Positions 1 through 37,036 are shown, counted from the first letter of the stretch. The stretch: 37,036 nucleotides of DNA from Nitrospirota bacterium (GCA_016194305.1 JACQBW010000010.1:1-37036), one strand, 5' to 3'. Made by a program: numbers and translations. The notes: generated by a model from the letters alone, not told the origin.

Positions 1-733
1 AAGGGCCCGGAAATACGAAACCCTGGCCGAAGACGAAATCTGTCGGTATGTGACGGTGTCGGCCAGGTTGAATTCAACGGAAGGAAACCCGGTTCCGCCA
101 TAGTAATGTACGTGATAATAAAGGAGTGCTGCAGGCGTAATCGTGCCAACAGGAAGCGGAATGTTATGAGAAATTCCAAAACTGCTATACCAGCCATTTC
201 CTGATCTGAAATCGTCATGAAGGCTAAATATTGGATTCAAAGCAATGTCATAACTCCCCTGAATCCACACTTCTTCAGTGTCGGGCCATCCCCGGTTCGG
301 ATAGGTAAAGTAACTGTACCCCAATAACAAGCCTGCGGGACCCCATTTATCACCGTACTGTACAGTCAGGTCATACTCGTTGGTCGCGTTAAATGTTTCA
401 AAGTCATAATTGAGCCAGACAATTGCGCTCAGATTTCTCAGTGAAAGGATCATTTCTCAGTGAAAGGATCATTTCCGGCTGAAGAACGGGCTTCTGATCG
501 CTGTAATCAAACCCATGCCAGATATATCGGGTAAAATAGGTGGCATCCGCAGACACTCCGAATAAGGGTTTGGATGGACCGGGAACCGAATGAGTGTTTT
601 TGTATTCAGATTCGGACATCACATCGGCAGCATAGGATGAATTTATATGGGCAAGACCGGCAAAGTTGACAAGGAATAGGGTCATAAACGCAAAACGAAT
701 CAATACCATCAATATCTGATAACTCAAGATCAT
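1..733 (-). pseudogene. Outer-membrane beta-barrel protein, partial and frameshifted
   Basis: The reading starts at ATG 733, seven bases after an AGGAG ribosome-binding site, with a signal peptide that ends near SSYAAD. The mature start (VSADATYFTRYIWHGF) and alternating aromatic strands are typical of outer-membrane barrels; the TorF/Gcw_chp-type putative porins are the closest match I can name, from memory and not by search. The frame runs into a stop at 404 because a 19-bp unit is present twice at 433-470. With one copy removed, the frame continues as SAIVWLNYDFETFNATNEYD and stays open to base 1 with strong barrel features, ending in the truncated part at the window edge. So this is either a recent pseudogene, a phase-variable gene or an assembly error. 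The transported substrate is unknown. It lies divergent to the GGDEF/EAL gene, with about 210 bases between the two starts. Confidence 0.75.
433..470. repeat. 19-bp perfect tandem duplication
   Basis: Two identical copies of ATTTCTCAGTGAAAGGATC stand head to tail (433-451 and 452-470), and the first four bases of the unit (ATTT) follow again at 471-474. The unit length is not a multiple of three, so it shifts the frame of the outer-membrane protein on the minus strand. Deleting one unit restores an open frame through the rest of the visible gene. Confidence 0.95.
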
Positions 734-946
734 CTTTTCTCTCCTGACTTTACCGGTTCTAATAAACGTTACCAGACATTTTACCTCTGTCAAGTCAGAG
801 CCGCCTTAAACTGCCTCGGATTTCAATGTTCGGTATCCAATTGTCAAATTGCCTGTTCATTGACAGAAATGATTTCTTTGTTAAGCTTAAGTATTGGAAA
901 AACTTCATATTATTGACCTCGTAAAAACAGGCATGATTCCATTTCG

Positions 947-3391
947 ATGAGACTTCAATCTAAAGTTCTTGTCTTTTCTGTATTCATCTTTCTCGTTCTC
1001 GGACTATCGATTCTGGTCTTGACGAAGAGAGTGGTGCATACCATTCTCTTGAATGAGGTCGGGAAAAGAGGCCTTCTCAAGACAGAGGACCTTCCGTTGT
1101 CTACCGCCATGGGGTTTCAAACCGGGGAGGAACATGCGCTTATTCCAGTTTTACAGAAAGGTCTAGAACGAGCCGGAGCGATTTACGCGATTGCCCGAAA
1201 TTTTGACGGCCGTTTGCTCGCACAGAGCACAACTTTTAGCGAGAAAAATAAAATTCGAGAATCAATCTTCCACCAGGTCGCCGATTTTAGTCAGCCTGGT
1301 ATCAAACAGTTTAAAGTGGATGAAGTTGAAATTCTGGATGTTTCTCTTCCAGTCTGGGCGATTCGTCATTCCAATTCAGAAGAGGAGTTTCTACTGATCG
1401 GAGGAAAGGCCCGGACGGAACAGAAACTTTTGGGCACCTTTCATGTCGGAATTCTTCTTACGGAACTTCTGGCGACTGAAAAGGAAATTTTGAACGAAGT
1501 GCTCTGGATCATTCTTCTCACAGGCGGTGTGGCATTCGCAGTGAGCCTTTTTTCAATCCGGAAAATTCTCAAACGAATTCGAAGCCTTGTTGAAGGAACT
1601 GAGCGCGTGAGCCGGGGTGAATATACCAACACGATTCCTGACCATTCCTCCACAGATGAATTAGGGGAACTGGCGGTGAGTTTCAATAAAATGACGGTGC
1701 GTCTGGCTCGCCGCGATGAAATGATTTTAAGTTCCGCCGGAGAAGGGATACTCGGTCTTGATTTGGAGGGCCGCGCAACCTTTGTCAACCCTGCGGCCGC
1801 CCGAATGCTGGGATACAGCGTGGATGAGCTGATAGGCTGCTCCATGCACGAACTTTTGCACCACCCCGGAGGGGACGGATTGGCAGAAGACGATGACCAC
1901 TGTGCCATTTACGCAACGGTTGCGGAGGGGAGGCCTCAGCATGTCACCGAGGAAGTGTTGTGGCGAAAGGATGGTTCCAGTTTTCCTGTGGAATATGTTA
2001 GCACGCCGCTTCGGGAAAATGAAAGGGTGGGAGGATCGGTGGTCGTCATTAAAGATATTACAGAGCGAAAAGCGCATGCGGCGCTGCTGGAATACCGGGC
2101 CAACCACGATACTTTGACGAATCTGCCCAACCGGACTTACCTGTCAAATCATCTCTCTGAGATTGTAGGACGTGCATTTTGGCAGAAAAGGGTGGTCGCA
2201 GTTCTATTCCTGGACCTGGATAACTTCAAGAAGGTAAACGACACGCTGGGCCATGATTTCGGAGATCTGCTGCTCAAAGAGGTTGGTGAGCGGCTCACCG
2301 GTTGCCTTCGCGACGGAGACATTGTCTCACGATTGGGCGGGGATGAATTCGTATTGGTTCTGGCGGATGTCGCCAAGATATCGGATATTACGATCATTGC
2401 GCAAAAAATTCTGGGTGCCCTTTCGGAATCTTTTGAAATCGAGAGAACTGAACTTTATGTGACAGCCAGCATCGGCATCAGCGCCTTCCCGACCGACGGG
2501 GAAAACGCGGAGACACTTCTGAAAAATGCCGATACGGCGATGTATCGGGCTAAAGAGCTGGGGAAGAACCAATTTGAACTATTTTCGGCGGCGATGAGCG
2601 GCCGCTTCCATGAAAGATTGGCACTTGAAACTGATTTGCATCGTGCACTCGAGAGGGGAGATATCTTCTTGAATTATCAGCCTCAAGTTGATTTGACGTC
2701 CGGCCAGATTGTCGCAACGGAAGCGCTCGTACGCTGGAAAAGAAACGGAGTTCAATTGACCAGTCCGATCGATTTTATTCCCGTGGCAGAAGAGACCGGG
2801 TTAATAGTTCCCATTGGAGAGTGGGTTCTCAAGACCGCAGTAACCCAAAACAAGAGTTGGCAGAATTTGGGAATTTCGCCAATCCGGGTCGCCATCAATT
2901 TATCGGCCAGACAGTTTCAACAGAGAAATTTGCTGAAAATGATTCGCAAGGTCATTCACGAGACCGGATTGAATCCCAATTTTCTGGAACTGGAGCTGAC
3001 CGAAAGCGTCTTGATGCAAAATGAAAAAGAGACTATTGACCTTCTGTTTGATCTCCATAAAACCGGAGTTAGACTATCGATTGACGATTTCGGTACTGGC
3101 TATTCGTCTCTGAGCTATTTGCAGAGATTTCCGATCAATTCATTGAAAATTGACAAATCTTTCATAAAAGATATTCCAAACAATCAGGGAAATTGCGCAA
3201 TCGTGAGGTCGATTATTACACTCGGCCACAGTCTCCAGCTTAAAGTGATCGCCGAGGGCGTCGAAACCGGAGAGCAACTTGCTTTTCTAAAAGGAAATCA
3301 ATGCGACGAAATCCAGGGCTATCTTTTTAGCCGGCCCTTGCCGGCTGAAGAGGTAACAAAGCTATTAAAAGAAAAGAAACATTTAGCCTAA
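947..3391 (+). CDS. Membrane sensor with HAMP, PAS, GGDEF and EAL domains
   Basis: This is an 814-residue c-di-GMP signalling protein of the inner membrane. In order it has TM1 (about 7-26), an unassigned extracytoplasmic sensor region (about 30-183), TM2 (about 185-204), a HAMP linker (about 205-256), a PAS domain (about 258-375), a GGDEF domain and a C-terminal EAL domain. GGDEF is intact at 464-468, with an RxxD inhibitory site (RDGD, 455-458) at the normal five-residue spacing, so cyclase activity and product inhibition are both plausible. The EAL motif is intact at 592-594, and DDFGTGYSSL begins at 713, so phosphodiesterase activity is also plausible. Net activity cannot be read from sequence. 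It is a single-gene unit, convergent with btuD 19 bases away. The signal it senses is unknown. Confidence 0.95.
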   Translation: MRLQSKVLVFSVFIFLVLGLSILVLTKRVVHTILLNEVGKRGLLKTEDLPLSTAMGFQTGEEHALIPVLQKGLERAGAIYAIARNFDGRLLAQSTTFSEKNKIRESIFHQVADFSQPGIKQFKVDEVEILDVSLPVWAIRHSNSEEEFLLIGGKARTEQKLLGTFHVGILLTELLATEKEILNEVLWIILLTGGVAFAVSLFSIRKILKRIRSLVEGTERVSRGEYTNTIPDHSSTDELGELAVSFNKMTVRLARRDEMILSSAGEGILGLDLEGRATFVNPAAARMLGYSVDELIGCSMHELLHHPGGDGLAEDDDHCAIYATVAEGRPQHVTEEVLWRKDGSSFPVEYVSTPLRENERVGGSVVVIKDITERKAHAALLEYRANHDTLTNLPNRTYLSNHLSEIVGRAFWQKRVVAVLFLDLDNFKKVNDTLGHDFGDLLLKEVGERLTGCLRDGDIVSRLGGDEFVLVLADVAKISDITIIAQKILGALSESFEIERTELYVTASIGISAFPTDGENAETLLKNADTAMYRAKELGKNQFELFSAAMSGRFHERLALETDLHRALERGDIFLNYQPQVDLTSGQIVATEALVRWKRNGVQLTSPIDFIPVAEETGLIVPIGEWVLKTAVTQNKSWQNLGISPIRVAINLSARQFQQRNLLKMIRKVIHETGLNPNFLELELTESVLMQNEKETIDLLFDLHKTGVRLSIDDFGTGYSSLSYLQRFPINSLKIDKSFIKDIPNNQGNCAIVRSIITLGHSLQLKVIAEGVETGEQLAFLKGNQCDEIQGYLFSRPLPAEEVTKLLKEKKHLA

Positions 3392-3410
3392 AAGATTACG
3401 CGGATCAGGG

Positions 3411-4193
3411 TCAAATTCCAGTTCCGAATCCCCTGAAAACTGAACGATTGGTTTCCATATAAATACGAACCGAATCTTTCAAATCATAGGCGTCCTGCAC
3501 AATTTCATCCTTGAGTACGGAAGCGGGCTCTCCCTCAGCTATCAGCTTGCCATTTTTCACCAGAAGGAGCCGTTTTAGCAAAGCACCCATTCCGATATCG
3601 TGAAGAGACATGATTACCGAAACTTTGTTTTCACGGGTAATATCCTTAAGGAGGCAGTACAGATTGAACTGATACTTGATGTCAAGGCTCGCCAAAGGTT
3701 CATCTAACAGCAACACTCCGGCACCCTGAACCAGAGTCATGGCGATATACGCCCTTCTTCGCTCGCCGCTACTCAACTCCGCCAGAAACGTTCTTGCCTT
3801 GTCATGCAGACCAACGATATGAAGCGCTTCTTCCACAGTGAATGCGACGGACCCCTCTTGCGGGTACTCGCCCATCTTGACGAGTTCTCTCACACGAAAC
3901 GGAGCCTGCAAATCCAATATTTGCGGAAGATAGGCCACACGTTTCGCCCGTTCTTTGGCACGGTATCCGTTTATCGCTTTTTTCCCAATCATGACATTCC
4001 CTTTTTGAGGAGAGAGTAGCCCGGCCGCCAATTTGAGAATGGTGGATTTTCCAGCCCCATTTGGCCCCATGAGACCAACCAGCTCGCCTTCACCAACAGA
4101 AAATGACATCTTTTCGACAAAAGTGTCCGGGCTGTAAGAAAAAGATACATTTGCAAACTCCAGTGTGGAATTGGTTTTAAGTTCCTGGTTCAT
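3411..4193 (-). CDS. btuD: Cobalamin ABC transporter ATPase BtuD-like
   Basis: This 260-residue ABC ATPase belongs to the FecE/BtuD group that serves iron-siderophore, heme and vitamin B12 importers. Walker A (GPNGAGKST) lies at 43-51, the signature is LSSGERRR, and Walker B is VLLLDEPLASLD. Its ATG overlaps the btuC stop by one base (TGATG), so the two are translationally coupled. The B12 assignment rests on context: the operon starts with a btuB-like receptor behind a cobalamin riboswitch. By protein sequence alone, heme or siderophore import would be equally possible. Confidence 0.85.
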   Translation of the reverse strand: MNQELKTNSTLEFANVSFSYSPDTFVEKMSFSVGEGELVGLMGPNGAGKSTILKLAAGLLSPQKGNVMIGKKAINGYRAKERAKRVAYLPQILDLQAPFRVRELVKMGEYPQEGSVAFTVEEALHIVGLHDKARTFLAELSSGERRRAYIAMTLVQGAGVLLLDEPLASLDIKYQFNLYCLLKDITRENKVSVIMSLHDIGMGALLKRLLLVKNGKLIAEGEPASVLKDEIVQDAYDLKDSVRIYMETNRSVFRGFGTGI

Positions 4194-5170
4194 CAGTCCG
4201 AAATTTTTCCTTTTCCTAATAGAAAAATGAAATAGGGAGAGCCGATAAGCGCTACGATTACCCCGGCTGGAAGTTCCAATGGCGCTGCGACCGTTCTGGC
4301 GATGGCGTCGGCAAGGCAGAGCATGGTCCCACCGGCAACAACCGATAGAGGAAGAACAACGGATGCGTCTGAGCCGACATGTCGGCGGACGATATGGGGA
4401 ACGACAAGCCCGACAAATCCCACGACGCCTCCCACCGAAACAGCGGCTGCGGTCATGAGTGAAGCGGCAACAAAAAGAAAGAGCCGTTCCCGGGTCGGAT
4501 CAAAACCAAGGCTGTAAGCAATTTCGTCTCCCAGAGTCAAAGCATTCAGTCCATGGCGTCTTGATAATCCAAGGCCGAAACCGATTAAAACGAAGAAAAG
4601 TCCGGCGGGAAATAAATCCCAATCAACCATAGAAAGATCTCCGGACATCCAGAGTATTGCCCTTTTTAAACCATCATCCCCGGAAGTCGTCATGACCAGC
4701 ATGAGTACAGCGGAGAGAAAGAATCCTATCCCCACACCTGCCAGAAGAAGCCGTTCAGGTTGTAATCCCTTCCATCCGCGGCCCAATATGACGACCACGG
4801 CACCGGTTACAATTGCACCGATAAACGCCAGTATAGGAACGCTTAGCGAAAAGAGAGCAAGGCCGAACATAAGCCCGAAAGATGCAAATAGGGACGCGCC
4901 GCTTGAAATACCCAGAATGTAAGGATCAACCAGTGGATTGCGAAAGATTCCCTGAAGGATGGCGCCCGATGCTCCGAGAGCGCCTCCCATCAGAAGTGCA
5001 ATAGCGGTTCGCGGGAGTCTGATCGCAAGAAGCATTTGACTTGTTTCACGATCCATTCTGAAAGGGTTCAATAATCGGGGCCCGCTGGCAATTGAGGCGA
5101 TAATAATCACCAATGATGCAATAAACAACACAACGGCTAAGAGGAAAGTCGAACCCTTAGCCCGTGTCAT
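4193..5170 (-). CDS. btuC: Cobalamin ABC transporter permease BtuC-like
   Basis: This 325-residue FecCD-family permease is very hydrophobic, with about nine to ten membrane spans. Family features include the conserved GxxLGxSGAxLQGxxRNPL stretch (here ALGASGAILQGIFRNPLVDP) and a GxxxFxGLxxPHxxR loop (VGFVGLVVPHIVRRHVG) that contacts the ATPase. It is the membrane channel of the B12 importer and dimerises with two BtuD subunits. Its ATG overlaps the btuF stop by four bases (ATGA). Substrate is inferred from the riboswitch-controlled operon. Confidence 0.87.
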   Translation of the reverse strand: MTRAKGSTFLLAVVLFIASLVIIIASIASGPRLLNPFRMDRETSQMLLAIRLPRTAIALLMGGALGASGAILQGIFRNPLVDPYILGISSGASLFASFGLMFGLALFSLSVPILAFIGAIVTGAVVVILGRGWKGLQPERLLLAGVGIGFFLSAVLMLVMTTSGDDGLKRAILWMSGDLSMVDWDLFPAGLFFVLIGFGLGLSRRHGLNALTLGDEIAYSLGFDPTRERLFLFVAASLMTAAAVSVGGVVGFVGLVVPHIVRRHVGSDASVVLPLSVVAGGTMLCLADAIARTVAAPLELPAGVIVALIGSPYFIFLLGKGKISD

Positions 5171-6030
5171 GGCATCTTCCCGCAGCGAATAAGTTCCTTC
5201 ATGCCTTCCGGTATTCTCGGACCCGGGCGATACAATGCGTCACCCATGAAACAGATCCGTCCCTTTTTCACCGCCTTGAGCCCGTTCACGCTCGCGAGAA
5301 ATCCCTTGGAGGCCGTTTTCATATCGTCGCTCATTTTTCCGATCAGAATCAAATCCGGCTGGCGTTCGATGACCGTCTCCACCGAGAACCGGGGATAGGC
5401 GACCCCTGCGTCGGACGCGATATTGCTTAATCCAGCAATTTTCATTGCGTCATCCACGATTGTTCCCGGTCCGGCAACGATGAGTGGACTGGTCCAGAGG
5501 ACAAAGAGTGTTTTCCTTCCCCCTCCCAAAACGGCCTCCGATGCATTATTTCCATCTGGCAAGAGGGCGATGTCATGAAGGGCAGTCTCGATATTTCCTG
5601 CCAGATGCTCAGAAGCCGGTCCGGCACCCAGGGCTTGGCCCATCTCCCGTATCCCGTCCGGAATTTCTGCCAAACGTCTTGACTTAAAGATGTATGTTTT
5701 AATCCCCAGCCTGGCAAGCCGATCGGAGATCACCTTCGGATTTCCGTCATTGGTCATAACCACCATATCCGGTTTTAAGCTTACGATCGCCTCGAGAGAC
5801 GGGTTAGCCATACCGCCAATCTTCGGCTTGCGACGCGCCTCTTTCGGACGGTCACAATCATTGGTTACACCGGCGATTCGGTCACCCAGCCCTATCGAGA
5901 AAAGGGTCTCGGTCAGCGCCGGGGCAAGCGAGACAATCCGTTGTGGTGGAGGTGGCGGACTGGAAAGGGCCGCTTCGTTCCATCCAGCAAGGAGCAGCAG
6001 AGAGAGAATAACTCTTTTCATATCGGCCAT
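5167..6030 (-). CDS. btuF: Periplasmic cobalamin-binding protein BtuF-like
   Basis: This 287-residue protein has a signal peptide followed by a type III solute-binding fold (BtuF/FhuD, PeripBP_2). The opening of the mature domain, RIVSLAPALTETLFSIGLGD, is characteristic, and VTNDCDRPKEA follows the usual corrinoid-binding pattern VT.YCD.P. It hands the corrinoid to BtuC in the inner membrane. The first ATG (6030) is preferred because TAGGAG lies at correct spacing, overlapping the btuB stop region; the second ATG at residue 4 is too far away. Only 12 bases separate it from btuB. Confidence 0.87.
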   Translation of the reverse strand: MADMKRVILSLLLLAGWNEAALSSPPPPPQRIVSLAPALTETLFSIGLGDRIAGVTNDCDRPKEARRKPKIGGMANPSLEAIVSLKPDMVVMTNDGNPKVISDRLARLGIKTYIFKSRRLAEIPDGIREMGQALGAGPASEHLAGNIETALHDIALLPDGNNASEAVLGGGRKTLFVLWTSPLIVAGPGTIVDDAMKIAGLSNIASDAGVAYPRFSVETVIERQPDLILIGKMSDDMKTASKGFLASVNGLKAVKKGRICFMGDALYRPGPRIPEGMKELIRCGKMP

Positions 6031-6042
6031 TTTATGCTTCTC

Positions 6043-7869
6043 CTAAAATGACGCTTTCACACCACCGTAAACAGAAATTCCGGGAGTTCCGAAGGCGGCG
6101 ATTTCCTCATAAGACTTGTTGAAGAGATTGTCTATTCTTGCAAATAGTGAAAGATTTTTTGCCAGCAGATACGATCCCCTCAGATTGACTAAGGAATAGG
6201 CGGAGAGGTCCCGGTTCAGGGACGAATCATTTCTCCCGGAGACATACAGATATTCACCCACAGCTGTAAAATTGGCCATGATGTATTCAATAGAAGAAGT
6301 CACTTTGTTCCTTGGGCGAAGGGTCAGAAAGGCATCCGTGTCCTTGTTGACGGCGACAAGGTAGGTGTAAGCGCCATTCAGCTTCAGGTTATTGACAGGC
6401 TGTACGGTCGCATTGACTTCTATCCCTTCTGTCTGGGCAGTTCCGATATTTTCGATGAGGAATGCACTGGAGCTGTACTGAATAAGGTCATTGTAGTGTT
6501 GCCAGAAATAGGAGGCGCCGATCATAAGCTTCTTTTCAAACAGATCTTTTTCTACACCGGCGTCAAAACCGGTGCTTTTTTCCGGTTTCAGGTCAGGATT
6601 GCCGATATAGGGATCATAAAGCTCGCTCAAGGCCGGCGCCCGGAACCCGGAGCCTAAATTTGCCTTGAATCGCATCTCGATCTGTTTAAGATCATAGAGC
6701 GCGCCGATTCGGTAGGTATCGGCTACGCCGAAAATGGAATGTTCGTCATGGCGACCTCCGGCATTGATAATCAGAGTGTCATCGATCAGGCCAAGTTTGC
6801 CATTCAGATACGCTGCCTTATTATAAATCGACTGATCGAAGGACCCGTCACTTACACTTGCCTCAACGCGGTAGACGAATCCGCCTGTGAGGGTAAGAGG
6901 ATGCAGATGAAGCGTATGCTGCCAGTCAAAAAGTTCAGTTTTTGACTTGATCCGGTAGCTATTGTAGGAAGCGACCGGATCCGTGGCATCGAGGTCATCC
7001 CAAAGCGTGGAGAGTGTCAACCTCTGTTCGTATTTTTCCCAGAGAAAAACTCTTCCGGTGATTGCCGCAAGCCAGGTTTCATGATTCTGGACAAAGTTCA
7101 GGGTATCCACCGGCTCGAATTGACTGTTATAGTTGTCGATATTTACTTTATCCTTCCCGTATCTGAAGTTGAGTTCGACTGACGAGCTGTCTGACGGGTT
7201 GACGCCAAGGCGTGCAGACGCAGACGTATTGGTATCACCGTTTGCCACCGAGCCGTTTTTGGCAACGGGGATTCCGTCTGTCTTAAAGTAAGTTGTCGTC
7301 AAGCGGTAATTTGTTTTCTCCGTTCCCCCGGAAACAGATCCTGCAGCTTTATAAGTGGAAAAAGAGCCTCCTTCAAGGCTCAAATCGCCCTTTAGCGGGC
7401 CTGCTCCTTTTTTGGTAATGATATTGACCACACCGGCCATCGCTTCGGAACCATAGAGCGTGCTTTGAGGACCTTTAATGATCTCGATTCGTTCAACATC
7501 GGAAGTCAGCAAACTGGAAAGATCTGTCGTGCCGACGGAAGGACTGTTTAATTTGATGCCGTCAACCAGCACCAAAACCTGACTACTTGCGCCGCCACGC
7601 AAGAGGAGCGTTGCGACGGTACCAGGCCCTCCGTTTTGAACCACCTGTAAATCGGGCTGAAGTCTCAGGAGATCCACAACGAAAGGAACCCCTTTTTTCT
7701 CGATGTCGGAGTGAGTGATGACGGTTACGTCCTGAGGGGTACGCTCAAGAGATTCTTCCAGGCGGGAAGCGGTGACCACGACTTCCGGAAGATCCACATC
7801 AGATTGTTCGGCAAAAGCCGGGGATGACAGCAGCAGTGCAAGAAACAGCTTTATAATAATCTTCTTCAT
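6043..7869 (-). CDS. btuB: TonB-dependent vitamin B12 receptor BtuB-like
   Basis: This 608-residue outer-membrane receptor has a signal peptide (about 1-20) and a TonB box (DLPEVVVTASR, near residue 26). The plug domain (about 40-155) includes LVLVDGIKLNSPS and IEIIKGPQSTLYGSEAMAGVVNIIT, and a 22-strand barrel follows, ending in a C-terminal Phe (YGGVKASF). The length matches BtuB. A cobalamin riboswitch lies directly upstream and btuF-btuC-btuD follow, so the ligand is almost certainly a corrinoid. The ATG follows a GGGAGG site at eight bases. Energy would come from TonB-ExbB-ExbD; tonB is just upstream, but no exbBD is in the window. Confidence 0.92.
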   Translation of the reverse strand: MKKIIIKLFLALLLSSPAFAEQSDVDLPEVVVTASRLEESLERTPQDVTVITHSDIEKKGVPFVVDLLRLQPDLQVVQNGGPGTVATLLLRGGASSQVLVLVDGIKLNSPSVGTTDLSSLLTSDVERIEIIKGPQSTLYGSEAMAGVVNIITKKGAGPLKGDLSLEGGSFSTYKAAGSVSGGTEKTNYRLTTTYFKTDGIPVAKNGSVANGDTNTSASARLGVNPSDSSSVELNFRYGKDKVNIDNYNSQFEPVDTLNFVQNHETWLAAITGRVFLWEKYEQRLTLSTLWDDLDATDPVASYNSYRIKSKTELFDWQHTLHLHPLTLTGGFVYRVEASVSDGSFDQSIYNKAAYLNGKLGLIDDTLIINAGGRHDEHSIFGVADTYRIGALYDLKQIEMRFKANLGSGFRAPALSELYDPYIGNPDLKPEKSTGFDAGVEKDLFEKKLMIGASYFWQHYNDLIQYSSSAFLIENIGTAQTEGIEVNATVQPVNNLKLNGAYTYLVAVNKDTDAFLTLRPRNKVTSSIEYIMANFTAVGEYLYVSGRNDSSLNRDLSAYSLVNLRGSYLLAKNLSLFARIDNLFNKSYEEIAAFGTPGISVYGGVKASF

Positions 7870-7899
7870 GACATTCCTCCCTCGAAGTTGAGAACGGAG

Positions 7900-8050
7900 C
7901 GGTCTTCCGGCTCAGGGCCACCTATTTGCCCACCTTCCCAGGATTTCTCCCAGTGGTTTTTCACCTTGCGGTGACGGGCTTTCGTTCCCTTTACGGCTGC
8001 GGGGCAGCGGGGGATTTTCACCCCTCTTCCTCACTTCCATTCGGTTTATT
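7900..8050 (-). promoter_or_regulatory. Cobalamin riboswitch upstream of btuB
   Basis: Read on the minus strand, the region carries the conserved cobalamin aptamer core in order: GGTGAAAATCCCCC, GCTGCCCCGCAGCCGTAA, ACGAAAGCC, the B12 box region AACCACTGGGAG, GGGAAGGTGGG, and the 3' element GAGCCGGAAGACC (7913-7901). The B12 box starts with A where GCCACTG is usual. The end of the aptamer lies only about 30 bases from the btuB start and no U-tract terminator was found, which suggests control of translation by masking the GGGAGG site. That mechanism is inferred. No convincing sigma-70 promoter was found between it and tonB. Confidence 0.9.
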
Positions 8051-8159
8051 AAATGCGTGCGATGATAGTCTTATTTTTTCATTCCTGAATCCGTATAGAT
8101 CCTCCTTTTTTTGATGTGACGTCTGATTGATTCATATCGTGTTCCATATTCTTGTCATT

Positions 8160-8915
8160 TTATTGCTTCAGATTAAAATTTATCGGAATCTCTACCCAGG
8201 CGGAAACGGGTTCCGATCCTTTCCGTGCGGGAATAAAGGACCAATTCCGGACCGCGTTTAAGGCCGCATCGTTTAAAAGGGAAGAGCCTGAAGAAACTTT
8301 CAGTTCGATCTGTTCAGGCATTCCCAACGGATTGATCAGAGCGCGCAGGCGAACGGTTCCCTCGATATTCATTCTTCGGGCAACAGGAGGGTAAGACGGG
8401 GGTCTATTATTCAAATAGACTGCATGATATTCCGGCAAAACAATTTCTGTTTCTGCAGGAGCCGAAGCGATCGAGGTTTTTTCAAACGAAACACCTTCTT
8501 GTAAAGCTTCTTCCTGGCGGGGAACGATTGTAACCGGGAATTCATCGATTTTCTGTTGGATTTCTGAAACAGGGGTTAATGTAGGGTGAACATCGGACTG
8601 GACTGGTTTAATTTCTGTGTCAGTGGATCGAGTTCTTTTCAATTGCCGCGCAGGTGGCGGAAACGGAGGAGAAAGGGATACCCAAGTCACTTCGAGGGGC
8701 CGGATTGTTTGAGGAGTGTTTTTATGGTTGGCACCCAAGATAAGAAACAGTGCCACAGTCCCATGAAGGGTCAATGTTGCGATCGTCGCAACCCATAATT
8801 CGCGTGAACGGGGTCTCTTTTTCTCTGACTCACTGACTTCAGTCTGTTCAGCAACAGGAATTTCTGATTGGGTTAATCCAGATCGAAAAAAATTGAACGC
8901 CTCATTCATTGGCAT
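8160..8915 (-). CDS. tonB: Energy transducer TonB
   Basis: This is a 251-residue inner-membrane energy transducer. It has a cytoplasmic N-terminus, one membrane span (about residues 45-63, VATIATLTLHGTVALFLILG), a rather short proline-containing periplasmic linker and a C-terminal TonB domain (YPPVARRMNIEGTVRLRALI, then SSGSSLLNDAALNAVRNWSF). It links proton-motive force to BtuB and possibly other receptors. I chose ATG 8915 over the longer reading from 8954 because the latter would lie inside the riboswitch terminator stem; a run of six G sits six bases before the chosen ATG. The partner genes exbB and exbD are absent from the window. The cobalamin riboswitch in its leader suggests that this copy is devoted to B12 uptake. 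Confidence 0.9.
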   Translation of the reverse strand: MPMNEAFNFFRSGLTQSEIPVAEQTEVSESEKKRPRSRELWVATIATLTLHGTVALFLILGANHKNTPQTIRPLEVTWVSLSPPFPPPARQLKRTRSTDTEIKPVQSDVHPTLTPVSEIQQKIDEFPVTIVPRQEEALQEGVSFEKTSIASAPAETEIVLPEYHAVYLNNRPPSYPPVARRMNIEGTVRLRALINPLGMPEQIELKVSSGSSLLNDAALNAVRNWSFIPARKGSEPVSAWVEIPINFNLKQ

Positions 8916-8948
8916 AAAAAACCCCCCACAGTTCCTTAACCGTGAGGG
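8916..8948 (-). terminator. Riboswitch-controlled intrinsic terminator abutting tonB start
   Basis: On the minus strand, an 11-pair stem (CCCTCACGGTT with AACTGTGGGGG, including two G-U pairs, tetraloop AAGG) is followed by six U residues and then directly by the tonB AUG. An alternative short hairpin, AGGGT-GCA-ACCCT (8945-8957), would occupy the 5' arm and could act as antiterminator. The G run at the 3' arm is also the only Shine-Dalgarno-like sequence for tonB, so the same bases could serve termination and translation. Confidence 0.85.
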
Positions 8949-9024
8949 TTGCACCCTGCTTCTTCACCCTACCACAAAATTGGAGACTTGACCTGCTCAT
9001 TCTCGGAGCGGTAAATGTCCTATC

Positions 9025-9200
9025 TTCAGGCAGGTCTTCTGACTTTCGGATCGTCCTACTTCCCCGCCTTCCCATCCGACTTTCGAACAGTGGCAAAATC
9101 GGCCTTTCGGCCTCAGGGGGTTCGTACCCGGTTACAGCGGCGGGACCGTCCCGGATTTTCACCGGATTCCCTTTTCAATTCCAAAAATGGAATACCTGAA
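9025..9200 (-). promoter_or_regulatory. Cobalamin riboswitch upstream of tonB
   Basis: Minus-strand aptamer elements appear in the expected order: closing stem TTCAGGT (9200 side) with ACCTGCCTGAA (9025 side), CCGGTGAAAATCCGGGACGG, CCCGCCGCTGTAACCGGG, ACGAACCCCC, a GAGGCCGAAAGGCC hairpin, the perfect B12 box GCCACTG, ATGGGAAGGCGGGG and GTCAGAAGACCTGCC. A terminator 75 bases downstream completes a transcriptional OFF switch: B12 bound, tonB off. A long antisense reading on the same strand (to 9162) is only a shadow of this RNA. Confidence 0.95.
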
Positions 9201-9209
9201 AGATAGCTC

Positions 9210-9238
9210 ACTCTAATTTAACTGAGTTCCGGTGTCAA
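9210..9238 (-). promoter_or_regulatory. Sigma-70-type promoter for the tonB riboswitch transcript
   Basis: A perfect -35 hexamer TTGACA (9238-9233), a 17-base spacer and a -10 hexamer TAGAGT (9215-9210, 4 of 6) stand directly before the aptamer. Transcription would begin near 9203, almost exactly where the closing stem of the riboswitch starts. Confidence 0.7.
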
Positions 9239-9304
9239 CAACATTTCATTTTAATCTGAAGAAGAGTCACACTATTTTCTATTTTGGAAAAGGGCAAAAG
9301 AGGA

Positions 9305-10429
9305 TTAGCCGCCGGTTTGAAATACCTTGAAAGCAGCCGTTTTTAATACAGTAGAGAGAAAATTCCGGTAAGGGCGCTTTCCGCCCAAGACGTCGACATA
9401 CATCTGGATGACGCCGGGATGTTTAAGGGTTAGATCAAAAAATGTTTTTGGAAATCGATAGACCAGCGAGGCAAGTCTCGAAGCTCCTCTGAATTCAGGG
9501 TAGAACTCTCTCTCGATCTCGTCCTGATATTCGCAGGTGGGTGCTCCTGAATCGATAAAACGCTTTGAAAACTTTCCGGCAATCTGACCGCTCCTCATGG
9601 CGAAATATATTCCTTCTCCCAGAAAGGGATCGACGAGATGCCCCGCGTCACCCGCCAGGAGAAGACGTTTGGAAGCCAGTTTTATTTTCCGGCCGGTAAA
9701 GATGGGAATCGGGAATCCGCTCTCTTTCATTGGGGAAGGGAGATCTGTAAAGAGGGATTTAATATAATTCCGATACGGACGCTTTACCGGAACCCGGCCT
9801 CTCATACCGGCAACTCCGATTGAAAGCAAACCTTTTTTTGGAAAGATCCAGCCATATCCCGACGGGGCATGACCGACTTCAATGGAAATCGCCGATTGAT
9901 CTGTATCAGAGAGAGATTTAAATTCCCCTTCTAATCCAGGGGCGGATTTTAAATTCAGCCGGGAATTTAAGAGGCGGTTGGTGATTCCCAGCGCGCCGTC
10001 CGACCCGATCGCGAGTCTTCCCTCGTAGGAACCGCAATGGGAATGAACCACAATCGTTTCTTTTCGCTCTTCGATTTGAAGTGCGGATTCTCCTGTTTGC
10101 AACCGAACCCCTGCTCGAACCGCCCGCTGAACGAGCCAATGATCAAACGTTTCTCTCATGACCATGAAGGCAATCGGCATTTGAAACTGAAAATCTCTCT
10201 TTTTTGAAAGATAACTCAGCCGGAGTGTGGACACGCTCTGTTCCAGAAATGACTCATAACCGACTGGCAGGAGCTTCTCAATTTTCGGGGAGAGCCCTCC
10301 TCCGCAAGTCTTATATCGGGGGAAATGGTCTTTGTCCAGGCCCAGGACGTTCATTCCCCGGGAGGCTGCTTCGAATGCCGCAGTAGATCCGGCGGGTCCC
10401 ATGCCGATCACGATCAGATCATACATCAT
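9305..10429 (-). CDS. Geranylgeranyl reductase family flavoprotein
   Basis: This 374-residue FAD-dependent oxidoreductase of the GGR family (ChlP and archaeal lipid reductases) has an N-terminal dinucleotide-binding motif IVIGMGPAGSTAA and the family element FPRYKTCGGGLS. The second FAD motif is LLLAGDAGHLVDPFLGEGIYFAMRSG. Such enzymes saturate isoprenoid double bonds, for example in menaquinone side chains, lipids or tocopherol/chlorophyll tails; which one cannot be told here. No strong ribosome-binding site precedes the paired ATGATG start, so the second ATG (10426) is an alternative. It lies 86 bases downstream of ccdA and 100 bases upstream of the tonB promoter. A link to quinones of the respiratory chain is only a guess. 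Confidence 0.85.
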   Translation of the reverse strand: MMYDLIVIGMGPAGSTAAFEAASRGMNVLGLDKDHFPRYKTCGGGLSPKIEKLLPVGYESFLEQSVSTLRLSYLSKKRDFQFQMPIAFMVMRETFDHWLVQRAVRAGVRLQTGESALQIEERKETIVVHSHCGSYEGRLAIGSDGALGITNRLLNSRLNLKSAPGLEGEFKSLSDTDQSAISIEVGHAPSGYGWIFPKKGLLSIGVAGMRGRVPVKRPYRNYIKSLFTDLPSPMKESGFPIPIFTGRKIKLASKRLLLAGDAGHLVDPFLGEGIYFAMRSGQIAGKFSKRFIDSGAPTCEYQDEIEREFYPEFRGASRLASLVYRFPKTFFDLTLKHPGVIQMYVDVLGGKRPYRNFLSTVLKTAAFKVFQTGG

Positions 10430-10507
10430 ATGAAAGCGGGTTAATTTGTTTAGTTGTTGAATTGTTGAATTGGAAACAATCTTTTGTTTTCTGCCTGGAC
10501 AATTTTA

Positions 10508-10527
10508 CCGGGAGATTACTTTCCCGG
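10508..10527 (-). terminator. Hairpin at the end of ccdA
   Basis: CCGGGA and TCCCGG form a perfect six-pair stem with an eight-base loop that contains the ccdA stop codon. The following TAAAATT is only weakly U-rich, so this may be a poor terminator or an mRNA 3' stabiliser for the ccm transcript. Confidence 0.4.
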
Positions 10528-11256
10528 ATTCCAGCCGATATGATATCGCGTTAAGAGCGACGTTAACAGGGTGAAGGAATTTGAAGTGATGAGCACTCCC
10601 AGGAAGATCATAAAGATTCCGCTGATGATATTGATGTATTTCATATAGGGGACAAGTTTCTTGTAGGTCGCCAGAATCGAATTAAAACCGAAAGAGAGAA
10701 TAAATAAAGGAATTCCGATCCCCAAGGAGTACGCCGAAAGCAAAAAGACGCCGTTCCATACAGAATCTGAGGTACTCGCATAGAGCAAGATCGTTCCCAG
10801 TATGGGTCCCACACAGGGGGTCCAGCCGGAGGCAAATGCGACTCCAACGATAAATGAGCCGGCAAGGCCCGCGGGCTTGTCTTGAAGGTGGATTCTTCTG
10901 TCGGACATCAAAAATGCAAGTTTAAGGATTCCCATGATATAGAAACCAAAGAAAATAACAATGATGCCGCTGATTTTTCGAATGATACCCTGGTAGGTGT
11001 GGAGAAATTGCCCAAGCGTGGTCGCTGTGGCCCCAAAAAGGATAAATACGAAAGAAAATCCTCCGATAAACATCAGGGAGTTCTTGATGATCATCCATTT
11101 GATGATTTCAGGCGATTCGGATTCGTCCGTCAGATCGTCAAATGAGAGGCCGGTGATATAACAGAGATAGGACGGGACAACAGGCAGGACGCAGGGAGAA
11201 ATGAAAGAAAATAAGCCGGCGGTAAAAGCCATGAAATAAGAGACAGTCGAAGTCAT
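10516..11256 (-). CDS. ccdA: Cytochrome c biogenesis protein CcdA
   Basis: This is a 246-residue DsbD transmembrane-domain homologue with about six spans. The redox cysteines lie in SPCVLPVVPSYL (Cys22) and GWTPCVGPILG (Cys148), as expected for CcdA. It carries electrons from cytoplasmic thioredoxin across the membrane to periplasmic thioredoxin-like proteins that keep apocytochrome CXXCH cysteines reduced. The ResA/TlpA-like gene just upstream (TGATG overlap) and CcmG/CcmH further upstream are the natural acceptors. It is the last gene of the cytochrome c maturation cluster. Confidence 0.92.
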   Translation of the reverse strand: MTSTVSYFMAFTAGLFSFISPCVLPVVPSYLCYITGLSFDDLTDESESPEIIKWMIIKNSLMFIGGFSFVFILFGATATTLGQFLHTYQGIIRKISGIIVIFFGFYIMGILKLAFLMSDRRIHLQDKPAGLAGSFIVGVAFASGWTPCVGPILGTILLYASTSDSVWNGVFLLSAYSLGIGIPLFILSFGFNSILATYKKLVPYMKYINIISGIFMIFLGVLITSNSFTLLTSLLTRYHIGWNPGK

Positions 11257-11819
11257 CAGCTCGGGGATCGAATAAGCTGAGCCAAAAGATTCTTTTGTTT
11301 AGGATCGGCCCAGTCAATCGCTCCAAAAAAACGGTTGGTAATCATGCCGCTTCGATCGACCACAATACTGGTGGGAATCGAGGTGACACCATATAAATCG
11401 TTTATTTTAAGAGTTTCGTCAATGAGAACGGGAAACGTAAACGCGTACTCGTGGACAAAAGGTTTAACACTCGACAAGCCATCTTCGTCGGTCGATACCG
11501 CCAGAATTTCAAAATCCCTTCGATCGAAATTCCGATAAATCTCTTCCATCGAAGGCATTTCCGATCTACAGGGTCCGCACCAGGTTGCCCAAAAGTTGAT
11601 CAGGACTATTTTCCCTCGAAGCGAGGCCAGCGTGACCGGCTCGCCTTTCACATTCTGAAGCAGGAAATCGGGCGCAATAAATCCCACTTTTGCCATCTGG
11701 GGAGGCTTGATTTCCGCCTGGGCTTTTGGCGCAGCTGGAGGTTGGGAACTGGACGCTGAACATCCCTGAAACAGCAGGATGATATAAAATAACGCAACCA
11801 TTGTAGAGTGTCTGGCCAT
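11256..11819 (-). CDS. TlpA/ResA-like thioredoxin, probable lipoprotein
   Basis: A 187-residue periplasmic thioredoxin-fold protein. Its N-terminal hydrophobic segment ends in LLFQGC (Cys20), an imperfect lipobox. The AhpC-TSA/Redoxin fold begins near FIAPDFLLQNVKGE, the active site FWATWCGPC has Cys81 and Cys84, and the cis-proline region is SIPTSIVVDRSG. It probably accepts electrons from CcdA and reduces apocytochrome or CcmH thiols. It is the second such protein in the cluster; CcmG at 13588-14151 is the other. Its ATG overlaps the DUF2007 stop (TAATG), and its stop overlaps ccdA. Confidence 0.88.
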   Translation of the reverse strand: MARHSTMVALFYIILLFQGCSASSSQPPAAPKAQAEIKPPQMAKVGFIAPDFLLQNVKGEPVTLASLRGKIVLINFWATWCGPCRSEMPSMEEIYRNFDRRDFEILAVSTDEDGLSSVKPFVHEYAFTFPVLIDETLKINDLYGVTSIPTSIVVDRSGMITNRFFGAIDWADPKQKNLLAQLIRSPS

Positions 11820-12088
11820 TAGTTTAATCCGCCATGAATAAACCGGCCGCTCGAGGAGATCACCTCGTCTTTAATGGCCTGAGAGATAAATTCATGGGCA
11901 TTGATTTCGTCGGAAGCGAGGACCAATATTCTCTTCTCGTTGAAATGTCCAATACTCATGGGATAAGGAGAATTGCCAAGATCTCTGATTTGAACCTGGA
12001 GCCCTTCTTCCTGGAGAAGGTTCTTGATCTGTTCCGCTTCAAGGAGATCATAAGTTGCGTAAAGTTCAATCATTCGGTTGCCTGTCAT
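11819..12088 (-). CDS. DUF2007 family small protein
   Basis: This 89-residue protein matches the pattern of DUF2007 (annotated in databases as putative signal-transducing): ELYATYDLLEAEQIKNLLQ, a central GNSPYP segment and a C-terminal LVLASDEINAHEFISQ helix. The fold is ferredoxin-like, and no catalytic residues can be named. AGGA lies eight bases before ATG 12088. It sits between ccmI (26-base gap) and the ResA-like gene (one-base overlap), so it is co-transcribed with cytochrome c maturation genes, although its role there is unknown. Confidence 0.75.
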   Translation of the reverse strand: MTGNRMIELYATYDLLEAEQIKNLLQEEGLQVQIRDLGNSPYPMSIGHFNEKRILVLASDEINAHEFISQAIKDEVISSSGRFIHGGLN

Positions 12089-12114
12089 GGCGGGTTCCTG
12101 CCGAATACCGGGGG

Positions 12115-13062
12115 TTAGTTGGCAGGAGTTTTCCCTGATCTTAAATTCTGCAGTGCCTGCTTTACAAATTCAGCGTCTTTTGAACCGGGAGGAAGATACT
12201 GGTAGGCCTCGGTCCAGACCTGGTCCGTTTCCATGTTTTTGCCAAGATTCAAAAGCGCGATACCCTTTGTCCAGAGAACGACGGGCTCCCTCGGCACGAT
12301 CATCAAGGCAATATTCAGATGTTCAAGCGCCTCCTGATAGACAGCTGAATCGCCAGGCTTGGCACTCTTAAGCAGGACGTCTGCATAATTAAATTGTGCC
12401 ACTTCATTTCGTCTGTCCAATTCCACCGCCTTCTTCCAGGCGTTTTTCGCATCATCCCACCGTTGCAGGGTCGCATAAGATCGACCCGCCATCATTTGCC
12501 CCTGAAGATCGTTCGGATTTTCTTTCAATTTCTTTTCGAGCCGGGCCACCATCTCAATGGGATTGACCGGGGGGACCATTTCGCCCGCTTCCCGCGTTCC
12601 TTCTTCATTCGACGCCTGTTGGGACCTCTGAATTTTACCATAGACCAGGGAACGGATTTCTGCCGTGCCGGCCACAAATAGAATTCCAATCAGGAATGAG
12701 AGAATCAGGCGATGCTCCACTTTCATCATTGCCGAAGAAGGTGCAGTACTCCCGATATCGGTCATCGCCACCTCTTTTATCTTCTTCCTTTCCAGCACTT
12801 CTAAAACAGTCAGAAGCTGGTGTTCAATAGAGGTTTTCAACCGGCGAAAATCTTCCGGAGAGTATTTTCCCTGAGCATGGTCCAGGTCAAGATCGGACAG
12901 AGTGGCAAGCAGAGTCTGTTTTTCTATTTTTAAATTCGTCTCGTCTTCTTCTTCGGACGCATGATTCCGGGTGACGGATTTTCGATCCTTTTTGATCCAG
13001 AATGGCATGATGAGGGCAATGACGACCGGTATGAGAAACAGGCCAGCGTAGATTAGAAACAT
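12115..13062 (-). CDS. ccmI: Cytochrome c maturation protein CcmI-like, TPR protein
   Basis: A 315-residue membrane protein. It has an N-terminal span (about 3-22) and a cytoplasmic helical segment with the CcmI pattern KQTLLATLSDLDLDHAQGKYS followed by SPEDFRRLKTSIE. A second span (about 134-150) and a periplasmic TPR region (about 180-310, PNDLQGQMMAGRSYATLQRW and DAKNAWKKAVELDRRN) follow. CcmI holds apocytochrome C-termini and presents them to the CcmF/H heme ligation complex. It lies 29 bases downstream of ccmH, with AAGGTG ahead of its ATG. Confidence 0.88.
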   Translation of the reverse strand: MFLIYAGLFLIPVVIALIMPFWIKKDRKSVTRNHASEEEDETNLKIEKQTLLATLSDLDLDHAQGKYSPEDFRRLKTSIEHQLLTVLEVLERKKIKEVAMTDIGSTAPSSAMMKVEHRLILSFLIGILFVAGTAEIRSLVYGKIQRSQQASNEEGTREAGEMVPPVNPIEMVARLEKKLKENPNDLQGQMMAGRSYATLQRWDDAKNAWKKAVELDRRNEVAQFNYADVLLKSAKPGDSAVYQEALEHLNIALMIVPREPVVLWTKGIALLNLGKNMETDQVWTEAYQYLPPGSKDAEFVKQALQNLRSGKTPAN

Positions 13063-13091
13063 GGATGAATCACCTTAAACAATTGAGTTCA

Positions 13092-13583
13092 TTAATTTTT
13101 GAAAGTACGGATAGCCAGATCAATTTTCTTCTGATCCTCTTCGGTGAGGTCGGACATTTTTTCTAAGGGAACGGCTAAAGTATCACGTGTCCACGATCTG
13201 ATACTGACCAAGAGAATGATCGCTCCGATGAAGAGCAGAATAAAAGGTCCTCCCCAAAGCAGCCAATTCAGACCAATGGGTCTTGGTTTTAACAAAATAA
13301 AATCGCCATAGCGGCTGACAAAGTAGGCTCTGATCTGATTGGGAGACTCTCCCTGCTGGAGCCGTTCCCGGATGATCTCGCGCATCTGAAGCGCAAGTTC
13401 CGCGTTGGATTCCCAAACTGACTCGGACTGACAGACAGCACACCGAAGCGTTTTAGCCACCTCTTTGGTCTGAGCCTGCAGGTCATCTTCGGACAGCATC
13501 GTATTTCCTGTGCCGACCCAGGCAACCAAGAAGAAGGACGCGAGGAAAACGACTGTCAGAGGTCTCATTCTGTCCGGATTCAT
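13092..13583 (-). CDS. ccmH: Cytochrome c maturation protein CcmH
   Basis: This 163-residue CcmH/NrfF/CycL protein has a signal segment, the hallmark redox motif LRCAVCQSESVWESNA (Cys48, Cys51) and a helical domain (MREIIRERLQQGES). The RYGDFILLKPR element and a C-terminal membrane span (about 104-125) follow. It handles the thiols of apocytochrome heme-binding motifs during ligation, exchanging with CcmG. It lacks the fused TPR part found in E. coli CcmH; that function is the separate ccmI gene downstream. Confidence 0.93.
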   Translation of the reverse strand: MNPDRMRPLTVVFLASFFLVAWVGTGNTMLSEDDLQAQTKEVAKTLRCAVCQSESVWESNAELALQMREIIRERLQQGESPNQIRAYFVSRYGDFILLKPRPIGLNWLLWGGPFILLFIGAIILLVSIRSWTRDTLAVPLEKMSDLTEEDQKKIDLAIRTFKN

Positions 13584-13587
13584 TGCG

Positions 13588-14151
13588 TCAGGATTTCTCT
13601 TTTAATAAGGGTTCGATCACTTCCCGGGTGAATTTAATATAAGTTTCTCCGACAAGAGGTCCAATCTCCTTATGTCGGATGATTCCGCTTTGATCGATCA
13701 CAAATGTTTCAGGTACCCCATAAACACCGTAATCGATGGAGATTCTTCCCTGGGTATCGATAATGTGTTGAAAATTGTTTCCATATTGCTGGAGATAATC
13801 TTTGGCCAGATCTTCCTTGTCCTGATAATCCACTCCCAAAAGAACAAATTGAGCGTTTTGTCCATATTGTCGATTCAGACTCTGAAGCGACTCATGTTCC
13901 AGTTTACATTCCTGACACCAGGAAGACCAAAAATTCAAAACCACCACTTTCCCCCTGAACTGGTCAAGCGTCACCCGCTCCTTCTTATAAAGATCCGGAG
14001 CTTCGAACCGGGGTGCGGGGGTGCCAACGAGGACCGGCGGAATAAATGACGGGTTCCCATAGAGCCCCTTATAAAAGAGAATCAGCAGTCCCAGAATTAC
14101 GGAAAGGAGTACGATATGCCAAACGCGAAGCCCCCCAGAATTTTCGTTCAT
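13588..14151 (-). CDS. ccmG: Thiol:disulfide protein CcmG/DsbE-like
   Basis: A 187-residue membrane-anchored periplasmic thioredoxin with its anchor at about 11-28 and the active site FWSSWCQECKLEHESLQ (Cys79, Cys82). The GVYGVPETFVIDQSGIIRHKEIG stretch carries the cis-proline and the CcmG-type loop. It reduces the apocytochrome/CcmH disulfide before heme attachment. Its ATG overlaps the ccmF stop by four bases and ccmH follows after four bases. The WCQEC dipeptide differs from the WCPTC-type motif of proteobacterial CcmG and the CGPC of the second thioredoxin in this cluster. Confidence 0.9.
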   Translation of the reverse strand: MNENSGGLRVWHIVLLSVILGLLILFYKGLYGNPSFIPPVLVGTPAPRFEAPDLYKKERVTLDQFRGKVVVLNFWSSWCQECKLEHESLQSLNRQYGQNAQFVLLGVDYQDKEDLAKDYLQQYGNNFQHIIDTQGRISIDYGVYGVPETFVIDQSGIIRHKEIGPLVGETYIKFTREVIEPLLKEKS

Positions 14152-16190
14152 GGCTCGGGTGAAACCCTCTTCGAAGACAGCTGGGGCAGTGGCGAGATCG
14201 GTTCAGCCGCCGAAGGGGAGGAAGACGAATGGAAAGAATAAACCTCCTTTCGGCGCGGCCGAAATATATTCAAGAGTCCTCCTAAAACCATGATCCCGCC
14301 CCCGTACCAGACCCACAGGACCAGGGGATTATAAAGGGCGCGCACTCTGGCCCACGATCCGTCTGGAGCCACTTCCGGTATTGTTAAAAAGACATGACCC
14401 ATGTAAATCTGATGGAGCGCAGTCTCGGTTGTTGGGGTCTGCGTCACGGTATAGATCCTTTTTTGGGGGCGCATTTCTGAAATCAAAATGTTGTTTTCGT
14501 AGAGATTAAATGCACCCTCCTGGGCAACCCAGTTTGGTCCGACCGCTTCATAGAGACGAATCAATTCGATTCTAAACGCGTTGAGTGTCACCGACTCGCC
14601 GGGTTTTAAGACAACGACTTTTTCGGTCTGGTAAATCGTCGAGAAGATGATCCCGACAACCATCACCAATACGCCGATATGGGTCAGGATTCCGGCATAG
14701 CGCCTTGGGTTTTGGCGAAACGCCGCATAAAAGCCCTGAAATGGGTTTATCTTCCTCTGTCTGGCCCAGAAACGGGATACTTTTGAGAAATCAAGGAGGA
14801 TTGAAGTCAATGCAAAGATGACGACGGTCAAACCCGAAAGGGCGTAAAGGTCATGTATTCCTCCAATATAAGAGAGGACGAGTCCCGATCCGGCGATTAA
14901 CAAAGGAATTACGAAGTGGGATCTTAAATTGTCCCGGGTCACTTTTCGCCAGGAGATATACGGCCCGACCCCCATCAAAAAAATCAAACCGAGTGCGACC
15001 GGCATAAAGACCGCATTATAGTAAGGGGGACCCACAGAGACTTTTTTTAGCTTGAGCGCTTCCGTGAGGAGCGGATAAAGAGTTCCGATAAAAACCGTAA
15101 TCATCGCGACCAGAAAAAAGAGATTGTTAAAGAGAAATACCGATTCGCGAGAGACCATGGAATCCATGAGAACCAGGCTTTTAAGTTTTGCCGAACGGAA
15201 TATCAGAGTTCCAAAGGACAACAGGAGCATGGAAGAAAGAAATCCGAGAATAAAAACACCTCGGCCGGGATCTGCCGCGAAGGAGTGCACGGATGAAAGA
15301 ACCCCGCTTCTGACCAGGAAGGTGCCGATCAACGAAAGAGAAAATGCCAGAATAATCAAGAAAAGGTTCCAGACCTTAAACATTTTCCGCGTTTCCTGAA
15401 CCATGACAGAATGGAGAAAAGCGGTTGCAATGAGCCAGGGCATGAAGGCGGCATTTTCGACCGGATCCCAGCCCCAGTAACCTCCCCATCCCAGTTCATA
15501 ATAGGCCCAATATCCTCCCATCAGGATTCCGGTTGTCAAGGCCATCCAGGCCAGGAGTGTCCAACGTTGTGTGACCTTAATCCATTCCTCTCCCAGGCGT
15601 CCTGAAAATAGAGCCGCCATGGCGAAACAGAACGGGATTGAAAGTCCCACATATCCCAGATAGAGCATTGGAGGGTGCCCGACCATTGCGGGATCCTGAA
15701 GCAGGGGATTCAAATCCCGGCCATCAGACGGTGCGGGAAATATCCTTTCAAATGGATTGGAGAGGAAAAGAATGAGCAGAAGAAACCCGCTGAGAATGAG
15801 CGATTCCATCGCGATTAAATAGGGAATCACAACCGGTTGGGTTTTCCAATGAATCCAGACGGCTGCCATGCAGTAAAAGGATAAGATCCAGGACCAGAGG
15901 AGCAATGAACCTTCATGTCCTCCCCAGAGTCCGGCTACCTTATAAAAGAACGGAAGTTTGCTGTTGGATGTGGCCCAGACATATTTTACGGAATAATCCT
16001 GTGTAATATAGGAATAAATCATTGCTGCCATTCCAATGGATAACAGGACAAAATTGACCGTAACCGCCTGGCGTCCGATTTCAATCCAGACCCCCTTTTC
16101 TTTTCTTATTCCGACGAGAGGGGCAATGATTCCGAGAATCGCCAGGACAAGCGCGGCGATGACAGCCAGATGACCTATTTCAATTATCAT
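14148..16190 (-). CDS. ccmF: Heme lyase subunit CcmF
   Basis: This 680-residue multi-span protein (about 14-15 spans) is the core of the System I heme ligase. The WWD domain, GWGGYWGWDPVENAAFMPWL, binds heme from holo-CcmE. WGGHEGSLLLWSWIL near residue 90 and the conserved histidines and periplasmic C-terminal domain (WVAQEGAFNLYEN, MRPQKRIYTVTQTPTTETAL) are also present. GAGGAAA stands nine bases before ATG 16190. It lies 60 bases downstream of ccmE and overlaps ccmG. Confidence 0.97.
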   Translation of the reverse strand: MIIEIGHLAVIAALVLAILGIIAPLVGIRKEKGVWIEIGRQAVTVNFVLLSIGMAAMIYSYITQDYSVKYVWATSNSKLPFFYKVAGLWGGHEGSLLLWSWILSFYCMAAVWIHWKTQPVVIPYLIAMESLILSGFLLLILFLSNPFERIFPAPSDGRDLNPLLQDPAMVGHPPMLYLGYVGLSIPFCFAMAALFSGRLGEEWIKVTQRWTLLAWMALTTGILMGGYWAYYELGWGGYWGWDPVENAAFMPWLIATAFLHSVMVQETRKMFKVWNLFLIILAFSLSLIGTFLVRSGVLSSVHSFAADPGRGVFILGFLSSMLLLSFGTLIFRSAKLKSLVLMDSMVSRESVFLFNNLFFLVAMITVFIGTLYPLLTEALKLKKVSVGPPYYNAVFMPVALGLIFLMGVGPYISWRKVTRDNLRSHFVIPLLIAGSGLVLSYIGGIHDLYALSGLTVVIFALTSILLDFSKVSRFWARQRKINPFQGFYAAFRQNPRRYAGILTHIGVLVMVVGIIFSTIYQTEKVVVLKPGESVTLNAFRIELIRLYEAVGPNWVAQEGAFNLYENNILISEMRPQKRIYTVTQTPTTETALHQIYMGHVFLTIPEVAPDGSWARVRALYNPLVLWVWYGGGIMVLGGLLNIFRPRRKEVYSFHSSSSPSAAEPISPLPQLSSKRVSPEP

Positions 16191-16250
16191 TGATCCGTTT
16201 CCTCAATTAAGACTTTTCTCACTTGTTTACCAGACTGGCAGGAGAACGTG

Positions 16251-16706
16251 CTAATTCATCTTCAAGGTCTTGTAAAAATCCTTCTTGGGGAGGACTGCTC
16301 CCCCTTTTTTCATTTCCGGAGGCATATAATCTTCAGAGTGTTTGGCCATAATCATCTGGGAATGGAGTCTTTTATCTCCATCCCAGAACCCCTCGACGAC
16401 AGCCCCTTGTCCTTCTTTAAAAAGATCCGGCGGGATTCCTTCGAACGTGACCGGAATGACCGCCGCGCCGTCGGTCAGGTTAAAGGTAATGTTTTTGGTC
16501 AGGGGGTCGATCTTGACGCTCTGTTTAACCACCAGGCCGGCGACCCGGACTTTTTTATGGTAACGGTCCTGGGTAAATGCCGCCACTTCAGACGGGGTAA
16601 AAAAGTAGACCAGGTTCTTGCCAAAATTACCAAAGATCAGGTAGGCGAGCGCGGAGGCAATCACCAGAATGCTGAGGATAATTCCTGTTTTCTTATTCCA
16701 TTTCAT
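16251..16706 (-). CDS. ccmE: Heme chaperone CcmE
   Basis: This 151-residue protein has one N-terminal membrane anchor (about 7-25) and a periplasmic OB-fold domain (VRVAGLVVKQSVKI, ITFNLTDGAAVIPVTFEG). The heme-binding motif is KHSEDYMPPEM, with His123 as the covalent heme attachment residue and Tyr127 as ligand, so it is the classic His-type rather than Cys-type. It receives heme from CcmABC and passes it to CcmF. Its ATG overlaps the stop of the CcmE-like gene upstream (ATGA). Confidence 0.95.
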   Translation of the reverse strand: MKWNKKTGIILSILVIASALAYLIFGNFGKNLVYFFTPSEVAAFTQDRYHKKVRVAGLVVKQSVKIDPLTKNITFNLTDGAAVIPVTFEGIPPDLFKEGQGAVVEGFWDGDKRLHSQMIMAKHSEDYMPPEMKKGGAVLPKKDFYKTLKMN

Positions 16707-17197
16707 CCGGATTCTTCCGATTGATAAACCTTTTCTTCTTTGATTCTATCGTACAACAGGACGACTTTTCGTTCCATCTTAAAAAGAAAAAATAAGAGAG
16801 GTATTAATCCGACGAAATAGGCCGCCGTAATAAAACCATAGTTTGGCGTGAGCGCCATTTTTCGGGACTCAAACCGGTGAGTCGACGAATCCCAGGTTCC
16901 AACCAGGACCACAACTTTAAATTCCCTTAAATTGTCCAGATCGTCCCCGGTATAAAGGACCGGTATTTTGCGTTGCGATCCGGAAAGTTCAAAAATGGCC
17001 TGCTGCCGGCCTGATTCGAATTGCAGGCTTCCGGGTTCAATTCGACCCTGGACCCGGACCGGGATCGAGGCGGACTTCTGCTCTAACTCATCCGGAGATA
17101 TGACGGCCACCTCTTTCAGGTAACGATTTCCGGCGATGAGGCTGAACACAATACATAGCAGAAAAATGATGCTCCAGCGAAGATAGAATTTTTTCAC
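16703..17197 (-). CDS. CcmE-like OB-fold membrane protein without heme ligand
   Basis: An unnamed 164-residue protein with a span at each end (about 7-23 and 121-140) and a beta-rich periplasmic domain between. Its strand order resembles CcmE: IPVRVQGRIEPGSL, QAIFELSGSQRKIPVLYTG, VVLVGTWDSSTHRFESRKMAL. It has no HxxxY or CxxxY motif and no cysteine or histidine in the position of the heme ligand; the chain ends the domain with LTPNYGF and turns into TM2. It starts with GTG (17197). It occupies the place where ccmD normally lies, between ccmC and ccmE, and overlaps ccmE. A structural or CcmD-like role in the CcmABC-E complex is inferred, not shown. Confidence 0.7.
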   Translation of the reverse strand: MKKFYLRWSIIFLLCIVFSLIAGNRYLKEVAVISPDELEQKSASIPVRVQGRIEPGSLQFESGRQQAIFELSGSQRKIPVLYTGDDLDNLREFKVVVLVGTWDSSTHRFESRKMALTPNYGFITAAYFVGLIPLLFFLFKMERKVVLLYDRIKEEKVYQSEESG

Positions 17198-17210
17198 GAA
17201 ATACTGTCCA

Positions 17211-17924
17211 TTACAACTGGATCTCGCTCAGAAGGCGGCCCTGTTTCGCTTCAAGCAGATATTCAAGATAGAGCATCTGTGTCCGAACCATCAACATATA
17301 CGCAAACAGGAGATAGAGGCCGATTGACATGCAAATTAAAGGGATCAGAATAGGGGTGGCAATGCTGACACCACGACTGGAAATGGAGAGAGGCTGGTGA
17401 AGCGTACGCCACCATTCAACGGAAAAATGGACGATGGGAAGGTCGACAAACCCGATGATGGCCAGGACCGCGGAGTAGCGGGCTTCTTTTTCCTTATCAT
17501 CGAGGAATGAGCGAAGCATAATATATCCGATCAAAATAAGGAGGAGGACTGCAAAGGAAACCAGTCGTGGATCCCAGGTCCACCAGGTGTTCCAGGTGGG
17601 TTTCGCCCAGATTGAGCCCGTAATCAGGGCCACCGTGGTAAAGAGGATTCCGATACCCGCCGAGGCATGACAGAGATTGTCGATCACCGGATCCCTTTTC
17701 CATAAATACCAGAGGCTTCCAAAAAAGAGCACCGTATAGGCGAGCATGGCCCCCTCTGCAAAGGGGACATGAATGTACATAATACGGACGACCTCTCCCT
17801 GGTAGTAGTCTGAAGGGGAAACGACAAGCGCCTGATAAAGTCCGACGGCCAGAAACAGGCCGGCCATCAGAGCGATCCAGTTTTGTACTTTTCTCAATCT
17901 TCCGATAAAGCGTGATGCAAGCAT
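17211..17924 (-). CDS. ccmC: Heme export/handling protein CcmC
   Basis: About 237 residues with six spans and the WWD motif (TWNTWWTWDPRLVSF) that presents heme to CcmE. Conserved histidines flank it: YIHVPFAEGAM before it and IVHFSVEWWRTLHQ after it. I prefer ATG 17924 with AGGAG upstream. A longer reading from a TTG at 17960 would run back into ccmB and adds no conserved sequence. The gap to the upstream ccmB stop is 13 bases. Confidence 0.93.
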   Translation of the reverse strand: MLASRFIGRLRKVQNWIALMAGLFLAVGLYQALVVSPSDYYQGEVVRIMYIHVPFAEGAMLAYTVLFFGSLWYLWKRDPVIDNLCHASAGIGILFTTVALITGSIWAKPTWNTWWTWDPRLVSFAVLLLILIGYIMLRSFLDDKEKEARYSAVLAIIGFVDLPIVHFSVEWWRTLHQPLSISSRGVSIATPILIPLICMSIGLYLLFAYMLMVRTQMLYLEYLLEAKQGRLLSEIQL

Positions 17925-17937
17925 CTTGGAAAATCTC

Positions 17938-18615
17938 CTAATAATCCAGTATGAATTCAAAAACCCAAAAAGAAACGATCATAAAGATCAGATCAAATAC
18001 GGCCAGCAATTCCAGCCACTGCAGGTACAAATAGAGGGGATCCCCATTAAGCGCTCCCCGCGTTGATTCAACCGCACCGATAAAAACCGGTACAGCAAGA
18101 GGAAGAAGAAGGATGGGAAACATGACCTCTCGTGCCCGTATCTGTACTGTCAGGGCTGAGAAAAGGGTTCCGAGCGCGGATAAACCCATTGTCGCAACTA
18201 AAAATATTAACAGAATAATGGGGAGTTTATCAAGTATATCTAGATTAAAGAAAAGGATGAAAAGGGGAAACAAGATGATTTCCGCCAGAAGCAGGAAGAG
18301 AATATTTCCAAATAATTTCCCGAGATAGATGGCTCCCTTTGAGACCGGTGCCATCTGGAGGTATTCCATGCAGTCATTCTGAACTTCAGGCAGAAACGAT
18401 TTCCCGAGTCCGATTATTCCGGTAAACCCGAATGCCACCCAGATGATTCCAGGCATGAGTTCTTTCGTGGCCGCCTGATCCATTGAAAAGCTGAAACTGA
18501 AAATGAGAATGACGGCCAGTGCGAAAAAAAACATGGAGGAGACGTTTTCCCGGTTTCGGATTTCACTCACCAGATCTTTCCAGACGATCCATTGAATTAC
18601 CTTAAAAAATTGCAT
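17938..18615 (-). CDS. ccmB: Heme exporter membrane subunit CcmB
   Basis: This 225-residue ABC-type permease has six spans. Family features include the opening IVWKDLVSEIRNRENVSSM and a conserved LYLGKLFGN-type segment (GAIYLGKLFGNILF). The segment LGTLFSALTVQIRAREVMFPILLLPLAVP is CcmB-specific (shown here in part). It works with CcmA in release of holo-CcmE from CcmC. GGAGG is three bases before the ATG, and the gene overlaps the end of ccmA by 14 bases. Confidence 0.93.
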   Translation of the reverse strand: MQFFKVIQWIVWKDLVSEIRNRENVSSMFFFALAVILIFSFSFSMDQAATKELMPGIIWVAFGFTGIIGLGKSFLPEVQNDCMEYLQMAPVSKGAIYLGKLFGNILFLLLAEIILFPLFILFFNLDILDKLPIILLIFLVATMGLSALGTLFSALTVQIRAREVMFPILLLPLAVPVFIGAVESTRGALNGDPLYLYLQWLELLAVFDLIFMIVSFWVFEFILDY

Positions 18616-19276
18616 GTTCCTCCAGAAGGCTCTTGACAGAAATTTCTTTCAAATTTCCGTTAATCAAGACGCCCGCCTGATGTGCCACCTCGGCTGTTTT
18701 AATTCTTTCATGCGTTGTCATGAGGATGGTCATGCCTTCACGGTTAAAATCCCGGATGCATTGATTCAAGGTCTCGACGCCCCGCTCATCGAGAGAAGAA
18801 TACCCTTCGTCCAATAAGAGAACTTTGGGGCGAATGAGTATGGCTCTCGCAATGGAAAGTCTCTTCTTCATCCCCGCAGAGAGGAAGCGGCTTTTAAGCT
18901 TTGCAAACGGACCGATCCCGACCCGATCCAGCGCGGTTTTTATTTCGAGCCGGGAAGGAGAGATTCCTCTGATTTCAAGAGCAAACTGAACATTTTCCTC
19001 CGTAGTCAAATCATCATAGAGGTAGGAGCCGTGTCCGATGAGAAAGATCTGCTCCCGGACCTTCATTTTTTCGGACAGGCCCTGAAACCCCTGGATTTTG
19101 AAATTTCCCGAGGTGGGACGGATCAGGGTCGCAAGAATTCTGAGCAGAGTTGATTTTCCGGCACCATTTGGACCGAACAGGGCATAACAGCTCCCTTCCC
19201 GGATCTCAAATGAGACGCCCCGCAACACCTGATGGTGCTGGTAAGATTTGATGAGCTGATCTCCGGAAATAGACAT
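18602..19276 (-). CDS. ccmA: Heme exporter ATPase CcmA
   Basis: This 224-residue ABC ATPase has Walker A GPNGAGKST near residue 34, signature LSAGMKKRLSIARAI and Walker B VLLLDEGYSSLD. The signature LSAGMKKR deviates from LSGGQ, as is common in CcmA-type and export ATPases. It powers release of heme-loaded CcmE. It overlaps ccmB by 14 bases and begins 26 bases after gmd; no strong ribosome-binding site is visible. Confidence 0.9.
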   Translation of the reverse strand: MSISGDQLIKSYQHHQVLRGVSFEIREGSCYALFGPNGAGKSTLLRILATLIRPTSGNFKIQGFQGLSEKMKVREQIFLIGHGSYLYDDLTTEENVQFALEIRGISPSRLEIKTALDRVGIGPFAKLKSRFLSAGMKKRLSIARAILIRPKVLLLDEGYSSLDERGVETLNQCIRDFNREGMTILMTTHERIKTAEVAHQAGVLINGNLKEISVKSLLEEHAIF

Positions 19277-19302
19277 AGGGGAATAAAGGGAGAGGCTAGA
19301 AA

Positions 19303-20286
<984 letters not shown>

Positions 20287-20374
20287 TTAGGTTATTCCGC
20301 TCAATAAAAAAAATTAGAATACCATTGTTTTCCCGATATTCAAAATACTTTTGAAATTCAACTACCTTTCCCTG

Positions 20375-20599
20375 TTATGTGTCGTCACGGGACGGGTCAT
20401 CCGGTTTATTCGATCCCCGGTTTGGGGGAGACGTGGGCCCTAAGGCGAGGGAAATGAGAATGAGAGAACCGATAAAGAGCAAAAACGCGAGGGGAATGAG
20501 ATAAAATGAAAAGCTGAGGGTTATCGCGAGAAAGATTCCCAAAATTCCAAATAGAGCAGCCAGACATCCTAAACAGCCTTTCACTCCAGGCATGGGCAC
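20375..20599 (-). CDS. Small membrane protein, unknown
   Basis: An unrecognised 74-residue protein with two hydrophobic segments (about 11-30 and 33-53) and a polar, charged tail (PNRGSNKPDDPSRDDT). It starts at GTG 20599 or ATG 20593; neither has a clear ribosome-binding site. An overlapping reading in another frame is less protein-like. It lies 109 bases upstream of gmd and about 75 bases downstream of the zinc-finger gene, all on the same strand. Confidence 0.45.
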   Translation of the reverse strand: MPMPGVKGCLGCLAALFGILGIFLAITLSFSFYLIPLAFLLFIGSLILISLALGPTSPPNRGSNKPDDPSRDDT

Positions 20600-20674
20600 G
20601 TCTCATGATACTTAACGGGGCGTCAGATTTTTTTAACAGAAGGGAAGAGAGAGGAGCCGGAGGAGAAAACGTGG

Positions 20675-21049
20675 CTATTTTCTAATTTTTTCTTCTTGTT
20701 CCTGACGGGTCTTGCATTCAATACAAAGGGTGGTGACAGGACGGGCGAGCAATCTCTTGGTTGAAATTTCCTCGCCGCAGCTTTCACATATTCCAAAGTT
20801 CCCCGCGGAGATTCTTTCCAGCGCCTCGTCAATTTTCTTAAGCAGTTTCTGTTCTCTCTCCTTGATTCTGAGAAGAAAATTCTGATCTGCCACTGCCGTG
20901 GCCTGGTCCCCCAAATCAGAGTAATTCTCGCTTCCCGGATTCAAGCCCCCCCCTAATATCACGCCCGCTTCGGCCAAAAGAGCGCTTTTTTGTCTCTCGA
21001 GCTCTTTTTTGATTTCTTCAAACTTATTTTTCTTAGGTTTTTGTGTCAT
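20675..21049 (-). CDS. DksA/TraR family zinc-finger protein
   Basis: About 124 residues from ATG 21049, where GAGG stands nine bases upstream (a longer TTG reading from 21070 adds seven residues). A coiled-coil region (KKNKFEEIKKELERQKSALL through LRIKEREQKLLKKIDEALER) precedes a C4 zinc finger, CESCGEE...CIEC, with spacing CX2C-X17-CX2C. ISAGNFGICESCGEEIS is the DksA/TraR signature. Such proteins act in the RNA polymerase secondary channel or as small stress regulators. It is probably a single-gene or short unit with the small membrane gene. Confidence 0.88.
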   Translation of the reverse strand: MTQKPKKNKFEEIKKELERQKSALLAEAGVILGGGLNPGSENYSDLGDQATAVADQNFLLRIKEREQKLLKKIDEALERISAGNFGICESCGEEISTKRLLARPVTTLCIECKTRQEQEEKIRK

Positions 21050-21212
21050 AAAATCAGCCTCGACTGTCAATTAGGTATGCCATTTTATCCACAATTCACG
21101 TGGCATGATCGTATTCGTCCGGAATGGATTCTCAATGTCAAATTACCATACAACTCATTGATTTTTAACACGAATTAGGAAAAAACACCGTGAGTTCCGA
21201 AGATGTCGAAAT

Positions 21213-22367
21213 TTGAATTCTTCGGAATATATCAAAGTTTATAGCCAGAGTCAAATTAAAAGGAGATTCTGGAAATTCCGGTTCATTGACTCTATTGGAG
21301 GGGTAGTCTATCATTTAAAGATGGAAATGAAAATGAACAAAGAGAACCCTTTTTCAGGGAAATTGGTGACTTTTATCGTTGGAAAATCGGATCTTAATCT
21401 TGAAACGAGCCAAACCAGCGAAAGCAAATCGATTCGAAGAGCACCCAATTATCCTGATGTCATTCCGAAACAGAAGGGAATCAAAGTCTGGAACGAAAAG
21501 ATCGATCAACGGGAAGCGCAATTCCTGGTCAAAGCGTATCTTCCGAATATCATCATTGTGGAAGGGACGGTTTTGGTCAACGACTTTCTTTCCCCTGTAG
21601 TTTTTGAAATGAAAAGGACACTTCTCGGGTCTTGCCGAAAGGTCTTGGCGGAATTTCGCTGCCTTCCTGATTTTGACGAAGAATACAGCGTTTACTGTGT
21701 TTCAAACTATTCGGGAGCAAGAGAAAAATTTATCGAGACCTATGGCGAAGCAATTGCCAGCCTCCTCAAAAATGAAAGAAATCCGCTGGACGAGGAAGAA
21801 ATCAGGCAGACCCTTCAAAGTCAAATCAAGTATGGTGTGGACGATTTGACCATTGTCGATTGGGATGGCGCTTTTCTCATGGATATGAAGGAAGACTTTG
21901 AACCCAATATCGAATTATTTGAAATCGCGAATTACCAGCTACTCAAATCCAGAATATTGGATGACGAACTGGACAGCCGGTTAAAAATCACCGCTTCCTT
22001 TCTAAGCGGAGAAAAAAATGGATTCCTGTTCGGATCCAAGTTGTTAAAACGACTCCTGCGTGAAATCATCCAGATTCGAACCACTTCGATTCTGGAGTCT
22101 GCGTCAATTGAACAGAATATCAAGCTGATCGGAGATTGGTATTCAGCCCGACTCTATCATTTGATCTCCAAGAAATTTCATCTTGAGGATTGGGGGAAAA
22201 ACATCAACGAAAAACTGGATATCCTGGAAGATGTCTACGTTATGGCTTCCGACAATTTTTCAATCTCTTTTAGAACAACTCTGGAATTCATCCTTATCGC
22301 GGGATGGTTTGTCCTTTTAATGGGATGGTTCTTTCTATTTTATCTTGACTTGAAAAAAGGAGGATAA
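21213..22367 (+). CDS. Unrecognised protein with C-terminal membrane helix
   Basis: I do not recognise this 384-residue protein with confidence. The chain is mixed and charged, with conserved-looking acidic segments (DDLTIVDWDGAFLMDMKEDF; IANYQLLKSRILDDELDSRL). A helical part (GDWYSARLYHLISKKFHLED, then INEKLDILEDVYVMASDNF) precedes one strongly hydrophobic helix (about 359-378) followed by LKKGG. That tail-anchored architecture, with a long helix then one span, resembles the RMD1/YagE (DUF155) family; this is a weak similarity judged by eye. The frame opens at TTG 21213 with no good ribosome-binding site; ATG 21321 is an alternative that would drop 36 residues. maf follows after four bases, so they are co-transcribed. 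Confidence 0.7.
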   Translation: MNSSEYIKVYSQSQIKRRFWKFRFIDSIGGVVYHLKMEMKMNKENPFSGKLVTFIVGKSDLNLETSQTSESKSIRRAPNYPDVIPKQKGIKVWNEKIDQREAQFLVKAYLPNIIIVEGTVLVNDFLSPVVFEMKRTLLGSCRKVLAEFRCLPDFDEEYSVYCVSNYSGAREKFIETYGEAIASLLKNERNPLDEEEIRQTLQSQIKYGVDDLTIVDWDGAFLMDMKEDFEPNIELFEIANYQLLKSRILDDELDSRLKITASFLSGEKNGFLFGSKLLKRLLREIIQIRTTSILESASIEQNIKLIGDWYSARLYHLISKKFHLEDWGKNINEKLDILEDVYVMASDNFSISFRTTLEFILIAGWFVLLMGWFFLFYLDLKKGG

Positions 22368-22371
22368 ATTC

Positions 22372-22959
22372 ATTAAGAAACTTATCCTCGCCTCTTCTTC
22401 TCCCCGTAGAAAAGATCTGCTCTCCCGGTTCGGTCTCCCATTTGAAATTATTCCTTCTGACGTGTCAGAAAAGGAATGGGAAGGCGAAGACCATGAATCG
22501 TATGTTCGGAGAATTGCGCAATTGAAGGCGGATCACGTGGCGAGTCGGAAAAAGGAAGCGTGGGTCATCGGTGCGGATACCATTGTCGTGGTCGGAGAAG
22601 TCAAGATGGGGAAGCCGGCGACCGGAGGAGAGGCCCGAAAGATGCTGCAGCTCCTTTCAGGGAAAAAGCATGTCGTGATGACCGGCGTTGCATTGATCTG
22701 TGCAAATCAGCACTATTGTGAGTCTGTAGTTGAAAAAACAGAAGTCTGGTTTAAGACGATTACCCCATCTGAGATCGAGCAGTACATTTCGACCCCGGAG
22801 CCTTATGATAAAGCCGGAAGCTATGGGATTCAGGGCAAAGGAGCGACCTTTGTCGACCGGATTGAAGGCGAAGTTTCGAATGTCATGGGCCTTCCGCTTC
22901 GTCGAATCAAAATCCTGCTTGAAAATTCGGGGATCCTTAATGTTTCCCATAAAAATTAA
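22372..22959 (+). CDS. maf: Maf-type nucleotide pyrophosphatase with ATT start
   Basis: Maf/HAM1-fold nucleoside triphosphate pyrophosphatase, best matching the dTTP/UTP (YhdE-like) class. From ATT 22372 the protein has 195 residues, the normal family length. It opens with the conserved KKLILASSSPRRKDLLSRFG, followed by WVIGADTIVVV (catalytic Asp), GKPATGGEARKML and SGKKHVVMTGV. The C-terminal signature DKAGSYGIQGKGATFVDRIE ends with NVMGLPL. No ATG, GTG or TTG lies in frame between the stop at 22351 and the conserved N-terminus, and AAGGAGG stands eight bases before the ATT, so ATT is the likely start. The first ATG in frame (22462) would delete the LASSSPRR motif. It lies four bases after the upstream gene. 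Confidence 0.88.
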   Translation: MKKLILASSSPRRKDLLSRFGLPFEIIPSDVSEKEWEGEDHESYVRRIAQLKADHVASRKKEAWVIGADTIVVVGEVKMGKPATGGEARKMLQLLSGKKHVVMTGVALICANQHYCESVVEKTEVWFKTITPSEIEQYISTPEPYDKAGSYGIQGKGATFVDRIEGEVSNVMGLPLRRIKILLENSGILNVSHKN

Positions 22960-22988
22960 CCCTGGTTAATACAAAGGAGTTCACAGCG

Positions 22989-23390
22989 ATGAAAGCAACT
23001 TTATTTGGTCTCATTTCGTTTGCGTTTATCCTGCTCATGGCATGCAGTTCGAAAGAGAATCAGGCGGAATCTCCGGCAGCGGTTGGTTTGAAGGTGATCG
23101 GTGAGACGCCGTCCGGGCTTCTCAAAGGTGAAACGCTCTTTCTAAGCCGTTGTTCGGGCTGCCATGGCGAGAAAGGAAGGGGAACCGAAAGAGGCCCGAC
23201 ATTCATTTCCCCGATCTATCATCCGGACCACCATGGCGATGACTCCTTTATTTTAGCCGCACGAAACGGAGCCAGGGCACATCATTGGCAATTTGGAGAC
23301 ATGCCACCGATTCCCGGCATAAGAGAGGATGACATGAAGGAAATTATTGCGTATATACGCTGGCTCCAGAAAGAAAATAAGGTTTATTGA
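22989..23390 (+). CDS. Monoheme cytochrome c lipoprotein
   Basis: A 133-residue class I-type cytochrome c. The signal peptide ends in the lipobox LLMAC (Cys19), which predicts a membrane-anchored lipoprotein. The heme site CSGCH is at residues 55-59, the sixth-ligand methionine probably lies in GDMPPIPGI, and the final helix is DDMKEIIAYIRWLQKE. It would be a small electron carrier on the periplasmic face. AAGGAG is nine bases before ATG. Its stop codon TGA forms the left edge of a palindromic repeat. It depends on the Ccm system encoded at 10516-19276. Confidence 0.93.
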   Translation: MKATLFGLISFAFILLMACSSKENQAESPAAVGLKVIGETPSGLLKGETLFLSRCSGCHGEKGRGTERGPTFISPIYHPDHHGDDSFILAARNGARAHHWQFGDMPPIPGIREDDMKEIIAYIRWLQKENKVY

Positions 23391-23513
23391 TCGGCAAAAC
23401 GGGAAAGGGTGCCTGCTGTGTTCTCGAGTCTCGACTTCGTCAACGTATATCCCTATACGCCTCCGTCGTCTCGATTCTGCGGCCTGGCATGAACCCTTTC
23501 TCGTTATGCCGAT
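23390..23513. repeat. Palindromic intergenic element, copy 1 (about 124 bp)
   Basis: Imperfect terminal inverted repeats (ATCGGCAAAACGGGAAAGGG at the left, matched by CCCTTTCTCGTTATGCCGAT at the right) enclose an inner palindrome centred on CGTATATCCCTATACG. The whole can fold into one long hairpin. The element starts on the last base of the cytochrome stop codon. A shorter second copy follows, and a related element of almost equal length lies at 34676-34798. Confidence 0.85.
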
Positions 23514-23523
23514 TCCCCTGAGT

Positions 23524-23606
23524 GGGAAAGGGTGCCTGCTGTGTTCTCGAATCTCGACTTCGTCAACGTATATCCCTATACCCCTCCGTCGTCTCGATTC
23601 TGCGGC
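23524..23606. repeat. Palindromic intergenic element, copy 2 (partial)
   Basis: This segment is a direct repeat of 23401-23483 with two differences over 83 bases (G/A and G/C), at an offset of 123 bases. It retains the left part and core of the element, but the right terminal arm is not recognisable. The open reading frames through both copies are by-products of the repeat. Confidence 0.92.
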
Positions 23607-23656
23607 ACGACATGTTCCTCATTTTGGTCCATAAGAAAATAAATAGGAAAAAGAGG

Positions 23657-23703
23657 TTGTCAGGAGCGATGTTTTATGATAAATTGAGAATAGCTATCAA
23701 TTT
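23657..23703 (+). promoter_or_regulatory. Promoter with overlapping Fur-box-like operator
   Basis: TTGTCA (23657-23662), a 17-base spacer and TAAATT (23680-23685) form a plausible sigma-70 promoter. It overlaps the inverted repeat AAATTGA...TCAATTT (23681-23703), inside which TGAGAATAGCTATCA (23685-23699) matches the 7-1-7 Fur consensus TGATAAT-N-ATTATCA at 11 of 14 positions. The position over the -10 and start site suits repression of the fur operon by its own product. Confidence 0.65.
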
Positions 23704-23729
23704 CAATTTACGATTTTGTGCCGGATGCT

Positions 23730-24194
23730 ATGGAAAAAGAAGCTGAAATCCTAAAAAAACATATTCAGGTTCATCAACTCAAGTTGACGCGCCAGCGCCA
23801 GGTCATCCTGGACACATTCCTTACCTTGCCACGACATGTTTCGGCGGAAGAGCTTTATGAAGCGAGCACCCGGAAGAACCGGTCGATCGGATTGGCGACG
23901 GTTTATCGGACGCTCCACCTCCTCTGTCAGGCTGGGATTGTTCAGGAGAGAGAGTTTGGAGACGGCCAGGCACGCTATGAGATCGTTTCAAATCATAGTC
24001 ATCATGATCACCTGGTCTGTTTGAGTTGCGGACGGATTATTGAGTTTGAAAACATGGATATTGAAAATTTGCAGGAACAGGTGGCCAAAGAACATTCGTT
24101 TATCATCCAACGGCATAAATTGGAGTTGTATGGATATTGCAAGACGTGTCACAGATCAACAGCGCATGGAAAAAAACTCAGGAAAAATAAATGA
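23730..24194 (+). CDS. fur: Fur family transcriptional regulator
   Basis: This 154-residue winged-helix metalloregulator has its N-terminal DNA-binding domain (QLKLTRQRQVILDTF; GLATVYRTLHLLCQAGIV) and the hinge metal region NHSHHDHLVCLSCGRIIEFEN. The dimerisation domain ends with two zinc-binding cysteines in GYCKTCH. The structural zinc pairs CXXC and CXXC are both present, as in Fur. PerR or Zur cannot be excluded by sequence, but the downstream FTR1 permease argues for iron. It starts at ATG 23730 (a GTG at 23718 is in frame); no clear ribosome-binding site is seen. Its stop overlaps the next gene (ATGA). Confidence 0.9.
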   Translation: MEKEAEILKKHIQVHQLKLTRQRQVILDTFLTLPRHVSAEELYEASTRKNRSIGLATVYRTLHLLCQAGIVQEREFGDGQARYEIVSNHSHHDHLVCLSCGRIIEFENMDIENLQEQVAKEHSFIIQRHKLELYGYCKTCHRSTAHGKKLRKNK

Positions 24195-24517
24195 AAACCA
24201 GGTTTTATGTTTTCGCACTTTTATTGGTATTTGGCGCGACTCTGGGAGCAGGAGAAACGACGATAAAAACTACAATCCGGAATCAAAGGTTTATACCGGA
24301 TGAGATTCGCATTAAAGCGGAAACAAAAGTCATTTTTCAGATTTCGAACGAGGATAAAGTTCCGGTCGAGTTTGAAAGCAGCGATCTCAACAAGGAGAAA
24401 ATGGTACTGCCTGGCAAAACTTTGGAAATAGCGCTTAAAGGACTCAAACCGGGAATATATGAATTTTTCAGCGACTTTGGACCGCAGGCCTTACGAGGGA
24501 GAATTATCGTCGAATGA
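24191..24517 (+). CDS. Cupredoxin-like periplasmic protein (EfeO cupredoxin-domain type)
   Basis: A 108-residue secreted protein with a signal peptide (about 1-20) and a single cupredoxin-like beta-sandwich: TTIRNQRFIPDEIRIKAETK, VIFQISNEDKVPVEFESSDL, LPGKTLEIALKGLKPGIYEF, RGRIIVE. This is the arrangement of the EfeO N-terminal domain and of small proteins beside FTR1 permeases. It has no histidine or cysteine, so it cannot hold a type 1 copper site; acidic residues (FESSDLNKE) are the likely metal contacts. It probably binds or relays iron to the permease. It overlaps fur and FTR1 by four bases on each side. Confidence 0.8.
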   Translation: MKTRFYVFALLLVFGATLGAGETTIKTTIRNQRFIPDEIRIKAETKVIFQISNEDKVPVEFESSDLNKEKMVLPGKTLEIALKGLKPGIYEFFSDFGPQALRGRIIVE

Positions 24518-25335
24518 TAGGAACATTTATTATCAGTTGGAGAGAGTCGATTGAAGCGGCGCTTCTGGTAGGTATCCTGATGGTTTATTTGAAGAAAATC
24601 GGACAGGAGAAGAGCTTTATTTTTATTTATATGGGCGTAATATTCGGAATCATTGCCAGTCTCCTTTTTGGATATCTTTCTACCCGGCTCAGCTTTTTAT
24701 TCGAAGGGGGAAGAGAAGAAATATTTAGTTCGGTAATTCTTCTGTTTGCGGTGGTGATTCTGACTTACATGGTGATCTGGATGTCGGACCAGGCGAAGCA
24801 CATTAAGGGGAAAATTCATCAGAAAGTTGACGCCGTGATGGAGCAGAAAAAGCTTTGGGCGCTTACCTTTCTGGCTTTTACAGGGGTCTTTCGGGAAGGA
24901 ATCGAAACAGTTCTCTTTTTATGGGGAATTTTTATTCAGAACCAGGGAACAAGTTCTCTCTCCTTGTCTTTGTTGAGCGGAATATCCGGTATTGTGCTGG
25001 CAGTTTTGATGGCCTGGTTCTTTTTCAGAGGATTCGGACACCTCGTGGATATGAAAAAGTTTTTCCAGATTACAGGTGGAGTCCTCCTGTTCATGTCTGC
25101 AGGAATGCTGGTCGCCTCTGTCGGCAAATTGGAGTCCGCCGGATTTATTCCTCCACTTTTGACCCGGATTTGGGATTCCTCGTGGCTGGTGGATGACCGG
25201 ACTCTGGTCGGCCATCTCTTTTCTGGACTTTTTGGGTATCGGGCAAAACCGACCTTAATGGAAATTCTGGTCTATTTCATTTATTTTTCCTCAATCATTT
25301 TCTGGATTCGCCGCCAAAATTTAAGGCGCGCATGA
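24514..25335 (+). CDS. efeU: FTR1 family iron permease (EfeU-like)
   Basis: This 273-residue inner-membrane protein has about seven spans. It carries both REXXE iron-coordination motifs, RESIE at 10-14 and REGIE at 127-131, each within a hydrophobic helix (SWRESIEAALLVG, GVFREGIETVLFLWG). The family moves iron (Fe3+ in the yeast/EfeU model) across the membrane. The usual partners EfeO (M75 part) and the EfeB peroxidase are missing; a short cupredoxin and an outer-membrane protein stand in their place. It has four-base overlaps on both sides. Confidence 0.92.
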   Translation: MIGTFIISWRESIEAALLVGILMVYLKKIGQEKSFIFIYMGVIFGIIASLLFGYLSTRLSFLFEGGREEIFSSVILLFAVVILTYMVIWMSDQAKHIKGKIHQKVDAVMEQKKLWALTFLAFTGVFREGIETVLFLWGIFIQNQGTSSLSLSLLSGISGIVLAVLMAWFFFRGFGHLVDMKKFFQITGGVLLFMSAGMLVASVGKLESAGFIPPLLTRIWDSSWLVDDRTLVGHLFSGLFGYRAKPTLMEILVYFIYFSSIIFWIRRQNLRRA

Positions 25336-26108
25336 TCCAAAGAGCACTCTCGGGTCTTGCCGTTTTAGTCTTGTTCTTCTTTCTATTCAGTGGAGAAGGT
25401 AACGCGACTCGCGAATTTAAGGTCTATCCCTCGCAGACTGCGCCGGAAGGAGAAGTCGAATCTTCTTTCTGGAACAACTATACCTCCTCCAACAGCCAAC
25501 CGTATTCATTCAAGGGAAATCCGGTCAGCAAATCGGACTTAATGGAATATTCTCTGGAACTGGAATATGGTGTCACCGACCGGTTGACGATCGAAGGATA
25601 TGGGGATTTCGAACAACCAAAGGGAGAATCTTTTCAATATGTCGGAGCAAAAGCGGTTTTGGCTCGCTATCATATTTTCCAGGAAGACGAAAGGTTTTGG
25701 GATACATCCATTTATCTGGAATATTCCCTTCCAAACGAGGCCTACAATCCCTCAGAGGAGCTGGAAGCCCGACTTCTCCTGGAAAAAGCAGTGGATCGAT
25801 GGTCTGTCAGGTTGAATCCGATCCTGAGCAAACCGGTCAGCGGTCCCGAGGTGTCGGGAGGGATTGAATTGGCCTATGCCGCCGGGATTTACTGGAGGAT
25901 GTTTCACACCTTTGTCCCGGATCTTGAATTCTTTGGGGAGTTCGGAGAGTTGAAAAACAGTCCGAAACATATCCACTATCTCTTTCCGGGTTTTTCAGTC
26001 AACTTCGGCACCGGGTGGAAATGGGAATCGGGTATTGGAATGGGAATGACCTCCGAGAGCGATCGGGTGATCATTAAGAACATGATTAGTTATTCCACGA
26101 TCTTTTAA
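25332..26108 (+). CDS. Outer-membrane protein of the iron operon, unknown
   Basis: A 258-residue protein with a signal peptide (about 1-26) and a barrel-like body of alternating aromatic and polar residues: LEYSLELEYGVTDRLTIEGY, FWDTSIYLEYSLPNE, WSVRLNPILSKPVSG, FGTGWKWESGIGMGM. It ends in a C-terminal Phe (SYSTIF), typical of proteins assembled by the Bam machine. No family is recognised. Its ATG overlaps the FTR1 stop, so it is the fourth gene of the fur operon and may let iron through the outer membrane; this role is inferred from position. It converges with the next gene, with one base between the stops. Confidence 0.8.
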   Translation: MIQRALSGLAVLVLFFFLFSGEGNATREFKVYPSQTAPEGEVESSFWNNYTSSNSQPYSFKGNPVSKSDLMEYSLELEYGVTDRLTIEGYGDFEQPKGESFQYVGAKAVLARYHIFQEDERFWDTSIYLEYSLPNEAYNPSEELEARLLLEKAVDRWSVRLNPILSKPVSGPEVSGGIELAYAAGIYWRMFHTFVPDLEFFGEFGELKNSPKHIHYLFPGFSVNFGTGWKWESGIGMGMTSESDRVIIKNMISYSTIF

Positions 26109-26109
26109 T

Positions 26110-26817
26110 TTAAAGCGCAAAATTAAGGTTCAAAGTTGCCGAGAGCTCACTAATAATTCTCAACTCCATGCCGAGTGAGAGCCCTTTTTGAATATTAAAA
26201 TCAAGTCCCCCAAATAGTCCAAGTAGCCCGTCTTGGTCAAAATCAGTCTGTCCACCAGGTCCCAGTGGATCCGCTATTTTTGTGGTCGTTTTCGTAATTT
26301 GAAGACCCAGATAGGGGGTCAATTCCGGCTGGTTTTCAAAACTGAGACCTCCAAAAAGTCCAAACTCGCTCCAATCGGCATCACTGCTCAATCCGGGCCC
26401 AAAGTCGATAGAACTCCGAGCCAGCGCAAGTTTGGCTCCCCCGCCAAATTTAATATGTTCCCGCTTGACTTCTCCTAACGTTGCTTTGGCTCCGATTTCG
26501 ACGCCGAGACCATATTTCCCGTCCGCGGTTCCGCTTCCATAATCGATGCTTTCATCTGAAAATCCCGCATTTCCAAAAAAGCCCATATTCCGATCAATCC
26601 CGTATTTAAAATTAAAAAGAAGGCGATCGCCCTTGCCGGTAATCTTGTATCCATTGGACTTGAAATCTTGGGAATAAATGTCGATCGTCGGGCCGATGGT
26701 CAACTGCTGGGGAGAGGCCTGATTCGTCGGATTTCCAATCGGGAATGCCTGCGCCGCGAGGGGGATGGAGGTGATGAATAGAAAAAGGATCAAGGGTAAT
26801 TTAAATCGAACGGTCAT
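26110..26817 (-). CDS. Outer-membrane beta-barrel protein, unknown
   Basis: A 235-residue protein with a signal peptide (about 1-24, ending AAQAF). Its glycine-rich alternating strands suggest an eight- to ten-strand barrel: YGIDRNMGFFGNAGFSDESI, YGLGVEIGAKATLG, FGLFGGLSFE, GLDFNIQKGLSLGMELRII. The pattern is like OmpW/OmpA-type small barrels, with no specific family match. The C-terminus is NLNFAL rather than an aromatic residue. It is transcribed toward the fur operon and stands alone. Confidence 0.75.
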   Translation of the reverse strand: MTVRFKLPLILFLFITSIPLAAQAFPIGNPTNQASPQQLTIGPTIDIYSQDFKSNGYKITGKGDRLLFNFKYGIDRNMGFFGNAGFSDESIDYGSGTADGKYGLGVEIGAKATLGEVKREHIKFGGGAKLALARSSIDFGPGLSSDADWSEFGLFGGLSFENQPELTPYLGLQITKTTTKIADPLGPGGQTDFDQDGLLGLFGGLDFNIQKGLSLGMELRIISELSATLNLNFAL

Positions 26818-26990
26818 CGTACTTTCCTTTCTAATAGAATTCGTTAAAACTGGTCTTTTTGTAACACAGGAATAAATCTGTTTGCAAGTTGAAACGGGAT
26901 TTCTGTTGATTCCATCCCGGGGCTCTTCTATGATTTGAGCTACGTACTCTGGGAATCCAGCTCATCATCTTGCCCATAAGGAACTCTTTA

Positions 26991-27842
26991 ATGAAAGAAG
27001 AGATCTGGTTACTCATTGGACATGGGAGCCGCGATCAGGAAGGAAATGAGGAATTTCTCAAACTGGTCGAGAAATTGAGAAAAAAGAACAGGTCCAGAAG
27101 GATTGATGGTGCATTCCTGGAGTTGGCAGAGCCGAATATGAGAGAAGTTCTCGACGGGTACGGTGATTCTGGCCGAAAAACGGTCTGGATTCTGCCGCTG
27201 CTTCTTTTTGGCGCAGGACATTCCAAGACTGAAATCCCGAAAGTAATCCATAAGGCACGAATCAGACATCCCCATGTGGAATACCGCTATGGTACGCCCA
27301 TTGGCATTCATTCTTCGCTCCTTAGGATGGTGGGTGAACAGATTCATCTGACTGAAAAAGGTGCCAGGCCGTTTGGAAGAGAGGAGACCGCGGTATTAAT
27401 CATCGGGAGGGGGAGTTCAGATCCCGACGCCAACAGTGATCTGCATAAAGTCTCTCGTCTGTTATGGGAGGAACATCGCTTTGGATGGGTTGAGACCTGT
27501 TTTATCGGCGTGACCGAGCCAGATCTTCCTACTGGGATAAAACGGTGCGTTCAATTGGGAGCAAAACGAATCATCGTAATGCCTTATTTCATCTTTACTG
27601 GAGCGATGATCAAGCGGGTCGAAGCATTATTAGTTGATAGCCGGCCTCTTTATCAGGAGATTGAAATTCTATTGGGTCAATATTTCGGTAAAGATCCGCA
27701 ATTTCTGGAATTAATCGAAGAGCGGTTTGCCGAAATTAAGAAAGGTCCTGTGTTGATGAACTGTGATTTATGCAAGATCCAGTTTCCGGAGTTAACAGGT
27801 TCAAAAATGCTCTTAAATGAAAAGCCTCACTCATGCCGCTAA
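26991..27842 (+). CDS. cbiX: Sirohydrochlorin chelatase, CbiX/SirB family
   Basis: This 283-residue chelatase is built from two CbiX-type halves. The N-terminal half has the metal-site histidines in LLIGHGSRDQ and LLFGAGHSKTEIP. The second half has VLIIGRGSSDPDANSD and PYFIFTGAMIKRV, a form normal for the long CbiX class, followed by a cysteine-containing tail (MNCDLCKIQF...SC). It inserts Co2+ (cobalamin route) or Fe2+ (siroheme route) into sirohydrochlorin. ATG 26991 follows AAGGA; an upstream TTG (26970) is in frame but lacks a site. It overlaps the next gene by ten bases. Confidence 0.88.
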   Translation: MKEEIWLLIGHGSRDQEGNEEFLKLVEKLRKKNRSRRIDGAFLELAEPNMREVLDGYGDSGRKTVWILPLLLFGAGHSKTEIPKVIHKARIRHPHVEYRYGTPIGIHSSLLRMVGEQIHLTEKGARPFGREETAVLIIGRGSSDPDANSDLHKVSRLLWEEHRFGWVETCFIGVTEPDLPTGIKRCVQLGAKRIIVMPYFIFTGAMIKRVEALLVDSRPLYQEIEILLGQYFGKDPQFLELIEERFAEIKKGPVLMNCDLCKIQFPELTGSKMLLNEKPHSCR

Positions 27843-28252
27843 AGGACATGTCACTTGCCGAACTCTCCTGGACGGGTGTTTCCTTCGGGGCTCTTTGGGG
27901 CCTACTGAATTTCGGCCTGGATTACCTCTTTAGAAATGACGGGCTGGACGGGTCAATTCCCTTGCTCATTTTATCATTTTCAGTCGCGGGCGCCTTATTT
28001 TCCTTGTTTATCCTTTTTCTGGCCGCCTGGTTTGCCGATGCCGAAAGGCAAAGTCCTTATCTGACCATGATTCGTATCTCTGTTTTAATCTGGCTGATTT
28101 CTGTGGTGATGGGAGGAGTCGCCAGCCGATATAATCCTGACCGGTACCATTTTGACTGGATGGATCACTTTTGGGGCGGAAGCAAGGTCCTTCTTCTTGG
28201 GTTTCTACTGGGATGGCGGATCAAACGATTGACGCTTAAGCGGTTCGGATAA
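27833..28252 (+). CDS. Small polytopic membrane protein, unknown
   Basis: A 139-residue protein with about four spans (near 11-30, 42-66, 80-98 and 115-130), an RYNPDRYHFDWMDHFWGGSK loop rich in His and Trp, and a basic C-terminus (WRIKRLTLKRFG). No family was recognised. The ten-base overlap with cbiX suggests coupled expression, so a link to metal or corrinoid handling is possible, but this is inference only. Confidence 0.65.
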   Translation: MPLKDMSLAELSWTGVSFGALWGLLNFGLDYLFRNDGLDGSIPLLILSFSVAGALFSLFILFLAAWFADAERQSPYLTMIRISVLIWLISVVMGGVASRYNPDRYHFDWMDHFWGGSKVLLLGFLLGWRIKRLTLKRFG

Positions 28253-28381
28253 GATTTGATTTCGACCATATCCATCTCCATTTCGCTTTAACTGGAAAAA
28301 TCCTTCTCCGCAGGCTTTCCATCGCTCGAAATTTCCACAATTCTCCTGCTTGACTTCGTTTAAAGAATTAAGGTAACATTC

Positions 28382-28429
28382 AAACTTTTTGCGGATCTGT
28401 CAATAGATTCAACAAATTTCAAAAAGTTT
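28382..28429 (+). promoter_or_regulatory. Inverted repeat in the pntAA leader
   Basis: AAACTTTTTG (28382-28391) and CAAAAAGTTT (28420-28429) form a perfect ten-pair inverted repeat around a 28-base loop, ending 22 bases before the pntAA ATG. Flanking bases (AAGGTAA and TTAACCTT) partly extend the pairing. It could be an operator or a leader hairpin. The rest of 28253-28451 shows nothing recognisable except an AAGGA ribosome-binding site. Confidence 0.5.
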
Positions 28430-28451
28430 AACCTTTTTAAGGATTTCAATA

Positions 28452-29591
28452 ATGAAAATAGGCATTCCTAAAGAGATCGTTCCTCAAGAACGACGGGTGG
28501 CGCTCATCCCGGAGTCAGTCAAGAGGATCATCAAGAAGGGATTTGAAGTACAAATCGAAACTGGTGCGGGAGATCTCTCGATCATTCCTGATATCGAATA
28601 TGAAAAGGCGGGAGCAAAAATCGTTCCCAGTGCAGAAGCCCTTTATGGCGATTGCGAAATCATCTTAAAAGTTCAGAAGCCTTCTCCCAATCCGAAAACC
28701 GGCAAAGATGAAGCGGATCTGATCAAGGAAGGGGGTTTTCTGATTGCCTTTCTTCAGCCCGTAAACAATCCGGACCTGATTAAAAGACTCGCCGCTCGCA
28801 ATATTACTTCTTTTTCAATGGATGCCATCCCTCGTACGACACTGGCCCAGAGCATGGATGCATTAAGCTCCATGGCCACGATCGCCGGTTACAAGGCGGT
28901 GCTGACTGCGGCCAATGCAATCGGTCGGTTTTTTCCGATGTTTATGACAGCCGCGGGCACGATTGCTCCGGCAAAAGTGCTCGTCATTGGGGCGGGTGTC
29001 GCAGGTTTGCAGGCCATCGCAACCGCAAAACGCCTGGGTGCCGTTGTCGAAGTATTCGATACCCGGCCCGCCGCGCGCGAACAGGCGGAAAGTCTGGGGG
29101 TGAAGGCGATCAAAATGGATGAACTGGCCCAGGAGGAGACCGAAACCAAAGGGGGCTATGCTAAAGAGATATCGGAAGAGAGTCATAAGAAAGAGCTCGA
29201 GTTGATTAAGAAACATGCCATCGTCTCCGACGTGGTGATTACGACGGCTCAGATTTACGGGAAAAAAGCGCCCATCCTTTTTCCGGAATCCACTGTCAAA
29301 GAGATGAAAAAGGGTTCTTGTATCGTCGACCTGGCCGTCGAGCAGGGAGGAAATTGCGAATTGACCGAGGCAGGCAAAGAGGTGATCAAACATGGCGTGA
29401 TTATCAATGGATTTGTCAATGTTCCGAGTTCCCTCCCTTTTCATGCCAGCCAGATGTATTCAAGGAATATCGAAAAGTTCTTTTTTCATTTGACGAACGA
29501 AAAAGGATTCAAACTCGATTTGAATGAAGAGATTACGAAGGGTTCGATCATTACCCATAACCACGAAGTGATATTCGGAAAAGCAAAATAA
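28452..29591 (+). CDS. pntAA: NAD(P) transhydrogenase subunit alpha part 1
   Basis: This 379-residue cytoplasmic NAD(H)-binding domain I of proton-translocating transhydrogenase belongs to the split three-gene form found outside enterobacteria. It opens with MKIGIPKEIVPQERRVALIP (alanine dehydrogenase/PNT N-domain). The NAD site is VLVIGAGVAGLQAIATAKRL followed by EVFDTRPAAREQ, and the RQD-type loop region (SMDALSSMATIAGYKAVL) is present. AAGGA stands nine bases before ATG. It heads the pntAA-pntAB-pntB operon. Confidence 0.96.
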   Translation: MKIGIPKEIVPQERRVALIPESVKRIIKKGFEVQIETGAGDLSIIPDIEYEKAGAKIVPSAEALYGDCEIILKVQKPSPNPKTGKDEADLIKEGGFLIAFLQPVNNPDLIKRLAARNITSFSMDAIPRTTLAQSMDALSSMATIAGYKAVLTAANAIGRFFPMFMTAAGTIAPAKVLVIGAGVAGLQAIATAKRLGAVVEVFDTRPAAREQAESLGVKAIKMDELAQEETETKGGYAKEISEESHKKELELIKKHAIVSDVVITTAQIYGKKAPILFPESTVKEMKKGSCIVDLAVEQGGNCELTEAGKEVIKHGVIINGFVNVPSSLPFHASQMYSRNIEKFFFHLTNEKGFKLDLNEEITKGSIITHNHEVIFGKAK

Positions 29592-29621
29592 GCTTTTCTA
29601 ACGCAGAAAGGAAAAGAATTT

Positions 29622-29909
29622 ATGTTATCTCCCTTGATGGTTGACATTTATGTTTTGATGCTGGCCAGCTTCGTTGGCTTTGAATTGATCCGTAAAGTTC
29701 CGCCAACGCTTCATACGCCTTTAATGTCAGGTACCAATGCGATCACCGGAATTTCCCTTGTGGGAGCGTTGGTCGCCGCCGGTCACGAAGGGGGAATGAT
29801 CACAAAATTTCTCGGACTCCTTGCTGTCATTTCCGCGGCCATCAATGTGGTGGGAGGTTTTATGCTGACCGATCGCATGTTAAAAATGTTCAGGAAGAAG
29901 GAAAAATAA
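29622..29909 (+). CDS. pntAB: NAD(P) transhydrogenase subunit alpha part 2
   Basis: This 95-residue protein with three spans is the membrane part of the alpha subunit. The conserved segment VPPTLHTPLMSGTNAITGIS is diagnostic. It forms the proton channel together with PntB. It lies 30 bases after pntAA, with an AAAGGA site, and five bases before pntB. Confidence 0.95.
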   Translation: MLSPLMVDIYVLMLASFVGFELIRKVPPTLHTPLMSGTNAITGISLVGALVAAGHEGGMITKFLGLLAVISAAINVVGGFMLTDRMLKMFRKKEK

Positions 29910-29914
29910 AAGAT

Positions 29915-31297
29915 ATGCAGAGCCAAATCATTAATATTGTTTACCTCATATCATCCGCACTGGTCATTCTTGGAATTAAACGCCTTGGACACCCGGATAC
30001 GGCCCGTTCCGGAAATCTCTTCTCCACGCTGGCGATCTTTCTTGCTGTCACCGTGACCCTTCTTAATAAGGAGATTGTAACTTTTAACACCATTCTTATC
30101 GGGGCGGTGATCGGCGGGGGAATCGGTTTAATGTTTGCCCGAATGGTGAAGATGACCGAAATGCCCGAAATGGTGGCCATGTTAAACGGATTTGGGAGTA
30201 TCTCCTCCGCCATGATCGGCATTACCGAATTTTACAGAACGTTTCCGAATCAAAACGGCTTTGACGTCACCGCCATCGTCTTATCGGCGATTGTGGGGAC
30301 CAGTACCTTTTCAGGCAGCATTATTGCGTTCGCCAAACTGCGCGAATTAATGACCGGGAAAGCGATTCTGTACAAATTTCAGCACCCGCTTAATCTCCTG
30401 ATGTTCCTCGGTATTGTCGGTTACTCCATCTATCTGCCTTACCAGCCGGACAGCAATTTTTCTTTCATCATGATTAATGTCCTCTCTCTCATTCTCGGCA
30501 TTACCCTCGTTTTACCCATTGGCGGAGCAGACATGCCTGTGGTCATTTCGCTTCACAATTCTTACTCGGGAATTGCCGTGGTCGTGACCGGATTTCTTTT
30601 TAATAACAATGTCTTGATTATTGTCGGATCGATCGTGGGTTCTTCCGGAATGATCCTGACCTATATCATGTGCAAAGGAATGAATCGGTCGGTTATCAAT
30701 GTGATGTTCGGCGCGATGGCCCAGAAACAGAAAGCAGCAGCTTCCGGTGCCACGGGAGGTCCGAGAGGCGCAGTCAAGGAGTTTTCGATTGAAGATGCGG
30801 TTACGGTTCTGCAGAACTGCCGTTCGCTCATTGTGGTTCCCGGCTATGGTCTCGCCGCGGCACAGGCCCAACACGCCGTCAGGGAACTGGGTGATCTGCT
30901 TGAAGAGAGGGGAGTGACCGTCAAATATGCCATCCACCCTGTCGCGGGACGCATGCCTGGCCACATGAATGTCCTCCTTGCGGAGGCCAATGTTCCCTAT
31001 CCGCAGTTGTACGACATGGATGACATCAATGAAGAATTTTCAAAATGCGACGTGTCGTTGGTCATCGGGGCCAATGATGTGGTTAATCCTGCGGCCAAAA
31101 CGAATCCTGCCAGTCCGATTTACGGGATGCCGATCCTCGATGTGGAGAGCACGAAGACCATCATCGTGCTCAAAAGAAGCATGAATCCGGGTTTTGCCGG
31201 GATAGAAAACGAACTGTTTGAAAGGCCCAATACGATGATGGTATTTGGTGATGCGAAAAAGACGGTCAATGAGTTTATAAAAGGGATTAAAGAATAA
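29915..31297 (+). CDS. pntB: NAD(P) transhydrogenase subunit beta
   Basis: This 460-residue protein combines about nine spans (domain II) with the C-terminal NADP(H)-binding domain III: VVPGYGLAAAQAQHAVRELG, HPVAGRMPGHMNVLLAEANV, VIGANDVVNPAAK and LKRSMNPGFAGIEN. The enzyme uses the proton gradient to make NADPH from NADH. Domain III is complete and the length is normal. Confidence 0.96.
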   Translation: MQSQIINIVYLISSALVILGIKRLGHPDTARSGNLFSTLAIFLAVTVTLLNKEIVTFNTILIGAVIGGGIGLMFARMVKMTEMPEMVAMLNGFGSISSAMIGITEFYRTFPNQNGFDVTAIVLSAIVGTSTFSGSIIAFAKLRELMTGKAILYKFQHPLNLLMFLGIVGYSIYLPYQPDSNFSFIMINVLSLILGITLVLPIGGADMPVVISLHNSYSGIAVVVTGFLFNNNVLIIVGSIVGSSGMILTYIMCKGMNRSVINVMFGAMAQKQKAAASGATGGPRGAVKEFSIEDAVTVLQNCRSLIVVPGYGLAAAQAQHAVRELGDLLEERGVTVKYAIHPVAGRMPGHMNVLLAEANVPYPQLYDMDDINEEFSKCDVSLVIGANDVVNPAAKTNPASPIYGMPILDVESTKTIIVLKRSMNPGFAGIENELFERPNTMMVFGDAKKTVNEFIKGIKE

Positions 31298-31317
31298 TCC
31301 AAAAAGAGAGGGTAAAT

Positions 31318-31764
31318 ATGAAAGTGATTTTAAAGGAAGATGTCGATCATTTAGGGAAGATGGGAACACTCGTGGAAGTGAAAGACGGTTTTGCCCGAAA
31401 TTATCTGCTCCCAAACCGAAAAGCGGTTCTGGCAACGGATAAAAACACCAAGGAACTGGAGCACGAACGAAAGATTATTGATATTAAATTGAAGAAAATC
31501 AAAAAAGAAGCTGAAGGACTTGGAGAAAGAATTCAGGCTGTAACGCTTCACATTCAAGTTCAGGCAGGAGAAGAAGACAAATTATTTGGATCGGTTACTG
31601 CGCAAGATATTGTTGAAGCCCTTGAAAAGGAATCGATTTCCATTGATAAGAAAAAAATTTTATTGGAAAAACCGCTCAAAGAACTTGGCATATTTCCTGT
31701 TCCGGTCAAGCTCCATTCAGACGTAATTGCCAATCTTAAAGTATCAGTCGAAAAGCTGGCCTGA
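31318..31764 (+). CDS. rplI: 50S ribosomal protein L9
   Basis: This 148-residue protein matches L9: the N-terminal RNA-binding domain MKVILKEDVDHLGKMGTLVE with the signature GFARNYLLPNRKAV, a long connecting helix, and the C-terminal domain ending IFPVPVKLHSDVIANLKVSV. A GAGAGGG site precedes ATG. It lies 20 bases after pntB rather than beside rpsR/rpsF, an unusual position. It converges with the pseudopilin gene seven bases away. Confidence 0.96.
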   Translation: MKVILKEDVDHLGKMGTLVEVKDGFARNYLLPNRKAVLATDKNTKELEHERKIIDIKLKKIKKEAEGLGERIQAVTLHIQVQAGEEDKLFGSVTAQDIVEALEKESISIDKKKILLEKPLKELGIFPVPVKLHSDVIANLKVSVEKLA

Positions 31765-31771
31765 ACCACCT

Positions 31772-32404
31772 TTATTTTGGTTCGTCCGTGATTGAACCGA
31801 TTGTAGGGCAGGGAGGAGCGAGGAGGGGCACAGCCCCGGTATTCGCACTCTCTGAGCCAGGCGTCGTAATCGGGCGCGCAATGGCTTGGACTACGAGAGG
31901 CATTTCGACGATAAATAGCCACTCGCGATATTGTTGTTTATCCTCAAAACAGCGATCGATGACTTTGAAGTGAGACGTTTTCAAAGGTTTTTCAGTGCTT
32001 CCGCTCCGAACACCTATTAAACCTTTGGCAGGATCAAAAATGGGGACAAATTCGCCGCCTGTTATGGGATCTTTATAGAGTTTTCTCAGATATCTTTTTG
32101 AATCGGGGCTGTTGGGATCTTTTATCAGATCCTCGACCGAATGCGGATATCTCTTAAGTGGATTCAGATTTTTATACTGAGTAATGGCAAATCTGAATTC
32201 ATTCCCCCGAAATAACAATTCCTTTTCCTTTTCACGCTTGGCGACCGTTTTCCACTGGTAGGCGACTCCGGTTAACGATATTCCGATGATCACAATAAGC
32301 GCCATCAGAGAGAGGTAGCTGAACCCGTCCCGGCCCGCGACAGTATTCCAATTGAACTTAACCATTCGTTTTAGAATAGGCTGGAAAGGGACCATTTCTA
32401 ACAC
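31772..32404 (-). CDS. Type II secretion/type IV pilus pseudopilin-like protein
   Basis: About 210 residues from GTG 32404 (ATG 32395 is possible). After a short basic leader comes a prepilin site, GRDG then FSYLSLMALIVIIGIS, giving a mature N-terminus with Phe1 and a hydrophobic alpha helix. Ser stands at position 5 instead of the usual Glu. The remainder, KREKEKELLFRGNEFRFAIT with KRYPHSVEDLIKDP and YLRKLYKDPITG, matches a known GspG-related group annotated as type II secretion system protein that typically lacks Glu5. The C-terminal 35 residues are Pro/Ala/Thr-rich. It probably sits in the inner membrane and may join a pseudopilus; no other pilus gene is nearby. Confidence 0.78.
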   Translation of the reverse strand: MLEMVPFQPILKRMVKFNWNTVAGRDGFSYLSLMALIVIIGISLTGVAYQWKTVAKREKEKELLFRGNEFRFAITQYKNLNPLKRYPHSVEDLIKDPNSPDSKRYLRKLYKDPITGGEFVPIFDPAKGLIGVRSGSTEKPLKTSHFKVIDRCFEDKQQYREWLFIVEMPLVVQAIARPITTPGSESANTGAVPLLAPPCPTIGSITDEPK

Positions 32405-32521
32405 CCAATTTCCAAGGCCAAAACGGAACGCTTATTCATAATATCGATTGACATGTTTTTCTTAAATTGAGTAGAATTCCACAGCGATCATACCGATTTC
32501 TTTGTAATATCAGGAAAAAGA

Positions 32522-33679
32522 ATGGCATTGAATAACCGAACTGATTTATCGTTTTATTATAACGCCGTTCGGAATTTTTTTTTAGCTTTTTTATTCATTT
32601 TTTTCAGTTTATCTTCTCTTTCCTGTCATTCTCCAGCCGCTCAAAACAAGATCCAAACCTCGTCCAATAAGTCTCTGTCCGTTGCAAAAACCCGTTTCTT
32701 GCCTGTCTGGACAAATTACCAGTTAAACGCCGGTGTTCACGCGATTGCATTTGAAGAGCCCCTGATTTGGGTAGGGACGGAACAAGGAGTGATTGTTTAT
32801 GATACGGCGACCGAAAAAGTGATTAAAAAATTCGACAATAAAAGCGGTCTTCTTTCAAACGACGTGACATCCATCGAAATTGACTCGAACGGCAATAAAT
32901 GGGTCGGAACCCATGGAGGGGGACTGGTCATCATTGGGGAGGGGCGCAAAAGGGAGATTAAGAAAATCTACAATGTCCCGTTACTTGCCGATCCCTTTGT
33001 TTATAAGACACTTTTTGATTCCAAAGGGAGGCTCTGGGTGGCGACCTGGAAAGGGGTTAATCTTTATGACGGAAAGCGCTGGATGAAGTTTACGAAGGAA
33101 AATGGCCTGGTTGATAACTGGGTCTATTCATTGGGGATCGATCCGAAAGGAACCCTCTGGTTCGGGACCGAAGGGGGAGTCAATTCGTTTGACGGGACGC
33201 GATGGGAGACGTTCACTCACCAGAATGGCCTTGGAGCTGAACTGAAAGATATTCCTGAATTTGAAAAAATAGTCAATGCCAGCAGGCACCATGCGTCAAC
33301 ACCCGGCAAGGAAGCTGAAGGGTATAATCCGAACTATATTCTTTCTTTGGCCATTGATCAAAACGGGACGAAATGGTTTGGCACGTGGGGAGCGGGATTA
33401 TCGCGGTTTGACGGGAAAGTCTGGAAAAATTTTACCATGAAGGATGGGTTACCGGGCAATTTTGTTGCCGATATTTCTGTGGATTCTGACAATGGTCTGT
33501 GGATTGGAACGGAAGGAGGCATCGGCTATTTTAACGGAACGGAGTGGACCAAATATACACGGGAAGATGGACTCATCGACGATTCCGTCTTTACCATCGC
33601 GAGAGATAAGAAGGGGTCCAAATGGTTCGGCACGCTCGATGGGATCAGCAAACTCGAAAGATTGACCCCTCAGTTATAG
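32522..33679 (+). CDS. Two-component-regulator-type beta-propeller protein, secreted
   Basis: A 385-residue protein with a long N-terminal hydrophobic signal (about 17-35) ending in LSSLSC, an imperfect lipobox, followed by a beta-propeller of repeated Reg_prop blades. At least six copies of a W(I/V/F)GTxGG(V/L) unit are visible, such as LIWVGTEQGVIVYD, KWVGTHGGGLVI, LWFGTEGGVNSFDG and LWIGTEGGIGYFNG, each followed by W..(F/Y)T..(D/N)GL. In hybrid histidine kinases such propellers sense ligands, but here no kinase is attached, so it is an extracytoplasmic binding or scaffold protein of unknown ligand. It lies 175 bases upstream of the multiheme cytochrome gene. Confidence 0.85.
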   Translation: MALNNRTDLSFYYNAVRNFFLAFLFIFFSLSSLSCHSPAAQNKIQTSSNKSLSVAKTRFLPVWTNYQLNAGVHAIAFEEPLIWVGTEQGVIVYDTATEKVIKKFDNKSGLLSNDVTSIEIDSNGNKWVGTHGGGLVIIGEGRKREIKKIYNVPLLADPFVYKTLFDSKGRLWVATWKGVNLYDGKRWMKFTKENGLVDNWVYSLGIDPKGTLWFGTEGGVNSFDGTRWETFTHQNGLGAELKDIPEFEKIVNASRHHASTPGKEAEGYNPNYILSLAIDQNGTKWFGTWGAGLSRFDGKVWKNFTMKDGLPGNFVADISVDSDNGLWIGTEGGIGYFNGTEWTKYTREDGLIDDSVFTIARDKKGSKWFGTLDGISKLERLTPQL

Positions 33680-33854
33680 GCATCATTTAGTAGTAATCAT
33701 TGGGAACAGAGTGGCAACTTAATCCTCACGTTTAGAAACGTCGTCTCGCCCCGTCCGGAGACTGTAATAACTCTTTGATTTATTTATAAAAAATAAAGAA
33801 TAAGAGATGTTGAAACGGTATCTTTTTTGCATATTTACTTGTTAATTTGCGCTT

Positions 33855-34664
33855 ATGAATCGACGATATCTCCTTTTACTGACTTCATTTCTAATCCTTT
33901 TGCTCTTCACAATTAATGTGGACGGGGGGACAATTATCAAGTCACGTCATGATCTCAGCGCACTCAATTTCAGGGGATATCGAACGGAAACGGGACCGAT
34001 GCAGGGAGCAACGTTTAATGATTATGGCGAAACTTGCATCTATTGCCATACGCCGCATAACAGCAATCCGATTGCCCCATTGTGGAACCGGAATCTCCCG
34101 AATCCATCAGGCTACCAGATGTATTCCAGCCCCAATTTTGATTCCAAAGTGCCGTCGCCCGATGGCATTTCGCTCGCCTGTCTTTCGTGCCATGATGGAA
34201 GCGTGGCGGTTGATTCCGTAGTGAATAAACCAAAATATCATGGATGGCTTGATGCTTCTGTCCATTACAAAATGAACCAGGAGGGGGGAGTCGGTTCCGA
34301 TAGTTGTGGAAAATGCCACAATCGTCTGGAAGGGGCTTATGGTGGTATCGGGGCGACCGGAATCGGAGGTGCCCATGATGCGACAGTACGTTATTTAGCA
34401 CGCGACTTACGAGATGATCATCCTTTTTCGATTGCCTATCCCAATACCGATCTTGACCCGGGATTTAATCAACCGATGCTGGTTAAGAAAGATGGGGGAC
34501 GAATGTTTCCAAATGGTGTGCAAACTTTTGAAGGAAACAAAGTGCAGTGTGCCAGCTGCCATGATCCACATAATCCGGATGAAAAAAATCTCGAAGGGAG
34601 GGATCCGTTCTTGAGGACGAGTAATAGGAATAGTGCGCTGTGTCTGACCTGTCACATCAAGTAA
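33855..34664 (+). CDS. Five-heme c-type cytochrome (doubled CXXCH family)
   Basis: A 269-residue secreted protein with a signal peptide (about 1-24) and five CXXCH heme sites at 61-65 (CIYCH), 109-113 (CLSCH), 151-155 (CGKCH), 232-236 (CASCH) and 263-267 (CLTCH). Several are followed by TPHN, DPHN or DG, as in the paired-CXXCH family. It shares the layout CHTPH...APLWNR...SPNFD...GxSLACLSCHDG with the four-heme protein at 35729-36799, so the two are paralogues. It is a probable periplasmic or outer-surface electron carrier. The 175 bases upstream hold an imperfect palindrome (ACGTTTAGAAACGT) but no clear promoter. Confidence 0.9.
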   Translation: MNRRYLLLLTSFLILLLFTINVDGGTIIKSRHDLSALNFRGYRTETGPMQGATFNDYGETCIYCHTPHNSNPIAPLWNRNLPNPSGYQMYSSPNFDSKVPSPDGISLACLSCHDGSVAVDSVVNKPKYHGWLDASVHYKMNQEGGVGSDSCGKCHNRLEGAYGGIGATGIGGAHDATVRYLARDLRDDHPFSIAYPNTDLDPGFNQPMLVKKDGGRMFPNGVQTFEGNKVQCASCHDPHNPDEKNLEGRDPFLRTSNRNSALCLTCHIK

Positions 34665-34675
34665 ACGTGGTTCTG

Positions 34676-34798
34676 CAGACTGTTGAAAAAACATCATTTG
34701 GGTCGTTCTCGTCGCTCGGCAATCCTCACGTACTGATTCTGTACGCTCCGGTTGCCTCGCTCCTGCGGCCTACCAACTGATGTCTTTTGAACAGTCTG
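34676..34798. repeat. Palindromic intergenic element, copy 3 (123 bp)
   Basis: Terminal inverted repeats CAGACTGTTGAAAAAACATC and GATGTCTTTTGAACAGTCTG flank an inner palindrome with GGCAA...TTGCC and CGTAC...GTACG around TGATTCT. The core (TTCTCG, CTCG, CACGTA, TACGC, TCCG, CTCGC, CTGCGGCC) matches the elements at 23390-23606 in order and spacing, while paired arm bases differ in a compensating way. It lies 11 bases after a cytochrome stop codon, as copy 1 lies directly after one. Confidence 0.85.
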
Positions 34799-34827
34799 GA
34801 AAAGTAAGATGTGTTACTAAAATCTCG

Positions 34828-35732
34828 ATGGAAGTGAAAAGGGTGAAAAAGTTGCCTATAAAAATATATCAATGGGGTTGGGTGGTGGTGGGGGTGATGC
34901 TGATTGCGGCCTGTTCCGCGGTTCCGGTTAAGAAGACGGAGATCATCTGGCCTCTCCCACCTGATCCTCCAAGAATCAAGTTTGTCAGAACCATCGAATC
35001 GGCCGCGGAGGTTGAAAAAAAGAGTTTCGGGAAATCGCTATTAGAATTTCTGGTCGGGAAAGAACCTTTGGTTCATCTTCAAAAACCTTATGCCGTACAT
35101 ACGGACCGGAATGAGCGGGTCTATATTGCGGATTCCGCCTGGCGGAAAATACTGATCTTCGATTACCGGAAAAAAGAGTTTAAATTTCTCGGTCTGGACG
35201 GACCGATCGACTTCGAAGGGTGTATGTGGTGGACACCAAGAAACATAATGTCGACATTTTTGATTATGATGGCAAGCTGATCTCCGAATTTGGCGGCAGG
35301 GGAGTGAACGATGGACAGTTCAATATTCCAACCAATCTTGCTTTAGATGCGGAAGGGAAAGTGTATGTGATGGACACTTTTAATTTCCGTGTTCAAATAT
35401 TTGATGCAGATGGCCATTTTTTATCCAAGTTTGGAAGTGTCGGAACAGGCCTGGGGCAATTTTCAAAAGCAAAGGGGATTGGTGTCGACAGCGAAGGCCA
35501 TATTTATGTGGTCGATGCGTCATTTAACAATATACAGATTTTTAATCAGGAAGGAGAGCTTCTCCTCTTTTTTGGCGATTTCGGAAAGGAGGAGGGAAAA
35601 TTCTTCCTTCCTGCCGGTTTATGGATCGATGAAAACGATCAGATTTTTGTTGCAGATCAATATAACAAGCGCATTGATGTTTTTCAATTTATGGGAGAAA
35701 AATGGAAAGCCAGGGAACAAGCCCGAAAATGA
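34828..35732 (+). pseudogene. NHL-repeat lipoprotein, frameshifted
   Basis: The N-terminal part has a signal with lipobox LIAACS and begins at ATG 34828 (ATG 34780 lies inside the repeat element; GTG 34843 is possible). It runs in one frame to about 35219, and the remainder continues from 35220 in the next frame (VYVVDTKKHNVDIFDYDG) to the stop at 35732. The visible blades repeat every 47 residues, each beginning VYVVD, VYVMD, IYVVD or IFVAD. The interval across the junction is only 34 residues, so about 13 residues are missing together with the frame change: a deletion, not just a single-base slip. Intact, it would be an outer-membrane-attached NHL beta-propeller. Its stop overlaps the next cytochrome start (ATGA). 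Confidence 0.8.
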
Positions 35733-36799
35733 AAAAATATTTCATCAAGGACCCACAGGAATATCTGCTTCGTGAGGGAGCGAAATCGCCGGGATTTCTC
35801 CTCTCGTGGATTCTTGTTTTGCTGATTTCAGGAAGCGCCGCCGCATCCGAAGATATCGCTCATACGAAACATAACCTTGCCGTCAATCCCGACATTCAGG
35901 CAGGAAGCGGAGCGTATAATCTCAACGGCGACATCTGTGTCTTTTGCCATACCCCGCACGGCGGCCGGCTCGATGTGGGAGGAGGGGCGGCTCCCTTGTG
36001 GAATCGAAGGCTCCCGCTTTCTTCTTCGTTTATTCCTTATGACAGTCCGAATTTTGACAAAGCGGGGATCCAGGCGGGTCAACCGAAGGGCGTTTCGCTG
36101 GCCTGCCTCTCTTGCCACGATGGCACGATCGCATTTGATTCTTTGATCAATGCTCCGGGATCAGGAGGTTATTTTGTCAGCAATAAACTTCAGTCCGGAG
36201 GGCCGGGCGTCAATGTCGGTTTGAATTTTTCGGGTCCGGGTGTCGATCCTTCCCTCAAAACCTTTAAACCCGGAAATCGAACGGATAACACGGCGGGCGG
36301 CTTTATCTTTTTTGGATCTGACGGAACGACTCCCAACGGGAATATTGGAGGCACTTCCCCCTTTCCCAATTTGACGGCGGATCTTTCCGATGATCATCCG
36401 GTCGGAATGGCGATTCCTGCCTCGGATCCTCAATTTACCCAGATCCTCTCCAATATCAATATCGCGCCGGGCGGCGATGGACATGCCGCGGGCTCGGGGA
36501 CCAACCATGTTTTCTGGATCACCCGCGATGGCGCGTTACAGCCTGACAAGAGAGACCGGCTTCGGGCTTATCCATCCGATCCGACCAATCCGGATACGCC
36601 CTATATCGAATGTGCGTCGTGTCACAATCCGCATGAAGCCAGCCGGCCACTGGGACAGCCGGCATTAACGGATCCGGTTAATCCCATGACCGTCAACAAT
36701 TCACGATTTTTGCGGGCACCTGATCCGAACCGGCCCGGGGCCAATATGAACGATCGGAACGCAAGCAGCGCCCTATGTTTAAGTTGTCATCAAAAATAG
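35729..36799 (+). CDS. Four-heme c-type cytochrome (doubled CXXCH family)
   Basis: About 356 residues from ATG 35729 (ATG 35702, with GGGAG nearby, is an alternative). After a signal or anchor segment (about 21-39, GFLLSWILVLLISGSAAAS) come four CXXCH sites: CVFCHTPHGG, CLSCHDGT, CASCHNPHE and a terminal CLSCHQK. It parallels the five-heme protein at 33855-34664 but has a long Gly/Pro/Asn-rich insert (about 150-265) between hemes 2 and 3 and lacks the third site. This insert includes DDHPVGMAIP, matching DDHPFSIAYP of the paralogue. It is a probable extracytoplasmic electron carrier, made with the NHL protein. Confidence 0.9.
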   Translation: MKKYFIKDPQEYLLREGAKSPGFLLSWILVLLISGSAAASEDIAHTKHNLAVNPDIQAGSGAYNLNGDICVFCHTPHGGRLDVGGGAAPLWNRRLPLSSSFIPYDSPNFDKAGIQAGQPKGVSLACLSCHDGTIAFDSLINAPGSGGYFVSNKLQSGGPGVNVGLNFSGPGVDPSLKTFKPGNRTDNTAGGFIFFGSDGTTPNGNIGGTSPFPNLTADLSDDHPVGMAIPASDPQFTQILSNINIAPGGDGHAAGSGTNHVFWITRDGALQPDKRDRLRAYPSDPTNPDTPYIECASCHNPHEASRPLGQPALTDPVNPMTVNNSRFLRAPDPNRPGANMNDRNASSALCLSCHQK

Positions 36800-37036
36800 C
36801 ATTTTTTATTTTCATTATTTTTTTAAGCGGAACGGGCATTAGAATTTTTGCGGAGGAGCAAGAGGAGACCCGAATTGTTGCGGAAGTCAATGGTGCTCCC
36901 ATTCGCTTCCCGGCGTTCCAGGAAGAGCTCAAAAAATCGAAGTCGAGTTTAGGGCATCGTGAATTTTCTCCAGAGAGACTGGACGAGATCAAAAGGGATG
37001 TCCTGGATCACCTCATCGGAAAAGAACTCGTTGTGC
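36775..37036 (+). CDS. SurA/PpiC-like peptidyl-prolyl isomerase, 5' part
   Basis: This reading begins at ATG 36775, overlaps the cytochrome end by 25 bases, and runs open to the window edge. A signal peptide (MFKLSSKIAFFIFIIFLSGT...FA) is followed by EETRIVAEVNGAPIRFPAFQ and RLDEIKRDVLDHLIGKELVV, the pattern of the SurA/PrsA N-terminal chaperone domain. The catalytic parvulin domain would lie beyond the window. In several multiheme cytochrome loci such isomerases help fold the exported proteins, which would fit here. Confidence 0.8.
   Translation, partial: MFKLSSKIAFFIFIIFLSGTGIRIFAEEQEETRIVAEVNGAPIRFPAFQEELKKSKSSLGHREFSPERLDEIKRDVLDHLIGKELVV

Follow-up and report, generated by a model that had tools for sequence, protein, structure and literature searches.

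The genes at the 3' end of the analysed DNA are likely the 5' half of an outer-membrane electron conduit of the Uet (undecaheme electron transfer) type, whose most probable task is the uptake of electrons from an external donor toward a bd-like oxidase. The window, i.e. the whole stretch of 37,036 nucleotides, is the entire contig C10 of a Nitrospirota genome (2.27 Mb, 37 contigs, 95% complete). We conclude that it holds the front half of a Uet-type cluster in a groundwater-type Nitrospirota.

All genes of the island in the window are read on the plus strand. The first encodes an exported Reg_prop beta-propeller of 385 aa (32522..33679, Pfam PF07494, E 1.2e-25), homologues of which adjoin the cluster in two relatives (L042 and L043) and lie beyond the triheme genes, on their far side, in other families. 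It is followed by cytA (33855..34664), an exported pentaheme c-type cytochrome of 269 aa with 5 CXXCH motifs, which matches OmcE (7tfs) with E 6.1e-21; beside a tetraheme module of the OmcE type it has one more heme motif. Few of the proteins that we compared are conserved as well as cytA (66-83% identity, 5 CXXCH in 16/16 relatives). The NHL1 gene for an NHL beta-propeller lipoprotein comes next, from about 34828 to 35732, with the lipobox LIAAC and an NHL match (PF01436, E 5.8e-15) in its second half. Its stop overlaps the start of cytB (ATGA), which encodes the equivalent of UetA, an exported tetraheme cytochrome with 4 CXXCH motifs (35729..36799, open from 35702; OmcE 7tfs, E 1.6e-15). The last gene, the UetB equivalent, is present as the N-terminal part of a periplasmic peptidyl-prolyl isomerase of the SurA/PpiC type (36775..37036, SurA_N match) and is cut by the contig end. 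The preliminary description of this DNA had reported two paralogous multiheme cytochromes on both sides of an NHL lipoprotein, a SurA-like isomerase after the second one and a further propeller protein upstream, and all of these were confirmed. The paralogy was apparent in a search within the same genome, where the cytA profile recovered cytB at E 2.9e-26.

We observed that NHL1 is not a single open frame but is spread over two frames (34780-35280 and 35220-35732). Alignment with the close relatives L042 and L043 revealed that 166 nt are missing around window position 35204-35225. Since 166 is not a multiple of three, the frame is broken. A plain frameshift was ruled out, as the alignment gives a gap of 166 nt and not of one base. 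In the present assembly NHL1 is therefore either a broken gene or a misassembled one.

Two other observations concern the same contig. Between cytA and NHL1, at 34671-34803, we found a repeat element whose two inverted arms of 31 nt are 84% complementary and lie 71 nt apart. About 29 partial copies of it (71-93% identity) occur elsewhere in the genome, and in appearance it is a small non-coding element of the mobile or REP-like kind. Further upstream, at 11256-19276, the window contains ORFs which, judged from their translations, resemble a cytochrome c maturation cluster (thioredoxin-like, CcmH/CcmF-like, ABC exporter).

Contig C10 stops at base 37036, within the isomerase gene. Its final 893 bases overlap the end of contig C21 and are 96% identical to it, with differences that are mostly silent, as expected of strain variants at an assembly break. 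Beyond the overlap C21 carries the remaining part of the isomerase (280 aa when complete; L009:18022-18864, minus strand, Rotamase E 3.2e-17), a 623-aa protein, an NHL lipoprotein of 347 aa and a 971-aa cytochrome, and further on a surface protein of 2769 aa in which a fibronectin type III match was found, a protein of 166 aa and two proteins with an FGE domain. From the 96% identity alone C21 could be a paralogous copy instead of the continuation; we rejected this, as each of the overlaps reaches a contig end and the genes stand in this order on single contigs in relatives. In genome G002 one contig (L042) spans the region from Reg_prop through the giant protein, and the join of C10 and C21 therefore does not depend on the overlap alone. 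The giant surface protein and the two proteins with FGE-sulfatase domains lie after the long cytochrome at L009:1830-12255, and FGE genes come after this cytochrome in nearly all relatives.

The preliminary description had likened the layout to outer-membrane electron-conduit loci and had proposed that a porin-like barrel be sought past position 37036. C21 encodes a predicted barrel of this kind and another large cytochrome, both just past the contig end, which supports the comparison. The 623-aa protein, which we call UetC, has no Pfam or NCBIfam match. Its structure, modelled with AlphaFold2 from an alignment with 20 relatives, has 30 beta-strands at a mean pLDDT of 84.6. In the PDB the model is matched best by MtrB from the Mtr complex of Shewanella (6r2q_B, E 3e-9; TM score only 0.35), followed by LptD and TonB-dependent barrels. 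UetC is thus predicted to be a large outer-membrane barrel of about 30 strands that is not demonstrably a homologue of MtrB. Profiles of the Nitrospirota and proteobacterial UetC aligned over 549 columns with probability 98.8, a value to be read with the caution that barrel profiles can match through composition.

The 971-aa cytochrome of C21, UetJ, contains 11 CXXCH motifs and one CX3CH motif near the C-terminus (C939-H944). In an alignment of 48 sequences the additional motif occurred in each of the 32 rows from Nitrospirota, Nitrospinota, Gemmatimonadota, Deltaproteobacteria and Myxococcota; the 16 rows from Alpha-, Beta- and Gammaproteobacteria all lacked it. As this branch carries twelve motifs, it is not rightly called undecaheme. 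The structure model of UetJ (pLDDT 54.1) was too poor for placing the protein in the barrel. One NHL lipoprotein stands before UetJ, in the place of UetH/I, and the other one stands before UetA.

We found relatives of the barrel in 26 of the 58 genomes searched. The recurring order on single contigs is cytA, NHL, cytB, PPIase, barrel, NHL and the cytochrome with 11 CXXCH motifs, and 13 of the 20 loci compared from relatives have it complete; the remaining loci run into contig ends, have genes masked by antisense ORF calls or, in one case (L057), lack UetJ. Since intact versions with the same order recur in relatives, chance can be excluded as the origin of the gene island. The fixed order of barrel, isomerase, NHL and cytochrome genes is kept through the class and partly into other phyla, with homologous clusters in Deltaproteobacteria and Myxococcota. 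A scan of public genomes for the long cytochrome gave 78 loci. A UetJ of full or nearly full length was found in about 20 of 296 Nitrospirota genomes and in none of the listed genomes of the large family f2, which we take to be Nitrospiraceae. Many families of the class outside Nitrospira carry the cluster. It is also carried by Ca. Manganitrophus sp. GAC4 (CP114561.1), a member of the same class. The locus without UetJ (L057:8054-17228, genome G019) contains three tandem UetA-like tetraheme genes.

The preliminary description had suggested that the module could be new. This was not supported, as the content and order of the genes match Uet, so that the cluster is of a known kind. According to a review, the Uet cluster is uetABCDEFGHIJ (PMC12575090). 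In cathode-oxidising Tenderiales, as described in a pangenome study of Gallionellaceae, it comprises the undecaheme UetJ, the tetraheme UetA, the triheme UetD/E/G, the PPIase UetB, the NHL proteins UetH/I and the barrel UetC (PMC10734462). In Ca. Tenderia, the range Tel_16515-16545 includes the genes for the triheme and undecaheme cytochromes (PMC5371394). Uet is known from the cathode oxidiser Ca. Tenderia electrophaga and from iron oxidisers, and has been found in Gallionella (PMC10734462, PMC12575090). For the sequence comparison we relied on Gammaproteobacteria other than Tenderia that show the published order of genes, and Tenderia itself was matched by description. Two such gammaproteobacterial loci (L111 and L132) encode a 4-heme cytochrome, a PPIase, a protein of ~590 aa, two 3-heme cytochromes, a protein of ~540 aa, another 3-heme cytochrome, two NHL proteins and an 11-heme cytochrome, which is the published order A-B-C-D-E-F-G-H-I-J. 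cytB is 30% identical to the product of the first gene of L111 (E 2e-31). The counterparts of the UetB isomerase (E 2e-17) and the NHL protein (E 3e-51) were recovered as well, and UetJ was 36% identical to UetJ of L111 over 406 aa (E 1.5e-58). UetA and UetB are adjacent in our cluster too.

Both clusters share a tetraheme cytochrome, a PPIase, a barrel, NHL proteins and a large cytochrome with 11 CXXCH motifs in the same order relative to each other. The Nitrospirota cluster differs in that cytA and an NHL gene are added ahead of UetA, UetJ carries the additional CX3CH, and FGE-domain genes follow UetJ, joined by the giant surface protein in the family of the window. It also differs in the position of the triheme cytochromes. 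UetD/E/G-like trihemes were not found within the cluster but elsewhere in the genome, on contig C15 (best 57% identity, E 8.6e-43), and several related families have them immediately upstream of cytA, on the opposite strand. Because the trihemes are outside the cluster, we regard it as a variant of Uet and not as an ordinary member. The locus on C15 (L148:5821-9898) contains four triheme cytochromes, and among them a cupredoxin and another secreted repeat protein.

We also compared the cluster with other conduits. Its task is likely equal to that of MtrCAB/MtoAB, namely a barrel with a multiheme wire through the outer membrane, and MtrB was the top fold match. The cluster differs from these systems in the lack of a decaheme protein of the MtrA family over the cut-off (the DmsE/MtrA-type model scored 35.7 bits against a cut-off of 192.2) and in its barrel of about 30 predicted strands. 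Membership in MtrAB/MtoAB was rejected, as no MtrA or MtrB family match was found in Pfam or NCBIfam and the TM score to 6r2q_B was low. Complexes of a porin and a dodecaheme cytochrome (PCC) were reported for Ca. Manganitrophus (PMC9040806). They share with our cluster a barrel and a cytochrome with 12 heme motifs, and GAC4 carries the cluster; by motif count, UetJ fits the PCC of Manganitrophus. PCC_1 was reported only from Manganitrophaceae, whereas our cluster is distributed more widely in the class; the PCC were compared by description. Two traits of PCC3 were sought in the cluster: no protein exceeded 11 CXXCH motifs, while PCC3 has cytochromes with more than 20 hemes, and none of the ORFs was recognised as an inner-membrane redox protein. 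The same genome contains another locus (L061:1-8163, contig C5) with cytochromes of 33 (889 aa), 11 and 13 hemes beside a 698-aa protein without a family match; this second electron-conduit-like cluster resembles loci of the PCC3 type.

The cytochromes of the cluster are related to OmcE, the nanowire protein of Geobacter. In addition to the two cytochromes of the window, the N-terminus of UetJ matches OmcE (7tfs, E 1e-13), and the identity of the modules is 30-39% over about 200 residues. The histidines of the four CXXCH motifs of OmcE and four distal histidines are kept in 8/8 cytA, 10/10 UetA and 13/13 UetJ N-terminal modules (31/31 in total). The stretch of OmcE that we compared has five histidines outside CXXCH, of which H118 is not conserved and the other four are kept; therefore the four conserved distal histidines are probably heme ligands, and by a further step this may include the inter-subunit one. 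In OmcE filaments a histidine that serves as heme ligand is supplied by the adjacent subunit (PMC9473688, PMC12954529). Polymerisation and a stacked hetero-complex are both compatible with the ligand set kept here, which proves neither. The proteins differ from OmcE in that cytA holds a fifth heme motif and UetJ eight further ones. A parallel in the OmcS cluster of Geobacter, in the form of NHL and PPIase genes, was not confirmed: GSU2506 and GSU2507 code for a regulator and a sensor kinase.

In the reading that we prefer, reduced iron, manganese or a solid outside the cell would donate the electrons, which would move inward toward a bd-like oxidase, a match to which is present in the genome. 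UetA and cytA may lengthen the heme chain at the surface, and the dodecaheme UetJ would sit with the barrel and carry electrons through or at the outer membrane. The trihemes, and the neighbouring cupredoxin, could shuttle electrons in the periplasm. The NHL lipoproteins may anchor or scaffold the complex, and the isomerase may aid folding of the barrel or the cytochromes in the periplasm. By analogy, uptake appears the more likely direction, since Uet has been described in oxidisers of cathodes and of iron, and since Manganitrophus has the cluster as well.

The conduit could also run outward and respire solid Fe(III) or Mn(IV) instead of oxidising reduced metal, which we consider unlikely. 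Multiheme conduits can operate both ways, undecaheme cytochromes have been mentioned for a manganese-reducing Dechloromonas, and OmcE and OmcS are proteins of a metal reducer. The homologous clusters in Deltaproteobacteria and Myxococcota are in line with this direction as well, and no heme-copper oxidase was found over the cut-off in the genome. However, the organisms from which Uet was described are a cathode oxidiser and iron oxidisers, the manganese-oxidising Manganitrophus of the same class has the cluster, and the genome contains the bd-like oxidase match. It is very improbable that no electrons cross the membrane at all, the cytochromes being a periplasmic or surface complex for redox reactions or adhesion and the barrel an unrelated porin. 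The barrel does lack a Pfam or NCBIfam match and reaches a TM score of only 0.35 to MtrB, but it is kept together with the isomerase, NHL and cytochrome genes in a fixed order over the class and partly in other phyla.

The relation to OmcE leads to two other readings. The locus might chiefly export and assemble OmcE-like nanowires, with UetA and/or cytA polymerising extracellularly by means of a heme ligand that the neighbouring subunit provides, and with the barrel, isomerase and NHL lipoproteins secreting and anchoring the filament. We regard this as a doubtful explanation. The matches of the window cytochromes to OmcE (6e-21 for cytA, 1.6e-15 for cytB), the conservation of all eight histidines in every module and the use of a histidine from the adjacent subunit in OmcE filaments speak for it. 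On the other hand, the same ligands would suit a protein that stays monomeric or belongs to a fixed hetero-complex, there is one heme more in cytA, and in the literature examined we found no filament reported for any Uet organism. Both ideas could be combined in a conduit that bears a nanowire, where the barrel-bound dodecaheme cytochrome has an OmcE-like outer end and UetA and/or cytA polymerise on it by donated heme ligands, forming one wire from the periplasm to the mineral. This proposal is speculative and we think it rather unlikely. If it were true, OmcE-type nanowires would extend to metal oxidisers of the Nitrospirota, and the cluster would show how such a wire attaches to the outer membrane.

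In summary, these results suggest that the Nitrospirota described here carries a variant of the Uet conduit, probably used for electron uptake. For metal oxidisers of this phylum, including the manganese chemolithoautotroph Manganitrophus, the cluster offers concrete proteins with which electron entry can be tested. It also connects the Uet conduit with the family of the OmcE nanowire, a connection that could explain how wires on the cell surface are attached to the membrane.
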